From NCBI RefSeq assembly GCF_020149915.1, contig NZ_CP083760.1, forward strand, positions 1,054,001 through 1,118,000: 64,000 nucleotides of DNA. The letters are read 5' to 3'. This DNA comes from Candidatus Sulfidibacterium hydrothermale (GTDB lineage: Bacteria > Bacteroidota > Bacteroidia > Bacteroidales > F082). This document shows, piece by piece, positions 1-64,000 of the stretch. Each line of letters starts with the position of its first letter. The first letter of the stretch is position 1. Under the pieces are notes generated by a model. That model searched no databases, had not been told where the DNA came from, and saw only the letters and a program-made list of their open reading frames with translations. Both the position numbers and the translations under genes were made by a program.

Positions 1-1277
1 TTCAGTTTGGACTGGCAGAAGCGTTCACCAACCGGACTTTTCTGCTTTTGTTCCTGCTGCTGTTTGTTCTTGCTTTTCTGGTGATTTATTTTGTGCCGGT
101 TCGCTGGTCGATTCGCTTTTTTATGACGACACAAAAAACGGCATCCTTTTACAAACCGCCTCTTAACCGGAATCTGCAGCGGGCATTGCTTACCCTGCAA
201 ATTGGTATTTCTGTTTTTCTGTTCATTTTTTTGTTTTTTATTTACAGCCAGTTTAATTTTATTCGTTACTTCAACAAAGGATATAACTCAGACCAACTGG
301 TTTACATCGAATTGCAAAACAAACCGCTCTATTCTAAAGACAAGGTAATCAAAAGCGAAATTTTAAAGATTCCCAATGTGTTGTCGGCTTGTTTGTCTGA
401 CGGCATACCGGTATGGGGGCTTCCCGGAAACGGTTTTTCCGCTACTCCCGACGGGCAAAAGACAATTATTGTACGTAATCTTTCGGTGGACAAAGATTTT
501 TTTGCTACGCTGAAAATGAAACTGGAAGGACCCGGGTTTCAGCAAAATATCGAAAAAAACGGCGTGGTCATTTCACGCAAAGCCGCCCAACGGTTTGGAT
601 TACAAAATCCTGTGGGGAAAACCATTTATTTCTGGAAATCGCCGATGATTATCCGGGGTGTCGTAAATGATTTTGTAACCGGGTCGCTGCATTCGGCTAT
701 GCAGCCGGTAGTGTTTAACCAATACGACCAACATTCGGTTTATTCGGTACTTACGGTACGACTTGCACCACAGGGAATACGCAATACGGTCAGAAAAATA
801 AAGTCCGCCATTCAGCATATTGTACCGGGACAAATTGTTCAGGTAAGGTTTTACAATGCTTCGCTGCAGGCGAATTACCAACTGGATCGTGCTGTAAAAA
901 ATACGGTGGTTTTGTTCTCGATTTTGGCCGCGCTGATTACGCTGGCCGGGCTGGTGGGTTTTACCCTGAGTATGATTCACGAACGCACCAAAGAACTGGG
1001 TATCCGCAAAGTAAACGGTGCTTCCGAAAATGCGTTGTTACTGTTGCTCAACAAAGTTTTTATGTGGAACATCGCCATAGCTCTGGTTATTTTCATCCCG
1101 GTTTCTTATCAAATTTCCAAACTGTGGCTACAACAGTATGCTTATGCCGTTCCTATGAAATGGTGGGTTTTTGTGTTGGTTTCCGTTTTGATTACGGCGG
1201 CTGTTCTCGGGGTGGTGTCCATTTTTACGATAAAAGCAGCCCGAAAGAATCCGGTGGAAGCGTTAAGGTATGAATGA
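1..1277 (+). CDS. MacB/FtsX-like ABC transporter permease, C-terminal part (5' end outside window)
   Basis: The frame is open from the first base, so the true start lies upstream; a TTG at 48 is only an internal codon. This is a membrane permease subunit of the FtsX/MacB type, which works with an ABC ATPase in export or envelope signalling. Visible are two hydrophobic segments near the start, a periplasmic MacB-core-like region, and a C-terminal FtsX domain with three membrane helices. The domain carries the family signature ERTKELGIRKVNGAS just after the first of these helices and ends in the typical KNPVEALRYE tail. Bacteroidota carry many such permeases in tandem, so the missing N-terminus is probably another MacB-core region of a protein of about 800 residues. 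No ATPase is in view. The substrate cannot be inferred. Confidence 0.88.
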   Translation, partial: QFGLAEAFTNRTFLLLFLLLFVLAFLVIYFVPVRWSIRFFMTTQKTASFYKPPLNRNLQRALLTLQIGISVFLFIFLFFIYSQFNFIRYFNKGYNSDQLVYIELQNKPLYSKDKVIKSEILKIPNVLSACLSDGIPVWGLPGNGFSATPDGQKTIIVRNLSVDKDFFATLKMKLEGPGFQQNIEKNGVVISRKAAQRFGLQNPVGKTIYFWKSPMIIRGVVNDFVTGSLHSAMQPVVFNQYDQHSVYSVLTVRLAPQGIRNTVRKIKSAIQHIVPGQIVQVRFYNASLQANYQLDRAVKNTVVLFSILAALITLAGLVGFTLSMIHERTKELGIRKVNGASENALLLLLNKVFMWNIAIALVIFIPVSYQISKLWLQQYAYAVPMKWWVFVLVSVLITAAVLGVVSIFTIKAARKNPVEALRYE

Positions 1278-1400
1278 GAAAGGTAGAAAGGTTGGAAGGT
1301 AGAGGGGTGAGATGGTGGAAGGGTGAGAGGGTAGTGGAGGTAGGAAGGGTTGATGGTAAGAAGGTGAGAGGGTTGATGATTTGGATGGTGGTAGGATAAC
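1278..1400. repeat. Purine-rich low-complexity spacer
   Basis: About 120 bases on the plus strand consist almost only of G, A and T in irregular 6-8 base units of the form GGTAGAAAG, GGTGAGAGG, GGTTGATGG. It fills the gap between the permease and the convergent Nudix gene. Related purine units occur at 49275-49310 and, on the other strand, at 36268-36380. An open frame across it on the minus strand encodes only Ser/Pro/His-rich low-complexity peptide and is not called as a gene. Confidence 0.6.
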
Positions 1401-1410
1401 GAGATTGGAA

Positions 1411-1944
1411 TCACTCTTGAAAAAAGAGCCCCAATGCAGCTACTGTCAGGGCATGTTTGATTTTTCCGGTTTTTACGGCCTGCTTCAGCTCCTCCGGTTC
1501 TATTTCAAAAGTTTCGATGTCTTCGCCGGGGTCGAAATGGGTTTTCCCGGTCCGTTTTGCGTTTTGGGCCAGTACAAAATAGCAGGTATTCGACATAAAA
1601 GAAGGATTGGGATGTACTGCTCCGAGCAGCGTCAGTTCATCCGACACATAAGCGGTTTCCTCCTCCAATTCGCGGCGGGCGGCTGCCTCGGGCGAAACAT
1701 CTTCTTTGTCGATAACACCGCCTGGGATTTCTACAGTAATTTCATCGGTACCGGCACGGTATTGTCTGATCAAAACGATTTTTCCTTCCGGCGTTACCGG
1801 AACCACATTAATCCAGTCGGGTGTTTCCATCACATAAAAATGGTGTTCCGAGTTTTTGTGCGTATTCAGTAAATCGCGGCGGTAAAATTTAAACAGTTTA
1901 AAATCGCATACGGTTTCCTGTCCGAGAATTTTCCACTTTTTCAT
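1411..1944 (-). CDS. Nudix hydrolase, ADP-ribose pyrophosphatase-like
   Basis: A 177-residue protein starting with MKKWKILGQ; an in-frame TTG 15 bases upstream is less likely because it lies inside a promoter-like element. Nudix enzymes hydrolyse nucleoside diphosphates linked to another group; this one resembles the ADP-sugar/ADP-ribose pyrophosphatase branch, with VLIRQYRAG before the Nudix box. The box is seen as GGVIDKED followed by RRELEEETA. The loop between the first Glu and the REL helix is about two residues longer than the textbook G-x5-E-x7-REUxEExGU, and the last conserved Gly is Ala. The catalytic Glu residues of the RELEEE helix are kept, so activity is likely. Substrate preference is inferred from resemblance only. 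Confidence 0.85.
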   Translation of the reverse strand: MKKWKILGQETVCDFKLFKFYRRDLLNTHKNSEHHFYVMETPDWINVVPVTPEGKIVLIRQYRAGTDEITVEIPGGVIDKEDVSPEAAARRELEEETAYVSDELTLLGAVHPNPSFMSNTCYFVLAQNAKRTGKTHFDPGEDIETFEIEPEELKQAVKTGKIKHALTVAALGLFFQE

Positions 1945-1956
1945 GCCTTTTTCTGA

Positions 1957-1964
1957 CAAATGTA
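1957..1964 (-). promoter_or_regulatory. -7 element TACATTTG for the Nudix gene
   Basis: On the minus strand the octamer TACATTTG matches the Bacteroidota sigma-ABfr -7 consensus TAnnTTTG. It lies 12 bases upstream of the chosen ATG, implying a very short leader. No clear TTTG -33 box is visible at the expected distance. Confidence 0.4.
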
Positions 1965-2068
1965 CAGCTTTAGCCGTAAAATCCTTTTTTGTTAAGATGT
2001 TTTAACACAGGAAAGGGAACTTTGGAAACGGGTGATTAAATTTTGCTATTTTTACACCATTCTCTTTC

Positions 2069-4273
2069 ATGCACATGAGCGATAAAGCAAAAAAGTTTGG
2101 GGCTTTTGCCGGGGTATATACTCCCTCTATCCTGACGATTCTGGGGGTGATCATGTATCTCCGTTTGGGATGGGTTGCCGGAGTAGCCGGAATTTGGGGC
2201 AGTATAGCCGTTATTTTGCTGGCGCATGTTATTTCCATTACCACCGGATTGAGTATCTCATCCATTGCTACCGATAAAAAAATCAAAGCAGGAGGAATCT
2301 ATTATATTTTGTCCCGTTCGCTTGGACTTCCCATGGGAGGCTCCATCGGGATAACGTTATTTGTGGGAACAGCCCTGAGTATTTCACTGTATATTGTCGG
2401 TTTTGTAGAGAATTTTTTGGATATCCCGTCCATTCAGCATTTTCTGGGTATGGCCGGACCGACAATACACAATACCCGGATTGTGGGAACGGTGGTTTTG
2501 ATTATTCTTGCTGCTATAGCCCTTATTGGTACGCATATTGCCATCAAAACCCAGTTTGTGGTTCTGGGGGCCATTGGCCTTTCTTTGCTGTCGGTTTTTG
2601 TGGGATTTTTTCTCCATCCGGCTGCTGCAGCTTCTTCGGCATCTTTTGTTCCTTTTAAAGTGGCCAGCTTTACAGAAGTTTTTGCCATCTTTTTTCCGGC
2701 GGTAACGGGATTTACAGCAGGAGTGGCCATGTCGGGTGATCTGAAAAACCCCAAAAAAGATATTCCGGCAGGAACGTTATTTGCCATCTTTACCGGGTTG
2801 ATCATTTATCTGGCTTTGGCAGTTGGATTTAATTTGTTTGTAGACAGAGATCTGCTGATCAATAATTATAATTTCTTACTGACCGTAGCCTGGATTCCTT
2901 TGCTGGTAGTTGCCGGAATCTGGGGTGCTACACTTTCTTCGGCTTTAGGCGGAATTCTTGGAGGACCACGAATTATTCAGGCCATCTCCAAAGATCATAT
3001 TACTCCACCGGTTTTGGCCAAAGAACACGGAAAAAACAGAGAACCCCGCAATGCGCTTATTTTCACCTTTATTCTTTCTGAATTGGGAATTTTGGTGGGC
3101 GATTTAAACGCCATTGCCGGACTGGTTACCATGTTTTATTTAACGGCATACGGCTTTATAAACCTGGCATTTGTACTTGAAAAATGGGCCAGTACTGATT
3201 TTCGTCCATCTTTTCGTATTCCGGCCTGGGTAGGGGTTCTGGGATTTATCACTTCATTTCTCATCATGTTTAAGCTGGATATGCTGGCTATGGTCGGAGC
3301 GTTTCTGATTCTGGGATTTATTTTTTATCTCATCCGGAAAAAACAGCTTCACCTGGCCATGAACGATATCTGGCCCAGTGTGCTGGCTTCTATCATCCGC
3401 TGGGTGCTTACCCGGTTTAAAAAAATGCATTTTACCGAGGCCAACTGGCGGGCAAATATTCTTTTGTTTAGCGGTGGCAAGTCAAGCCGGCCGTATCTGG
3501 TTGAATTTAGCCGTTTTATCGCAGGACAATACGGGATGATTTCCAATTTTGACCTGGTGTTGAGTCCGCGTGCCCGCCGGCTTTTCCCTTCGCATCATGT
3601 GGCAATTCCTGAAGAAGAAATGGAAGGTGATGAAGCCATTTTTAAACGCCGTCAGGTTTGTAATGATATTTACGGCGCCATGGAAAGCCTGGCTGCTACG
3701 TATGGGTTTTCCGGAATAGAACCCAATACGGTGGTGCTGGGATGGGGACGTCACACCAAAGAGCCCATGCGTTTTGCCCAAATGTTGCGCTATTTTGAAG
3801 ATATGGATCTGAATATCGTGATGCTGGATTATGATAAGAAGAAAGGTTTTGGGAATTATACCCGGGTGGATGTGTGGCTGCGTGGCGGGTCGAATAACGG
3901 AAGCCTGATGCTTTCGCTGATGAAGTTTATCCATGCCGATTATGCCTGGCACAATGCGGTGTTTCGGTTAATGCTTATTACGAACGGGAAAAAGAAAAAA
4001 GCTTCTATTAGAAAACGGATGCAGAAATTACTGAATCAGCACCGGATGGTGGCCGAAGTTGAAGTGATCGTGAAAACCCAAAGTGAAAATGTTCATGATA
4101 TTATTAAAACCCGATCAGCAGAAGCCGATCTGATTATCATGGGAATGGCAGAAGTGCAGACCGGAAAAGAGAAGGATTTTATTGAACATGCCGATAGTTT
4201 GTATAATGATTTGGGAACATTGGTTCTGGTGAAGGCTTCTTCTTTCTTCAGCGATTTACATATAGGTGATTGA
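2069..4273 (+). CDS. SLC12-family (cation-chloride cotransporter-like) APC permease
   Basis: A 734-residue integral membrane protein. The first 420 residues contain about 12 hydrophobic helices beginning with the LTILGVIMYLRLGWV signature of SLC12 cation-chloride cotransporters and related bacterial APC permeases; the SITTGLSISSIATDKKIKAGG stretch following it is also typical of that family. The last 300 residues are soluble and cytoplasmic, ending in a Usp-like segment (ADLIIMGMAE), as in SLC12 C-terminal domains. In eukaryotes the family moves Na+/K+/Cl-; bacterial members are poorly characterised and could carry ions or amino acids. ATGs at 2069 and 2075 are both possible starts. It is divergent from the Nudix gene and stands alone. 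Confidence 0.85.
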   Translation: MHMSDKAKKFGAFAGVYTPSILTILGVIMYLRLGWVAGVAGIWGSIAVILLAHVISITTGLSISSIATDKKIKAGGIYYILSRSLGLPMGGSIGITLFVGTALSISLYIVGFVENFLDIPSIQHFLGMAGPTIHNTRIVGTVVLIILAAIALIGTHIAIKTQFVVLGAIGLSLLSVFVGFFLHPAAAASSASFVPFKVASFTEVFAIFFPAVTGFTAGVAMSGDLKNPKKDIPAGTLFAIFTGLIIYLALAVGFNLFVDRDLLINNYNFLLTVAWIPLLVVAGIWGATLSSALGGILGGPRIIQAISKDHITPPVLAKEHGKNREPRNALIFTFILSELGILVGDLNAIAGLVTMFYLTAYGFINLAFVLEKWASTDFRPSFRIPAWVGVLGFITSFLIMFKLDMLAMVGAFLILGFIFYLIRKKQLHLAMNDIWPSVLASIIRWVLTRFKKMHFTEANWRANILLFSGGKSSRPYLVEFSRFIAGQYGMISNFDLVLSPRARRLFPSHHVAIPEEEMEGDEAIFKRRQVCNDIYGAMESLAATYGFSGIEPNTVVLGWGRHTKEPMRFAQMLRYFEDMDLNIVMLDYDKKKGFGNYTRVDVWLRGGSNNGSLMLSLMKFIHADYAWHNAVFRLMLITNGKKKKASIRKRMQKLLNQHRMVAEVEVIVKTQSENVHDIIKTRSAEADLIIMGMAEVQTGKEKDFIEHADSLYNDLGTLVLVKASSFFSDLHIGD

Positions 4274-4368
4274 GTTTTAATATGGGCATTTGCCATTATA
4301 GATCTTAAAATACAATAGGTGTATAAAGGCTTTTGGCATCTTTATAATTTGTCGATAGAGAAAAGAAA

Positions 4369-4404
4369 AAAGGGTTGCGGCCATTCCCGCAACCCTTTCT
4401 TTTT
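4369..4404. terminator. Bidirectional intrinsic terminator
   Basis: A perfect 12-bp stem (AAAGGGTTGCGG / CCGCAACCCTTT, arms 4369-4380 and 4387-4398) with a 6-base loop. It is flanked by a T-run on the plus side and an A-run on the other, so it can end both the SLC12-type gene and the convergent gdhA. Confidence 0.85.
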
Positions 4405-4427
4405 CAGATAAGCTGTAATACAATTTT

Positions 4428-5777
<1,350 letters not shown>

Positions 5778-5829
5778 TTATTATTTTTAAGGTTAAACGT
5801 ATTATTTCGTTTCTGAGCCCGAAATTACC

Positions 5830-5837
5830 CAAAAATA
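5830..5837 (-). promoter_or_regulatory. -7 element TATTTTTG upstream of gdhA
   Basis: Minus-strand octamer matching TAnnTTTG, 55 bases ahead of the gdhA ATG. No convincing -33 box. The rest of the 320-base gap to the next gene (5775-6097) shows only this and the promoter at 6038-6069. Confidence 0.35.
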
Positions 5838-6037
5838 GGGGCCGTTGTCCCGTTTTCCGGACGATTTGGGGGATTTTCGTAGGAATTTAAGGGAATTACG
5901 TATTGTACAATCAAAGATTTGTTTCGGGGTTTTCACCGGATGAAAAAGACGCTTTTGCCCTGATAAAATTTCACGATATATATAATATTTTATGGATAAT
6001 CTGCCCTTTCCGGCGTGTTGTTAAAAAATCACATTTT

Positions 6038-6069
6038 TTTGAAATGCAGAAGGATTTTTAATAAATTTG
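6038..6069 (+). promoter_or_regulatory. Consensus Bacteroidota promoter for the acyl-CoA ligase
   Basis: TTTG at 6038-6041, a 20-base spacer, and TAAATTTG at 6062-6069. This fits the sigma-ABfr consensus TTTG-N19-21-TAnnTTTG in both boxes and spacing. Transcription would start near 6076, giving a leader of about 20 bases before the ATG at 6098. Confidence 0.7.
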
Positions 6070-6097
6070 TATGCAATAATTCCTAAAAACATATAAG

Positions 6098-7744
6098 ATG
6101 CTTAAAACAAAGATTTTACCGTCAACAGAAGAAGCGTATTCCTATCCTTTGCTGATTAAACGGATACTGGCCGATTCGCTTAAATACGAACCTAACAATG
6201 AAATTGTATATCGTGATTTGACACGATACAATTATTTTGAACTGAATAAACGAATACGGAAACTGGCCAATGTATTGACTAATTTAGGTGTTCAGGCCGG
6301 AGATGTCGTGGCTGTGCTGGATTATGATTCGCCCCGTTATCTGGAGCTGTTCTTTGCTGTTCCTATGATTGGGGCTGTGCTTCATACGGTGAATTTCAGA
6401 TTGTCGCCGGAGCAGGTTCTTTATACGATGAATCATGCAGAAGATAAAATTGTGTTTACCAATACCGATTTCTTGCCCCTGCTAAAAGGAATTAAAGATA
6501 AACTTAAAGTTTCGGTTCCCTGTATTTTGATGACAGACAGTGGTGAATTGCCCGAAGATGAAATGGTGATTTCAGGAGAATATGAAGAGTTATTGAAATC
6601 GGCCAGCGATATTTATGATTTTCCGGATTTTGATGAAAATTCGGTAGCTACCATGTTCTATACAACCGGTACCACGGGGAATCCAAAAGCCGTTTATTTT
6701 ACACACCGTCAGTTGGTTCTGCACTCGATGGCCGAGATGATTACCTTTGGTGTTTTTGATTCGGTAGCCCGTTTCCGTTCTAATGACGTGTACATGCCGC
6801 TTACCCCGATGTTTCATGTACATGCCTGGGGGGTTCCTTATGCGGCTACCATGATGGGAGTGAAGCAGGTTTATCCGGGACGCTATGAGCCGGAAATGTT
6901 GTTGCGGCTGCTGTTGAGTGAAAAAGTTACCTTCTCTCATTGTGTCCCCACCATTTTACATATGTTGGTTTCCAGTCCGGTGGCTAAAGCCATTGACCTG
7001 AGCAATTGGAAAGTGGTCATTGGTGGCGCTGCATTGCCGGCGGGGTTGGCTAAAGCGGCTCTTGAACTGGGTATAGATGTGATTACCGGATATGGTATGT
7101 CGGAAACTTGTCCGGTCTTGACAGTTACCTATATGAATGCCGAAGACCGGAAACAAAATATCGAACGGCAGGTGGAATTGCGAACAAAGACCGGAATTCC
7201 CATTCCGTTGGCCGAGTTGCTTGTGGTGGACGAAAATATGAAACCATTGCCGCATGACGGGGAGTCTGTAGGTGAAATTGTAGCCCGTACGCCTTGGCTT
7301 ACCCAGAGTTATTATAAAGAAGAAGAAAAAAGTAAAGATTTATGGAAAGGCGGATATCTGCATACCGGCGATGTGGCCTATGTAGATGAACGGAACTTCT
7401 TTAAAATTACCGACCGGATTAAGGATGTGATTAAAACCGGTGGCGAATGGGTTTCTTCGCTGGAACTGGAAAATCTGATTAGTAAACATCCGGCTATATC
7501 TGAAGTGGCCGTGGTGGGTGTTCCGGATCCAAAATGGTCGGAACGTCCGTATGCTATGGCCGTTTTGAAAGAAGGAGAAGAAACCACAACCGAAGAGATT
7601 CAGGAATTTTTGAAACAATTTGTGGATGACGGAACCATTAACAAATGGGCCATTCCGCAACGAATTGATTTTGTAGAAGCAATTCCAAAAACATCCGTAG
7701 GGAAAATTGATAAAAAACGAATCCGGGCTGAATACAAAGAATAA
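6098..7744 (+). CDS. AMP-binding fatty acyl-CoA ligase
   Basis: A 548-residue member of the ANL adenylate-forming superfamily that joins a carboxylic acid to coenzyme A through an acyl-AMP intermediate. Visible motifs in order: the P-loop-like YTTGTTGNPKAV, GYGMSET, the ribose-binding HTGDVAY, the hinge DRIKDVIKTGGEW, and the C-terminal catalytic Lys in TSVGKIDKK. Overall it resembles the medium/long-chain ligases (AlkK/FadD-like group). It stands alone with its own promoter and terminator. Chain-length preference cannot be read from the sequence. The icmF gene at 39.5 kb also acts on acyl-CoAs but is far away. Confidence 0.92.
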   Translation: MLKTKILPSTEEAYSYPLLIKRILADSLKYEPNNEIVYRDLTRYNYFELNKRIRKLANVLTNLGVQAGDVVAVLDYDSPRYLELFFAVPMIGAVLHTVNFRLSPEQVLYTMNHAEDKIVFTNTDFLPLLKGIKDKLKVSVPCILMTDSGELPEDEMVISGEYEELLKSASDIYDFPDFDENSVATMFYTTGTTGNPKAVYFTHRQLVLHSMAEMITFGVFDSVARFRSNDVYMPLTPMFHVHAWGVPYAATMMGVKQVYPGRYEPEMLLRLLLSEKVTFSHCVPTILHMLVSSPVAKAIDLSNWKVVIGGAALPAGLAKAALELGIDVITGYGMSETCPVLTVTYMNAEDRKQNIERQVELRTKTGIPIPLAELLVVDENMKPLPHDGESVGEIVARTPWLTQSYYKEEEKSKDLWKGGYLHTGDVAYVDERNFFKITDRIKDVIKTGGEWVSSLELENLISKHPAISEVAVVGVPDPKWSERPYAMAVLKEGEETTTEEIQEFLKQFVDDGTINKWAIPQRIDFVEAIPKTSVGKIDKKRIRAEYKE

Positions 7745-7763
7745 TTCCGGGTTCAGCATACGG

Positions 7764-7804
7764 AAAAAGCCGGCTGTCTTTTAATGATAGCCGGCTTTTT
7801 CTTT
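7764..7804 (+). terminator. Intrinsic terminator after the acyl-CoA ligase
   Basis: 12-bp stem AAAAAGCCGGCT / AGCCGGCTTTTT (7764-7775 and 7789-7800) with a 13-base loop and a T-rich tail. It is symmetric enough to serve the convergent purM gene as well. Confidence 0.85.
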
Positions 7805-7840
7805 TCCCGGTTTTTCCGGGAAGAGCAGATTAAGTCCGGG

Positions 7841-9019
7841 TTAATAAACAAAAGTACCTTTGTCCGTTTGAATGGTTACTCTTTTTGTTTCTGACGGTTC
7901 TACGTGTCCGACAATTTGAGCTTCTACATTAAAATGCTTTGAAATTTCAATGATCTGTTCCGCATTTTCTTCCGGTACATAAAGCTCCATGCGATGTCCC
8001 ATATTAAAAACCTGGTACATTTCATGCCAGGGTGTTCCCGATTGGTGATGAATCATATCAAAAAGCGGTGGAACAGGAAACAGATTGTCTTTTACAACGT
8101 GTAGATTCTCAATAAAATGCAATACCTTTGTTTGGGCGCCTCCGCTGCAGTGAACCATTCCGTGAATCTGACTTTTCAGCGTTTTAAAAATTTCTTTGAT
8201 TATGGGAGCGTAAGTACGGGTAGGCGACAGGACCAGTTTGCCGACATCAATACCCTGAACAGGAGACGGCCCGGTTAATTTCAGGTTGCCGGTATAGACC
8301 AGTTTTTCCGGGATATGCGGATCGAAACTTTCCGGGAAAATTTTGGCCAGCGAGTGTTCAAAAACATCATGACGGGCCGAAGTAAGTCCGTTACTCCCCA
8401 TCCCGCCGTTGTATTCTTCTTCGTAAGATGCCTGACCGAAAGAAGCCAGTCCGACAATAACATCGCCAGGCTGAATATGGTTTTCTATAACCTCTGTGCG
8501 GGGAATCCGTGCGGTAACGGTCGAATCTACAATTACTGTGCGTACCAGGTCACCCACATCAGCTGTTTCTCCTCCTGTAAGATAAATCTGAATACCCCAT
8601 TCCCGCATCTTTTCTAAAAAGGCTTCTGTTCCTTCAATTAAAGCGCGAATAACTTCTCCGGGAATCAGATTCTTATTCCGCCCGATGGTCGACGAAAGCA
8701 AAATGTTGTCTGTTGCTCCAACACAAAGCAGATCATCGGTATTCATTACAATCGCATCCTGGGCAATTCCTTTCCATACACTCAGGTCACCGGTTTGTTT
8801 CCAATACATATAAGCCAGCGCCGATTTGGTTCCTGCGCCATCAGCGTGCATGATGTTGCAAAAATTGTTATCTCCGCCGAGAATATCCGGAATGACTTTG
8901 CAAAATGCGTTAGGATAAAGTCCTTTGTCAAGATTTTGAATGGCCGAGTGGACGTCGTCTTTTGTATAAGAAACGCCGCGGTTTTCGTACCGGGAACCTT
9001 TTTCGCTATTTTTTTTCAT
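7841..9019 (-). CDS. purM: Phosphoribosylformylglycinamidine cyclo-ligase (AIR synthase)
   Basis: Makes aminoimidazole ribonucleotide from FGAM with ATP, step five of purine synthesis. The call is a 392-residue protein starting MKKNSEKGSRYENRGVSY; an upstream TTG would add 23 residues running into the previous gene and is unlikely. The Bacteroidota-type long PurM is recognised by HADGAGTKSALAY, MNTDDLLCVGA, LTGGETADVGD and the NMGHRMELY region. Its first codons overlap the end of the upstream OmpA gene by 14 bases, so the two are probably translated from one message. The pairing of a purine gene with an envelope gene has no obvious functional logic. Confidence 0.95.
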   Translation of the reverse strand: MKKNSEKGSRYENRGVSYTKDDVHSAIQNLDKGLYPNAFCKVIPDILGGDNNFCNIMHADGAGTKSALAYMYWKQTGDLSVWKGIAQDAIVMNTDDLLCVGATDNILLSSTIGRNKNLIPGEVIRALIEGTEAFLEKMREWGIQIYLTGGETADVGDLVRTVIVDSTVTARIPRTEVIENHIQPGDVIVGLASFGQASYEEEYNGGMGSNGLTSARHDVFEHSLAKIFPESFDPHIPEKLVYTGNLKLTGPSPVQGIDVGKLVLSPTRTYAPIIKEIFKTLKSQIHGMVHCSGGAQTKVLHFIENLHVVKDNLFPVPPLFDMIHHQSGTPWHEMYQVFNMGHRMELYVPEENAEQIIEISKHFNVEAQIVGHVEPSETKRVTIQTDKGTFVY

Positions 9020-11477
9020 CAAAAATAAACAGGTGCTTTTGGGTGTTAAAATGATACTTTCCGAACTTTTGTAGAATGTAATTACCAAAGACCAGGTCGA
9101 AATTTAACCGGTAACTCACAATCACTTTGACATCTTTAACGGTTTTATTGGCAATACGTACCTCGTCAAAATGAATCACTGCATGGTCGGCAATGGTATT
9201 GTTTTTCAAAATTTCTTTCGGATTACCTTCGAAATTGTTTTTGCTGATAACACCGTTTTGAAGCATGGCTAATGCTTTTTTCAGCGAGATCATTCCGGAG
9301 CTGTTGCGGTCGTAAACAAATTTCTCGTCATAGCCATTAATCAGACAAGGAACAACATACATTCCGGTTTTCTTGTCCGTTGTATATTTTACGCTATTTT
9401 CTATTGGGTTTACAGCAATTTGAATGGCCGTGGTGTCGATGGTCACTTTTCCGGCATTCGGAATAAAGTCTTTGCGTAGTACCCTGAATTCTGTACGCCG
9501 GTTGAGCGCATATGCAGCTTCTCTTTCTGCCTTGCTGGGCAGCGAATTGATAAAGGCATCATCCAGCGTGGTTCCTTTTTTGAAAAGGAAACCGTCTTTT
9601 ACAATGTCTTTTTGCAAGGTGCGAGGAACTCTTTCGCCATAACCTTTTGCTACCAGCCGTTTGGGGTCAATGCCGCGCATGATAAGATAATCAACAACCG
9701 ACCGGGCCCGTTTTTGCGAAAGGATATCATTGTATTCTTTCGTGTCGCGAGAGTCGGTATGTGAGCCCAGCTCGATGACCAGATTGGGATTCTCGCGTAA
9801 TGTCTGGATTAATCCCTGTAACGAATCCTGATATTGCGGTTTCAGGTTCCATTTGTTCAAATCATAAAGAATATCCGGCAAAACGATGGGCTTTTTCGGA
9901 ATGGGTTTTAAAACGATATCTTTTTTGAAGTTTTTGCTAAATTCGACTCCTGCTGTTGTGAAACGGCCAATGTTGTTGAAATAATTGTCTTTGCTTACTT
10001 TTACTTCGTAAGTGGTATTGGGTTTTATCTGGCTTTTACCGAAGGAATAAAATCCTTTGTCGTTGGTGATGGTTTTTACGGTAATTCCATCGGAACCAAT
10101 AAGTTGTACGGTAGCATTGGGTACTCCAAATGTGGTCCGGTCGTCTGTTACGGTACCCGAAAGGGTGAATTCGAGCGGAGGTTCAATGAAATAGTAAATA
10201 TCTTCTTTTCCGCGTCCGCCTTTCCGGTTTGAGCTTAAATATCCCCATGATTCTGTAGGATGAAAAATAATTCCGAAATCATCGTAGGTAGAGTTGATGG
10301 GGTATTTCAGATTTTTGGGTTTTCCCCAGTGTCCGGATGAATCAATTTTGCTGACAAAGATATCCAGTCCGCCCATGCCGCCATGGCCGTTGGATGAAAA
10401 ATACAGAGCGGTGTCGCCCCGTAAAAAGGGAAACATCTCATCGCCTTTGGTGTTAATCAGCGGTCCTAAATTGATGGGATGGCCAAAAGGAGCACTTTTG
10501 GAAGTGCGGACAGACATCCAGAGGTCTTTCCCTCCGGCACCGCCCGGACGGTCCGAAGAAAAGATCAAGGTAAGTCCGTTGCTGCTCAGGGTAGGTTGTC
10601 CTACTGCCTGGGTGGTATCCACACCACGGATGATCAGCCGTCTGGCTTTTCCCCAGTTACGGCCGATACGGCTGGAAACATAAATCTGACACCCGTTTTT
10701 CTTGTCAGGGATTTGTGGACAGCGGGTAAAATAAAGTTTGTTAAAGCGACTATTCAGCTGAGCGGCTCCTTCGTTAGCCGGGGTGTTGATGTTTTTATTT
10801 TTATCCAGCAAAACCGGTGTGCTCCATTCGCCTTTTCTGTCTTGCCGGGCCATAAAAAGATCACTGAAATTTTGTCCGGTCCATTTATCGGTAGCCTTTC
10901 CGGTTACTCCGTCGCGGGTAGAGGTAAAAACCAATTCGTTGTAATTGGCCGAGAGAAAAGCCGGAGCAAAATCGGCTGCCCGGGAATTGAGTTTCCGGAC
11001 GTTGGTAACTTTATATTTAGACGGATTGTTGATCCATTTTTGGATTAATGCAGCTGATTCGGCTCCCAGTTTGCCGCGGGGATCATCCGGAACTCTTTCG
11101 GCATAAGCCTTATATTGCTGGATGGCTTCATCGTATTTTCCGTCAATTTTTAAGACATCGGCCAGGTGCAATAAAACTTCCGGATGGTTTTTCGCCCATC
11201 CAAACCGGACCAGCCTGCGGTAAGCAGCTTCGGCACGATGGTAGTTTTCGGTATAATAATAACAATCAGCCAAACGATAAATAATCCGGTTTTTTTCTTC
11301 GCGGTTGTTTTTGACTTTGGTAAAGGCTTTTTTGTATTTGTCTATGGCGGCATAATACTGTTGCCGGGCAAAGAGTTCATCGGCAGCATGCGCCGGACTT
11401 TTTTTCTGGGCCAGGGTAATGACGGGTAAAAGAATGGCCAGTAAAAACAGAAAATATTTGATCGTTAGTGCCTTCAT
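9006..11477 (-). CDS. TPR-PD40-OmpA envelope protein with retropepsin-like C-terminal domain
   Basis: An 823-residue exported protein. Order of parts: signal peptide (1-23), TPR-like helices (30-150), PD40/WD40-type beta-propeller repeats (about 165-430, with repeated SSNG/SSDRPGG units), a carboxypeptidase-regulatory-like beta domain (440-525), and an OmpA peptidoglycan-binding domain (535-668, ELGSHTDSRD and QKRARSVVDYL). A C-terminal module of about 120 residues (700-820) follows. The first four parts match a well-known Bacteroidota envelope architecture, to which the T9SS protein PorE also belongs. The last module has the layout of a single-lobe aspartic protease of the retropepsin-like clan: strand, ING turn, FVYDRNSSG at the DTGAS site, later VRIANKTVKDV and LVFGNYIL. 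The catalytic D723 is kept but TGA has become RNS, so it is probably inactive. Second gene of the tatA-OmpA-purM unit. Confidence 0.88.
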   Translation of the reverse strand: MKALTIKYFLFLLAILLPVITLAQKKSPAHAADELFARQQYYAAIDKYKKAFTKVKNNREEKNRIIYRLADCYYYTENYHRAEAAYRRLVRFGWAKNHPEVLLHLADVLKIDGKYDEAIQQYKAYAERVPDDPRGKLGAESAALIQKWINNPSKYKVTNVRKLNSRAADFAPAFLSANYNELVFTSTRDGVTGKATDKWTGQNFSDLFMARQDRKGEWSTPVLLDKNKNINTPANEGAAQLNSRFNKLYFTRCPQIPDKKNGCQIYVSSRIGRNWGKARRLIIRGVDTTQAVGQPTLSSNGLTLIFSSDRPGGAGGKDLWMSVRTSKSAPFGHPINLGPLINTKGDEMFPFLRGDTALYFSSNGHGGMGGLDIFVSKIDSSGHWGKPKNLKYPINSTYDDFGIIFHPTESWGYLSSNRKGGRGKEDIYYFIEPPLEFTLSGTVTDDRTTFGVPNATVQLIGSDGITVKTITNDKGFYSFGKSQIKPNTTYEVKVSKDNYFNNIGRFTTAGVEFSKNFKKDIVLKPIPKKPIVLPDILYDLNKWNLKPQYQDSLQGLIQTLRENPNLVIELGSHTDSRDTKEYNDILSQKRARSVVDYLIMRGIDPKRLVAKGYGERVPRTLQKDIVKDGFLFKKGTTLDDAFINSLPSKAEREAAYALNRRTEFRVLRKDFIPNAGKVTIDTTAIQIAVNPIENSVKYTTDKKTGMYVVPCLINGYDEKFVYDRNSSGMISLKKALAMLQNGVISKNNFEGNPKEILKNNTIADHAVIHFDEVRIANKTVKDVKVIVSYRLNFDLVFGNYILQKFGKYHFNTQKHLFIFDEKK

Positions 11478-11492
11478 ACGTTTCTTCTTCCG

Positions 11493-12125
11493 TTATCTTT
11501 TGGTGCTGATGGTTTTTTCTGCCGGTTTAATATGAATTTCGTTTTTGGGTACTTCCGGTTTGTTCGGTTGCTGTTTTGTACGCGAAGCGGTTGTTTTTCT
11601 TGGCCGTCCCGGTTTTTGGGCCGTTGATTTTTTATCCGCTGCTTTTCTTCCGCTTCCTTTTTTTGCTGTAGTTTCTTTGGTATTACTTTTTGTCGTTTTT
11701 GCTGTTGTTTTCCGTTTTCCGGTACTTTTTTTCCTGACTGTTTCGGTTTGTTTGCGGGAAGTGGTTTTTCTTGGCCGCCCCGGTTTTTTGGCCTCTGCAG
11801 GATTCTTCTTTTTTGTTTGTTGCCTCCTGGGCTTATTGCTTACTTCTTCTTTCTTTTCGTCTGCCGGTTGGCTGTCAGAAACTTCGGGCTGGTCGGCTTT
11901 TGTTTTTTTTGCTTCGTATTCATCCCGTTTTTTTTCTCTTTCAATCCGGTTGGCTTCGCGGTTAATTTCATTTTTTACGTCTTCCGAAGCCCGTTTAATT
12001 TCATTAATGAATTTTCCCAGGCTATGGGCCAGCTCCGGTATTTTACCGGGGCCAAAAACTAAAAAAATGGCCAAAACGATGAGAAAAATCTCGCCCGTAC
12101 CTAAATCAAAAAAGAGTAAAACCAA
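11493..12125 (-). CDS. tatA: TatA/TatB-type twin-arginine translocase subunit with AT-hook tail
   Basis: A 210-residue protein. Residues 1-60 are a classic TatA/B module: a short N-terminus, one membrane helix (GEIFLIVLAIFLVFGPGKIPELA), then an amphipathic helix. TatA forms the pore-like assembly that exports folded proteins with twin-arginine signals. From residue 70 the chain is Lys/Arg/Thr-rich and disordered, with two identical KPGRPRKTT motifs (114-122 and 171-179), the core of the DNA-binding AT-hook. The start is TTG at 12125; no ATG lies upstream in frame and the family alignment begins here. Usual TatA is 60-90 residues, so the basic tail is a large extension. No tatC is in the window. 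TatA versus TatB cannot be settled. Confidence 0.85.
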   Translation of the reverse strand: MVLLFFDLGTGEIFLIVLAIFLVFGPGKIPELAHSLGKFINEIKRASEDVKNEINREANRIEREKKRDEYEAKKTKADQPEVSDSQPADEKKEEVSNKPRRQQTKKKNPAEAKKPGRPRKTTSRKQTETVRKKSTGKRKTTAKTTKSNTKETTAKKGSGRKAADKKSTAQKPGRPRKTTASRTKQQPNKPEVPKNEIHIKPAEKTISTKR

Positions 12126-12147
12126 TGCTATTAATTTTTGTTATTCG

Positions 12148-12155
12148 CAAAAGTA
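12148..12155 (-). promoter_or_regulatory. -7 element TACTTTTG upstream of tatA
   Basis: Minus-strand TACTTTTG matches TAnnTTTG, 22 bases ahead of the TTG start of tatA. It would drive the tatA-OmpA-purM unit. Confidence 0.42.
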
Positions 12156-12183
12156 AAAAAAATCCCCTTGGACTGTCGGTTAA

Positions 12184-12882
12184 TTATTTTTTGTTTTCTT
12201 TGGCTTTTACTTGCAAGCCGTTATGGTACATCACTTTTTTTTGCAGTTGTCCCAATGTGTCATAAGTGTACCAGGTTCCGTCTTGTAAGGCATGCTTGTA
12301 TTGGCCTTTAATGAGTAGCCGTCCGGTAATATCATATACTTTAAAAGGACCTTGCAGCGTGTCGTTTACATAAGTGCCAATAGTAGAAATTTTTCCGTCT
12401 GAAAAGTATTTTATCCAACGTCCGTTTTTCTTTCCGTTTTTGTATTCGGTTACTTCAGCCGGTTTGCCGGTTTCCGGAAAGAAAACGGTGGTTGTTCCTT
12501 CTTTTACGCCTTTGCTGTAGTTTTCTTCAAGAACCAGTTTCCCGTCCGGATCGTTGTAATAACGCCAGGTGCTGTCTTTTTTCTTGTCGAAATAATAGCC
12601 TTCGGCCATCTTTTTCCCGTCCAGGTAGTAAGTGGTAACGTGGGCTTTACGTCCATTGTCAGAATAAACCATTTCTGCTTTTTTCATGCCGGCAGGATAG
12701 TAGTAAATGAAAGTTCCGTAAGGTTTCCCGTTTCGAAATTGTCCGCGGTATCGTAGTGCTCCGTTGCTGTAAGTTCCGGTCCATTTTCCTTGCCGCAGCC
12801 CTTGTTTATCCGTGACATTTTGTGCTTTGACAGGAAAAAGATATGACAGCATTAAAACCAGAAATAAAAATGATTGTTTCAT
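12184..12882 (-). CDS. Exported MORN-repeat protein
   Basis: A 232-residue protein starting MKQSFLFLVLML with a cleavable signal peptide ending at VKAQ; an upstream TTG extension of 25 residues would spoil the signal and is rejected. The mature part is built of about eight MORN-like repeats of 22-24 residues (patterns such as GKWTGTYSNGALRYRGQF, NGKKNGRWIKYFSDGK, DGTWYTYDTLG). Databases often label such proteins YwqK-family antitoxin, but nothing here suggests a toxin-antitoxin role. It is probably a periplasmic or surface protein of unknown function, divergent from recR. Confidence 0.82.
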   Translation of the reverse strand: MKQSFLFLVLMLSYLFPVKAQNVTDKQGLRQGKWTGTYSNGALRYRGQFRNGKPYGTFIYYYPAGMKKAEMVYSDNGRKAHVTTYYLDGKKMAEGYYFDKKKDSTWRYYNDPDGKLVLEENYSKGVKEGTTTVFFPETGKPAEVTEYKNGKKNGRWIKYFSDGKISTIGTYVNDTLQGPFKVYDITGRLLIKGQYKHALQDGTWYTYDTLGQLQKKVMYHNGLQVKAKENKK

Positions 12883-12923
12883 TTTGCCCACCGCTGAAGT
12901 AAAAGTTTTATTTTTATCGGCAT

Positions 12924-12931
12924 CAAAAGTA
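12924..12931 (-). promoter_or_regulatory. -7 element TACTTTTG for the MORN gene
   Basis: Minus-strand TACTTTTG, 41 bases ahead of the ATG, with a TTTG 23 bases further upstream as a weak -33 candidate. It lies in the 56-base gap shared with divergent recR. Confidence 0.42.
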
Positions 12932-12938
12932 ACATGAA

Positions 12939-13559
12939 TTGAACGAATATTCTTCAAAATTATTGGAATCGGCAGTAAAAGAATTGTCGCGTTTGCCGGG
13001 TATCGGAAAAAGAACCGCTTTACGGCTTTCCTTGCATTTGTTGCGGGAAGATCCGTTGGTTACACGTCATTTGGCTGAAGCCCTGATGAAAATGCGGGAT
13101 GAAATCATGTTTTGTAAAAGGTGTAATAATATATCGGACAATGAGTTGTGCGATATTTGCCGTAATCCGAAACGGGATGAACATACCGTTTGTGTGGTGG
13201 AAGATACCCGCGATGTATTGGCTGTTGAAAATACGGCCCAATTCAATGGTTTGTATCATGTTTTGGGCGGCATTATTAACCCGATGGAAGGTATCGGTCC
13301 TAACGATTTGAATTTATCACATCTTGTGGAGCGGGTGCGCACCGAAGAAATTCAAGAAATTATCCTTGCGCTTCCGGCTACGGTGGAAGGCGATACTACC
13401 GGATTCTATATCTTCAAATTGCTGTCGCCTTTTGATATTAAAATTACCACCCTTTCGAGAGGGGTGGCTATTGGGAATGAATTGGAATATACCGATGAAG
13501 TTACGTTGGGAAGATCTATTTTGAACCGACTTCCTTTTGATGAAGCCAATCGCCAGTAG
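12939..13559 (+). CDS. recR: Recombination mediator RecR
   Basis: A 206-residue DNA repair protein that, with RecO and RecF, loads RecA onto single-stranded gaps. Seen are the helix-hairpin-helix LPGIGKRTALR (19-29), a Cys4 zinc finger (C59, C62, C71, C74), a Toprim domain (VCVVEDTRDVLAVE) and the C-terminal YTDEVTLGRSILNR signature. The start is TTG: reading from it gives NEYSSKLLE, which matches the family N-terminus exactly, and a stop lies three codons upstream. The TTG overlaps the stop of an out-of-frame ATG-AAT-TGA mini-frame at 12934-12942. Only the TTG start explains the conserved N-terminus. Confidence 0.95.
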   Translation: MNEYSSKLLESAVKELSRLPGIGKRTALRLSLHLLREDPLVTRHLAEALMKMRDEIMFCKRCNNISDNELCDICRNPKRDEHTVCVVEDTRDVLAVENTAQFNGLYHVLGGIINPMEGIGPNDLNLSHLVERVRTEEIQEIILALPATVEGDTTGFYIFKLLSPFDIKITTLSRGVAIGNELEYTDEVTLGRSILNRLPFDEANRQ

Positions 13560-13588
13560 GTTGTCTGTTTTTTCTGGTGGTTAGTGTT

Positions 13589-14497
13589 TTAATTCCTTGA
13601 TTTTTTTAGGACTTTGGGTAACGGGATTTTTCCGGTTTCCGATAAAATTACGCCAAGAATAACAATAATCATCCCGATTGTTTTTCGCAAGCTGAATTCT
13701 TCTCTGAGCAGGTAAAAAGAGAATATAACCGTAAAAGCCGGGATCAGGTTGGTGTAAAGGCTGGATTTAATAACACCGAGATATTTCACAACCAGCGTGT
13801 ATAAAACAAAAGCTACCGATGAAGCAAAGATACCCAGCATTAACAACGAAACAATAACAAGTATTCCGGGTTTAATATTCACAAAAGAGCTTCCGTCAAT
13901 AACAAGAAAAAAGGGCAGGAAATACAGAGAACCCAACATGTTTTGCCACGCAATAATGGTTACCGCATTATAATGACGACTCAGTTTTTTTAAAGCCACC
14001 ACATAAAATACGGCGGAAAATACAGCAAGAAACAAAAGTAAAATTCCCCACGGATTAGCACTGAGTTCAAAATCTTTATTTAAGAGAATCAATAACAATC
14101 CGGCAAAGGACAAAATCAGCCCGGCTATATTGAAGGGTTTCAATTTTTCCCTGAAAAAAAACCAGCCGGCAAAAGGGGCAAAAAGTGGAATGGTAGCCAC
14201 AATAATGGAGCTTAAAGAGGCAGAAACCATACTTAAGCCATAATTTTCGCCTATAAAGTAAAGAAACGGATTCAGGAATGCGCTCCCCAAAAATAACCAG
14301 CGGTCAGCTTTTTGTATGGGTTTCAACAGTCCGGTGGCATAACCAAAAATAAAAAGAACCACAAAAGAGATTAGCAAACGGAAATAAATGGTGGTTAGCG
14401 GAGAGTAAACTTCAAAAACAATTTTAGACCAAACATACGACATGCCCCAGAAAAACATAGAAATGAAAGCAATAATATGCACATGGAGGGGTTTCAT
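13589..14497 (-). CDS. EamA/DMT-family permease
   Basis: A 302-residue membrane protein with ten predicted helices in two homologous EamA halves (a repeat of five helices), the drug/metabolite transporter layout. Typical features are the SKIVFEVYSPLTTIYFRL opening and the LGVILSETGK end. Members export amino acids, metabolites or drugs; the substrate is not predictable here. It starts 9 bases after the stop of the upstream DUF3108 gene, so the two form an operon. Convergent with recR. Confidence 0.88.
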   Translation of the reverse strand: MKPLHVHIIAFISMFFWGMSYVWSKIVFEVYSPLTTIYFRLLISFVVLFIFGYATGLLKPIQKADRWLFLGSAFLNPFLYFIGENYGLSMVSASLSSIIVATIPLFAPFAGWFFFREKLKPFNIAGLILSFAGLLLILLNKDFELSANPWGILLLFLAVFSAVFYVVALKKLSRHYNAVTIIAWQNMLGSLYFLPFFLVIDGSSFVNIKPGILVIVSLLMLGIFASSVAFVLYTLVVKYLGVIKSSLYTNLIPAFTVIFSFYLLREEFSLRKTIGMIIVILGVILSETGKIPLPKVLKKSRN

Positions 14498-14506
14498 GAA
14501 GAAAGG

Positions 14507-15322
14507 TTATCGTTTTTTGTGTGGCTTAAAATGGGGTTTATAATCAAGATAAGGCATCAGGAAAACTTTTATTGATCCGACAACGATATTGGCTTCTACA
14601 TAAACCGGGTAACGATACTGATCGTCTGTAATATAAACCAGTAGTGGGTCGGTATCGGAAAAAAAAGTACTGTTCAAAAGAACGGCTTTATAAACATCAC
14701 ATTTGATTTTTTTTCGTTTATGTTCCATTGTGCCTTTCCCTGTATAGACAATGTAATATGTTGTTTTTTTCCCGTCTACAACCAGAGGAACCGGGATGGT
14801 GTCGCCTATCGGTAATGAATCTGTGTTGATAATGCGAAGGTAGTACGTAGCACTCAGTACGTCATATAGTGGCTTTTTAAGAGAAAGAATGGTGTCTTTT
14901 AGGGGTTTGGTAGAGGTTTCGGTACGGACATTCATGTATTGTTTTTCCCAGTGAAAGTGGTAAATGTTATGGATAAAATAGCCGCCTTCGAGGGTTTTTT
15001 TCTCGTAATACAGCGGACGGAATCCTTTCTTTGACACAATCGCCTGGTAATGATCTTCCAGTTTAAAGATGAATGCATATTTTTTTAAGGAGTATCCGGT
15101 TGCAATAAAATGAAAAGATGGTTTTCCATCATAGGTTAAAGTATCTGTTTTCAAATCAGCATATCCTGCATATACCCAAATTGGTCCCAGGTTATAATAA
15201 ACCCGTAACCTTAAGTTTTCATGGGGTGAAAAAGGATAATCAAACGTGGATTGGGCCTGGCTATTGGGAATTCCGGCTAACAGAATAAGGCTGAAAAAGA
15301 ATGTGATGGTTTTTAATTTCAT
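14507..15322 (-). CDS. DUF3108 exported protein
   Basis: A 271-residue protein with a signal peptide (MKLKTITFFFSLILLAGIPNSQAQ). The remainder is beta-rich and resembles DUF3108, an exported family of unknown role (pattern LRLRVYYNLGPIWVYAGYADL, then a YYEKKT segment). Bacteroidota commonly have one copy per genome. It is the first gene of a pair with the EamA permease. No catalytic motif is visible. Confidence 0.8.
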   Translation of the reverse strand: MKLKTITFFFSLILLAGIPNSQAQSTFDYPFSPHENLRLRVYYNLGPIWVYAGYADLKTDTLTYDGKPSFHFIATGYSLKKYAFIFKLEDHYQAIVSKKGFRPLYYEKKTLEGGYFIHNIYHFHWEKQYMNVRTETSTKPLKDTILSLKKPLYDVLSATYYLRIINTDSLPIGDTIPVPLVVDGKKTTYYIVYTGKGTMEHKRKKIKCDVYKAVLLNSTFFSDTDPLLVYITDDQYRYPVYVEANIVVGSIKVFLMPYLDYKPHFKPHKKR

Positions 15323-15497
15323 AAGATGTTCTGAATTTTCAAAAGTAATAAAAACCGCTGTTTGCCGAAGAAAAATTGCAATTCGTTTTGTTGGTAATGT
15401 GAAATGCCGCTAAATAACAGTTTGTCAGATGTAAAGATGCTGTGCAAGGATATTTCCGGAAATTGAATCCGGGGAATCCGGTGCGCTTTTTCATTAA

Positions 15498-15533
15498 AAA
15501 AAGAGACTGTCTTTGTTAAGACAGCCTCTTTTT
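15498..15533 (-). terminator. Terminator at the far end of the tRNA-Met array
   Basis: 16-bp stem with one mismatch (arms 15498-15513 and 15518-15533), loop TGTT, with A/T runs on both sides. It sits directly behind the last tRNA 3' fragment and differs from the hairpin found inside every repeat unit. It is probably the original terminator of the tRNA-Met gene before the array grew. Confidence 0.75.
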
Positions 15534-15534
15534 G

Positions 15535-16310
15535 TAGCGAGGCCGAGAATTGAACTCGGGTCCGCCAGCCGGCGGATATGAATCCTCCAAAATTTTTTCT
15601 TTTAAAAAAACAAAAGGCCAGAAATTTCTTCCTGACCTTTAAATGTAGCGAGGCCGAGAATTGAACTCGGGTCCGCCAGCCGGCGGATATGAATCCTCCA
15701 AAATTTTTTCTTTTAAAAAACAAAAGGCCAGAAATTTCTTCCTGACCTTTAAATGTAGCGAGGCCGAGAATTGAACTCGGGTCCGCCAGCCGGCGGATAT
15801 GAATCCTCCAAAATTTTTTCTTTTAAAAAAACAAAAGGCCAGAAATTTCTTCCTGACCTTTAAATGTAGCGAGGCCGAGAATTGAACTCGGGTCCGCCAG
15901 CCGGCGGATATGAATCCTCCAAAATTTTTTCTTTTAAAAAAACAAAAGGCCAGAAATTTCTTCCTGACCTTTAAATGTAGCGAGGCCGAGAATTGAACTC
16001 GGGTCCGCCAGCCGGCGGATATGAATCCTCCAAAATTTTTTCTTTTAAAAAAACAAAAGGCCAGAAATTTCTTCCTGACCTTTAAATGTAGCGAGGCCGA
16101 GAATTGAACTCGGGTCCGCCAGCCGGCGGATATGAATCCTCCAAAATTTTTTCTTTTAAAAAAACAAAAGGCCAGAAATTTCTTCCTGACCTTTAAATGT
16201 AGCGAGGCCGAGAATTGAACTCGGGTCCGCCAGCCGGCGGATATGAATCCTCCAAAATTTTTTCTTTTAAAAAAACAAAAGGCCAGAAATTTCTTCCTGA
16301 CCTTTAAATG
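15535..16310 (-). repeat. Tandem array of seven 111-bp units carrying broken tRNA-Met 3' halves
   Basis: Seven head-to-tail units start at 15535, 15646, 15756, 15867, 15978, 16089 and 16200; all are 111 bp except the second (110). Read on the minus strand away from the intact tRNA-Met, each unit holds a terminator-like hairpin with a T-run, an A-rich stretch, and the anticodon-loop piece GGATTCATA. Then comes the palindrome TCCGCC-GGCT-GGCGGA, then an exact 26-base copy of the tRNA-Met T-arm and 3' acceptor strand. The D-arm and 5' acceptor strand are missing, so no unit can fold as a tRNA. Units are almost identical, which means recent amplification or active homogenisation. The palindromes begin at 15561, 15672, 15782, 15893, 16004, 16115 and 16226. 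Confidence 0.95.
16278..16305 (-). terminator. Hairpin directly behind tRNA-Met
   Basis: AAAGGCCAG / CTGACCTTT (16278-16286 and 16297-16305) forms a 9-bp stem with one mismatch, and on the minus strand is followed by a T-run. The same hairpin recurs in each 111-bp unit, so the array contains seven potential terminators in series. Confidence 0.6.
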
Positions 16311-16384
16311 TAGCGAGGCCGAGAATTGAACTCGGGACCTCCGGGTTATGAATCCGACGCTCTAACCAACTGAGCTACCTCGCC
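16311..16384 (-). tRNA. tRNA-Met (CAT anticodon)
   Basis: A complete 74-base cloverleaf on the minus strand. The acceptor GGCGAGG pairs with CCTCGCT (G-U at the first pair), discriminator A; the D-arm is GCTC...GAGC; the anticodon loop is TTCATAA; the T-arm loop is TTCAATT. G1 rather than unpaired C1 marks it as elongator-type Met (or an Ile2 tRNA whose CAT is modified), not initiator. CCA is not encoded. The 31-39 pair is A-C. Confidence 0.95.
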
Positions 16385-16396
16385 GTTTTGAGGGTG

Positions 16397-16424
16397 CAAA
16401 AATAAAAAAATTAAAGATTACACA
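16397..16424 (-). promoter_or_regulatory. Promoter of tRNA-Met
   Basis: Minus-strand TATTTTTG at 16404-16397 with a TTG about 18 bases further upstream, matching the Bacteroidota consensus loosely. The predicted start is just ahead of the tRNA 5' end. Confidence 0.5.
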
Positions 16425-16483
16425 AGGATTTTTTTTCATGCACCCTATTTTATTTTGTTTTCGGTCGTTTTTTCAAAAAAAAT

Positions 16484-16580
16484 GGGTAAGCTACTTATAT
16501 CGCACCGCTACAACCGCCTACCCTTGCTCCCTTCCGGGCCTGGGGGAATTCAGCAGGAGCTGGTCGTATAAGACTTACCC
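16484..16580 (-). ncRNA. ffs: Signal recognition particle RNA, small bacterial (4.5S) type
   Basis: About 97 bases on the minus strand fold into one long hairpin: the ends GGGTAAG and CTTACCC pair. The apical domain shows the conserved CAGGCCCGGAAGGGAGCA with GGAA tetraloop, the Ffh-binding site. This RNA and Ffh target nascent membrane proteins to FtsY and the translocon. An overlapping plus-strand frame is only its antisense. End positions are good to a few bases. Confidence 0.92.
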
Positions 16581-16584
16581 GCTG

Positions 16585-16613
16585 CAAAAATACAAATGTT
16601 TTTTGTCTTGCAA
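16585..16613 (-). promoter_or_regulatory. Promoter of the SRP RNA
   Basis: Minus-strand TATTTTTG (16592-16585) and TTG 18 bases upstream, the same arrangement as ahead of tRNA-Met. Located four bases before the RNA 5' end region. Confidence 0.5.
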
Positions 16614-16658
16614 GAAAAAACTTTTTATTTTTACATCAGAAACAAAAAAATCATACAA

Positions 16659-17180
16659 ATGGAACAAAAATCAACTTTTGTGCCGGCCATCCAGTTTGGC
16701 ATTATTACAGGTGTGGCTATGGCTGTTTATACCCTTGTTCTGTTCCTTGCCGGAATAGATGTTCATTCTTATTGGAATCTGATCAGTTATTTTCTGTACG
16801 TAGGCGGATTGTACTGGGGGATTTCTCAAATCAGAGAAAAACAGCTGGATGGAGTCATGTCTTATGGCAAAGCTTTTGTTACCGGTTTTTACATTGCTAT
16901 TTTTGTGGCAATTGTTCTTGGTGTTTTTGGCTATTTCTACCTGAAAGATATCAATCCGGGAGCACTTACTGATGCACTTACCAAAGCCGAAGATAAGATC
17001 TTGGCTTCTAATCCGGATATCAGTGATGAAGAGCTGCAAAAAGCCATGCATTTGGTAAAAATGTTTGCCAGCCCGGGAATCAGCGCATTTTCTCAATTTA
17101 TTTCAAACCTGTTTACAGGGACTATTTTTTCGCTGATAATTGCTATTTTTGCCAAACGTGAGGACAGAACCATCGCGTAG
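16659..17180 (+). CDS. DUF4199 membrane protein
   Basis: A 173-residue protein starting MEQKSTFVPA; an upstream TTG adds 21 residues that overlap the SRP RNA promoter and is rejected. Four hydrophobic segments: two near the N-terminus, one around the MSYGKAFVTGFYIAIF motif, one at the C-terminus. This is the DUF4199 pattern, a Bacteroidota membrane family of unknown function. It ends 14 bases before the glycosyltransferase gene, and DUF4199 next to a GT2 gene is a recurring arrangement in the phylum, so co-transcription is likely. Confidence 0.85.
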   Translation: MEQKSTFVPAIQFGIITGVAMAVYTLVLFLAGIDVHSYWNLISYFLYVGGLYWGISQIREKQLDGVMSYGKAFVTGFYIAIFVAIVLGVFGYFYLKDINPGALTDALTKAEDKILASNPDISDEELQKAMHLVKMFASPGISAFSQFISNLFTGTIFSLIIAIFAKREDRTIA

Positions 17181-17194
17181 CAAAAAATGAATCC

Positions 17195-18139
17195 ATGGAT
17201 ATTTCGGTTGTTATCCCGCTATACAACGAAGAAGAATCATTAAAAGAATTGAATGATTGGATTTTACGTGTGATGAAATCCAATCATTTTTCTTTTGAAA
17301 TTATTTATGTGGACGATGGTTCCAGCGACCGTTCCTGGGAAATCATCGAAGAACTTTCTGCTGAAAACGAAAATATCAAAGGCATTCGTTTCTTGCGGAA
17401 TTATGGTAAATCAGCGGCGCTGAACGAAGGGTTTAAAATGACTTCGGGTGATGTGGTGATTACGATGGATGCCGATATGCAGGACAGTCCCGATGAAATT
17501 CCCGAACTCTACCGGATGATTAAGGAAGAGGGTTACGACATGGTGTCGGGCTGGAAGAAAAAACGGTATGATCCGGTAACCAAAACCATCCCATCCAAGT
17601 TTTTCAATTTTACCACACGGGTACTTTCGGGCATTAAGCTGCACGATTTTAACTGTGGGCTGAAATCGTACCGTTCGGATGTGGTAAAAGCCATCGAAGT
17701 GTATGGCGAAATGCATCGTTATATCCCGGTGATTGCCAAATGGGCCGGTTTCCGGAAAATCGGCGAAAAGGTGGTGCAACACCGTAAACGGAAATACGGG
17801 GTGACCAAATTCGGGATGGACCGGTTTATCAAAGGGTATCTCGATTTGCTTTCCATCACGTTTACTTCGCGGTTTATCCAGAGTCCTATGCACTTTTTCG
17901 GGGCACTGGGTTCGTTGTTGTTTTTTATCGGTTTTATCATTGCCGGGTATCTTGCTTACGCGAAGGTTTTCCTGGAAGCTTATAAAATGACGGATCGTCC
18001 GCTCTTTTATTTCGGATTGCTGGCCATGGTGCTGGGAACACAGCTTTTCTTAGCCGGTTTTCTTGGTGAGATGATCTCGCGGAGTTCCAACGAAATGAAA
18101 AAATATCACATTAAAAAATACATCAACTTTAAAAAATAA
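17195..18139 (+). CDS. Family 2 glycosyltransferase, DPM1/GtrB-like, membrane-anchored
   Basis: A 314-residue enzyme. The N-terminal GT-A fold shows VVIPLYNEEESL, VDDGSSD and the metal-binding MDADMQDSP; the C-terminal 80 residues hold two membrane helices, as in GtrB/ArnC-type polyprenyl-phosphate sugar transferases. It probably moves a sugar from an NDP-sugar to undecaprenyl phosphate on the inner face of the membrane. It is followed three bases later by an NDP-sugar epimerase, so this is part of a glycan-assembly operon. The exact sugar is unknown. Confidence 0.9.
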   Translation: MDISVVIPLYNEEESLKELNDWILRVMKSNHFSFEIIYVDDGSSDRSWEIIEELSAENENIKGIRFLRNYGKSAALNEGFKMTSGDVVITMDADMQDSPDEIPELYRMIKEEGYDMVSGWKKKRYDPVTKTIPSKFFNFTTRVLSGIKLHDFNCGLKSYRSDVVKAIEVYGEMHRYIPVIAKWAGFRKIGEKVVQHRKRKYGVTKFGMDRFIKGYLDLLSITFTSRFIQSPMHFFGALGSLLFFIGFIIAGYLAYAKVFLEAYKMTDRPLFYFGLLAMVLGTQLFLAGFLGEMISRSSNEMKKYHIKKYINFKK

Positions 18140-18142
18140 TTC

Positions 18143-19183
18143 ATGAAGATACATCTTGTGTCAGGCGGTTGCGGCTTTGTCGGACGAAATATGGTGAAAC
18201 GCCTGCTGAAAACAACGAATGATAAAGTATTTGTGGTGGACGACCTTTCCATCGGACGCCATCCCAAAGAGTGGCTGGATAATTATACTTCCAAACCACT
18301 GAAAGATTTGGAAGTGATTGGTGAAGACGAAAGGCTCTATTTCTGGAAAGGTGATTTCCGGAATTTTTTGTTTTATCAACGGGAGAATCCACGCTATGTG
18401 CAGGAAAAATACGGACTGGATTTCGATCATTTTAACGATGTTTTCCACTTTGCGGCCATTGTGGGCGGAAGGATGAAAATTGATGGCGATCCCATGATGG
18501 TGGGACTTGATTTGAGCATCGATGCCGAATTTTTCTACTGGATTACCCGCCATAAACCCGACCGGGTACTTTATCCCAGTTCCAGTGCCGCTTATCCTAC
18601 CAGCTTGCAAAATGTGGAAGGGGCCCTGGCGCTCAAAGAGAGCGATATCGATTTTAACGGCAACCTGGGTACACCCGATATGACCTATGGCTGGACTAAA
18701 CTCACCGGCGAATTTCTGGCGCAGATCGCTGCCAAACATTACGGTATTTCCATCGTTTGTATCCGCCCGTTTTCGGGTTACGGCGAAGACCAGGAAACCA
18801 GCTATCCTGTCCCGGCTATTGCCTTGCGGGCAGCCAAAAAAGAAAATCCTTTTGAAGTATGGGGTAGCGGAAAACAGGGCCGTGATTTTGTCCATATTGA
18901 TGATATCTTGGATTTTATCGAAATTTTAATGGATCAGGTACACGATGGCTCGGCTTACAACATCGGCTCGGGCAAACTCACCACTTTTCTGGAATTAATT
19001 GATGTGTTTACTTCGTTTGCCGGATACAAACCCACCATCAAACCGTTGCTCGACAAACCGGTAGGCGTGCAGTCGCGTTACGGCGACCCAACCCTGGTGA
19101 AGGAGAAATTTGGCTGGACACCCAAAATCTCACTCGAAGAAGGCATGCGCCGGGTGTACGAAGCGGCTTTGAAAAAATTGTAA
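18143..19183 (+). CDS. NAD-dependent NDP-sugar epimerase/dehydratase
   Basis: A 346-residue extended SDR. Near the N-terminus is the nucleotide-binding SGGCGFVGRN, later the serine-rich SSSAAYPTS and the catalytic YGWTK (YxxxK). A conserved RPFSGYGEDQ and a late GRDFVHIDD complete the epimerase pattern. It likely converts one NDP-hexose into another for cell-surface glycan. Immediately downstream of the GT2 gene. GC is higher than in the following nuclease gene. Confidence 0.9.
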   Translation: MKIHLVSGGCGFVGRNMVKRLLKTTNDKVFVVDDLSIGRHPKEWLDNYTSKPLKDLEVIGEDERLYFWKGDFRNFLFYQRENPRYVQEKYGLDFDHFNDVFHFAAIVGGRMKIDGDPMMVGLDLSIDAEFFYWITRHKPDRVLYPSSSAAYPTSLQNVEGALALKESDIDFNGNLGTPDMTYGWTKLTGEFLAQIAAKHYGISIVCIRPFSGYGEDQETSYPVPAIALRAAKKENPFEVWGSGKQGRDFVHIDDILDFIEILMDQVHDGSAYNIGSGKLTTFLELIDVFTSFAGYKPTIKPLLDKPVGVQSRYGDPTLVKEKFGWTPKISLEEGMRRVYEAALKKL

Positions 19184-19234
19184 GTTTTTTATAATCACCA
19201 TTGTTTTCTTCCGGTAACTAATTTGGGTACTACT

Positions 19235-20281
19235 ATGAATACTATAACGAACAATGATAAATATCGTCAATGGGTTGAAGAGATAAAAAAGCTTATCCGG
19301 AAAACGCAAATAAAGGCATCTTTGTCTGTAAACAAAGAGCTGTTGCAACTTTACTGGGAACTGGGGAAGTCAATTTCTGACAAATCAAAAACGGAGAAAT
19401 GGGGTGCTGCTGTTGTAGAACAGTTATCAAATGATTTAAGAAAGATGTTTCCCGGACAACAGGGATTTTCCAGAAGCAACCTCTTTTCTATGAAAAAATG
19501 GTATGAATTTTATAGTTCATCCGATATCCCCGTAAAAAAAGTCCAACAACTTGTTGGACAAATTCCATGGGGGCAGAATGTGTTGATTATTACTAAATCA
19601 CGACAAGTGGATGAAGCATTGTTTTATGTGCAAAAAACACTGGAAAATAATTGGTCAAGAACAGTATTGCAACATCAAATCGAACTGGGGCTGTACGATA
19701 GAAAAGGAAATGCTGTAACAAATTTTAAACGGACTTTACCCCGTCCACATTCTGAGTTGGCTATCGAAACGTTGAAAGATCCGTATAAATTTGATTTTTT
19801 AACAATGCGGGAGAAAGCATTGGAAAAAGAAATAGAAGAACAACTCATTACACACATTACATCTTTTCTTCTTGAGTTAGGTACAGGATTTTCGTTTGTC
19901 GGGCGGCAAGTCCCATTACATGTGGACGGAAAAGAATTTTATATTGATTTGCTCTTTTATCATATAAAATTAAAATGTTATGTGGTAATTGAGCTAAAAG
20001 CTGGAGAATTTAAAGCGGAATATGCCGGGAAAATGAACTTTTATCTTTCAGCGGTGGATGATATTTTTAAAACAAAAAGTGAAAATCCTACTATTGGTTT
20101 ACTTCTTTGTAAATCTAAGTCACGGATAATTGCCGAATATGCTTTGCGGGGAACTTCCCAGCCTATTGGTGTGGCTGAATACGAATTAACCAAATCAGTT
20201 TCGGAGAAAATAAAAAAAGAATTGCCTGCTATAGAAGATATTGAAAAAGAATTATCTATAAAAAAGAATCAATTATACTGA
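19235..20281 (+). CDS. YhcG-type PDDEXK nuclease (DUF1016)
   Basis: A 348-residue protein starting MNTITNNDKY (an in-frame TTG 12 bases upstream is less likely). The N-terminal half is the DUF1016 helical domain (LYWELGKSIS, SRSNLFSMKKWYEFY). The C-terminal half is a PDDEXK nuclease fold: FVGRQVPLHVDGKEFYIDLLFYH supplies the D, and VVIELKAGEFKAEYAGKMNFYL the ExK. Such proteins occur near restriction-modification and recombination loci and are predicted DNases; E. coli YhcG is the named homologue. This copy is AT-richer than its neighbours, has no R-M partner, and separates two glycan genes, which suggests insertion by horizontal transfer. Confidence 0.88.
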   Translation: MNTITNNDKYRQWVEEIKKLIRKTQIKASLSVNKELLQLYWELGKSISDKSKTEKWGAAVVEQLSNDLRKMFPGQQGFSRSNLFSMKKWYEFYSSSDIPVKKVQQLVGQIPWGQNVLIITKSRQVDEALFYVQKTLENNWSRTVLQHQIELGLYDRKGNAVTNFKRTLPRPHSELAIETLKDPYKFDFLTMREKALEKEIEEQLITHITSFLLELGTGFSFVGRQVPLHVDGKEFYIDLLFYHIKLKCYVVIELKAGEFKAEYAGKMNFYLSAVDDIFKTKSENPTIGLLLCKSKSRIIAEYALRGTSQPIGVAEYELTKSVSEKIKKELPAIEDIEKELSIKKNQLY

Positions 20282-20333
20282 ACAGAATCGTTCTGCTGTA
20301 TAAATTTAATTTGCGATAAAGAATATAAACTTG

Positions 20334-21602
20334 ATGAAAAAAACCATTGTTTGTTTTGGGCCCGGCCCCATGTTTAAAGGCGGTATTGCTAACTACAACA
20401 CTTCGCTGGCCAAAGCGTTCGATAAACTGGATGATACCAACGTCCACATTGTTTCGTGGACCCAGCAATATCCGGCTATTATTCCCCGCGATTTTATCGA
20501 CCGGAAGAGTAAAGTGGACCAATTGGCCGGCACGGGCATCAAAGTGCATTACATTACCAACTACAACAATCCGCTTTCCTGGAAAGCTACTGTCCGGCTT
20601 ATCGAAAAGCTGAAACCGCAAAAGGTAATTTTTCAGTGGGCCATTGCTATTCAAGGGTTGCCTTTGGGATATATTGCCCGGAAACTTCGGAAAAACAAGG
20701 ATATCGAAGTGATTTTCGACCTGCATTTTGTCATTCAAAAAGAAGGCAGTGCACTGGATATGCTTTTTACAAAAAAAGGAATCCGTCATGCCGATGCTTA
20801 TGTGGTCCATGCTTACAAAACGGCGGATGAGTTGAAACAGCTTTTTCCGAAAAAACAGTTTGAAGTGCTGGAACGCGGTCAGAAATTTACCGGAAAAGGA
20901 ATTCGGGTGATGAAACTGTATCATCCGGTGTACGATATGTTTCAGCCTGATCCGGACTTTGATGTGCAAAAAGCCAAAAAACAGATGGGTCTGAAAAAAC
21001 ACGTTTTTCTCTTTTTTGGCTTTATCCGTAAATACAAAGGGCTGCACAATGTCATCAAAGCTTTTGCCCGCCTGGCCGAAGAACGTGATGATGTGTCGCT
21101 GCTTATTGTGGGCGAATCATTCTGGAATACCCTGGACAGTAATAAATTATCTACCCGGATCAAAAATGCCACTTTCGGTCTGGCCAAAAAGATTTTTCTG
21201 AAAAAACAGGATGACGAAAAGAATTATAACCCACTGGCCCTGATTGATGAACTGAACCTGAAAGACAAAACGTATGTGATGAACGATTTTGTTCCCAACG
21301 AAATGGTGCATAAATATTTTCAGGTGAGCGATAACATCATGCTTTTTTATCTGACGGCTACCCCTTCGGGCATTGAGTCCATTGCATACAATTTCCACAT
21401 GCCCATGCTGGCTACCAAAGTGGGGCATTTTATGGAAACGGTCAAAGACGGATACAATGGCTATCTTGCCGAACCGGAAAATATTGATTCTATGACCGAA
21501 GTGATGCGTAAGGCCATTGAACATCCCATTCCACGTGAAAATGTGGCTGAGACATCCAAAAATATGAGCTGGGAAAATTACGCCAAAGAGATTTTGCGTT
21601 AA
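20334..21602 (+). CDS. Glycosyltransferase family 4-like (GT-B)
   Basis: A 422-residue cytoplasmic glycosyltransferase. The N-terminal domain opens with a glycine-rich GPGPMFKGGIANY loop; the C-terminal domain has FGFIRKYKGLHNVIKAFA and a late TPSGIESIAYNFHMPMLATKVG, where the Glu-containing donor-binding loop of GT4 enzymes lies. Likely adds a sugar during surface glycan synthesis along with the GT2 and epimerase genes upstream. Its stop codon overlaps that of the convergent rpe gene within the bases TTAA. Confidence 0.87.
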   Translation: MKKTIVCFGPGPMFKGGIANYNTSLAKAFDKLDDTNVHIVSWTQQYPAIIPRDFIDRKSKVDQLAGTGIKVHYITNYNNPLSWKATVRLIEKLKPQKVIFQWAIAIQGLPLGYIARKLRKNKDIEVIFDLHFVIQKEGSALDMLFTKKGIRHADAYVVHAYKTADELKQLFPKKQFEVLERGQKFTGKGIRVMKLYHPVYDMFQPDPDFDVQKAKKQMGLKKHVFLFFGFIRKYKGLHNVIKAFARLAEERDDVSLLIVGESFWNTLDSNKLSTRIKNATFGLAKKIFLKKQDDEKNYNPLALIDELNLKDKTYVMNDFVPNEMVHKYFQVSDNIMLFYLTATPSGIESIAYNFHMPMLATKVGHFMETVKDGYNGYLAEPENIDSMTEVMRKAIEHPIPRENVAETSKNMSWENYAKEILR

Positions 21603-22270
21603 GCTTTTTCTGCTTTTGCTTTTAATTCCTGCATGGCTTTTACAATATCCGGTTGGCCGAAAACAGCGCTGCCCGAGACCAGTACTTTGGCGCCGGACTG
21701 CACAATACTTTCCACCGTTTGCAGGTCCACGCCGCCATCTACTTCAAGCAAAATATCACGACCCGAAGCATTGATCATTTTTCGTGCTTCCGCGATTTTT
21801 CTGAGTCCCTGCGGAATAAATTTTTGTCCGCCAAATCCCGGGTTAACTGTCATAATCAACAACAAATCCAAATCGTCCAGCACATTCTCGATGGTGGAGA
21901 GTGAAGTGGCCGGGTTTAATGAAACTCCGGCCTTTATTCCTTGATTATGAATGTTCTGTATTGTTCTGTGCAGGTGGGTACAGGCTTCCTGATGCACGGT
22001 CAGGATATCGGCGCCAGCACGGGCGTAAACCTCAATGTACGCATCAGGATTGCTGATCATTAAGTGCACATCCAGCGGCACGGAAGTAATACGCTTCAGC
22101 GCCTTTACCATATTCGGTCCGAAGGTAAGGTTCGGCACAAAATGGCCGTCCATCACATCCACATGAATGAAGTCGGCTCCGTTTTCCGACAGGGCTTTTA
22201 CCTGTTCTTCAAGCCGGAGCAGGTCGGCCGAAAGAATGGAAGGCGCAATTTGGATTTTTTGTGATTCCAT
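21599..22270 (-). CDS. rpe: Ribulose-phosphate 3-epimerase
   Basis: A 223-residue TIM-barrel enzyme interconverting ribulose-5-P and xylulose-5-P in the pentose phosphate pathway. Starts MESQKIQIAPSILSAD; a longer in-frame start lies inside tkt and is rejected. Motifs: HVDVMDGHFVPN with the metal-binding His and Asp, MTVNPGFGGQKF, and the late EVDGGV. It follows tkt by 10 bases, so the two non-oxidative pentose-phosphate genes are one operon. Confidence 0.96.
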   Translation of the reverse strand: MESQKIQIAPSILSADLLRLEEQVKALSENGADFIHVDVMDGHFVPNLTFGPNMVKALKRITSVPLDVHLMISNPDAYIEVYARAGADILTVHQEACTHLHRTIQNIHNQGIKAGVSLNPATSLSTIENVLDDLDLLLIMTVNPGFGGQKFIPQGLRKIAEARKMINASGRDILLEVDGGVDLQTVESIVQSGAKVLVSGSAVFGQPDIVKAMQELKAKAEKA

Positions 22271-22280
22271 GTTCTTTGTT

Positions 22281-24260
22281 TTACTGCGGATAACGTTCTT
22301 CCACCAGTTTGGCAATGTTTTCGGGGGTGAAACCGAATTCTTTTTCCAGTACTCCGGCCGGGGCCGATGCGCCGAAATGATCCAGACCGAAACACCACCC
22401 GTTGGCCACATATTTTGCCCATCCAAAAGTGCTGGCCGCTTCGATACTTACGCGGTATTTCACATCCGGCGGAAGAATGGCATCCTTGTACTCCTGCGGT
22501 TGTTCGTCGAAAAGCTCCATGGAAGGCATACTCACTACACGGACCTTTTTTCCCTGAATAAGCTGAGCAACCGAACGAGCCAGATGCACTTCCGATCCGC
22601 TGGCGATCAGGATAATGTCTGGTTTTTCATTTTCGTCGCCATCCACAATGTAAGCACCTTTTTTTGCTTTTTCTTCTACGTTTTCTACTTCAAGAGTAGG
22701 AACTCCCTGGCGGGTAAAAGCAAAAGTAGATGGTTTGTTATTCACACCCAGCGCAAACTGTAACAAGGCTGCGGTTTCGCGGGCTTCTGCCGGACGGAAA
22801 ACATACATTTCCGGCAGGGCACGCAGGCCGGCAAGCTGTTCTATGGGCTCATGGGTAGGGCCATCTTCGCCTACGTAAAACGAATCGTGGGTAAATGTAT
22901 ATAAAACAGGTAATTCCATTAATGCTGAAAGCCGCATGGCCGGTTTGGCATAATCGGAAAAGACCAGAAAAGTCGCGCCAAACGGACGGAAACCACCGTG
23001 CAGTGCAATGCCGTTCAGGATAGTTGCCATGGGAAATTCGCGTACGGCAAACGACAAGTTGCGTCCGCTGCGGTTGTTACGGGTAAACTCGCCGGAAACA
23101 TCAGCATACGCTTTGGTATTGTTGGAAGGTTCCAGGTCGGCTGAGCCACCCAATAATGTATCGGTTTGCTGTGCAAAGTGGGCCAGTGTTTTGCCAAATG
23201 AAGCCCGCGTAGCCAACTTTTCACCGGGTTTAAATTCAGGAAGTTGTAAATCGGGTGTCAGGTTGTTGCTGGTGATGGCCTCGAATTTTTTGGCAAAGGC
23301 GGCGTCATTTGCTGATTTTTCTTTTACCCTCGATTTCCATGCGTTCACTTCTTTTTTTAAGGTTTTGTAATGTGAGCGGAAATGGGTGTAAACTTCTTCA
23401 GGGACATAAAAGTCTTTGTCTGCCGGCAATCCGTTTTTGGCTTTTGTGGCTGCAATTTCTTCCGGCGGCAGCGGTGATCCGTGTGTGTGAAAATCGCCTT
23501 CTACCGTAGCGGCTCCTTTAGCCATTACGGTATGTCCGATAATGATGGTCGGCTTGTTCTTTTCTTCCCGGGCCTGATCAATAGCCAGACTGATCTGTAC
23601 ATGGTCGTGTCCGTCAATTTCCAATACCTGCCAGCCAAAGCCGTCAAAAACTTTTTTGATATCGGTACTATCGGCACGGGAAGTACTGCCCGAAATTTGT
23701 GCGTTGTTTTTATCGTAAAAGAGAATCAGTTTTCCCAGTCCGAAATGTCCGGCATTGGCAGCAGCACCTAAAGCAATAGGTTCCTGCAGGTCGCCGTCAC
23801 CGGCCAGTACATAAGTGTAGTGGTCAATAATATCATTTCCCATTTGGGCTGCAAGAACAGTTTCTGCTATGGCCATTCCTACTGACATGCCTACACCCTG
23901 GCCCAATGGTCCAGTGGTAGCATCCACGCCCGGAGTAAGTCCGTATTCGGGATGTCCTGGTGTCAGACTGCCCCACTGGCGGAAACGTTTCAATTCATCC
24001 AAAGGCAGATAACCCTGCAGGTGCAAAAGGGCATACAGCAACATACTTTCGTGTCCGGCTGACAGAACAAACCGGTCGCGATTCAACCACCGCGGATCGT
24101 GTGGATCAGTTTTCAGGTAATATTTAAAAAGGATATAAGCCATGTCTGTTGATGACATGGCTCCGCCCGGGTGGCCCGAATTGGCTTTACGTGTTCCGTC
24201 CATTACCAGGCTGCGAATAACGGCTACTGTTTTTTTATCCAGTTCTGTATTTAAATTCAT
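22281..24260 (-). CDS. tkt: Transketolase
   Basis: A 659-residue thiamine-diphosphate enzyme moving two-carbon units between sugar phosphates. The chosen start is MNLNTELDKK; the upstream extension lies in the promoter region. Seen are SGHPGGAMSSTDM, the ThDP-binding GDGDLQEP with the Mg2+-binding segment, FAVREFPMATILNG, HDSFYVGEDGPTHEP and the C-terminal FGFTPENIA. First gene of the tkt-rpe operon. Confidence 0.96.
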   Translation of the reverse strand: MNLNTELDKKTVAVIRSLVMDGTRKANSGHPGGAMSSTDMAYILFKYYLKTDPHDPRWLNRDRFVLSAGHESMLLYALLHLQGYLPLDELKRFRQWGSLTPGHPEYGLTPGVDATTGPLGQGVGMSVGMAIAETVLAAQMGNDIIDHYTYVLAGDGDLQEPIALGAAANAGHFGLGKLILFYDKNNAQISGSTSRADSTDIKKVFDGFGWQVLEIDGHDHVQISLAIDQAREEKNKPTIIIGHTVMAKGAATVEGDFHTHGSPLPPEEIAATKAKNGLPADKDFYVPEEVYTHFRSHYKTLKKEVNAWKSRVKEKSANDAAFAKKFEAITSNNLTPDLQLPEFKPGEKLATRASFGKTLAHFAQQTDTLLGGSADLEPSNNTKAYADVSGEFTRNNRSGRNLSFAVREFPMATILNGIALHGGFRPFGATFLVFSDYAKPAMRLSALMELPVLYTFTHDSFYVGEDGPTHEPIEQLAGLRALPEMYVFRPAEARETAALLQFALGVNNKPSTFAFTRQGVPTLEVENVEEKAKKGAYIVDGDENEKPDIILIASGSEVHLARSVAQLIQGKKVRVVSMPSMELFDEQPQEYKDAILPPDVKYRVSIEAASTFGWAKYVANGWCFGLDHFGASAPAGVLEKEFGFTPENIAKLVEERYPQ

Positions 24261-24313
24261 ATTGCTTATTATCAGATGGTTATTAAATGAATAAATAATT
24301 TTTTGATTGCTGA

Positions 24314-24348
24314 CAAAAATACGATTTTCCTGCAATTTCGTAATTTTG
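24314..24348. promoter_or_regulatory. Divergent -7 elements for tkt and the SDR gene
   Basis: Minus-strand TATTTTTG (24321-24314) faces tkt, and plus-strand TAATTTTG (24341-24348) faces the SDR gene. Both match TAnnTTTG; -33 boxes are not convincing. The two promoters are only 19 bases apart, so they could compete or share a regulator. Confidence 0.42.
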
Positions 24349-24369
24349 AGCCGGATAAAGCGTAAAATA

Positions 24370-25179
24370 ATGGAACAGAAAAAGATACTGGTTACCGGGG
24401 CTACGGATGGTATCGGAAAACAAACGGCCCTGGAGTTGGCTCAAAAAGGAATTCATGTTTTGGTGCATGGGCGTAATAAAGAAAAAAGTGAAACTGTTGC
24501 GGCTTTGATACGACAAGAAACTCAAAATCCGAACGTGGATGCTGTACAAGCCGATCTGACAGATTTCAAAGAAATTAAAACGTTGGCTGATACCGTAAAA
24601 AGCCGCTATAACCGGTTGGATGTGTTGTTGAATAATGCCGGTGTTTTTGAAAATGAAAGGGTAATTTTGCCTAACGGATTGGAACGTACCTTTATGGTGA
24701 ATCATATGGCACCGTTTACCTTGACGTTGGAATTGTTGGATTTGTTAAAAAATACACCGGGAGCCCGCATCGTTAACGTAAGTTCCATGGCCCAGTCGGG
24801 AAGTATTGATTTTGATAACCTGAACGGAGAAAAATATTTTGATCCGTATAACGCTTATGCAGTTTCCAAACTGGAAAATGTATTGTTTACTTACAAACTG
24901 GCCCGGGAATTAAAAGAAACCGGAGTTACGGCAAACTGTCTGCATCCGGGAGTCATCAGTACCAAATTGTTACATGCCGGATGGGGGATAGGCGGTGCTG
25001 ATGTCCATCAGGGAGCACAAAATTTAATTTATGCAGTGGTTTCGCCCGAAATGGAAGGGAAAACCGGATGGTATCTGATGGACCGGAGTCCTGCCAAATC
25101 AGCGGCTATTTCTTACGATAAAAAAGTGCAGGAACGGTTGTGGGAAATCAGTGACCGGATTAAAAACCAGTTCTTGTAA
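24370..25179 (+). CDS. Short-chain dehydrogenase/reductase, retinol-dehydrogenase-like
   Basis: A 269-residue classical-type SDR: TGATDGIGK cofactor loop, NNAG, a Ser in VSSM, and the catalytic YAVSK. The HGRNKEK segment after beta-2 suggests NADP use. The layout (long substrate loop, HPGVISTKL) resembles RDH/WW-domain-type oxidoreductases. The physiological substrate is unknown. Monocistronic; divergent from tkt. Confidence 0.88.
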   Translation: MEQKKILVTGATDGIGKQTALELAQKGIHVLVHGRNKEKSETVAALIRQETQNPNVDAVQADLTDFKEIKTLADTVKSRYNRLDVLLNNAGVFENERVILPNGLERTFMVNHMAPFTLTLELLDLLKNTPGARIVNVSSMAQSGSIDFDNLNGEKYFDPYNAYAVSKLENVLFTYKLARELKETGVTANCLHPGVISTKLLHAGWGIGGADVHQGAQNLIYAVVSPEMEGKTGWYLMDRSPAKSAAISYDKKVQERLWEISDRIKNQFL

Positions 25180-25282
25180 TATCGGCATTTACTCCCGTTT
25201 AAAACGGGATAAATTTTAAAATGCACTTTTAGCGCATTTATTCTCTGTCCTGATTATTTTTTACCTTAGCCCCAAAAATACC

Positions 25283-25789
25283 ATGAGCGTCAAAAAGCGA
25301 AAAACCAGAACGAAACGACAGAAAGAAACCGGCAGTTCGCTTTCCGTTGTTTTTATTGCGATTCTCATTATCGTAGTGCTCGCTGTGGCGGTATACTTTT
25401 TCTTTTTTTCAGTGGAACAACCCACATCAAAACAAAAGGAAACACGTGTCGTTCGAACGGAAAAAACGGCAGTAAAGCCTGTTAAAACGGTGTCTCATGT
25501 GCTGGATGGTACCTGGGTGAGCAGCAGTGACGGCAGGATACTGGAAATTCATGGTTCTCATTTTACTTTGGAACTTCCTTCGGTTTCTGATCATGAGTTG
25601 GTTCGCGGAACCCTTCAGTTTTCAGGCAATACGGTATCTGTTTTATACACCAATACCAAAGACAAGTGTAGCCATACTCCTGGTATTTATACATTTAAAA
25701 AGGAAAAAGATAAGATTTACTTTCGGGTGAAGCAGGATTTATGTGCCGGAAGAAAACAGATATTTTCTACCCTGTGGGAAAAGTTTTGA
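25283..25789 (+). CDS. Membrane-anchored protein of unknown function
   Basis: A 168-residue protein: a basic cytoplasmic N-terminus, one membrane helix at about residues 20-43, a Lys/Thr-rich linker, then a beta-rich periplasmic domain beginning GTWVSSSDGRILEI that looks like a small lipocalin-type barrel. Two Cys in the last 35 residues could form a disulfide. It ends 6 bases before dgkA, so it is probably co-expressed with it. I do not recognise the family. Confidence 0.7.
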   Translation: MSVKKRKTRTKRQKETGSSLSVVFIAILIIVVLAVAVYFFFFSVEQPTSKQKETRVVRTEKTAVKPVKTVSHVLDGTWVSSSDGRILEIHGSHFTLELPSVSDHELVRGTLQFSGNTVSVLYTNTKDKCSHTPGIYTFKKEKDKIYFRVKQDLCAGRKQIFSTLWEKF

Positions 25790-25795
25790 TGTATC

Positions 25796-26203
25796 ATGGA
25801 AGCTGCAGACTCAAAAAAAAGTGATTTATCATCCGGTTCTTTTTCTTTTCGAAAACGGGCGCGGAGTTTTGTTTATGCCTGGCGGGGAATTCGTTTTATG
25901 CTGAAAACACAGCATAATTTCTGGATTCATCTGACCGTTACTTTTTTGGTTGTCGTTGCCGGTATTCTGTTGAACTTGTCTCTTTTGGAATGGCTTTTCA
26001 TTATTCTTGCCATTGGTTTGGTCTTGGCGGCAGAAACATTTAATACTGCTGTTGAGCAACTTACAGATATTGTGCATCCGGAATGGGGAGAGAAAGCAGC
26101 AAAAATCAAAGATTTAGCGGCAGGTGCCGTGTTGATTTGTGCGCTTACAGCTGCTTTAATAGGAGTTTTTATCTTTGCGCCAAAAATTTGGGCTTGGTTA
26201 TGA
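25796..26203 (+). CDS. dgkA: Diacylglycerol kinase-type membrane protein
   Basis: A 135-residue protein with an amphipathic N-terminus and three membrane helices, of the prokaryotic DgkA/undecaprenol kinase family. The signature ETFNTAVEQLTDIVHPEW is the DgkA active-site helix (usual form ExxNTAIExxxD). It phosphorylates diacylglycerol or undecaprenol with ATP; the two cannot be told apart here. Second gene of a small operon with the preceding membrane-anchored protein and the following kinase. Confidence 0.92.
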   Translation: MEAADSKKSDLSSGSFSFRKRARSFVYAWRGIRFMLKTQHNFWIHLTVTFLVVVAGILLNLSLLEWLFIILAIGLVLAAETFNTAVEQLTDIVHPEWGEKAAKIKDLAAGAVLICALTAALIGVFIFAPKIWAWL

Positions 26204-26223
26204 AAATGCCCGAAGATTGATTA

Positions 26224-27081
26224 ATGATTAAACAGATGAAACTGATCGTTGAAAGTGGCACGACAAAAACCCATTGGGTACTTTTGGATGCCGGACAGAT
26301 AGTGGAAAACTTTACAACTCCCGGATTTAACCCGTATTATTCTACTACAGAAGAAATTACTAAAAGCATAGCCCAAGGGCTTCCTGCTACGCTGAAAACC
26401 AGTGTTGTAGATGATGTGTTTTTTTACGGAACAGGTTGTTCCAGTACTGAAAACTGCAACAAGATAAAATCAATCCTGGAAAAGTTTTTTCAAAAAGCAG
26501 TCATAGAAACCCATCACGATTTGTATGCTGCGGCAGTAGCCTTGTTGAAAAATCGTGAAGGAGTGGCCTGTATTTTGGGAACCGGTTCTAATTCGTGCTT
26601 GTGGGATGGACAGTATATTGTGGAAAATGTACCTTCTACCGGCTGGATTCTGGGAGATGAAGGAAGCGCTACTTATCTTGGAAAGATTATGCTAAAAGCT
26701 TTCCTGAGTGGAGAAATGCCAGAACCGATTACGCGTAAATTTTATGATTATACAGGACTTGATTTTGGAGGCATTTTGCATAAAATTTACGGAGAATCAC
26801 AACCTAATCGCTGGATTTCGCAACTGTCGCCTTTTGCTTCGGCTCATCTGGATGAAGAAACCGTAAAAAACCTGGTGAAACAAAACTTTCGTGATTTCCT
26901 TTCGGAACAGGTCAAAAAATATACCGGTTATCAGGAAAAAGAAATTTCTTTTACCGGTTCGGTAGCCTGGCATTTCAGGAATGAATTGCTGGAAGTTTTG
27001 CAGGAAGAAAATCTTCATATCGGTATTATTCTTCAAGAGCCCATGGAAGGACTGATTGCTTATCATTCGGACGGAGAATAA
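26224..27081 (+). CDS. BadF/BadG-type ATPase, N-acetylglucosamine kinase-like
   Basis: A 285-residue ASKHA-fold sugar kinase. Opens MKLIVESGTTKTHWVLLD (phosphate-1 loop), then ACILGTGSNSCLW (phosphate-2), GWILGDEGSATYLG, and a late SFTGSVAW. This is the pattern of bacterial GlcNAc-kinase-like BadF/BadG proteins; a role in amino-sugar salvage is plausible but not proven. ATGs at 26224 and 26236 are both usable. Convergent with uvrA. Confidence 0.83.
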   Translation: MIKQMKLIVESGTTKTHWVLLDAGQIVENFTTPGFNPYYSTTEEITKSIAQGLPATLKTSVVDDVFFYGTGCSSTENCNKIKSILEKFFQKAVIETHHDLYAAAVALLKNREGVACILGTGSNSCLWDGQYIVENVPSTGWILGDEGSATYLGKIMLKAFLSGEMPEPITRKFYDYTGLDFGGILHKIYGESQPNRWISQLSPFASAHLDEETVKNLVKQNFRDFLSEQVKKYTGYQEKEISFTGSVAWHFRNELLEVLQEENLHIGIILQEPMEGLIAYHSDGE

Positions 27082-27105
27082 ACCAAATAACCGGGGATTT
27101 TTTTG

Positions 27106-29961
27106 TTAAGGATGAAAAGGGGTTTCCAACTCTTTTTTTAGATAATGGGCCGTCAGTCTTTTCGTATTTTGAGTAATTTCTTCCGGTGTTCCTTCCACAA
27201 TGATTACTCCTCCCCGGTTTCCGCCTTCTGGTCCCAAATCAATAATATGGTCAGCCACTTTTATTACTTCCATGTTGTGTTCAATCACGATCACGGTATT
27301 TCCTTTATCCACCAGCTTGTTCAGGACATCCAGCAATACTTTCACATCTTCAAAGTGAAGACCGGTGGTCGGTTCGTCAAGGATGTAAAGTGTTTTGCCG
27401 GTATCTTTTTTGGAGAGTTCGGTAGCCAGTTTTACCCGCTGGGCTTCTCCGCCTGAAATGGTTGTAGAAGATTGTCCCAATGTCAGGTAGCCTAAACCGA
27501 CATCTTTCAGCGTTTGCAATTTGTGGGCAATAGCCGGAATATGGGTGAAAAATTCTGCAGCCTGACGAATGGTCATGTTCAGCACATCATTGATGGATTT
27601 TCCTTTATACCGAACTTCCAGTGTCTCACGATTATAACGTTTACCCTGACAATCTTCGCACAAAACATACACATCCGGCAGAAAGTTCATTTCGATAACG
27701 CGAACACCAGCTCCTTTGCAGGTTTCACACCGGCCTCCTTTAACGTTAAATGAAAACCGTCCGGGTTTGTATCCGCGGATTTTGGCTTCGGGGAGTTGTC
27801 CGTAAAGTTTCCGGATTTCGTCAAATACTTTGGTGTAAGTGGCCGGATTGGAGCGGGGAGTACGTCCTATGGGTGACTGGTCAATTTGAATGACTTTGTC
27901 AATATTTTCCAGCCCTTCGATGGTGTCGTAGGGTAGCGGCTCTTTTAATGCATGAAAAAAATGGGCATTAAGAATGGGATATAATGTTTCGTTGACCAAA
28001 GTTGATTTTCCACTTCCGGAAACTCCGGTAACACAAATGAACTTACCCAAAGGAAAGCGTGCCGTTACGTTTTTCAGATTATTCCCCCGGGCTCCCTGCA
28101 GAACGATTGTTTTTCCATTGCCGGGCCGCCGGTTTGTTGAGAAGGGAATCTGCTTTTCTCCTTTCAGGTAAAGGCTGGTCAGGGTATTTTTTTTCAGGAT
28201 TTCGGTAGGTGTTCCCTGGGCTACAATTTCACCTCCCAGTCTGCCGGCTCCCGGGCCAATCTCAAGAATGTGGTCTGCCGATAAAATAGTGTCTTTATCG
28301 TGTTCCACCACAATAACACTGTTGCCGATGTCCCGCAGGTCTTTTAGCGAAGCAATCAGCCTGTGGTTGTCGCGTTGATGCAGTCCGATACTGGGTTCGT
28401 CCAGAATGTATAACACGCCGGTAAGTCGCGAACCAATCTGTGTAGCCAGCCGGATCCGTTGTGATTCGCCTCCGGATAAAGAAGCTGCCGGCCGGTTTAA
28501 ATTCACATAACCAATCCCTACTTCCAGTAAGAAATTGAGCCGGACCCGTATTTCTCTTAAAATTTCGCGGGCGATACGGCGTTGCCGTTCGTTCAGCCGG
28601 TCTTCCAGTCCGTTTAACCAGTTTTTTAGTTCGGTTAAATCCATACGGGCCAACTCGGAAATATTTTTTCCGTCAATTTTAAAATAAAGGGCTTCTTTTT
28701 TTAACCGGGCTCCCTGACATTCCGGACAAATTTGTGTGTTCATATACCGGGCAGCCCATTTTTGCGAAGAGCGTGAAGCACTTTCGGTATGTGAATTTTC
28801 AAGATAGCTTAACAATCCTTCATAGGTGAGTGAATAAGAAGAAGTAATACCGAGATATTCTTTTTTTATTTCCACCGTTTCGTGAGAGCCGTGTAAAATA
28901 ATATCCATGGCTTTGTCGGAAATGTCCTGAATAGGGGTGTCCAAGGTAAAGCCATACTTGATGCCGATGGTTTCCAGCTGATTAAATATCCAGGTGCTTT
29001 TGTATTCGCCCAAAGGAGCAATTCCGCCTTTGCGAATGGAAAGTTTTTTATCCGGAAAAACTTTCTCCAGATCCACTTCTTTGATGGTTCCCAGTCCGTT
29101 GCACCGCGGGCAGGCACCGTGTGGTGAATTGAACGAAAAAAGGTTGGGCTCAGGGTCGTCATAAGCAATTCCGGTGGTCGGACACATCATCTTCCGGCTG
29201 AAAAAACGTCCCTGTTCAGACGATTCATCCCAAACCATCAAAACGCCGTTTCCGTGTTTTAATGCCGTTTCCACGGTTTTTGACAACCGGTTTTTCATCT
29301 TTTTCTCAACCGGCAAGCGGTCAATGACTACCTCAATGTCGTGGGTTTTATACCGGTCCAGTTGCATTCCCGGACTGATTTCCCTGATCTCCCCATCTAC
29401 CCGGATACGTAAAAATCCTTGTTGCCGGATACGTTCAAAGAGTTCACGGTAGTGTCCTTTCCGGCTGCGAATCAACGGGGCCAGAACAGAAATATTTTTT
29501 CCGGTATAATCTTTTATGATCAGATCAACAATCTGATTTTCGTTGTATTGTACCATTTTTTCGCCCGTGTTGTACGAAAAAGCTTCGGAAGCACGGGCAT
29601 AAAGTAGCCGTAAGAAATCATAAATTTCTGTAATGGTTCCCACCGTGGAACGCGGATTCCGGTTAACCGATTTTTGTTCAATGGAAATCACCGGACTTAA
29701 TCCGTTGATCTGGTCCACATCAGGGCGCTCCAGATGACCAATAAATTGGCGGGCATAAGCCGAAAAAGTTTCCATATAACGCCGTTGTCCTTCCGCGTAA
29801 ATGGTGTCGAAAGCCAAAGATGATTTGCCGCTTCCGCTTAGACCGGTGATGACTACCAACTGGTCTCGCGGAATATCTACATCAATATTTTTCAGATTAT
29901 GAACCCTGGCTCCCCTGATTTTCAGGAAATTCTTGCCCGCATTTTCTTTTTCTGTATCCAT
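27106..29961 (-). CDS. uvrA: Excinuclease ABC subunit A
   Basis: A 951-residue DNA damage recognition ATPase of nucleotide excision repair, which hands lesions to UvrB. Two ABC modules: Walker [10 protein letters not shown] and GVSGSGKST, signature sequences [12 protein letters not shown] and [12 protein letters not shown]. Two zinc modules are visible: CPRCNGLG with its partner Cys pair, and CETCKGAG with CEDCQGKR. The start [10 protein letters not shown] is chosen because it begins close to the conserved [12 protein letters not shown]; an upstream in-frame start adds 11 residues. Last gene of the rfbC-transglycosylase-uvrA run. Confidence 0.96.
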
Positions 29962-30002
29962 GAAATTTTGTCCCGGATATTTTTTAATCGGCAAAATTAC
30001 AT

Positions 30003-30944
30003 TTATTCCTTCAATTTTGCGTCGGTCAGGTTGTATGGCGCATCCGGAATCTTGATAAAATAGGTTTTGTGATGTGGGTTTTTTAGTGAAGTACGCCGTA
30101 ACCAGGGATTAAAATATTTTAATAGTTTGTAAGAAATATGGTGCTGATGTGCAAATGTTGCCCAGCTCTTTACAGCACCTTTTACTTCCACCGTATGCGT
30201 GGGAATGATTGGATATTCCTGGGAAGGACGAATATAAAATCCATATTTTTTCGGGTTCTCAAAAATCATTTTCAATGCCAGCATCCGGTAGATGTAACGT
30301 GAGGTTTCGTCAGCTACCAGGAGATCGTAAAACGAAGTGGCTTGTTGTTGTTTTAAAAATTTCTCAATTCTTTTTTGCCCGGCATTGTAGCTGGCGATAA
30401 CCAGAGCCCAGTTTCCAAATTTCTTGTACGATTTTTTTAAGTAACGGCAGGCAGCGCGGGTTGATTTCTCCACATTGTATCGTTCGTCCACTTCCCGGTC
30501 AACTTCCAATCCGTTTTCTTTGGCTGTACTTTTTAATAATTGCCAGAAACCTACCGCATGTGCCGGGGAAACTACATTTTGGAGCCCGCTTTCTACCATG
30601 GGCATATAGCGAAAGTCAAGCGGAATTCCCTCATCCACCAAAATGGTATCAATAAACGGCAGCCAGCGATGAGCCCGTTTGATGAGTTGCAGGGTGGAAG
30701 AGTGCCAGTAGGTATTTACCGAAAGTTCCCGGTCGAGAGCCTCGCGGACATAAAAAATATCTAAGGGTACCGGTTCGCCGGCAAAACTTAATGTGTCCGG
30801 AATACTCAGAGGCACAATTTTGTAGTATTGCTTGTTGGTGCCCGGTAAACTGACATCCCGATGCTTTTGCTGATAGACAACACTGCTTAATATAAGTGCA
30901 ACGACTATCAACAGGAGTATGAAATAAGAAAGATTTCGGTTCAT
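30003..30944 (-). CDS. Membrane-anchored lytic transglycosylase (MltD/SLT-like)
   Basis: A 313-residue protein with an N-terminal membrane anchor (residues 6-24). The SLT domain spans about 95-230: the catalytic Glu in MPMVESGLQN, then AVGFWQLLKSTAKENG and the family motif ASYNAGQKRI. The C-terminal 80 residues include a LysM-like segment (HTVEVKGAVKSWATFAHQHHISYKLL). It cleaves peptidoglycan glycan strands with formation of anhydro-MurNAc ends, in the periplasm. It lies 41 bases ahead of uvrA and 30 behind rfbC; the three genes seem to share a transcript without a shared pathway. Confidence 0.9.
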   Translation of the reverse strand: MNRNLSYFILLLIVVALILSSVVYQQKHRDVSLPGTNKQYYKIVPLSIPDTLSFAGEPVPLDIFYVREALDRELSVNTYWHSSTLQLIKRAHRWLPFIDTILVDEGIPLDFRYMPMVESGLQNVVSPAHAVGFWQLLKSTAKENGLEVDREVDERYNVEKSTRAACRYLKKSYKKFGNWALVIASYNAGQKRIEKFLKQQQATSFYDLLVADETSRYIYRMLALKMIFENPKKYGFYIRPSQEYPIIPTHTVEVKGAVKSWATFAHQHHISYKLLKYFNPWLRRTSLKNPHHKTYFIKIPDAPYNLTDAKLKE

Positions 30945-30974
30945 AATTGTGGTAAGGTTTAGTTTGTTTTCAAA

Positions 30975-31520
30975 TCAAAAGGGGCTGTCAAATTCCCGGA
31001 AAAAAGGAGCATTTTTATCCTTTTCCGACAAAATGGGATCTTCTTTCAGTTGCCAGTCAATATTCAAATCCGGATCATTCCACCGGATACTTCCTTCCGA
31101 AGCTTTGTTGTACACGTTGGTGCATTTGTAAAAGAATACTGTATTGTCTTCCAGTGTAATAAATCCGTGGGCAAAGCCAGGCGGAACCCAGTACATCCAT
31201 TTGTTTTGATGGGTAAGGATTACGGAAGCCCATTGCCCGTAAGTGGGCGATTTCTTCCGGAGATCGACTGCCACATCCAATACTGCACCGTGCATCACCC
31301 GTACAAGTTTTCCCTGGGTAAAAGGCGGTTTTTGAAAATGAAGCCCGCGCAAAACCCCTTTCATGGATTTCGATTCGTTGTCCTGTACAAAATTCTGGTC
31401 AATGCCCAGCTTAAGAAAAGTTTCTTTGTTGTAGGATTCAAAAAAATAACCCCGCTCATCTTCAAATACTTTCGGTTTTAAAATGTACAGATCGGGTATT
31501 TTTGTTTTTACAATTTCCAT
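30975..31520 (-). CDS. rfbC: dTDP-4-dehydrorhamnose 3,5-epimerase
   Basis: A 181-residue cupin enzyme of dTDP-L-rhamnose synthesis. Motifs: DERGYFFESYNKETF, the active-site His in LRGLHFQ, LVRVMHGAVLDVAVDLR, and YKCTNVYN with the Tyr acid. Length is typical. Other rml genes are not in the window, so the pathway genes are dispersed. Rhamnose would feed surface glycan synthesis. Confidence 0.95.
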   Translation of the reverse strand: MEIVKTKIPDLYILKPKVFEDERGYFFESYNKETFLKLGIDQNFVQDNESKSMKGVLRGLHFQKPPFTQGKLVRVMHGAVLDVAVDLRKKSPTYGQWASVILTHQNKWMYWVPPGFAHGFITLEDNTVFFYKCTNVYNKASEGSIRWNDPDLNIDWQLKEDPILSEKDKNAPFFREFDSPF

Positions 31521-31627
31521 GACAAAAAATTTGAAGTAAAGATACGATTTTCCTCAAAAGGGATGGTAAGCGTTGATTAGTGATCAACGACATTGACAGA
31601 TGCTATAACGGTTTCCGGTTATTCTTT

Positions 31628-32236
<609 letters not shown>

Positions 32237-32287
32237 GAATATTTTCTGGTTCGTACTGAATTTATTTTACATTCAAAGAAAATACTG

Positions 32288-32362
32288 TCGGGGTAGTAGG
32301 ATTCGAACCTACGACCCCCTGCTCCCAAAGCAGGTGCGCTAACCGGACTGCGCTATACCCCG
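32288..32362 (-). tRNA. tRNA-Pro (TGG anticodon)
   Basis: A 75-base cloverleaf on the minus strand: acceptor CGGGGTA with TACCCCG, discriminator A, anticodon stem CCTGC/GCAGG with loop TTTGGGA, T-arm loop TTCGAAT. CCA not encoded. First of a Pro-Ser tRNA pair. Confidence 0.95.
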
Positions 32363-32417
32363 TAAATTTATTCTGACGCAGAGCCCCTGCATCTTTCCCG
32401 GATTTTCTGCCGGAATA

Positions 32418-32434
32418 CGCTACCGGACTGCGCT
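32418..32434 (-). pseudogene. Short remnant of a tRNA-Pro D-arm
   Basis: CGCTACCGGACTGCGCT repeats the D-arm of the intact tRNA-Pro (32339-32354) with one base missing, 80 bases upstream of it. The flanking CCCTGC and CCGG patches may be further decayed tRNA. The rest of 32363-32574 shows nothing else. Confidence 0.5.
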
Positions 32435-32574
32435 TTCTTTGATGTTATCAAAATAAAAAGAACGTTTTTGATGTTTCCTTACAAAAGGAGTGCAAAAATA
32501 GAACTTTGTTCTTTATCTGCAAAAAAATATTTTCAAAATATTTTGAAAAATATGGATTGTTTTGATCTCCCCGA

Positions 32575-33669
32575 TTATATGTTGAAACGGATATGCAAAA
32601 TGTCGCCATCCTGTACAATATAGCTTTTTCCTTCTACTCTGAATTTTCCGGCTTCTTTTACGGCCTGCTCCGAGCCATACCGGATAAAATCTTCATAGCT
32701 CATCACTTCTGCGCGGATAAAACCCCGTTCTAGGTCGCTGTGGATAACTCCGGCCGCTTCCGGAGCCGTCATTCCTTTCCGGATCGTCCATGCGCGGTTT
32801 TCCGTTTTGCCAATGGTGAAAAATGATTGCAGGTTCAACACATCATAAGCTGCACGGATTAATTTGTTTACGCCCGGTTCGGTTAATCCGGCATCTTCCA
32901 GAAAAGCTTTCCGGTCTTCGTCTTCTTCCAGTTCTGCAATTTCGGCTTCCAGTTCGCCGGCAATGACCAAAATTTTGGCATCATCAGGCAGGGCTGCCTT
33001 TACCTTATCTACATAAGCATTGCCTGAAATTGCCGAAGCATCATCCACATTACATACATAAATAACCGGTTTGGCGGTAAGCAAAAGTAAATCGTGGATA
33101 TATTCTTCATCTCCCTCATTGACGGGGGCAGTACTTGCGTTTCCGAAATTTTCCAGGTGCTCTTTGTAAATCGTTAGCACCTCAATGCCTTTTTTGGCTT
33201 CTTTATTTCCGGTTTTAGCCAGTTTTTCAAGCCGTTGTAGTTTTCTTAGAACCAAATCCAGATCACGGACCTGCAATTCAAAATTAACGATTTCCAGGTC
33301 GCGGACAGGATCAACCGAACCTTCGATATGCGGAAGATTGTCGTCGTCAAAACAGCGCAGCACATGAATGAGTGCGTCGGTTTGCTGAACATCGGCAAGG
33401 AATTTGTTCCCCACGCCTTCACCCTGGCTGGCTCCTTTGGCCAAACCGGGAAGGTCAACAATTTCAACCGTAGCCGGAACCAGTTTGTCAGCAGGTAAAA
33501 GTTTGTCGAGTTCGTACAATCGCGGATCAGGAACATTAACCACCCCTTTATTGGATTTGGTTGCGCTGAATGCGTAGTTTGAACTTTCGGCTTTTGTGTT
33601 GGACATACAGTTAAAGATGGTGGTTTTGCCTGTGTTAGTCAAACCGATGATACCGCAATTTAAAGCCAT
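32575..33669 (-). CDS. ychF: Obg-like ATPase YchF
   Basis: A 364-residue universally conserved P-loop protein. G1 loop GLTNTGKTTIFN, switch region DLPGLAKGASQGEG, then a coiled-coil insertion (about 130-200) and a C-terminal TGS domain (AYDVLNLQSFFTIG to the end). The usual NKxD is replaced by NVDD in YVCNVDD, the substitution linked with ATP rather than GTP preference in this family. It binds ribosomes and influences translation and stress responses. Monocistronic. Confidence 0.96.
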   Translation of the reverse strand: MALNCGIIGLTNTGKTTIFNCMSNTKAESSNYAFSATKSNKGVVNVPDPRLYELDKLLPADKLVPATVEIVDLPGLAKGASQGEGVGNKFLADVQQTDALIHVLRCFDDDNLPHIEGSVDPVRDLEIVNFELQVRDLDLVLRKLQRLEKLAKTGNKEAKKGIEVLTIYKEHLENFGNASTAPVNEGDEEYIHDLLLLTAKPVIYVCNVDDASAISGNAYVDKVKAALPDDAKILVIAGELEAEIAELEEDEDRKAFLEDAGLTEPGVNKLIRAAYDVLNLQSFFTIGKTENRAWTIRKGMTAPEAAGVIHSDLERGFIRAEVMSYEDFIRYGSEQAVKEAGKFRVEGKSYIVQDGDILHIRFNI

Positions 33670-33725
33670 TTTTGTTGTGTTTATTTTGTGAAAAATTCCG
33701 GAAGATCAACCTGATTTCCGGCGGG

Positions 33726-33733
33726 CAAAGATA
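33726..33733 (-). promoter_or_regulatory. -7 element TATCTTTG upstream of ychF
   Basis: Minus-strand octamer fitting TAnnTTTG, 57 bases ahead of the ychF ATG; no clear -33 box. Confidence 0.4.
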
Positions 33734-33811
33734 ACGAATTCCCGGACTGTGACCGGAAAAGATTTTTATCGAAATTGTTTTTTAAAAGAATGAAATTTGT
33801 CCGGATAGCAA

Positions 33812-33851
33812 AAAGCCGGGATTTCCTTTGAGAAATCCCGGCTTTGATTTT
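33812..33851 (-). terminator. Terminator behind the HdrD-like gene
   Basis: Perfect 14-bp stem AAAGCCGGGATTTC / GAAATCCCGGCTTT (33812-33825 and 33832-33845) with a 6-base loop. T/A runs on both sides. Confidence 0.85.
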
Positions 33852-33866
33852 TAAAAGAAAATGACC

Positions 33867-35945
33867 TTATAAGTCAAGACTGATAGCTACCAGCTCGGCA
33901 ATATCATAATTTTTCACTTCCTCTTCTTTGTTTTTGTATTTGATCCCGTCGGTAAGCATGGTCATACAGAACGGACAGGCGGTACAAATAATGTCGGCGC
34001 CGGTTTCAAGTGCTTGTTCTGTACGGTCGATAAAGATTTCTTTTTCGCCTTTTTCGGCTTCTTTGAACATCTGTCCGCCGCCGGCACCACAACACATGGC
34101 AAAGCTGCGGTTCTTCTCCATTTCCACTTTTACTGACGGAATAGCTTTCAGTACTTCACGCGGAGCATCATATTCCTGGTTAGCGCGACCCAAATAACAC
34201 GGATCGTGATAAGTAATGGTATTACCGGCAAATTTATCGCTATCGATTTTCAACTTGCCTTCGTCCAGGAATTTTTTCAGGAACTGGGTGTGATGCAGTA
34301 CTTCGTAATTTCCGCCAAGGTCAGGATATTCATTTTTCAACGTATTGAAATCGTGCGGATCACAAGTGACGATTTTCTTCACTTCATAACCGTTCATCAC
34401 TTCAATATTGGTGAGTGCCTGCATCTGGAAAAGCATTTCATTTCCGGCACGGCGGGCTACATCACCGCTGTCCGATTCTTCCGTACCCAGTACGGCATAA
34501 TCCACTTTCAGGTAATTCAGAATTTTTATAAAAGCCTGCATTACTTTTTTGTAACGGTCGTCAAAAGCACCGGCCGAACCTACCCAAAGCAGGTATTCCG
34601 GTTTTTTGTTGTTGGCAAACAGGTCAGCCATTACCGGAACATCAAGTCCCTCGGCCCACAACAAACGGTCCTCCGGCGAGAATTGCCACGGAGCTCCGTT
34701 GTTTTCGATGTTGGTGAACACCGTGTTAAGTCCTGATGGCGCTTTGGATTCTTCCATCACCAGATAACGCCGTGCTTCCAAAATAATAGAAGGTTGGTTG
34801 ATTTCAATCGGGCACTCCTGGGCACAGGCGTTACACAGGGTACAAGCCCAAAGTTCTTCTTCGGTAAGGTAATCGAAAACCAAATGTTTGCCATCGTCGT
34901 AATCTTTTCCTTCTTTCAGCAATCCCGGGCCTTTTTCTTTCATGCGGGCGCGGGTGTCCATCATCACTTTACGGGGCGAAAGCAGTTTCCCGGTGATATT
35001 GGCCGGACACACCGAAGTACACCGGCCGCACTCGGTACAAGCCAGCGAGTTAAAATAATTGGTCCATTTTAAATCATCCACATCCAGTGCGCCAAAACGT
35101 TCCGGTTCGCCTTCTTCTTCCGTTTCGTCAAATGTAGCTTCCGGATCCAGCATCATTTTCACCTCTTTGGTAATGTTAGGCATGTTTTCGATGTATCCGT
35201 AAGGTTCCAGCCGGCTGATAAATACGTTCGGTACCGACATAAACACATGGAAGTGTTTGGAGTAGGGAAGTATGTTGGCAAAGATGAATATCAGGGTAAT
35301 ATGAAACCACCAGCAAAACTGATACCAAAACCAGGCTTTCTCAGGAGTGACATAGGCAAACAACGGTGCCCACAAATGTTGGGCAATCGGATAAATACCG
35401 ATCACCGGTTCACCGGTTTTGGTAGCCCACAAATAATAAAAAGTATTCATTCCCATGAGCGAAATCATCAGAAAGAAAATAATTGTCAATGCCAGCAGTG
35501 CATCATATTCCGAAACCGGTTTCATTTCGATGCCCGAAAAACGTTTTACATGGAAAATGACCCGGCGGGCAATAAAAATAATCATGGCAATGCTGATGAT
35601 GAGCGCAAAAATATCGGCGCTGGCCATCATAAAATCGTAAAACCATCCCAGTCCGCCAAAGATTTTTTCGGTACCCAACAGTCCGTCAAAGACCATTTCG
35701 ATACTGCCGAAAAGAATGAGCATAAAGCCCCAGAATACCGAAGCATGAACCAATCCGATCCACGGCCGGCGGAAAATCTTGGTTTGGAAGCCTGCCACTT
35801 CAATGGTTTTCCACAACCGTTTTCCCCACTGTCCCAGCGGTTTCTTTTTGGTGAACTTAAAATAGCGGAAATACCGCTGGATACTGTATGCAAAAACGCC
35901 CAGCGTAATGAGCAATACAATCGAAAAGACAATTTGTTTGGTCAT
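33867..35945 (-). CDS. HdrD/GlpC-like iron-sulfur membrane oxidoreductase
   Basis: A 692-residue fusion of a membrane cytochrome-like domain and a heterodisulfide-reductase-like catalytic part. Residues 1-240 have about six membrane helices with several His suited to heme b (NarI/HdrE-like). Then come two 4Fe-4S motifs, C303-C306-C309-C313 and C368-C371-C374-C378, and two CCG domains, the second recognised by DPCYLGR...MCCGAGGGQMF (about 590-645). Such proteins pass electrons between the quinone pool and a cytoplasmic thiol/disulfide or other partner; the partner is not known. Widespread in anaerobic Bacteroidota. It is alone with its own terminator. Confidence 0.9.
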   Translation of the reverse strand: MTKQIVFSIVLLITLGVFAYSIQRYFRYFKFTKKKPLGQWGKRLWKTIEVAGFQTKIFRRPWIGLVHASVFWGFMLILFGSIEMVFDGLLGTEKIFGGLGWFYDFMMASADIFALIISIAMIIFIARRVIFHVKRFSGIEMKPVSEYDALLALTIIFFLMISLMGMNTFYYLWATKTGEPVIGIYPIAQHLWAPLFAYVTPEKAWFWYQFCWWFHITLIFIFANILPYSKHFHVFMSVPNVFISRLEPYGYIENMPNITKEVKMMLDPEATFDETEEEGEPERFGALDVDDLKWTNYFNSLACTECGRCTSVCPANITGKLLSPRKVMMDTRARMKEKGPGLLKEGKDYDDGKHLVFDYLTEEELWACTLCNACAQECPIEINQPSIILEARRYLVMEESKAPSGLNTVFTNIENNGAPWQFSPEDRLLWAEGLDVPVMADLFANNKKPEYLLWVGSAGAFDDRYKKVMQAFIKILNYLKVDYAVLGTEESDSGDVARRAGNEMLFQMQALTNIEVMNGYEVKKIVTCDPHDFNTLKNEYPDLGGNYEVLHHTQFLKKFLDEGKLKIDSDKFAGNTITYHDPCYLGRANQEYDAPREVLKAIPSVKVEMEKNRSFAMCCGAGGGQMFKEAEKGEKEIFIDRTEQALETGADIICTACPFCMTMLTDGIKYKNKEEEVKNYDIAELVAISLDL

Positions 35946-36060
35946 AATATTTGTGTTTTAATAATTCGCAAAAAACGGAAGTACAATTTTACATACTTTT
36001 TAATTAAGAATGAATATAAATATTACGCATGCGTACTAATTTCAATCGTTTTAGGATTTG

Positions 36061-36205
36061 GGCGGCCGGGCGGGTGCTTTGCTATAGCCCCTTGTCCGGA
36101 AATCGTGTTTCGCAGGCAGCAGGCAGGGGCTTCGCCTGTCGCCCTGCCTGTGCCGCTGCACATCGGTTCCGGCCTGCGGGGGCTGCCGCTGCGCCCCCTG
36201 CCGCA
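36061..36205. repeat. GC-rich palindromic patch
   Basis: About 145 bases of roughly two-thirds GC within an AT-rich gap. It holds imperfect hairpins: CAGGCAGGG (36120-36128) with CCCTGCCTG (36142-36150), and GGGGGC...GCCCCC near 36177-36199. No reading frame of interest. The 865-base gap 35946-36810 otherwise contains only this patch, the REP-like palindromes at 36225 and 36324, the polypyrimidine tracts, and plain AT-rich DNA. Confidence 0.55.
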
Positions 36206-36224
36206 TGATTACTGACAGGCTAAA

Positions 36225-36346
36225 TGGCACGCATTTGCAATACCTGCTTTGCAAACAGCTGCCATCACTTCTGACTTCTAACTTTCCGCTTCTATCTTCT
36301 TAACTGTCCCCCCCCCCTTAATTGGCGCGCATTTGCAATGCGTGCC
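36225..36346. repeat. Pair of REP-like palindromes around GCATTTGCAAT
   Basis: Two related sequences: 36225-36252 (TGGCACGCATTTGCAATACC...) and 36322-36350 (TGGCGCGCATTTGCAATGCG...). The second forms a clean 10-bp stem, GGCGCGCATT / AATGCGTGCC (36324-36333 and 36337-36346), loop TGC, one G-U pair. The first is a decayed version. This looks like a dispersed REP-type element. Confidence 0.6.
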
Positions 36347-36380
36347 TTGCTTCCAACTTCCCGCTTCCCGCTTCCCGCCT
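36268..36380. repeat. Polypyrimidine heptad repeats and C10 tract
   Basis: CTTCTGACTTCTAACTTTCCGCTTC (in two stretches, 36268-36305 and 36350-36380, the second with three CTTCCCG units) interrupted by ten C in a row at 36308-36317. On the opposite strand these are GAAGT-type purine repeats like those at 49275-49310. Confidence 0.6.
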
Positions 36381-36810
36381 TTTTATTCTTTATTTCAACA
36401 GCATCATCTCCGTGCGACAAAAAAAGCAAAAGAAAAACTCAAAAAAAAACGGACAATGTTTTAATTTTTTTTAACTTTATAGCCATCAAAAACCCAAACC
36501 CTTGCAATAATGGATTACCCTGTTGTTTTTATTCCAAAAAATACAGCTATCCGGGAACGTGTTGTCGATAATCATATCTTATTAAGGGTTAATTTGTTAT
36601 GCTAATTAACAGCGCAAACGTAACAGCTAAAAATAACGCAGAAACAAAACTTTTTTAGAAATAATTTTTATACCAACAACAAAATAGGGAGCAACAAATT
36701 ATAAAAAATGCAGTGAAATTTCTTTTTTTCCTTGTGCTTATCAGTACAAGGAGCAGATGGAGATTTAAACAAGCTTCATTAATCATAAACATAAACAAAA
36801 AACGTATACT

Positions 36811-37806
36811 ATGAAAAAACTATTACTGATTATCTTGGTTCTGGGACTGTTTTTTGCCAGTTGCGAAAAAAAGATTCCGCCTGTTATTGAGATACAAGGA
36901 ATAAAACAGGATACCACAAATGCCATTATCGAAATTTCTGTTACCGGAGGCAACGAAGAAATTACCGAGGTTGGCGTAAATATCGGCTCGCAACATGGTA
37001 TAGCAACCATGAAAGGGGATAAATGGCTGGCAGTTGTCAGTGATTTAAAACCCAATTCCCTACATCAGGCGAAAGCCTATGTTACAACAAGTGAAGAAGG
37101 AACGATATACAGTGACACCGCCCTGAGTTTTAAAACTTACGCTGTTATTGACTATGACGGAAATGGTTATTATGCCGTACAAATTGGTGACCAACTTTGG
37201 CTTCAAAGCAATTTAAAAGTTACACATTACCGTGACGGTACTCCTATTCCGGAGGTAACAGACAGCTTAGCTTGGGGGAAACTGACAACCGGAGCTTATT
37301 GCTCATTTCAAAATGATACAGCGATAAGTAATGTATATGGATTGCTGTATAATTGGTGGGCAGCCTTTGGGAAGGAGCACAACCTAGCTCCTGAAGGATG
37401 GAGAGTAGCCAATGATACAGACTGGTATCAACTGTGGTTATATCTTGGAGGAGATAAATCTGGTGGAAAAATAAAAGAAAAAGGTTATAACCATTGGCTT
37501 GAGCCTAATAGTGGTGCAACTAACTCCACGGGTTTTACAGCTCTTGGAGCAGGAATGAGATGGGTCGTTTTAGACAACAACAAATCCGCCCCTATTGTAG
37601 AGAAAAATGTCCATCTAAAAAATACTAACAGTACATGGAAACAATGGCTAAATTTTAAAAAAGTCACGATGTTTTGGACAGATAAATGGCTTCCTGATAT
37701 AAATATGTATCGAATAATTATATTCGCCAATGACGATGACAATTTTCATACAACATATGGGACCCAATCAAATTCAGGTTGCTCTATAAGGCTGATAAAA
37801 GAATAA
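36811..37806 (+). CDS. FISUMP-domain lipoprotein
   Basis: A 331-residue lipoprotein: signal peptide with lipobox FFASC (Cys 17), a fibronectin-III-like segment (about 25-115), then a FISUMP (Fibrobacter major paralogous) domain. The latter is marked by GDQLWLQSNLKVTHYRDGTPIPEV, GAYCSFQND, GLLYNWWA and LAPEGWRVANDTDW. These proteins sit on the cell surface of Bacteroidota and Fibrobacteres; the function is unknown. It is AT-richer than the core genes and lies between repeat-rich gaps, so it looks like accessory DNA. Confidence 0.88.
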   Translation: MKKLLLIILVLGLFFASCEKKIPPVIEIQGIKQDTTNAIIEISVTGGNEEITEVGVNIGSQHGIATMKGDKWLAVVSDLKPNSLHQAKAYVTTSEEGTIYSDTALSFKTYAVIDYDGNGYYAVQIGDQLWLQSNLKVTHYRDGTPIPEVTDSLAWGKLTTGAYCSFQNDTAISNVYGLLYNWWAAFGKEHNLAPEGWRVANDTDWYQLWLYLGGDKSGGKIKEKGYNHWLEPNSGATNSTGFTALGAGMRWVVLDNNKSAPIVEKNVHLKNTNSTWKQWLNFKKVTMFWTDKWLPDINMYRIIIFANDDDNFHTTYGTQSNSGCSIRLIKE

Positions 37807-37813
37807 TCTTTTA

Positions 37814-37843
37814 CCCCCCCCCCCCCCCCCACACACACACACA
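37814..37843. repeat. C17 homopolymer followed by an (AC)n tract
   Basis: Seventeen C then about six AC dinucleotides, beginning eight bases after the stop codon of the FISUMP lipoprotein. Exact lengths may be affected by sequencing error. Confidence 0.8.
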
Positions 37844-37978
37844 GACTCAAGATACTGTGTTAAAATCCAAATTTATTTTCATTTCATTTTCAAAATGTTT
37901 TATTAATTTTGACACTAGCCGAAAGAAGGCTTGATCTCCCCATAATTTTGAAAACAAAACCGAAAAATAGTTTTAAAT

Positions 37979-38005
37979 CGGTACTCGTTGCAAAAACGAG
38001 TACCG
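37979..38005. other. Perfect 11-bp hairpin upstream of the first paralogue
   Basis: CGGTACTCGTT / AACGAGTACCG (37979-37989 and 37995-38005), loop GCAAA. It has no T-run, so it is not a standard terminator. It lies 33 bases ahead of the gene at 38039 and would be in its leader or operator region. Confidence 0.6.
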
Positions 38006-38038
38006 GATTGGTTATGGTAAAGTTGATAGTTAACAATT

Positions 38039-38509
38039 ATGAACGAGTATTGCATTAATACATATGGTGATCTGTCTGTAAGAAGTAAAACAAAAGATCT
38101 TTATAAGATGTTACTGCTGGGGGCTGTTTTCTATTTGTTACTTTTTGGTACGTTTTGGCTTACGGTTAATGATAAGGTGTATTTTTTATTCCTTTCTTTG
38201 TATTTAACGTTACTGTATATTTTTACTTCCGTATTTATTCCTATTACTTTAAAAGTAAGAATTAACAAAGTTGTCAGAAAGGTAAAATTTAAACAACAGC
38301 AGGTTTCATTTTTTACAAATACTGAAAATAATTATATCGTAAATGAAATCGATATAAAAGAAGTAAAAAACAGATTATCAGGTTTTAGCAAAAGAAGAAA
38401 AGATGGGATTTTGGTTAAAACAAAAGACAGAAAAGAGTTTTGGATTATTGAAGATTTTTACAATGATTACGAAGAATTAAAAGAAAGGTTGACTCGTTTT
38501 GTTTCATAG
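38039..38509 (+). CDS. Small membrane protein, paralogue A
   Basis: A 156-residue protein with two adjacent membrane helices (about 24-75), then a soluble C-terminal domain ending ILVKTKDRKEFWIIEDFYNDYEELKERL. The layout, two helices then a PH-like domain, resembles YcxB-type proteins but the match is weak. The gene at 38923 encodes a clear paralogue, with the same helix placement and the shared ending pattern GI-L-KTKD-----I-DFY-DY-E-K--L. AT-rich. Function unknown. Confidence 0.7.
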   Translation: MNEYCINTYGDLSVRSKTKDLYKMLLLGAVFYLLLFGTFWLTVNDKVYFLFLSLYLTLLYIFTSVFIPITLKVRINKVVRKVKFKQQQVSFFTNTENNYIVNEIDIKEVKNRLSGFSKRRKDGILVKTKDRKEFWIIEDFYNDYEELKERLTRFVS

Positions 38510-38531
38510 TTGCTGGTTCGCCAACTGGCTT

Positions 38532-38800
38532 AAGTCTTCCCGCCCGGCCTGCGCGGTAGCGAGACTTGGGCCATGAAGATTTGTTATATCCTTCTGGTAT
38601 GCAGATTATTTCGTGTGTTTCAACCCCCTCTCTGTTTCAAGTCTTCCCGCTCGGCCTGTGCGGGGGCGAGACTTGGAACAATCAAAAACCATAAACAAAA
38701 AATGTTTATATTTGGAGATATGAACCGGAAAGCAATTTTTGGGGATTTAGCCACAGCACAAGTCAGCCACGCACAGGGCTACGCACAAGACTTGCGCCAT
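38532..38800. repeat. Three copies of an AAGTC...GACTT inverted-repeat module
   Basis: Copy 1 at 38532-38569 and copy 2 at 38639-38676 are 38 bases long and differ at four positions. Each starts AAGTCTTCCCGC and ends GCGAGACTTGG, with a GC-rich centre. Copy 3 (38760-38800) keeps the AAGTC / AAGACTTG ends but has a different centre (CACGCACAGGGCTACGC). Copies 1 and 3 are both followed by GCCATG. They fill the gap between the two paralogues. Confidence 0.7.
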
Positions 38801-38922
38801 GTGGTCTTTATCCACCGAAAACTAACCCCATCACTAACGGATCTTACATCGTATGGTAATGCGTATTTAGGTTATTCAAATTCCATGTTTTATGATATGT
38901 ACCCGTTAAAAAATAAGTAAAA

Positions 38923-39399
38923 ATGTTTGAAATAAATAGTGTAGGAAAAAAACGTGACGGATATGTGAAAAGGGAAGCCTATAGAGGTTTGATCTTTGGC
39001 CCAATATTTTCTGTATTGATGATTTTTTTAACTTATTTAAGTATGTCCAAATGGATTGCATTTTTTTACGTCACAAGTTCGTTTTTGGTAATACTGATGT
39101 TCTTTGGATTTGTTTATTCTCCCATACTTATGCTGCAAAGGCATAATAGAACCGTTTGTTCAATAAATGTAAATAAAGAAACCGTAACAATTAAAACTTT
39201 TCAGGCTTTGTGGATGAAGTCCAAAGTCTTTGCATGGAAAAAAGAAAATTTAAAAATAAAACTTTCGAAATTTAATTGGTATGGGAAAGAAACGAAAGAA
39301 GGTATAATTCTGAAAACAAAAGATAATATGGGGTATTATTTGGTCAAGGATTATTTTATAGATTATGATGAAATAAAAAATAAATTGTTTACTTTATAA
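38923..39399 (+). CDS. Small membrane protein, paralogue B
   Basis: A 158-residue protein related to the one at 38039: N-terminal soluble stretch, two membrane helices (about 27-72), then a soluble domain ending GIILKTKDNMGYYLVKDYFIDYDEIKNKL. Identity to paralogue A is low but the order of features and spacing agree. AT-rich. Function unknown; the pair may have arisen by duplication inside this accessory patch. Confidence 0.7.
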   Translation: MFEINSVGKKRDGYVKREAYRGLIFGPIFSVLMIFLTYLSMSKWIAFFYVTSSFLVILMFFGFVYSPILMLQRHNRTVCSINVNKETVTIKTFQALWMKSKVFAWKKENLKIKLSKFNWYGKETKEGIILKTKDNMGYYLVKDYFIDYDEIKNKLFTL

Positions 39400-39462
39400 C
39401 TCCCGCCCCCTTTATTTATTCCCTGTAAAAATTCCTTTTGGCTACTGTTTTTTGGCTGTTTT

Positions 39463-39496
39463 TGTGAAAAGTTATCACAAACAATCCCTATATTTG
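39463..39496 (+). promoter_or_regulatory. icmF promoter with CRP-like inverted repeat
   Basis: TATATTTG at 39489-39496 fits the -7 consensus, 18 bases before the ATG. Just upstream lies TGTGA-N7-TCACA (39463-39479), an inverted repeat like a CRP/FNR-family operator with one extra spacer base. Its position over the -33 region would suit a regulator. Confidence 0.42.
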
Positions 39497-39514
39497 CGAG
39501 ACTCACAAAAATGA

Positions 39515-42500
39515 ATGACAATGCAGCTTCCTAAAGTTTATCAACCCAAAAATCATATTCGTATTGTAACCGCCGCTTCGTTGTTTGACGGGCATGATGC
39601 CGCCATCAACGTGATGCGCCGGATTATCCAGGCCACGGGTGCCGAAGTGATCCATCTCGGTCACAACCGCTCGGTACATGAAATTGTGAATACCGCCATC
39701 CAGGAAGATGTGCAGGCCATTGCCATCACGTCGTATCAGGGCGGACACATGGAATTTTTCAAGTACATGTACGACATGCTGAAGGAAAAAAACAGCAGTC
39801 ATATTAAAATTTTCGGCGGGGGTGGAGGCGTTATTCTTCCCGAAGAAATCGAAGAGCTGGAAGCATACGGCATTACCCGCATTTATTCGCCCGACGACGG
39901 CATGCGCATGGGCCTGCAGGGAATGATCAACGATTTGATGGAAAAAGCGGATTTCCCTACCGGGAAAGACATCAACGTCACCCTGGACGATATTAAAAAG
40001 CAGGATAAGGTAGCCATTGCCCGGCTGATTTCGGCAGCTGAAAACCACCGCGACGAAGTAGCGGACCTGCTGGACGCCTGTCGTGCGGAAGGCGAAAAAC
40101 ACCATGCCCCGGTCATCGGGATTACCGGAACCGGCGGTTCAGGAAAATCATCACTGGTGGACGAAATTGTGCGCCGGTTTTTAAGCGATTTCGACGATAA
40201 AACGCTGGCTATCATTTCGGTGGATCCGTCGCGACGGAAATCGGGCGGCGCGTTGCTTGGCGACCGTATCCGCATGAACAGCATCGACAACCCGCGGGTA
40301 TATATGCGTTCGCTGGCTACCCGTCAGTCGAATCTTTCCATTTCAAGGTATGTAAAAGATGCCGAAACCATTGCCCAGGCGGCCGGATTTGATTTGGTTA
40401 TTCTCGAAACGTCGGGTATCGGTCAGTCTGATACTGCCATTGTGGATCACAGCGATATTTCGCTTTATGTGATGACCCCCGAATATGGTGCTGCCAGCCA
40501 GTTGGAAAAAATTGATATGTTGGATTATGCCGATTTGATTGCGCTGAACAAATTCGACAAACGGGGCGCCCTGGATGCTTTGCGCGATGTAAAAAAACAG
40601 TATCAGCGTAACCATCAGTTGTTTGAAACCGACCTTGACGACATGCCGGTTTTCGGAACCATTGCTTCCCAGTTTAACGATCCGGGGGTTAACAAGTTGT
40701 ATGTAAATATTTTCAAGGTTGTAAAAGAAAAAACCGGCATTGATTTTCATTCGCATCTGCAGTCGCTGCCCGAAATGACGGAAAAGATACACATCATTCC
40801 GCCGCAGCGTGTGCGGTATCTTTCCGAAATTTCCGAAACAGTACGAAATTATAATGCGTGGGCCGAAAAACAGGCCGATATTGCCCGCCGGCTTTTCAGC
40901 GTAAAAGAATCCATCGAAGAGATGGAGAAGTCCGGTGAAAAAGAAGTGGCCGAAAAGTTAAAAGAAACTTACCAGAAGTTATTGCTCGAAATCGACCCCA
41001 AAAACTTTCGCCAGTTAGAAACGTGGGAAGAGAAAAAGAAAAAATATGCCGGACCGGAGTATGTTTATCAGGTCAGGGGAAAGGAAATCCGTGTGGCTAC
41101 CCATACCGAATCGCTGTCGCACAGTAAAATTCCAAAGGTAAGTCTGCCGCGGTTTAAAAGCTGGGGCGAGATTTTAAAATGGATTTTAAAAGAAAATGTG
41201 CCCGGTGAGTTTCCTTATGCTGCCGGTGTTTTCCCGTTTAAACGCGAAGGCGAAGATCCTACCCGGATGTTTGCTGGCGAAGGCGGCCCGGAGCGTACCA
41301 ACCGCCGGTTTCATTATGTTTCGCACGGTATGCCGGCCAAGCGGCTTTCCACTGCTTTCGACTCGGTAACGCTTTACGGTCAGGATCCTGACAGACGACC
41401 GGATATTTACGGAAAAATCGGTAATTCGGGCGTTTCCATTGCCTGTCTTGACGATGCCAAAAAACTTTACTCGGGCTTTAATCTGGCCGACCCGAAAACT
41501 TCGGTATCCATGACTATCAACGGGCCGGCACCCACCATGGTGGCTTATTTTATGAATGCTGCCATCGACCAGCAGTGCGAATTGTATATCCGTCAAAACG
41601 GACTGGAAAAACAGGTGGAGCAAATCATCGAAAAAATTTATAAAGAAAAAGGAACCGAACGTCCGCGTTACCAGGGTGATTTGCCCGAAGGCAACGACGG
41701 GCTCGGCCTGATGCTGCTAGGTGTTACGGGCGATATGGTGTTGCCCAAAGATATTTACGAACGCATTAAAGCCGACACCTTGCGCCGGGTACGAGGAACC
41801 GTACAAGCCGATATTCTGAAAGAAGACCAGGCACAGAACACCTGCATCTTTTCCACCGACTTCTCGCTGAAGCTAATGGGCGATATCCAGCAATATTTTA
41901 TTGACCATCAGGTGCGAAACTTTTACAGCGTTTCCATTTCGGGATACCATATTGCCGAAGCCGGTGCTAATCCGATTACCCAGCTGGCATTTACGCTGGC
42001 CAATGGTTTTACTTACGTAGAATATTATCGCGCCCGCGGCATGGATATCAACAAATTTGCCCCGAATCTTTCGTTCTTCTTTTCCAACGGCGAAGATCCC
42101 GAATATGCCGTCATCGGCCGGGTGGCGCGGCTGATTTGGGCCAAAGCCATGAAACTGAAATACGGCGCCGACGAACGGTCGCAGAAATTAAAATATCATA
42201 TCCAGACTTCCGGTCGCTCGCTGCATGCCCAGGAAATTGATTTTAACGATATCCGTACCACGCTACAAGCATTGTATGCCATTTACGACAATTGTAATTC
42301 GTTGCATACCAACGCTTACGACGAGGCAATTACCACGCCTACCGAAGAATCGGTACGCCGGGCTATTGCCATTCAGCTGATCATTAATCACGAACTGGGA
42401 CTGGCCAAAAACCAAAATCCGTTGCAGGGCTCGTTTATCATCGAAGAGCTGACCGATTTGGTGGAAGAAGCCATTTTATCGGAGTTCGACCGCATTACCG

Positions 42501-42892
42501 AACGCGGCGGTGTGCTCGGGGCCATGGAAACCATGTATCAGCGCAGCAAAATACAGGAAGAGTCGTTGTATTACGAAACCATGAAACACAGCGGCAAACT
42601 GCCCATTATCGGAGTGAATACATTCCTTACCGATAAGGGATCACATACCGTTATTCCCGGAGAGGTAATCCGTGCCACCGAAGCCGAAAAACAATATCAG
42701 ATTCACATGCTGGAACAGTTGCATAAAACCTGGGAAAAAGAAGCCGCTGCCGAACTGGAAAAACTGCGGAAGGCAGCCGTTGAAAACGACAATATTTTTG
42801 AAGCACTGATGGAAACGGCCAAATATGCTTCCATTGGCCAGATTACCGGGGCGCTGTTTGGTGTGGGCGGACAATACCGGAGAAATATGTGA
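39515..42892 (+). CDS. icmF: Fused cobalamin-dependent acyl-CoA mutase (IcmF)
   Basis: A 1125-residue enzyme with all parts of an isobutyryl-CoA mutase in one chain. Residues 1-145 are the B12-binding domain (LFDGHDAA, where D25 and H27 fit the base-off DxHxxG motif, its last Gly being Ala; then the GGGGGV turn). Residues about 195-420 are a MeaB/ArgK-type G-protein chaperone ([10 protein letters not shown]-loop, NKFDKRG). From about 520 on is the TIM-barrel mutase ([31 protein letters not shown]). IcmF interconverts isobutyryl-CoA and butyryl-CoA; related enzymes act on isovaleryl/pivalyl-CoA. Order and length match IcmF, not methylmalonyl-CoA mutase. Monocistronic; ATG at 39515 or 39521. 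Confidence 0.95.
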
Positions 42893-42895
42893 TGC

Positions 42896-44590
42896 TTATT
42901 GTTTGACGAATTTGGCAACCTGGACATCACCTTGTTTGGTCTCGACTTTGAAAAGATATATGCCTGCCGGCAAACTGCCGGTTGGAATAAAGGAGAAACT
43001 TCCGGCTGTTGCTGAGAACACACATTTTCCTTCGGTATTGAAAATAAAGATTTTGCTGCCGGCAGGAATGTCTGTAAAAAACAGTTTGTCTGAAACCGGA
43101 TTGGGATAAATAGGGATGGGCTTTGTGGACGATTTCCTGATGCCGGTGTAATTTTCAGGAACCAGTTGAATTTTTTTGACCACTGCCTTGCCGCGGGTGA
43201 TGGTTATATTCCGGAGTGTTTTGGTGATGTAACCGGGACTTGATATTTCAAAATCGTAAGTTCCTTTTTCAATCGGGCGGTAAAAATAACCGGTTACCGA
43301 ATCGGAATAAACTTCTGAATGGTCGATATCATGGTTTATCGTAAAAATTTGGGCAGACAGCGGCTTTCCCGTAATCGAATCGGTAACAGTTCCTGTAAAT
43401 CCTTTTACGCTTTGGTGGATATACGCTAATAACGAACGATAATTGTAGTCCCAGTATTTTAAAAGGCTGTCCGGTGAAGGCGTTTTGGTTTCAGACAGTT
43501 CCAGTGTAAACTCGCGGGTGTGTTGAAAATAGTTCATATAATCCTGTCGGCCACCGGCGATACTGTACCAATCGTAGCCGTCAGTAATGCCGTCGTTCAG
43601 ATCGCGGAAATAATCAGCCCGGGCATAAGCATGAACCGTATCGGCATATTGCCGGCAAACCTCCTGCCACCAGTTGTCATCTGCCGTTCGTCTTGACCAG
43701 GTATCCCAGGGATAATTGGCCACTTCGGAGCCGGTATGCAGATTGCACGAAAGCACAAAATGATATTTTTCGGCAAAATTCATAAAAGCAATGGTTTCCG
43801 GTTGCCAGCTTTTCCCGTCCGGGTGGTCGCCGTCTTTCGGATCGGGATAATTGCGGTTTAGATCGACCTGGTTGGCATTAAAACGGGTAGCACCGTAAAC
43901 CGAAGCATTGCCACCGGCATAGGTTCCGTCCGGATTGGCCAGCGGATTAATCCAGATGTCCACACTGTCGATCAGGGAAGTGACTTCGGGAAGTTTTCCG
44001 TAATTACTTAATAAATAATCGATTAAATGTAGCATAAGGACGTAGCCTACCGGTTCATCACCGTGGATGGTGGAAGTGTACATAAAGCGGGGCAGGGTGT
44101 CGGTTTCGGAATCCAGATGCCCGATGTGGGCAAAAAGCAGTTCTCTTCCCTGCACCGATTTTCCGATACTGATGATCTGACACAAGTCGGGATACTGGTT
44201 TTGGAAATCCTGCATCATGGAAAGATACGCATCATAAGAAGGATAGTAATCCCAGTCGGCTGTGCTTTTTAATGCCGGCGGTGTAAGTTTTTCCGGAGAG
44301 AGTCGCTCAGAAGGAGGAAGCAGGGTCCGGTATGAAATATTGGTTTTTAAAAATTGAAGAAAACCGGTCCGGTCAGCATAAGCATAAACGGTGTCTCGGG
44401 CTATTTTGTCAATGGAAATGATCCGGCTTAGCGGTTGGATTTCTTTTTGTCCGGGAAAAGCAAAACAGAAATAGATTTCTCCGCGTTGGTTTAGAATTTT
44501 TTGGGCATTGGTCCAATCACTTTGTTGGGCAAAAAGCAATGGAAGACTGCCGGTAATTAAAAAAAACAAAAGAAAAATTTTCCGTTTCAT
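42896..44590 (-). CDS. M14 zinc carboxypeptidase exported by type IX secretion
   Basis: A 564-residue exported peptidase: signal peptide (1-21), M14 domain (about 115-400) with zinc ligands in TIHGDEPVG (HxxE) and CNLHTGSE, the NPLANPDGT motif and the catalytic Glu in LELSETKTP. A carboxypeptidase-regulatory-like beta domain follows (about 400-475), then a type A T9SS sorting domain of about 70 residues starting PIPIYPNPVSDKLF. It would be secreted and anchored at the surface to trim peptides. It is 9 bases behind dapA. The genome therefore must encode a T9SS, not seen here. Confidence 0.93.
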   Translation of the reverse strand: MKRKIFLLFFLITGSLPLLFAQQSDWTNAQKILNQRGEIYFCFAFPGQKEIQPLSRIISIDKIARDTVYAYADRTGFLQFLKTNISYRTLLPPSERLSPEKLTPPALKSTADWDYYPSYDAYLSMMQDFQNQYPDLCQIISIGKSVQGRELLFAHIGHLDSETDTLPRFMYTSTIHGDEPVGYVLMLHLIDYLLSNYGKLPEVTSLIDSVDIWINPLANPDGTYAGGNASVYGATRFNANQVDLNRNYPDPKDGDHPDGKSWQPETIAFMNFAEKYHFVLSCNLHTGSEVANYPWDTWSRRTADDNWWQEVCRQYADTVHAYARADYFRDLNDGITDGYDWYSIAGGRQDYMNYFQHTREFTLELSETKTPSPDSLLKYWDYNYRSLLAYIHQSVKGFTGTVTDSITGKPLSAQIFTINHDIDHSEVYSDSVTGYFYRPIEKGTYDFEISSPGYITKTLRNITITRGKAVVKKIQLVPENYTGIRKSSTKPIPIYPNPVSDKLFFTDIPAGSKIFIFNTEGKCVFSATAGSFSFIPTGSLPAGIYLFKVETKQGDVQVAKFVKQ

Positions 44591-44599
44591 AAAACCGGA

Positions 44600-45478
44600 T
44601 TAAAATTCCCGAAGTAGTTTCTGTAGTGCAAAATAAACAGCCTTATTGGCTTTTACCATAGGCAAACGAAGATTGTTTTTAATGATTCCTTTGATTTCAA
44701 GAGCTGCTTTTATGCCGGCAGGATTTCCGTCGGCAAACAACTGTTGCATTACCGGAAGCAGCGAATAGTGAATCTCTCTTGCTTTGGTGATTTTATTCTG
44801 GAGCAAAAGGTTTACCATTTGGGTAAACGGCTGAGGCAAAACATTAGCGAGAACAGAAATTACACCGGAAGCTCCTAAGGTCATCATGGGAAAAGTAAGG
44901 GCATCATCTCCGGAAAGAACCTGAAAATCTTTTGGCTTTTGACGAAGAATCTCCATAACCTGGGCTAAATCTCCGGAAGCTTCTTTTACGGCTACAATAT
45001 TCTTAAAATCATGTGCCAGTTGCAGTGTGGTTTCGGCAGCGATATTACTGGCCGTTCTGCCCGGGATATTGTAAAGAATGACAGGAACCGGCGAAGCTGC
45101 CGCCACATTTTTAAAATGGTTGTAAATTCCTTTTTGATTGGGTTTATTATAATAAGGGGTAACCGACAGAATGGCGTCTACCCCGTCAAAATCGGTGTTC
45201 TTAATGGTTCCGACCACTGTATGGGTACTGTTTCCGCCGATGCCCATTACCACAGGAACCCTGCCGTTTACGGTTTCTTTTACAAAATGCATCACCGCCT
45301 GTTTTTCATCAGTTGTTAAAGCCGGGGCCTCGCTGGTGGTTCCCAAACTGACAATGTAGTTTACTCCACCATCAAGAACATGGTGAAGCAGACGTTCCAA
45401 ACCTGAAAAATCAATGGTGCCGTAATTATGAAAAGGCGTTACAATGGCAACACCTGTTCCCTGAAAATTGGTATTCAT
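44600..45478 (-). CDS. dapA: 4-hydroxy-tetrahydrodipicolinate synthase
   Basis: A 292-residue TIM-barrel aldolase condensing pyruvate and aspartate semialdehyde on the way to diaminopimelate and lysine. Motifs: GTTSEAPALT, the Tyr in LYNIPGRT, and the Schiff-base Lys in AVKEASGD. Its ATG overlaps the stop of the upstream DUF6913 gene by four bases, so translation is coupled. Confidence 0.96.
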   Translation of the reverse strand: MNTNFQGTGVAIVTPFHNYGTIDFSGLERLLHHVLDGGVNYIVSLGTTSEAPALTTDEKQAVMHFVKETVNGRVPVVMGIGGNSTHTVVGTIKNTDFDGVDAILSVTPYYNKPNQKGIYNHFKNVAAASPVPVILYNIPGRTASNIAAETTLQLAHDFKNIVAVKEASGDLAQVMEILRQKPKDFQVLSGDDALTFPMMTLGASGVISVLANVLPQPFTQMVNLLLQNKITKAREIHYSLLPVMQQLFADGNPAGIKAALEIKGIIKNNLRLPMVKANKAVYFALQKLLREF

Positions 45479-46014
45479 GGTAAAAGTTTAATATTCAGTT
45501 GTTTGAAATATGCTTTAAAGGCTTTGTAAAAAGCCTGATAATCTTCCTGCTTTCCGGTGTTTTTCAGCGAGATATCGACTGGCGAGTTTTCTATCCGGAT
45601 GCCATTGGCTGCCTTCAGTTTGGCTTTTATGCCTTTGATTAACCGGAAACACCGGTCTGTTCCCTTATCGGCAAAGATAAGCAACAAGTCGAAATGGTGA
45701 CCGGATAACCATTTTTTTAAAACGGTTTTTTCTTTTCCGAAAAAAGAAAAATCTCTTTTGTCAATGGTTAGAAAATGTGATCCTTCCGGTTTGGGCTCGG
45801 CTTTTTTCTGGTCAAAGTAAATCAGCGCTTCTGCCTGGGGAAATTCTTTTAATACCTGGCGGATAAAAGATTCTGCATCATTCCAGCGGGAGATGTCCGG
45901 CAGACAGAAAAGCAATCCCGGCTTTTTGATCTGTTCCTGAAAATAAGCATTTATCAGAAGTTCCGAATGGTTTTCCTGACCAGATGCGACCTTCTCTTTT
46001 CCTTTTTCCTTCAT
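45475..46014 (-). CDS. DUF6913-like protein
   Basis: A 179-residue cytoplasmic protein, Lys-rich, with the pattern LLFCLPDISRWNDAESFIRQVLKEF, then LIYFDQKK and HFDLLLIFADKG. This looks like the Bacteroidota family DUF6913 that often precedes dapA. No catalytic motif is seen and the function is unknown. First gene of a run with dapA and the M14 peptidase. The start is uncertain because the N-terminus is poorly conserved. The 270-base gap behind its start (46015-46287) shows no other gene. Confidence 0.72.
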   Translation of the reverse strand: MKEKGKEKVASGQENHSELLINAYFQEQIKKPGLLFCLPDISRWNDAESFIRQVLKEFPQAEALIYFDQKKAEPKPEGSHFLTIDKRDFSFFGKEKTVLKKWLSGHHFDLLLIFADKGTDRCFRLIKGIKAKLKAANGIRIENSPVDISLKNTGKQEDYQAFYKAFKAYFKQLNIKLLP

Positions 46015-46296
46015 TTGGTCTGACTGATTGATGGTGTTTGTCGAGAAAAGGTAAAAGTAACAAGTTTTTGGTTTGCTGAAACGATTTTTTTGACTCGCTA
46101 TGGGTTTGGACGCTAAAAGTTTTCGGCGCCTTAAAACAGGAAAAACCGGAATGAGTCCAAAAACAGCCTGAAACTTATCGAGTAAAAAGGCAGTTTCGGA
46201 AGGTAGAAGCGGGGGTTGGTCGATTGCTGTAAAAACGATGCAATAATTTTCGGATATTGCTTGTCAAATAGGCAAACAATATTAAAAATGATAAAA

Positions 46297-47544
46297 ATGA
46301 AAAAGATTGGAATGATGATTATTGGCGTACTGTTTGCCTTTACACAAATGGTACAAGCACAGCAGCCGCAACGTGCTGCCCAAATGCACCGTTATTTTCA
46401 ACAAACGCTGATTCCGTTTATTGAACAGCAGCAGGCGCAATTTGAAAAAGTATTGACTCCGTCCGAGAAATCGGAACTCCTGCAAATCAGGGAAGAAATG
46501 GCTACTTACCGGAAACAGGGGGCGCAAATGCGTCAGGCGATGCAGGGAAATTTTAACCAGGCTGCCTGGGATGCCCGTAAAGCCCAATTCGATGCCATTG
46601 TAGCCAAAGCCCGTAAGATCGTAGAAGCACATCCAAAAGCAGCAGCAGCGTATAAAAATGCTGTGGAAAAGAAGATCGCTGAAATAAAACAGCAAATGCC
46701 TATGGCCGGAGCCATGATGGCCGGCAGAACCGGTGGACAAGGTCCCGGAATGGGAAACAGAATGTCAAAACTGGATCGTTTAAGTGATCCGGCTGTGGGA
46801 CTGGTGATGGACCTGAAAGCCATGCAGGGCATGATGAGAAATCATCCGCAGGGTATGATGAGAATGAACGGCGGACAAGGAATGCGCGGTATGAGAAATC
46901 CGCAGCAAGGAATGTTTGGTTCGGCCGGAATGTTTGGCCCGCAGCGTATGGGCGGAATGCAAGGAAATTTTCGTCAGGGATTCTCCGGCGGGATGAAGCA
47001 ACACATGATGATGATCATGCGTAATCCGGAAGTGAAAAAACAGATAATGGCTTATAAAGAAAAAAATATTCTTCCGGTCATTGCCCGTCAACGTGCTGCT
47101 TTTGACAAGGTTTTGTCTAAAAAAGAACGAAAAATTATTGCCGAAGTCCGGACCCAGATGAAATCACAGAGAGAAGAAATGCTGGCAATGAGAAAACAGG
47201 GACAACGTCCTGACGATTCTGCCCGTTTGGCTATGCAGGTAGCTATGCAAAAAGAACGGCTAGCTGTTCAGGAAATCATGTTAAGACATTACAGCGAACT
47301 GCAAAAAGCCCTGGCTCCGGTTCAGGAAAAAATGCCCCAGTGGCGGGCTGATATCCGGAAAATCGTGGTGAATTACATGGTTGATCAACAGATGAAACAA
47401 CATGTACAGCAACGAAGAGCGCTCCAAAACAAAATGAAAAGTAAGGAAGACATGATGTTCTTACTGATGGATCCGCAGCAACCGGATGCCACCATGTTTT
47501 CCCCTCTTTTTCAGCAGAACAAAAACCGGTTTAACGGTTTCTAA
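46297..47544 (+). CDS. Exported Met-rich protein with duplicated Spy-like helical domain
   Basis: A 415-residue protein; starting at MKKIGMMIIGVLF gives a signal peptide ending MVQAQ (ATG at 46288 adds three residues). Residues about 30-130 and 245-370 are two related helical halves: compare TLIPFIEQQQAQFEKVLTPS with NILPVIARQRAAFDKVLSKK. The VLTPSEKSELLQIREEM segment recalls the LTxxQ motif of periplasmic Spy/CpxP chaperones. Between them is a linker of about 100 residues rich in Met, Gly, Gln and Arg (MMRMNGGQGMRGMRNPQQGM), similar in composition to copper-binding Met motifs. It probably works in the periplasm as a chaperone or metal-binding protein; this is inference. Confidence 0.75.
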   Translation: MKKIGMMIIGVLFAFTQMVQAQQPQRAAQMHRYFQQTLIPFIEQQQAQFEKVLTPSEKSELLQIREEMATYRKQGAQMRQAMQGNFNQAAWDARKAQFDAIVAKARKIVEAHPKAAAAYKNAVEKKIAEIKQQMPMAGAMMAGRTGGQGPGMGNRMSKLDRLSDPAVGLVMDLKAMQGMMRNHPQGMMRMNGGQGMRGMRNPQQGMFGSAGMFGPQRMGGMQGNFRQGFSGGMKQHMMMIMRNPEVKKQIMAYKEKNILPVIARQRAAFDKVLSKKERKIIAEVRTQMKSQREEMLAMRKQGQRPDDSARLAMQVAMQKERLAVQEIMLRHYSELQKALAPVQEKMPQWRADIRKIVVNYMVDQQMKQHVQQRRALQNKMKSKEDMMFLLMDPQQPDATMFSPLFQQNKNRFNGF

Positions 47545-47578
47545 GATAAAACAGAACCTGTAAGCTTTGTTTTCATTT

Positions 47579-47607
47579 CCGGTGCCCGAAAGGGTGCCGG
47601 TTTTTTT
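47579..47607 (+). terminator. Terminator behind the Met-rich gene
   Basis: CCGGTGCCC / GGGTGCCGG stem (47579-47587 and 47592-47600) with GAAA loop and two G-U pairs, followed by seven T. Confidence 0.8.
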
Positions 47608-47757
47608 ATGTTTTAATGCAAACGATTGTATTCCTGATTTATGGCTGACAGAGAAATATTTGACGAATAACTTGCATTTATTGGCCGGTAACCAATGGGA
47701 TGGGTTTGGTGGTTATCGGGAATTACCGTATTTTCGAACTTTCTAAAAATTATTTCT

Positions 47758-49272
47758 ATGGCAAGAAAACCGCACCTCAGTTTCTGGCAGATCTGGAACA
47801 TGAGCGTGGGATTTTTCGGGATACAGTTTGGTTTTGCGCTGCAAAATGCCAATGTGAGCCGGATCTTCCAAACGTTAGGAGCTGATATTGGAAACCTTTC
47901 TATTTTGTGGGTAGCTGCTCCGGTTACCGGATTGATTGTACAACCGATTATCGGGCATTACAGCGATAAAACCTGGACCCGTCTGGGAAGAAGACGGCCC
48001 TATTTTTTAACCGGAGCGCTGCTGGCTTCGCTGGCCTTGCTGATCATGCCCAACTCACATGTTTTGTGGGTTGCCGCCGGAATGCTCTGGATTCTGGATG
48101 CCTCTATCAACATCTCCATGGAACCTTTTCGTGCTTTTGTGGGCGATATGTTGCCTGAAGAACAGCGTACGCGGGGTTTTGCCATGCAGAGTTTCTTTAT
48201 CGGTACCGGTGCGGTAATTGCCAGTGTATTGCCCTGGGTAATGACCAATTGGTTACACATCAGTAATACCGCTCCGGAAGGCGTGATTCCTCCATCGCTA
48301 AAGTGGGCTTTTTATATTGGTGCAGCGGTTTATTTTTCTGCTGTATTATGGACAATTCTTTCTACAAAAGAATATCCTCCGGAAAAACTGGCAGAGTTTG
48401 ATGCGGAAGAAGAGGAGCGGACGCATGTTTCGGTAACGACCACATCGGTTACGGTAGATCACCAGAAAAAAGGGAAAATTCAAACCCGGAATGGATTGCT
48501 TTGGCTGCTTTTTGGAGCCGCTCTTTCGTATTGGTTTTTTGAAAAACAGCTGACCAAAGATTTGTATGTTCTCTCTTTTGGCTTGATGGCGTTTGGAGTA
48601 TTGATGATGATTTCGGGAATGATGCAACTCAAAGGAAAGAATAATGCCGCTTTGGTGGAAATTATGAACGATATGTTCGGAATGCCTAAGACCATGATGC
48701 AACTGGCTTTTGTTCAGTTTTTTAGCTGGTTTGCCCTGTTTGCCATGTGGATTTATACCACCCCGGCAGTAACCGAATATGTTTTTCATACAACAGACAC
48801 CACTTCGGCCGCATATAACAATGGAGCCGACTGGGTTTCCGTTTTGTTTGCGGTGTATAATGGTTTTGCCGCTGCGGTGGCTTGGTTTCTTACCCCGTTG
48901 TCCAAAGTGACCAGCCGGAAAGTGACACATTCTATTTCTTTGTTATTTGGCGGTTTAGGCCTTTTCTCTATTTATTTCATTCATAATCAATACGGATTGT
49001 TGATTTCTATGCTGGGCGTTGGTGTGGCATGGGCCAGCATTTTGTCTATTCCGTATGCCATTCTTACCAATGCTCTTCCGCATGATAAGATGGGGATTTA
49101 CATGGGGATTTTCAATTATTTTATTGTGATCCCGCAAATTGTGGCAGCGGCCATTCTGGGATTCTTTTTGGAAAAATTCTTCCATAGCGAGGCCATTTAT
49201 GCCATGATTATCGGTGGAATCTCCATGCTGCTGGCTTCCGTTTTTATTTTGTTTGTGAAAGACAAAGAGTAA
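47758..49272 (+). CDS. MFS transporter of the SLC45/GPH sugar group
   Basis: A 504-residue permease starting MARKPHLSFWQIWNMSVGFFGIQFGFALQNAN; the longer in-frame start is in the promoter region. Twelve membrane helices with the loop 2-3 motif GHYSDKTWTRLGRRRPYFL typical of SLC45/GPH sucrose and maltose carriers, and a charged central loop (about 195-245). It likely imports a disaccharide with protons. No glycosidase genes are nearby, so the sugar is unknown. Monocistronic. Confidence 0.88.
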   Translation: MARKPHLSFWQIWNMSVGFFGIQFGFALQNANVSRIFQTLGADIGNLSILWVAAPVTGLIVQPIIGHYSDKTWTRLGRRRPYFLTGALLASLALLIMPNSHVLWVAAGMLWILDASINISMEPFRAFVGDMLPEEQRTRGFAMQSFFIGTGAVIASVLPWVMTNWLHISNTAPEGVIPPSLKWAFYIGAAVYFSAVLWTILSTKEYPPEKLAEFDAEEEERTHVSVTTTSVTVDHQKKGKIQTRNGLLWLLFGAALSYWFFEKQLTKDLYVLSFGLMAFGVLMMISGMMQLKGKNNAALVEIMNDMFGMPKTMMQLAFVQFFSWFALFAMWIYTTPAVTEYVFHTTDTTSAAYNNGADWVSVLFAVYNGFAAAVAWFLTPLSKVTSRKVTHSISLLFGGLGLFSIYFIHNQYGLLISMLGVGVAWASILSIPYAILTNALPHDKMGIYMGIFNYFIVIPQIVAAAILGFFLEKFFHSEAIYAMIIGGISMLLASVFILFVKDKE

Positions 49273-49274
49273 AA

Positions 49275-49310
49275 GAAGGGGGAAGCCAGAAGTCAGAAGT
49301 TGGAAGTTGT
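49275..49310. repeat. Purine heptad repeat
   Basis: GAAGGGGGAAGCCAGAAGTC followed by AGAAGTTGGAAGTTG: repeated GAAG(T/C)YN units. Equivalent to the polypyrimidine tract at 36268-36305 read on the other strand. Confidence 0.55.
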
Positions 49311-49384
49311 TGATGCCTGAAGCGGGTTGACTGTTTTTATTTCTTTGAAATGATAGCTGTGCTGGAAAATTAAAACAGACGAAG

Positions 49385-50173
49385 ATGACTGAATTTCGTG
49401 AAGAAACCTTTTATATAACGGTGGGAGAGGTCCGTCTTTTTTGTAAAAAGCTGGAACCTTTGGCTCAAGATCCGGAACAACCGATGGCTATTTTTCTTCA
49501 TGAAGGATTGGGTTCTGTTGAGCAGTGGAAAGATTTTCCCAAACAGTTTTTGCAGGCTTGTAAAATGCCGGTTTTCTTATACGATCGGCTGGGTTACGGA
49601 AAATCTACTCCGCGGAAAGAAAAACGTGGTTTGGATTATCTTCATCGCGAAGAACAATTGCTCACACAGCTTATCCAAAAGCTGAATGTGAAAAGATATA
49701 TCCTTCTTGGCCATAGCGAAGGGGGATCGTTGGCGTTGATCCATGCGGCCCGTCATCCGGAAGGATTACTTCGTGTAATTACCTTATCCGCCAATACGCA
49801 AGAAGAACGTTCTATTCCTCCCGGAATTGAAAAGGTCAGAGAAATGTACGAAAAGCCAAATTCAAAACTTAAACAGGCGCTGCAAAAGTATCATGGCGAG
49901 CAGTGTGATGCTGTTTTTTATGCCTGGTGCGATACCTGGACCGCCCCTTTTTTTATGTCGTGGAACATTTTGCCGGAGTTAAAACAGATACAGGTCCCCG
50001 TTTTGGCATTTCATGGGGGAGCCGATCAATATACTACCTTACAGCAGGTTGAAAATATCCGCAAACAGATTCCGGGCGAAAGGAATATAAAAATCCTTTC
50101 TTCTGCCAGCCATCATCCGCATTTTGATTTTCCGGACGATGTGCTGGATACGATATGCGCTTTTTTATATTAG
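49385..50173 (+). CDS. Alpha/beta hydrolase
   Basis: A 262-residue cytoplasmic hydrolase. Oxyanion region FLHEGLGSVEQW, nucleophile elbow GHSEGG, acid in FHGGADQY, and a C-terminal His in SASHHPHFDFP, giving the Ser-Asp-His triad. It resembles the haloperoxidase/proline-iminopeptidase-like branch. The substrate is unknown. It ends 6 bases before the convergent surA-like gene. Confidence 0.88.
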   Translation: MTEFREETFYITVGEVRLFCKKLEPLAQDPEQPMAIFLHEGLGSVEQWKDFPKQFLQACKMPVFLYDRLGYGKSTPRKEKRGLDYLHREEQLLTQLIQKLNVKRYILLGHSEGGSLALIHAARHPEGLLRVITLSANTQEERSIPPGIEKVREMYEKPNSKLKQALQKYHGEQCDAVFYAWCDTWTAPFFMSWNILPELKQIQVPVLAFHGGADQYTTLQQVENIRKQIPGERNIKILSSASHHPHFDFPDDVLDTICAFLY

Positions 50174-50179
50174 CCTTTT

Positions 50180-51601
50180 CTACTTCCTTTTTTGGTCGGG
50201 TAACCAGTGGTGACGGAAATGACAGCTTCGGTATTCCGGAATAATCCGGATGTAGGTCTGCCGTGCTTTTTCGTTAATCCATTTGTCGATGGCTTTACGT
50301 TGTTTGTCCTGAAGAGCCCATTGTTCTATTTTCGGATAGTCTTGTTTTAGGTTGGCTTTGTGGGGCGGAATCCGTTTTTCAAGATACAGCAACCGGTAAG
50401 CATCTTTACCGTCTTCGGTTTTAAAAGGAACCGGATTAGATATTTCTCCCGGTTTCATTTTATCCACAATAAAAGAAACCTGCGGATCCAACTGCTCTCC
50501 TTCGAATTCGGTTCCGCCGGTTTGTGGATTCAGCAGATACCCTCCGTTGTTTTTATTGGGACCTTGTGAATATTTTTCTACGGCTTCGTCAAAGGTGATG
50601 GAGTCAGAGCGGATTTCCTGTACAATGGTATCCAGTTTCATTTTGGCTTTTTGTAGGTCTTGTGCCGAAACTTTCGGGATAAGTAAGATATGCCGGACGT
50701 CAATATAATCGCCTTTCCGGGCAATCATCTGAATAATGTGATAACCGGCCTTGGTTTCTACTACGCCTGAAATTTCACCGGGTTTTAGTTTGTAAGCTGC
50801 TGCTTCGAAGGCAGGATAAAGTTGGCCGCGGCCATAAAAACCCAGCTCTCCGCCATTTTTGGCAGACCCCGGATCCTGTGAATATAAAATAGCCAGTGTG
50901 GAAAAGCTTTCGCCATTCAAAATCCGTTTTCTTAACTGCAGTAATTCTTTTTTCACCCTTAATTTTTCTGCCAGGTTTACCGGTGGTTCACGTACAATTT
51001 GCCGGATGACATATTCCGTTTTGATCATCGGGATACTGTCTTTGGGCAAGGAGTTAAAATATTGCCGGATTTCTGACGGGGTAACGGTGATGTTGCTGAT
51101 AATCTTTTGCTGTACTTGTTGGGCCAGCATCTGGTCTTTTACAATATCATGAATTTCCGCTTTAATCTGAGAGATGGATTTTCCGTAATATTTCTCCAGT
51201 TTTTCCTGGCTGCCAAATTGATTAATAAATCCGGAGAGTCTTCTTTCCAGCTCGGCATTTACCTGTGACTCGTCTACCGTGATACTGTCCACTTCGGCCT
51301 GGGCCACCATCAGTCGCTGATACAACAAACTTTCCAGAATTTCACACTTCATGTCTTCGGCTGTTCCCTGAATGGCTCCTTGCATGCGGTAGTTCATGTA
51401 TTGATTTTCAATGTCGGATTTGAGTATCAGTTTATTCCCTACAACCGCCACAACTTCGTCCAGGATCTTGCCTTTGGGTACCCTGTTTAGTGAGTCTTCT
51501 TTTTGTGCGAATATTACCGGATATCCCATAAAAATTAAGAGAAAAGTTACCAGTGTCGTCCGGGTAATTTGTTGAAAAATTTTGTTGTTCTGTATCTTCA
51601 T
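50180..51601 (-). CDS. SurA-like periplasmic peptidylprolyl isomerase
   Basis: A 473-residue exported protein: signal peptide (MKIQNNKIFQ...VIFAQ), SurA N-terminal helical region (45-175), and two parvulin domains (about 185-285 and 300-405). The first has SQDPGSAKNGGELGFYGRGQL, the second YSQGPNKNNGGYL, both matching the rotamase consensus. SurA-type chaperones help outer-membrane proteins reach the Bam machine. Last gene of the guaB-PPIase run, three bases behind the lipoprotein gene. Confidence 0.9.
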   Translation of the reverse strand: MKIQNNKIFQQITRTTLVTFLLIFMGYPVIFAQKEDSLNRVPKGKILDEVVAVVGNKLILKSDIENQYMNYRMQGAIQGTAEDMKCEILESLLYQRLMVAQAEVDSITVDESQVNAELERRLSGFINQFGSQEKLEKYYGKSISQIKAEIHDIVKDQMLAQQVQQKIISNITVTPSEIRQYFNSLPKDSIPMIKTEYVIRQIVREPPVNLAEKLRVKKELLQLRKRILNGESFSTLAILYSQDPGSAKNGGELGFYGRGQLYPAFEAAAYKLKPGEISGVVETKAGYHIIQMIARKGDYIDVRHILLIPKVSAQDLQKAKMKLDTIVQEIRSDSITFDEAVEKYSQGPNKNNGGYLLNPQTGGTEFEGEQLDPQVSFIVDKMKPGEISNPVPFKTEDGKDAYRLLYLEKRIPPHKANLKQDYPKIEQWALQDKQRKAIDKWINEKARQTYIRIIPEYRSCHFRHHWLPDQKRK

Positions 51602-51604
51602 ATT

Positions 51605-52522
51605 TTAATAAATTTCGAATTTCTTTTGTTTTAATGCCTGATCAAATATCTCGGTTCGTAAATGCTGAATCATTTTTGTTTTCCGTTTATTCAAAATGAT
51701 TTCCCGTATAAATTGGGTTTCCAGCTCCTCTGGTGATATTTGATCTTTTATTTTAAAGTTGATGAATTTTACAAAGTAGATCTTATTTTCGTCTTCCAGC
51801 CGGATGATGCGATGATTTTTGAGATAAAGGGTCTGGTTATAGGTTTCGATAGGAATATACCGGATCAGCTGATTGAAAGGAATCCACCGGTTGGTGTCTG
51901 TTGAATAGGTTTCGGCCATAACCGGAGCATAATTTTCCAGCGAGTCGAGTAAAAGACTGTCCGAAAGATGAAACATGCCCCAGAAAACGCGGTTAAGTTG
52001 CGGGGCATCTTCTCTTTTCCGGTTGATTATAGCATAAATGACCTTGACAATATTTTCTTTTAACTGAAAGTCTTTCAGATGGCTTTTGTAATAGTCGTCA
52101 ATTTCCTGTTGGGTTACGACCGTGTCCATGTTTTGCCGGACATATTCATTTTCATACTGATAAATGATCAGTGCATTTTTGTATTCTTCCAGCCTTTTTT
52201 GAAAATTGAGTTTATCCTCCGGCAGGTTTTTTTCGGCCTGTTGCAGTAACAATTGGGTATGAACCCATTTGTTGATATAACTCCGGCAAAACTGGATGCT
52301 GTCGCGTGGAGACGACCCGCTGGGGATTAGCCCTTTCAGATCGTTGACATACAAATATTTGCTGCCAACGCGTGCCAGTGGAGCCTGTCCGGTATCCGTT
52401 TTATGCCGGCATCCGGTTTCTGCCAAAACAAATAGGGCCAGAATCCCCAGGAAAAAAAGAAATCTTCCTGACCGTTTATGCCGTCTGAACCGGAGGGTTG
52501 ATATGGATAAAAATTCCAGCAC
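51605..52522 (-). CDS. Lipoprotein with SurA/PpiD-like helical region
   Basis: A 305-residue protein with a lipobox at LAETGC. The rest is helical, reminiscent of the SurA/PpiC N- and C-terminal helices (VGSKYLYVNDL, then VVTQQEIDDYY before the expected isomerase), but the parvulin domain itself lacks its usual glycine-rich signature and looks degenerate. It probably acts as a chaperone rather than an isomerase. The start is GTG at 52522, whose G is the last base of the upstream TAG stop. Middle of three folding-factor genes. Confidence 0.75.
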   Translation of the reverse strand: MLEFLSISTLRFRRHKRSGRFLFFLGILALFVLAETGCRHKTDTGQAPLARVGSKYLYVNDLKGLIPSGSSPRDSIQFCRSYINKWVHTQLLLQQAEKNLPEDKLNFQKRLEEYKNALIIYQYENEYVRQNMDTVVTQQEIDDYYKSHLKDFQLKENIVKVIYAIINRKREDAPQLNRVFWGMFHLSDSLLLDSLENYAPVMAETYSTDTNRWIPFNQLIRYIPIETYNQTLYLKNHRIIRLEDENKIYFVKFINFKIKDQISPEELETQFIREIILNKRKTKMIQHLRTEIFDQALKQKKFEIY

Positions 52523-54543
52523 TATTTTTTCTTCTCTTTTTCGTATTTGATCAGTTTATTCAATACTTTTTCATTCACCTTAACGGGATATTTGGCCCGA
52601 AGTTGTGTAACCCAGTTTTTTTCGAGCAAATCCTGATAATCGGAGGCAACCAGTCCTTTTGCCTGATCAAAAGACATGAGCCCCGGAGAAATGATTTCTT
52701 TGATGTAAACCACAAAAACGCGGTTATCTACATCTGAAAATATCGGTTTGGAATAACCTGGTTTCCAGGGAATCGTATCCAGAATCCGGTTGTCGCCGTG
52801 CTGGAATGTGCCGCTGTCTATTTTCAGGGTTTGCCGTTTTATTTTTAATTTCTTTAGGTTGTGGATGAGATCTTCCGGGTCAGGATACTGTTTGAAAATA
52901 GAATCCATCCGCGAAAGCTCATTTTTCTGGAAAGAAAAGAGATAAGCAGCCGCTTCGGTGCCGTGTTTGTACTTTTCGCGGTGTTGGGTGTAATACTTTT
53001 TTAATCCCGTTGTATCCTTCATGGCTTTGGTCCATACCATTTGATCCATCAGGTTGAAAAGAAGAATTCCATCATGATACTCTTGCATGAGTGCTTTAAA
53101 ATCCGGATAGAAATCTTCAAGATGCTGGTTTTCGTAATCCAGACAATTTTGGTCGACAAATTGTTTGAACAGATGGTCAAGCATGATGGCTTTGTTGGTA
53201 TAGTGGCCCTTGTGCTGATTTTTCTCCACAAAACGGGCAAAATCTTCCTGGACGTAAACCGTAGGTTCTTTTTCCCCGATTTCCATCAGGGCATGATTCC
53301 AGTTTCCTTTCAGGTTTTCCGTTTTAAAATGCCCGGATAGTACGGTCGTGTCAATGGCCTGGAAAATGGCCGCTTTGGCGTCCTGATAAACACGCAGGTG
53401 GTGTTCTTTTTTGATTTTGGCCAGAACCGCTTCTTTGCTTTTGCGGGCCCGTTGGTCGCGGGCAACCTGTTCTTTTAGCCGGGGTTCTTCCTGTTTAAAA
53501 CTTCCCGGACGTTTCCGGTCAAGCAGCTTGATGATATGAAAACCATAGATGGTTTGAAAAGGTTTGGAGATTTGTCCGGGTTTCAGGCTGTCAATTTGTT
53601 CCACAAACTGGGGAACAATCCGGCTGGAAGAAAAGCGGGGGAGCTTTCCGCCGTTACCGGCAGAGCCACGGTCTTCCGAATATTTCCGGGCCGCTTCTTC
53701 AAACGGCATACCGGCCTTGATTTTTTGATAGATCTTTTGGATTTTTTCTGCTTTGGCCAAAGAATCGGCTTTGGTGTAACCCGGTTTGAGAGCTACAAAA
53801 ATGTGTTCCACTTCGGCTACTCCCATCGCCGGTCTTTTATCTGTTACTTTGATCAGGTGGTAGCCAAAACGGGTGCGTATGGGTTTGGAAACACTATCCA
53901 CCGGTGTGTTGTATGCGGCTTCTTCAAAAGGATATACCATATTGAAAACCGTGAAATAGCCCAGGTCGCCGTGGTTTCCTCTTCTTCCGCGTTGTTTCCC
54001 CGGAATGGCTTTGATGTCTCTGGCCGACGGGTCTTCTGAATATTTAACGGCAGCCTGTTCAAAATCCATTCCGTGTATGATTTCTGACCGGATGTGGTTG
54101 ATTTTTTTCCAGGCTTTTAAAGTGTCGGCTGGAGAAGCATTGGGGGAAACCCGCACCAGGATATGGCTGGCCCGGATGTCGTATTGCAATCGTTGATAAG
54201 CCTGTTTTACCAGCGAATCGGTTACCTGTTTGTCCGTAAAATAGGGGCGGGCCAGTTGTTTCCGGTAACTGTTCAGCTCTTTTTTAAATCCCGGCAGGGT
54301 GTCCATTCCGCGCTTTTCTGCTTCCAGTACTTTTAACCGGAAATTGATATAAAGTTGAAGGTAGTTGCTCAGGCTGGTGGTGTCGTTGCCTTCCGTGCCG
54401 TTTTTTTCGTACATTTTCAGAAAATCTCCGGCAGTAACTTTTTGCCCGTCAATGTTGATTAACTCTTTTCGTAACAGACTTTTCTGCGCCAGCAGAGGAA
54501 TTGAAAAAAGTATCAGCATCGAAAAAATCCAAACTCGCTTCAT
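52522..54543 (-). CDS. PpiD-like peptidylprolyl isomerase with two parvulin domains
   Basis: A 673-residue exported protein: signal peptide (1-19), N-terminal helical region, and two parvulin domains at about 115-235 (ASHILVR...KYSEDPSARD...GDLGYFTVFNM) and 240-340 (KYSEDRGSAGNGGKLPRF...IVPQF). A long helical C-terminal region follows. It would catalyse prolyl isomerisation or act as a holdase on periplasmic and outer-membrane clients. It begins 15 bases after guaB. Operon order: guaB, this gene, lipoprotein, surA-like. Confidence 0.9.
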   Translation of the reverse strand: MKRVWIFSMLILFSIPLLAQKSLLRKELINIDGQKVTAGDFLKMYEKNGTEGNDTTSLSNYLQLYINFRLKVLEAEKRGMDTLPGFKKELNSYRKQLARPYFTDKQVTDSLVKQAYQRLQYDIRASHILVRVSPNASPADTLKAWKKINHIRSEIIHGMDFEQAAVKYSEDPSARDIKAIPGKQRGRRGNHGDLGYFTVFNMVYPFEEAAYNTPVDSVSKPIRTRFGYHLIKVTDKRPAMGVAEVEHIFVALKPGYTKADSLAKAEKIQKIYQKIKAGMPFEEAARKYSEDRGSAGNGGKLPRFSSSRIVPQFVEQIDSLKPGQISKPFQTIYGFHIIKLLDRKRPGSFKQEEPRLKEQVARDQRARKSKEAVLAKIKKEHHLRVYQDAKAAIFQAIDTTVLSGHFKTENLKGNWNHALMEIGEKEPTVYVQEDFARFVEKNQHKGHYTNKAIMLDHLFKQFVDQNCLDYENQHLEDFYPDFKALMQEYHDGILLFNLMDQMVWTKAMKDTTGLKKYYTQHREKYKHGTEAAAYLFSFQKNELSRMDSIFKQYPDPEDLIHNLKKLKIKRQTLKIDSGTFQHGDNRILDTIPWKPGYSKPIFSDVDNRVFVVYIKEIISPGLMSFDQAKGLVASDYQDLLEKNWVTQLRAKYPVKVNEKVLNKLIKYEKEKKK

Positions 54544-54558
54544 ATCGTTCTGTTTTGA

Positions 54559-56064
<1,506 letters not shown>

Positions 56065-56420
56065 TCAAAAATCCCTTATCCCGGAAGATCCTTTTTAAGG
56101 TGAATTTTTTTTTAACATGTTTTAACGACAGTTGCTGTAATTCAATTGTTTTCAAACAGATTTCCGGCTTGACCGGTTCGGAACAGGATTGGTCAGAAAA
56201 CAAACATCGGATACGCTATGGCTTTTCCTCGAAATAAATTTTATGTCGAATTCAGGTAGTACGGAAAAAAAGAGAAAAACGGCATGAAATCCCCTGGTTC
56301 CCAATCCGGTTTGGTGTGGGTAAGGAGATGGGGGGACGTGAATTGCAAAATCATCGTGTATTTAAAACAGGATTGGTTTTCTTATGCCTTTGGTTTAAAA
56401 AAAGTTGCATCTTTGTATAG

Positions 56421-57713
56421 ATGCGTAAACGGTTGCTAAATATCTTGTTCTGGTCGGTGATTTCGGCGGCGTTTATTGGTCCCGGAACCATTGCCACCGC
56501 TGCTAAAGCCGGTGCGGAATTTGGTTTTTCACTTTTGTGGGCGCTTGTTTTTTCCACTTTTGCCTGTCTTGTTTTGCAGGAAGCGGCTGCCCGTTTAAGT
56601 ATTCTTTCCGGTAAAAGTCTGGGCAATGCCATTGCCGACCGTTTTAAAAACAAAAAAGGCGGCTGGCTGATTTTTGCTTTGGTGATAGGGGCTATTATTT
56701 TGGGATCGGCAGCCTATCAAACCGGTAATTTGCTTGGCGCTGCCGAAGGGATTCGTATTTTTACCCCTGTTCCGGCGGCGGTATTGGTGCTTGTTATCGG
56801 CGTGCTGGCTTTTGCGGCGCTGCTGTTCCCGGGTTTAAAAACCATGGCCCGTTTTCTGGGCTTTTTAGTGGTTTTAATGGGCGTTGCTTTTTTATACACG
56901 GCCATAATCATCAAGCCTGATTTTTCCGGTTTAATGCGTGGGGCTGTAGTGCCTTCTTTTCCGGCAGGTGCCGGATTGTTGCTTTTGGGATTGGTAGGAA
57001 CTACTGTGGTTCCGTATAATTTATTTCTTGGTTCGGGCATTGCCGATAAAAACCAAACGGTGACCGAAATGCGTTGGGGGATTTCGGTGGCGGTTATCCT
57101 TGGCGGGATGATCTCCATGGCTGTGCTGGTAACCGGATCTGCCGTAGAAAACGGCTTTTCGTTTTTGACTTTAAGCCGGGTGCTGGGAAGCCGGTTGGGC
57201 AGTACGGCTGTATGGCTGTTTGGTTTTGGCCTTTTTGCTGCCGGCTTTTCTTCGGCTGTGACGGCCCCTCTCGCTTCGGCTGTGACCGCACGGGATATTT
57301 TTGGAAAACCCGGAGAGAAAAAGTGGCAGCCCCGTGGAAAGTATTACCGGATGACCTGGATGTTTGTGCTGTTTACCGGACTGGGGTTTGGGATGGCCGG
57401 CTTTAAACCGGTTCCGGCCATTATTTTTGCTCAGGCGCTTAATGGCTTGATACTGCCTTTTGTTAGTGTTTTTTTGTGGATGGCTGTCAACGACCGGAAA
57501 CTTGTTGGCCGTAAACCGAATACGCCGGCAGGAAATCTGTTGTTCGGTTTGGTGGTGTGGGTAAGCTTGTTGCTTGGAAGCTGGAATATTCTGCGGCTTA
57601 TTGTGGATGTGGCTTCTTCCAGAGCCGGGACAATAATGGCCGTTTTGCTGGTGCTGAATTTTGCGGTTACGTTGTTGCTGTGGTTTTTCATCATTCGAAA
57701 ACAGAGAACCTAA
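56421..57713 (+). CDS. Nramp-like transporter lacking the metal-binding residues
   Basis: A 430-residue membrane protein with about 11 helices, recognisable as Nramp/SLC11 (APC fold). The canonical TM1 metal site DPGN is GPGT here (AAFIGPGTIATAAKAG), and the TM6 MPHN is VPYN (GTTVVPYNLFLGSG). Thus the Asp, Asn and Met ligands that bind Mn2+/Fe2+ in true Nramps are all gone. B. subtilis ycsG, also an Nramp relative, lies beside the 5-oxoprolinase genes. Here the stop codon overlaps the ATG of the fused 5-oxoprolinase by one base. A role in importing oxoproline, a hydantoin or a similar organic substrate is therefore more plausible than metal uptake; this is inference. Confidence 0.85.
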   Translation: MRKRLLNILFWSVISAAFIGPGTIATAAKAGAEFGFSLLWALVFSTFACLVLQEAAARLSILSGKSLGNAIADRFKNKKGGWLIFALVIGAIILGSAAYQTGNLLGAAEGIRIFTPVPAAVLVLVIGVLAFAALLFPGLKTMARFLGFLVVLMGVAFLYTAIIIKPDFSGLMRGAVVPSFPAGAGLLLLGLVGTTVVPYNLFLGSGIADKNQTVTEMRWGISVAVILGGMISMAVLVTGSAVENGFSFLTLSRVLGSRLGSTAVWLFGFGLFAAGFSSAVTAPLASAVTARDIFGKPGEKKWQPRGKYYRMTWMFVLFTGLGFGMAGFKPVPAIIFAQALNGLILPFVSVFLWMAVNDRKLVGRKPNTPAGNLLFGLVVWVSLLLGSWNILRLIVDVASSRAGTIMAVLLVLNFAVTLLLWFFIIRKQRT

Positions 57714-60700
57714 TGGAAAAAGCATTCTATGAAATATTTGTTGATACGGGTGGTACTTTTACCGATGTGTTGGCTTATGATCGGCAAAACCGGATGATTC
57801 AGCTGAAAATCCTGAGCAGAGGAGGATTGCGGGGAAAAATTATTTCGCAGTATGCCGACCGGGTTTATCAGATAGATGAAAACTGGCAGTTGAAAAAAGA
57901 TATTCTCAAAGGCTTTACCTTTTCTTTGCTGAAAGATACAGTTCCCACAGGCCGGGTGGTGGCTTTTGATCCCAAGCGTCATCTTTTAACCCTTGACCGG
58001 CCTGTTATTTCAAATAAAATGCCGTTAAATCTCTCTTTTGAGATTAGCAGTGGCGAAGAAGCTCCGGTGTTGGCGGCGCGTATTATCACGCAGACTCCGC
58101 TGGGAACACCGTTTCCGCCGGTTAAAATGCGCTTGGGGACGACCAAAGGAACCAACGCTTTGCTGGAATCCAAAGGCGGACGCAGTGTTTTGTTCATTAC
58201 CCGGGGTTTTGGCGATTTGTTAAAGATCGGCACCCAGCAGCGACCTGATATTTTTAGCCTTGTCATTCCACCTGCCCGTGTGTTGCCCGAGCAGATTATC
58301 GAAGTGGATGAACGGATGGATGCCAGTGGTACCGTGCTTATTTCGCCGGATATTGAAAAATACCGGGGAATTGTTCGCCGGCTGCAACAGGAAGGCGTTC
58401 TCTCGGCCGCGGTAGCTTTTTTGCATTCGTGGAAAAATCCCGGACATGAAATGCTTTTCAGGCAGCTGCTTGAAGAAGAAGGTTTCCGGTATATTTCCCT
58501 CGCTTCTGCATTGTCGCCACTCATAAAAATTCTGGAAAGGACCCAAACGGTTACGGTCAATGCTTATCTGGATCCGGTGATTAACCATTATTTAAGCGGA
58601 ATAAGAAAATATACTGATGACCTGCTGGTGATGAACAGTGCCGGCGGACTGGTGCCTGCCGGCGAATTTCATCCGAAAGACAGCCTGCTCAGCGGCCCGG
58701 CCGGAGGGGTGGTGGGAGCCGCCGCCGCCGGCAGCCAGTGCAGACGTAAAAAACTGATTACTTTCGATATGGGGGGAACTTCCACGGATGTGTCGCGTTA
58801 CAACGGTTCTTATGATTATCAGTATGAAATAGCTTTTGGTCATGCCCGGCTGTTTAGTCCGGCTATTGCCATAGAAACGGTGGCGGCGGGCGGTGGCTCG
58901 GTGTGCGCTTTCGATGGATTTAAAATGACAGTGGGGCCTGAGAGTGCCGGGGCTTTTCCCGGACCGGCCTGCTATGGTGCCGGCGGGCCGCTGACACTTA
59001 CCGATGTCAATTTGTTGGCCGGAAGGCTGGATGTCCGGAGTTTTGGAATTCCGGTAGACAAAAAAGCTGCCGGGGACAAACTAAAGCAGTTAATGCATAA
59101 AATGGAATCAGAAACCAGTAAAAAACCGGAGAAAGAAAAAATATTATCCGGTTTTCTTTCCATTGCCAACGAGATCATGGCTGGCGCTATCCGGAAAATA
59201 TCGGTATCCAAAGGGTTTAATCCGGCTGATTATACGTTGCTTGCTTTTGGTGGTGCTGGCGGGCTGCATGCCTGCGCCCTGGCCGATCTTCTTGGAATAA
59301 AAGAGATTATTGTGCCGGCACGGGCCGGTATTTTAAGTGCGGCTGGTATTGGCAGCGCAAAAGTGGAAAAACAGGTCAAACGGCAGTTGCTGCTCGATTT
59401 TGAACCGGCCGTCAATCATCTCGACACGGTTTTTGAAGAGATGGAAAAACAGTTGTTTTCTTCTGTTCCGGATGGTGAATTTGAAGTGTATCAACGCCGG
59501 TTGTTTTTGCGGTTTAAGGGACAGGATGCCGGTCTTGCTGTGGATTGGAACGGTGACAGCGAAGCTTGTTTGAATGCTTTTCGCCGGGAATATGAAAAAC
59601 TTTTCGGCCACTGGATTGAAAACCGTACCCTTGAAATCGAATCGGTTCTTCTCAGCATTCGTTCCAAAGAAAAACATCGTTTGGCGGCAAAAACCGGTAC
59701 AAAGCCGGTCAGGAAAAAAGCACCGGTTCATCATCATCAGGAAAGTTATACCGGCAACGGATGGCAGCGTGTGCCGGTTTACCTCAGAAATGAGTTGCAG
59801 CCCGGCAATTTTATCACAGGGCCTGCCCTGATCACAGATGACAAAAGCACGACTTTCCTTGAAAAAGACTGGTTTGCCGAAGTGGATGTCCACGGTCATT
59901 TGCTTTTGGAAAAAGTAAAAAAGGAAAAGACAGCCGTGAAGATTGATCCTTTTGAAACACAGCTCGAACTGTTTGCCAACCGGTTTAAAATGCTGGCCGA
60001 AAATATGGGCGCTGTTTTACAGCGCACGGCGCTCTCGGTGAATATTAAAGAGCGAATGGATTTCTCATGCGCGTTGCTTGACCGTTCGGGATATCTTGTG
60101 GCTAATGCCCCGCATATTCCGGTTCATCTTGGTGGATTGGGTATTTGTGTGCGGGAGATACTCAAAAGATTCACTTTCTCTCCGGGCGATACTTTTATCA
60201 CCAATCATCCGGCTTATGGCGGATCGCATCTCCCTGATGTTACATTGATTACGCCTGTTTTTAACCGGAAAGGAGAGCTGCTGGCGTTTGTTGTTAACCG
60301 GGCGCATCATGCTGAAATCGGCGGGATTACCCCGGGTTCCATGCCTCCCTTTGCTACCCGCCTTTCGGAAGAAGGGGTTGTGATTGCTCCTGTCCGGCTG
60401 GTAAAACAGGGAAAAGTATTGTGGGATGAAATGGAAACCCTTTTTGGTTCAGGAAAATATCCCAGTCGTTCAGTGCCTGAAAATATGGCCGATTTGAAAG
60501 CAGCACTGGCAGCGAATTATAATGGCCGGAATGCTTTTTTGCAGCTGTTGGACGATTATGGCGAAAAAGAAGTGCTGCAATACATGGATGCGCTTCGTGC
60601 ATTGGCTGCCCGTAAAATGCGCCGGGTGCTTTCCCGTTTTCCGGACGGAAAATATAACGCTGAAGAAAAACTCGATGACGGCAGCGTGTTGAAAGTGGAA

Positions 60701-61501
60701 ATAACCATTCGCCGTGATGCCGTTCATTTCGATTTTTCCGGCAGTTCACCCGTACATCCCGGAAATCTGAATGCTAACCGCGCGATTGTTCATTCGGTCA
60801 TTATTTACGTGATGCGTTTGCTGCTGAATGAAAATATCCCGCTGAATGATGGTTTGATGGAGCCGGTGAGTGTGCATTTGCCCGCCGGATTGTTGAATCC
60901 TGTTTTTAGTGATGATCCTGATGAATGTCCGGCCGTGGTAGGGGGAAATGTGGAAGTGAGTCAGCGGTTGACGGATACTTTGCTGAAAGCCTTTGGCGTG
61001 GCGGCGTGCAGCCAGGGGACCATGAACAATGTTCTTTTTGGTAACCGGAATTTTGGGTATTACGAAACCGTGGCCGGAGGTGTGGGAGCTACTCCTGTGG
61101 CCGATGGGGCTTCCGGTGTCCATCAGCACATGACCAATACCCGGATCACCGATCCTGAAATACTCGAATTCCGTTATCCTGTTCGCTTGAAACGGTTTCA
61201 AATACGCGAAAATTCTGGCGGCGATGGAAAACACAGTGGGGGCAATGGCCTGATTCGTGAATACGAGTTTTTGGAAGAAATGGAGCTGTCACTCCTTAGT
61301 CAGCACCGGAAAACAGTTCCTTACGGAATGCGTGGCGGACAACCTGGCAGCCCCGGCGAACAATGGTTGGTTTCGGCCGATGGCATTAAAAAACAACTGG
61401 AAGGAATTTCCCGCATAAAAGTGCATCCAAAAGATGTGCTACTGTTAAAAACACCCGGTGGCGGTGGGTTTGGTGAAAAAACGGAGAATGAATCTTCCTG
61501 A
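57713..61501 (+). CDS. Fused 5-oxoprolinase / hydantoinase A-B
   Basis: A 1262-residue cytoplasmic enzyme joining HyuA and HyuB types, close in length to the eukaryotic ATP-dependent 5-oxoprolinase (about 1290). HyuA half: FVDTGGTFTDVLAY ATP-binding loop at the start, TFDMGGTSTDVSRY, AFGGAGGLHACALADLL. HyuB half from about residue 745: ERMDFSCALLDRSGYLVAN and GGSHLPDVTL. The reaction would be 5-oxoproline plus ATP to glutamate, or opening of a related hydantoin. ATG at 57713 is chosen; a longer frame lies inside the transporter gene. The pair forms a tight two-gene operon. Confidence 0.9.
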   Translation: MEKAFYEIFVDTGGTFTDVLAYDRQNRMIQLKILSRGGLRGKIISQYADRVYQIDENWQLKKDILKGFTFSLLKDTVPTGRVVAFDPKRHLLTLDRPVISNKMPLNLSFEISSGEEAPVLAARIITQTPLGTPFPPVKMRLGTTKGTNALLESKGGRSVLFITRGFGDLLKIGTQQRPDIFSLVIPPARVLPEQIIEVDERMDASGTVLISPDIEKYRGIVRRLQQEGVLSAAVAFLHSWKNPGHEMLFRQLLEEEGFRYISLASALSPLIKILERTQTVTVNAYLDPVINHYLSGIRKYTDDLLVMNSAGGLVPAGEFHPKDSLLSGPAGGVVGAAAAGSQCRRKKLITFDMGGTSTDVSRYNGSYDYQYEIAFGHARLFSPAIAIETVAAGGGSVCAFDGFKMTVGPESAGAFPGPACYGAGGPLTLTDVNLLAGRLDVRSFGIPVDKKAAGDKLKQLMHKMESETSKKPEKEKILSGFLSIANEIMAGAIRKISVSKGFNPADYTLLAFGGAGGLHACALADLLGIKEIIVPARAGILSAAGIGSAKVEKQVKRQLLLDFEPAVNHLDTVFEEMEKQLFSSVPDGEFEVYQRRLFLRFKGQDAGLAVDWNGDSEACLNAFRREYEKLFGHWIENRTLEIESVLLSIRSKEKHRLAAKTGTKPVRKKAPVHHHQESYTGNGWQRVPVYLRNELQPGNFITGPALITDDKSTTFLEKDWFAEVDVHGHLLLEKVKKEKTAVKIDPFETQLELFANRFKMLAENMGAVLQRTALSVNIKERMDFSCALLDRSGYLVANAPHIPVHLGGLGICVREILKRFTFSPGDTFITNHPAYGGSHLPDVTLITPVFNRKGELLAFVVNRAHHAEIGGITPGSMPPFATRLSEEGVVIAPVRLVKQGKVLWDEMETLFGSGKYPSRSVPENMADLKAALAANYNGRNAFLQLLDDYGEKEVLQYMDALRALAARKMRRVLSRFPDGKYNAEEKLDDGSVLKVEITIRRDAVHFDFSGSSPVHPGNLNANRAIVHSVIIYVMRLLLNENIPLNDGLMEPVSVHLPAGLLNPVFSDDPDECPAVVGGNVEVSQRLTDTLLKAFGVAACSQGTMNNVLFGNRNFGYYETVAGGVGATPVADGASGVHQHMTNTRITDPEILEFRYPVRLKRFQIRENSGGDGKHSGGNGLIREYEFLEEMELSLLSQHRKTVPYGMRGGQPGSPGEQWLVSADGIKKQLEGISRIKVHPKDVLLLKTPGGGGFGEKTENESS

Positions 61502-61905
61502 TTTTCCCTTAATTCTACAGCAACTGGAAATGAAAAACCCTTGCTTGTAACCTGCCCGGCATATTGTTTCGTTGTGCGGCATTAGAAGAAAACTTCAGAA
61601 CGATTGATTATACTTTTGAAATATCAGTCGGATAGAGAGTTTATTCCAGGCGATGTGTTTTAGTTGTAAATAGTTGTAATTTAACAGGTAAATTCCGGCC
61701 AGGTATATTTGAAGATTAAACAATAAAACAGCGCTCGTCACATAGCCCTGGCTGTGAAACATACTCATGGCGATCGGTCATTATAATTACCAAAGATTAT
61801 GACTTTTGGATGTTGTGGAGCCGTAATATGAGTTTCCGGAGTTTTATCCTTGTATTTCGTTTCAATATTTTATCAACAGATCCTTCCCCGGTTTTCTAAA
61901 ATCGA
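61502..61905. other. Intergenic gap without a recognised gene
   Basis: About 400 AT-rich bases between the 5-oxoprolinase and priA. I see no tRNA, strong hairpin or convincing reading frame. Confidence 0.5.
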
Positions 61906-61913
61906 TACTTTTG
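61906..61913 (+). promoter_or_regulatory. -7 element TACTTTTG at the start of priA
   Basis: Fits TAnnTTTG and ends only four bases before the ATG. If used, transcription would begin at or next to the start codon, giving a leaderless message. Confidence 0.4.
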
Positions 61914-61917
61914 TTGT

Positions 61918-64000
61918 ATGGAGAGAGTGACCCTTTTTGTGGATGTGTTACTGCCGCTTCCGTTGCCCGGTACGTTTACTTACCGGGTGCCTTTTGCATT
62001 GAACGATGCTGTGCAGGCAGGACAACGGGTTTCGGTACAGTTTGGTCCGCGAAAAGTGTATGCGGGGCTGATTGTAAAAATTCATCAGCAGCCACCGCAA
62101 AAAGGAATTCCCAAATATATCCTTTCGGTTTTGGACAGCCGGCCGGTGGTAAACGATTTCCAGCTTCGCTTTTGGCAGTGGATAGCCGGTTATTACATGA
62201 GTACGCTGGGCGAAGTGATGGCAGCGGCTTTGCCGTCGGCTTTTAAACTGAGCAGCGAGTCGAAAGTGGTTTTATCCCCCGATTTTGTTCCCGATACGGA
62301 AACCCTCAGCGAACCGGAATACCGGCTGACAGAGGCGCTGTTGCAAAAGAAAAAGCTGACCGTTCACGAAGTTTCCCGGATTGTGGGATACCAGAAAGTG
62401 CTGCCTTTGCTGAAAACCATGATTGAAAGGCGGCTTATTATGATGGAAGAAGAGCTGGTACAGCAGTATAAGCCTAAGAAAACCAAAATGATAAAGCTTT
62501 CGGAAGCTTTTCTTGACGAGCGTGCATTGCAGCAACTGATGGATCAATTGTCTAAACGGGCACACAAGCAACTGGAATTGTTGATGGGATTTCTTACCCT
62601 GTCGGGATTCCCTTTGAAAAAAGATTTTTCGGTTTCCAAAAGCGATTTGTTACATAAAACACAGGCATCCGAAAATGCGTTAAAAGCACTTACGGATAAG
62701 GGGGTTTTTGTGCAGGAAGAGGTGGTGATCAGCCGTTTTACCGGTGAAAACAACGAAACGGAAAAGACTTTTTCGTTGAGTGCCGAGCAGCAAAAAGCGT
62801 TTCACTCTTTGAAAGAACAGATGCAGGAACACCGGGTGGTTTTGTTGCACGGCGTCACTTCGAGCGGAAAAACCGAACTCTACATCAAATTGATGGAAGA
62901 AGCGTTGGCCGAAGGAAAACAGGTGCTTTATTTATTGCCTGAAATTGCATTAACAACACAGATTATCAATCGGTTGCGGAAACATTTTGGCGATGAAGTA
63001 GGCGTGTATCATTCGCGGTACAACCAAAACGAGCGGGCCGAAGTATGGGAAAATGTGGCCGGTATCCAGTCGGCCGAAGTGCATAAACCTTACCGGATCA
63101 TTCTCGGGCCGCGCTCGGCGATGTTTCTGCCGTTCGACCGGCTGGGACTGGTCATTGTGGATGAAGAACATGATTCGTCGTACAAGCAGTTCGACCCGGC
63201 ACCGCGCTACAATGCCCGCGACGCCGTGATTTATCTTGCCGGTTTGCATGATGCCCGCGTGGTTCTGGGCTCGGCTACCCCGGCTGTCGAAACGTATTTT
63301 AATGCACAAAACGGAAAATACGGACTGGTGGAACTGAGTGAACGATTCGGCGGGGTGAAAATGCCCGAGATCATTGTGGTAAACATGAAAGAAGAAAAAC
63401 GCCGCCGGATGCTGAAGTCACATTTTTCATCCGTTTTGTTGCATCATATTCAGGCGGCGCTGGACGATAAAAAACAGGTGATTTTGTTTCAAAACCGGCG
63501 CGGTTTTTCCACCCGCATTGAGTGCGAGCAGTGTAACTGGGTTCCCGAATGCAAGTACTGCGATGTGACCATGACCTATCACAAAAAAAGCCAGTTGTTA
63601 AAATGCCATTACTGTGGTTACTCGCGGCCGGTGCCGGCTGTTTGCGAGCATTGCGGCAGCCCGAATCTGGTGATGCAGGGGTTTGGTACCGAAAAAGTGG
63701 AAGAAGAACTGGCCATGATATTGCCTGATGCCAAGATCGACCGGATGGATTTGGATACCACCCGGGCGAAAAATGCTTTTCAGCGTATCATTTATGATTT
63801 TGAAAACCGTAAAACCGATATCCTTACCGGAACCCAGATGGTAACCAAAGGACTTGATTTTGAAAATGTGCAGGTGGTAGGTATTCTGAGTGCGGACAAT
63901 ATGCTGAGTTTCCCTGATTTCAGGGCACACGAACGCAGTTTTCAGATGATGGAACAGGTGAGTGGGCGTGCCGGACGCAAAGATAAACAGGGGATCGTGA
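61918..64000 (+). CDS. priA: Primosomal protein N' (PriA helicase), 3' end outside window
   Basis: The frame runs from ATG 61918 to the last base, about 694 residues without a stop; full PriA in Bacteroidota is about 820. It restarts collapsed replication forks as a 3'-5' helicase and primosome loader. N-terminal 3'-DNA-end-binding domain (VLLPLPLPGTFTYRVP), Walker A GVTSSGKTE (usually GVTGSGKTE), DEEH box in VIVDEEHDSSYKQ, and two zinc sites in CEQCNW, CKYCDVTM, CHYCGY and CEHCGS. TGTQMVTKGLDF and SGRAGR complete the helicase core. Confidence 0.96.
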   Translation, partial: MERVTLFVDVLLPLPLPGTFTYRVPFALNDAVQAGQRVSVQFGPRKVYAGLIVKIHQQPPQKGIPKYILSVLDSRPVVNDFQLRFWQWIAGYYMSTLGEVMAAALPSAFKLSSESKVVLSPDFVPDTETLSEPEYRLTEALLQKKKLTVHEVSRIVGYQKVLPLLKTMIERRLIMMEEELVQQYKPKKTKMIKLSEAFLDERALQQLMDQLSKRAHKQLELLMGFLTLSGFPLKKDFSVSKSDLLHKTQASENALKALTDKGVFVQEEVVISRFTGENNETEKTFSLSAEQQKAFHSLKEQMQEHRVVLLHGVTSSGKTELYIKLMEEALAEGKQVLYLLPEIALTTQIINRLRKHFGDEVGVYHSRYNQNERAEVWENVAGIQSAEVHKPYRIILGPRSAMFLPFDRLGLVIVDEEHDSSYKQFDPAPRYNARDAVIYLAGLHDARVVLGSATPAVETYFNAQNGKYGLVELSERFGGVKMPEIIVVNMKEEKRRRMLKSHFSSVLLHHIQAALDDKKQVILFQNRRGFSTRIECEQCNWVPECKYCDVTMTYHKKSQLLKCHYCGYSRPVPAVCEHCGSPNLVMQGFGTEKVEEELAMILPDAKIDRMDLDTTRAKNAFQRIIYDFENRKTDILTGTQMVTKGLDFENVQVVGILSADNMLSFPDFRAHERSFQMMEQVSGRAGRKDKQGIV

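Follow-up and report, generated by a model that had tools for sequence, protein, structure and literature searches.

Tandem hairpin-plugged tRNA-Met copies in Candidatus Sulfidibacterium hydrothermale that look like the ORF-less form of an apparently undescribed tRNA-anchored GIY-YIG nuclease cassette

The stretch of DNA analysed here, referred to below as the window, comprises 64,000 nucleotides of the genome of Candidatus Sulfidibacterium hydrothermale; a Bacteroidales_small_SRP match also makes Bacteroidales the probable order of the host. It contains seven near-identical broken copies of tRNA-Met lined up behind the intact gene, as the first-pass annotation had described and as TRF and the comparison of the units confirmed. 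When the array was compared with other loci, a recurrent and apparently undescribed arrangement was found, in which the gene of a GIY-YIG nuclease is anchored to a tRNA gene, and the window array looks like a form of this cassette devoid of an open reading frame (ORF). We consider it somewhat probable that the array is an amplified, ORF-less derivative of such a cassette, produced by break-stimulated recombination similar to that of phage SegB.

TRF returned a 111-bp unit in 7.3 copies (positions 15533-16336, 99% matches), and the unit spacings were 111, 111, 111, 111, 111, 110 and 111. The annotated length of 111 bp thus holds for six units, which are identical, and the remaining one, of 110 bp, is short of one A in a homopolymer. 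The tRNA-Met 3' end is repeated exactly at the seven places, as had been stated, over 27 bases and not 26 (28 with the next A). The intact gene was called tRNA-Met(cat) by ARAGORN, a call that covers both elongator Met and Ile2. Its promoter-proximal position, the different terminator at the far end and the terminator-like hairpin of each unit (7/7) all agree with the earlier description; nine terminator-like sites were present in the scanned region, against a shuffle mean of 2.2.

The annotation had overlooked what lies between these elements. In each unit, the 3' end is adjoined by the palindrome TCCGCCGGCTGGCGGA, and this in turn by tRNA again, in the form of the anticodon-arm piece GGATTCATA. 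Ten native bases, ACCCGGAGGT, located between CATA and the T-arm of the intact gene, are replaced in the units by a 16-base palindrome, called the plug hereafter. With both strands included, a loose pattern of this palindrome matched 27 times in the 64-kb window, whereas shuffled sequence gave 1.2 matches on average. The promoter scan detected no sigma-70-like site within the array, which is weak evidence because the scan covers this phylum poorly. Judging from the sequences, an assembly artefact is unlikely because arrays of like kind occur in other assemblies, including the complete chromosome of Marivirga arenosa, where two such units are present.

Table 1. Features of the tRNA-Met and tRNA-Ser arrays (positions within the window).
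Feature	Position	Strand	Source
Intact tRNA-Met (anticodon CAT), promoter-proximal end	16310..16384	-	ARAGORN and Rfam
Tandem array, six 111-bp units and one 110-bp unit	15533..16309	-	TRF and unit comparison
Unit 1 tRNA-Met 3' remnant (T-arm and acceptor 3' strand)	16199..16225	-	
tRNA-Met 3' remnants, other six units	16088-16114, 15977-16003, 15866-15892, 15755-15781, 15645-15671, 15534-15560	-	
Unit 1 hairpin plug TCCGCC-NNNN-GGCGGA	16226..16241	.	palindrome pattern search
Hairpin plugs, other six units	16115-16130, 16004-16019, 15893-15908, 15782-15797, 15672-15687, 15561-15576	.	
GGATTCATA, nine-base anticodon-arm piece beside unit 1 plug, repeated in every unit	16242..16250	-	
Unit 1 terminator-like hairpin	16278..16305	-	terminator scan
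Terminator-like hairpins, other six units	16167-16194, 16056-16083, 15945-15972, 15834-15861, 15723-15750, 15613-15640	-	
Different far-end terminator, presumably original	15500..15532	-	sequence; stem 15507-15524 listed on + strand by scan
Intact tRNA-Ser(gct), second array behind it	32147..32236	-	ARAGORN and Rfam
tRNA-Ser array, 191-bp unit; remnants 31956-31986, 31765-31795	31628..32146	-	TRF (31628-32177) and blastn
tRNA-Ser array palindromes	31636-31651, 31796-31811, 31827-31842, 31987-32002, 32018-32033		

The same palindrome, TCCGCC-NNNN-GGCGGA, occurs 29 times in this 3.27-Mb genome (reversed control, 0): the arrays behind tRNA-Met, tRNA-Ser and tRNA-fMet account for 18 copies, two 23S rRNA genes for 6 and other places for 5. 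In the tRNA-Ser(gct) array, the tRNA copy of each unit carries two of them. Hairpin-bearing tRNA copies were present at seven loci (Met, Ser, fMet, Val, Asn, Pro(ggg) and Pro(cgg)) when the tRNAs outside the rRNA operons were screened for fragments. The hairpin is located in the anticodon arm of the Val and Pro(ggg) copies, in the T-loop of the Asn copy and in the D-loop of the Pro(cgg) copies, and the palindromes of these four loci differ from the window plug. The plugged tRNA-Pro copies lie upstream of the intact gene and are 5' copies. By eye, a D-arm fragment of tRNA-Pro(tgg) was also seen in the window (32418-32433) upstream of the intact gene; it was not significant in blastn.

A GIY-YIG ORF is present at three of the seven plugged loci only, namely fMet, Val and Pro(cgg). 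The fMet array consists of six 356-bp units, each with a GIY-YIG ORF and the same plug as in the window. Each unit matches its neighbour in an adjacent pair exactly, and 7 or 4 differences separate one pair from another, a pattern that hints at duplication in pairs. Complete cassettes, single or in tandem, have the order intact tRNA, terminator, GIY-YIG ORF of about 80-90 codons, hairpin-bearing tRNA copy and terminator, the hairpin of the tRNA copy standing in place of an anticodon-side segment. The window unit shares this layout, being a Met-type tRNA copy with a plug at the same place, but it has no ORF; its tie to the nuclease lies in likeness and place. As for a leftover of the nuclease ORF in the window unit, a likeness was seen by eye, on which we base no claim.

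The association between nuclease and tRNA was also seen beyond this genome. A scan of named public genomes with the fMet nuclease, using peptide patterns none of which lies within the plug-coded tail, gave 49 loci, mostly in Bacteroidota. A tRNA lay at 500 bases or less in 38 of them (33 tRNA-Met(cat); 36 upstream on the same strand), whereas about 2% would be expected from tRNA density (arithmetic from 46 tRNAs). Among the 11 loci with no tRNA at this distance, five have less than 100 bases of upstream sequence, one gave no script match, and some retain a T-arm remnant. Behind many of the 49 ORFs stands a plugged remnant, and four Pedobacter loci (L145, L151, L154 and L162) carry the full cassette at a Met-type tRNA with the plug positioned as in the window. 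In addition, when 119 genomes of the order were searched with a profile, 49 had a match to the family nuclease at an E value of 1e-12. This search returned 30 loci, 20 of which have a tRNA within 500 bases (upstream on the same strand in 17); the profile had been built from members linked to tRNAs, and this genome's own array is among the 30.

The GIY-YIG catalytic domain (PF01541), which looks intact, was recognised in all 18 aligned cassette members. The fold model (pLDDT 95) is closest to the solved structures of UPF0213 proteins and of the structure-specific nuclease SLX1, and a dN/dS of 0.18 was obtained for the one measurable pair of three. In this genome, four small GIY-YIG genes stand more than 1.5 kb from any tRNA, and three of these genes pass the family profile at E 1e-12; a fifth adjoins tRNA-Cys, where no tRNA remnant was found. 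The link between nuclease and tRNA is therefore strong and not universal. A viral source was rejected, since one scan of viral contigs gave no relative. A coding role of the plug, as the SAGWRT tail of the protein, was likewise rejected: the ORF ends ahead of the plug in several loci, so that coding does not explain plug conservation.

Two patterns of hairpin plus T-arm were searched across genomes, class I with the TCCGCC palindrome and class II with the TCCCGA palindrome. Class I was found in 17 of 295 genomes, including some unrelated-looking matches (L122, L127), and class II, of whose matches a minority were inspected, in 30, which makes 44 genomes together; the reversed controls gave none. 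The class I matches include six tRNA-Ser genes (L113, L115, L117, L120, L129 and L137) that are intact according to ARAGORN and whose variable arm is the palindrome. At one locus (L134 in G188, 14 pattern matches), plugged tRNA-Met remnants are spaced 60 bp apart. With a structure-blind pattern that requires only that 13-18 bases separate the anticodon loop from the T-arm, 60 distinct Met-type remnants were collected, 59 of which form hairpins; 33 of 34 do so when the 16 rows picked by palindrome and the 10 obtained with plug DNA as query are set aside.

Among the distinct rows with a 16-base plug, 35 of 36 pair at all six positions, against 219 of 36000 letter shuffles. The paired changes seen were TCCGCT/AGCGGA, TCCCGA/TCGGGA and TCAGTC/GACTGA, and four of the six plug pairs show two-sided changes, in 1, 1, 2 and 7 related rows; the T-arm contributes much of the covariation score. 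Because the rows are related, the pairing supports, and does not prove, that the hairpin structure of the plug is under constraint. At the genome level, at least three palindromes were counted in 11 of the 119 genomes of the order (reversed control, at most 1). The nuclease is present in 9 of these 11 and in 40 of the 108 others (p 0.007), or in 8 of 10 without the present genome (p 0.015); with a few other cut-offs, p exceeded 0.05. Two palindrome-rich genomes (G065 and G068) have no nuclease; in G065, a plugged fMet remnant is present and the family nuclease was not found at E 1e-12.

The comparison of related genomes for the unit behind tRNA-Met, proposed in the first-pass annotation, was carried out on six congeners sharing the downstream gene. 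One unit was observed in G004, one decayed unit in G011 and no unit in G005, G002, G008 and G007, the printed stretches of all six having been read by eye; G010 has two remnants at the end of a contig. For tRNA-fMet, compared irrespective of synteny and within the stretches printed, two congeners carry the cassette (one each) and eight do not. The annotated topology of repeated insertion fits both the varying unit number at the syntenic tRNA-Met site, which concerns ORF-less units, and the fMet genes with and without the cassette. The integrative element proposed as the agent found no support: an integrase would not fit in a 111-bp unit, and in the longer fMet unit the gene encodes a GIY-YIG nuclease. 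The earlier reading is thus partly supported. The tRNA-fMet of the two cassette-bearing congeners is identical to that of six of the eight cassette-free ones, and a resistance change in the intact tRNA was therefore rejected.

The closest known system is SegB, a free-standing phage GIY-YIG homing endonuclease described, in the passages of PMC13096335 that concern it, as cutting within tRNA genes, with the motif RAWTSGAAC, and as present in 718-bp tandem tRNA-segB repeats whose formation involves homologous recombination. In our own reading, the reverse complement of this motif resembles the T-arm. To judge from these passages, both systems have a GIY-YIG gene beside tRNA genes and tandem repeats of tRNA plus nuclease gene, and amplification by homologous recombination, stated for SegB, would likewise apply to the cassette. 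Unlike SegB, the cassette resides in bacterial chromosomes, its putative nuclease of about 80-90 residues has UPF0213 and SLX1 as nearest solved structures, its tRNA copies are incomplete and hairpin-plugged, and its cutting is putative.

According to the mechanism we propose, the nuclease would break DNA at the tRNA locus, and recombination between the tRNA-derived repeats would then insert, amplify or lose units, similar to the way SegB amplifies tRNA genes. A unit circle undergoing a single crossover in the T-arm/acceptor region would give the observed order, in which the intact tRNA is kept and the plugged copy is pushed outward, while the hairpin would make the tRNA copy unable to decode. 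Units devoid of an ORF would either be relics or be mobilised in trans. More speculatively, the nuclease may also cut at the hairpin when this is extruded as a cruciform. Such cutting would explain why the plug varies in sequence but keeps its structure, and why no protecting change is required in the intact tRNA. A wider proposal, which we put forward tentatively, is that of a new minimal selfish element: an SLX1-like GIY-YIG nuclease would cut its own hairpin inside a non-decoding tRNA copy, the flanking tRNA parts would serve as homology arms carrying the break to tRNA genes, various tRNAs and palindromes could be used, and ORF-less copies would ride along.

Several observations count against the cassette reading, namely the ORF-less window unit, the plugged loci with no ORF, the GIY-YIG genes with no tRNA, the palindrome in 23S rRNA and tRNA-Ser, the lack of a target-resistance change and the small number of two-sided plug changes. 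One rival is plain tandem duplication. A plugged partial tRNA copy would have arisen once and been multiplied by unequal crossing over, and the nuclease would not be involved in the window array. Tandem repeats need no dedicated enzyme in order to expand, the window units differ by one homopolymer base, four of the seven plugged loci of this genome have no ORF, and the pairwise identity of the fMet units is what local duplication would leave. However, this explanation, possible but doubtful in our opinion, accounts neither for the same layout at many tRNAs and genera (44 of 295 genomes, a minority of the class II matches having been inspected) nor for the adjacency of nuclease and tRNA. It is improbable that the array is kept for tRNA-3'-like small RNAs or as a decoy, like rtT RNA. 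Plug and T-arm do remain paired across genera, but a terminator closes every unit, no promoter-like site lies inside the array, and the T-arm likeness may stem from recombination with the intact gene. In the E. coli tyrT locus, which gives rtT RNA, a short tRNA 3' end recurs in every unit of a tandem repeat; in contrast to the window array, these repeats are not known to have a replaced arm or sister units that encode a nuclease. A literature search for tyrT repeats or rtT RNA gave no paper on them among the matches listed. A classic integrative element, whose integrase would insert repeatedly at the tRNA 3' end, is disfavoured and very improbable. Islands and phages integrated in tRNA genes also leave an intact tRNA on one side and a 3' fragment on the other, as in the array topology, and tRNA fragments from integration are common according to PMC9897764. 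However, neither the window unit, which measures 111 bp, nor the fMet unit contains an integrase ORF, the ORF of at least 60 codons in the fMet unit being the GIY-YIG ORF, some copies lie upstream as 5' copies, and the copies retain parts of the anticodon arm or D-arm.

The weak point of the cassette reading is the hairpin, which is present beyond the cassette. For its origin, spread of the REP/RAYT kind is a serious rival: the hairpins would be REP-like elements moved by REP-associated tyrosine transposases (RAYT) and settling in redundant tRNA copies, the GIY-YIG genes being bystanders as far as the hairpins are concerned. Such elements are likewise short palindromes scattered in numbers that vary from genome to genome, the present palindrome being frequent in some genomes only (at least three copies in 11 of 119). 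This genome has six Y1-transposase matches, and a RAYT gene (NF047646, 1.8e-27; L066:2095-2649) is separated by about 240 bases from the plugged copies of tRNA-Pro(cgg), so that two class II plugs stand near it as part of these copies; inverted repeats of its own occur close by. Furthermore, the outer TCCGC/GCGGA of the class I plug is also present in inverted repeats, ATCCGCG..CGCGGAT, located near two Y1 genes. However, this likeness is confined to the outer five pairs, the repeats differing inside the stem from both plug classes, and the three plug patterns are absent around the other five Y1 matches. In contrast to REP elements, the plugs lie inside tRNA copies and rRNA arms, often replacing native bases, and insertion alone does not explain why the same ten bases are replaced in the Met-type copies. 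Palindrome-rich genomes also tend to carry the nuclease. We regard this account as unlikely for the array, while for the hairpin itself RAYT and the nuclease are both candidates. Rickettsia palindromic elements also lie within genes, tRNA genes included; they are longer and are not known to have a linked nuclease or tandem arrays.

The 23S rRNA genes bear on the same point. Each of the two (L048 and L049, identified from sequence and operon layout) contains three TCCGCC-NNNN-GGCGGA hairpins. By eye, two of the three occupy sites of other hairpins in one distant genome, a single comparison, as 16 genomes were searched and only this genome and the distant one matched. Since the palindrome also occurs in the variable arms of tRNA-Ser, it spreads beyond the cassette, and something else may spread it; hairpin replacement, in 23S rRNA too, would need its own mechanism.

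No published report of such chromosomal arrays was found among the matches listed, which is weak evidence as subscription journals lie mostly outside the search. Among the docking sites of mobile DNA, tRNA genes are the best known; integrases provide most of this docking, and the cassette would be another route. If true, a cassette on initiator-type tRNA genes could account for stray tRNA pseudocopies annotated in Bacteroidota. It would also be a cellular counterpart to SegB, for which the open question of donor self-cutting would become testable. Finally, in one genome (L231 in G061), GIY-YIG ORFs are surrounded by several tRNA-Val copies that are nearly full-length and altered in the anticodon arm.
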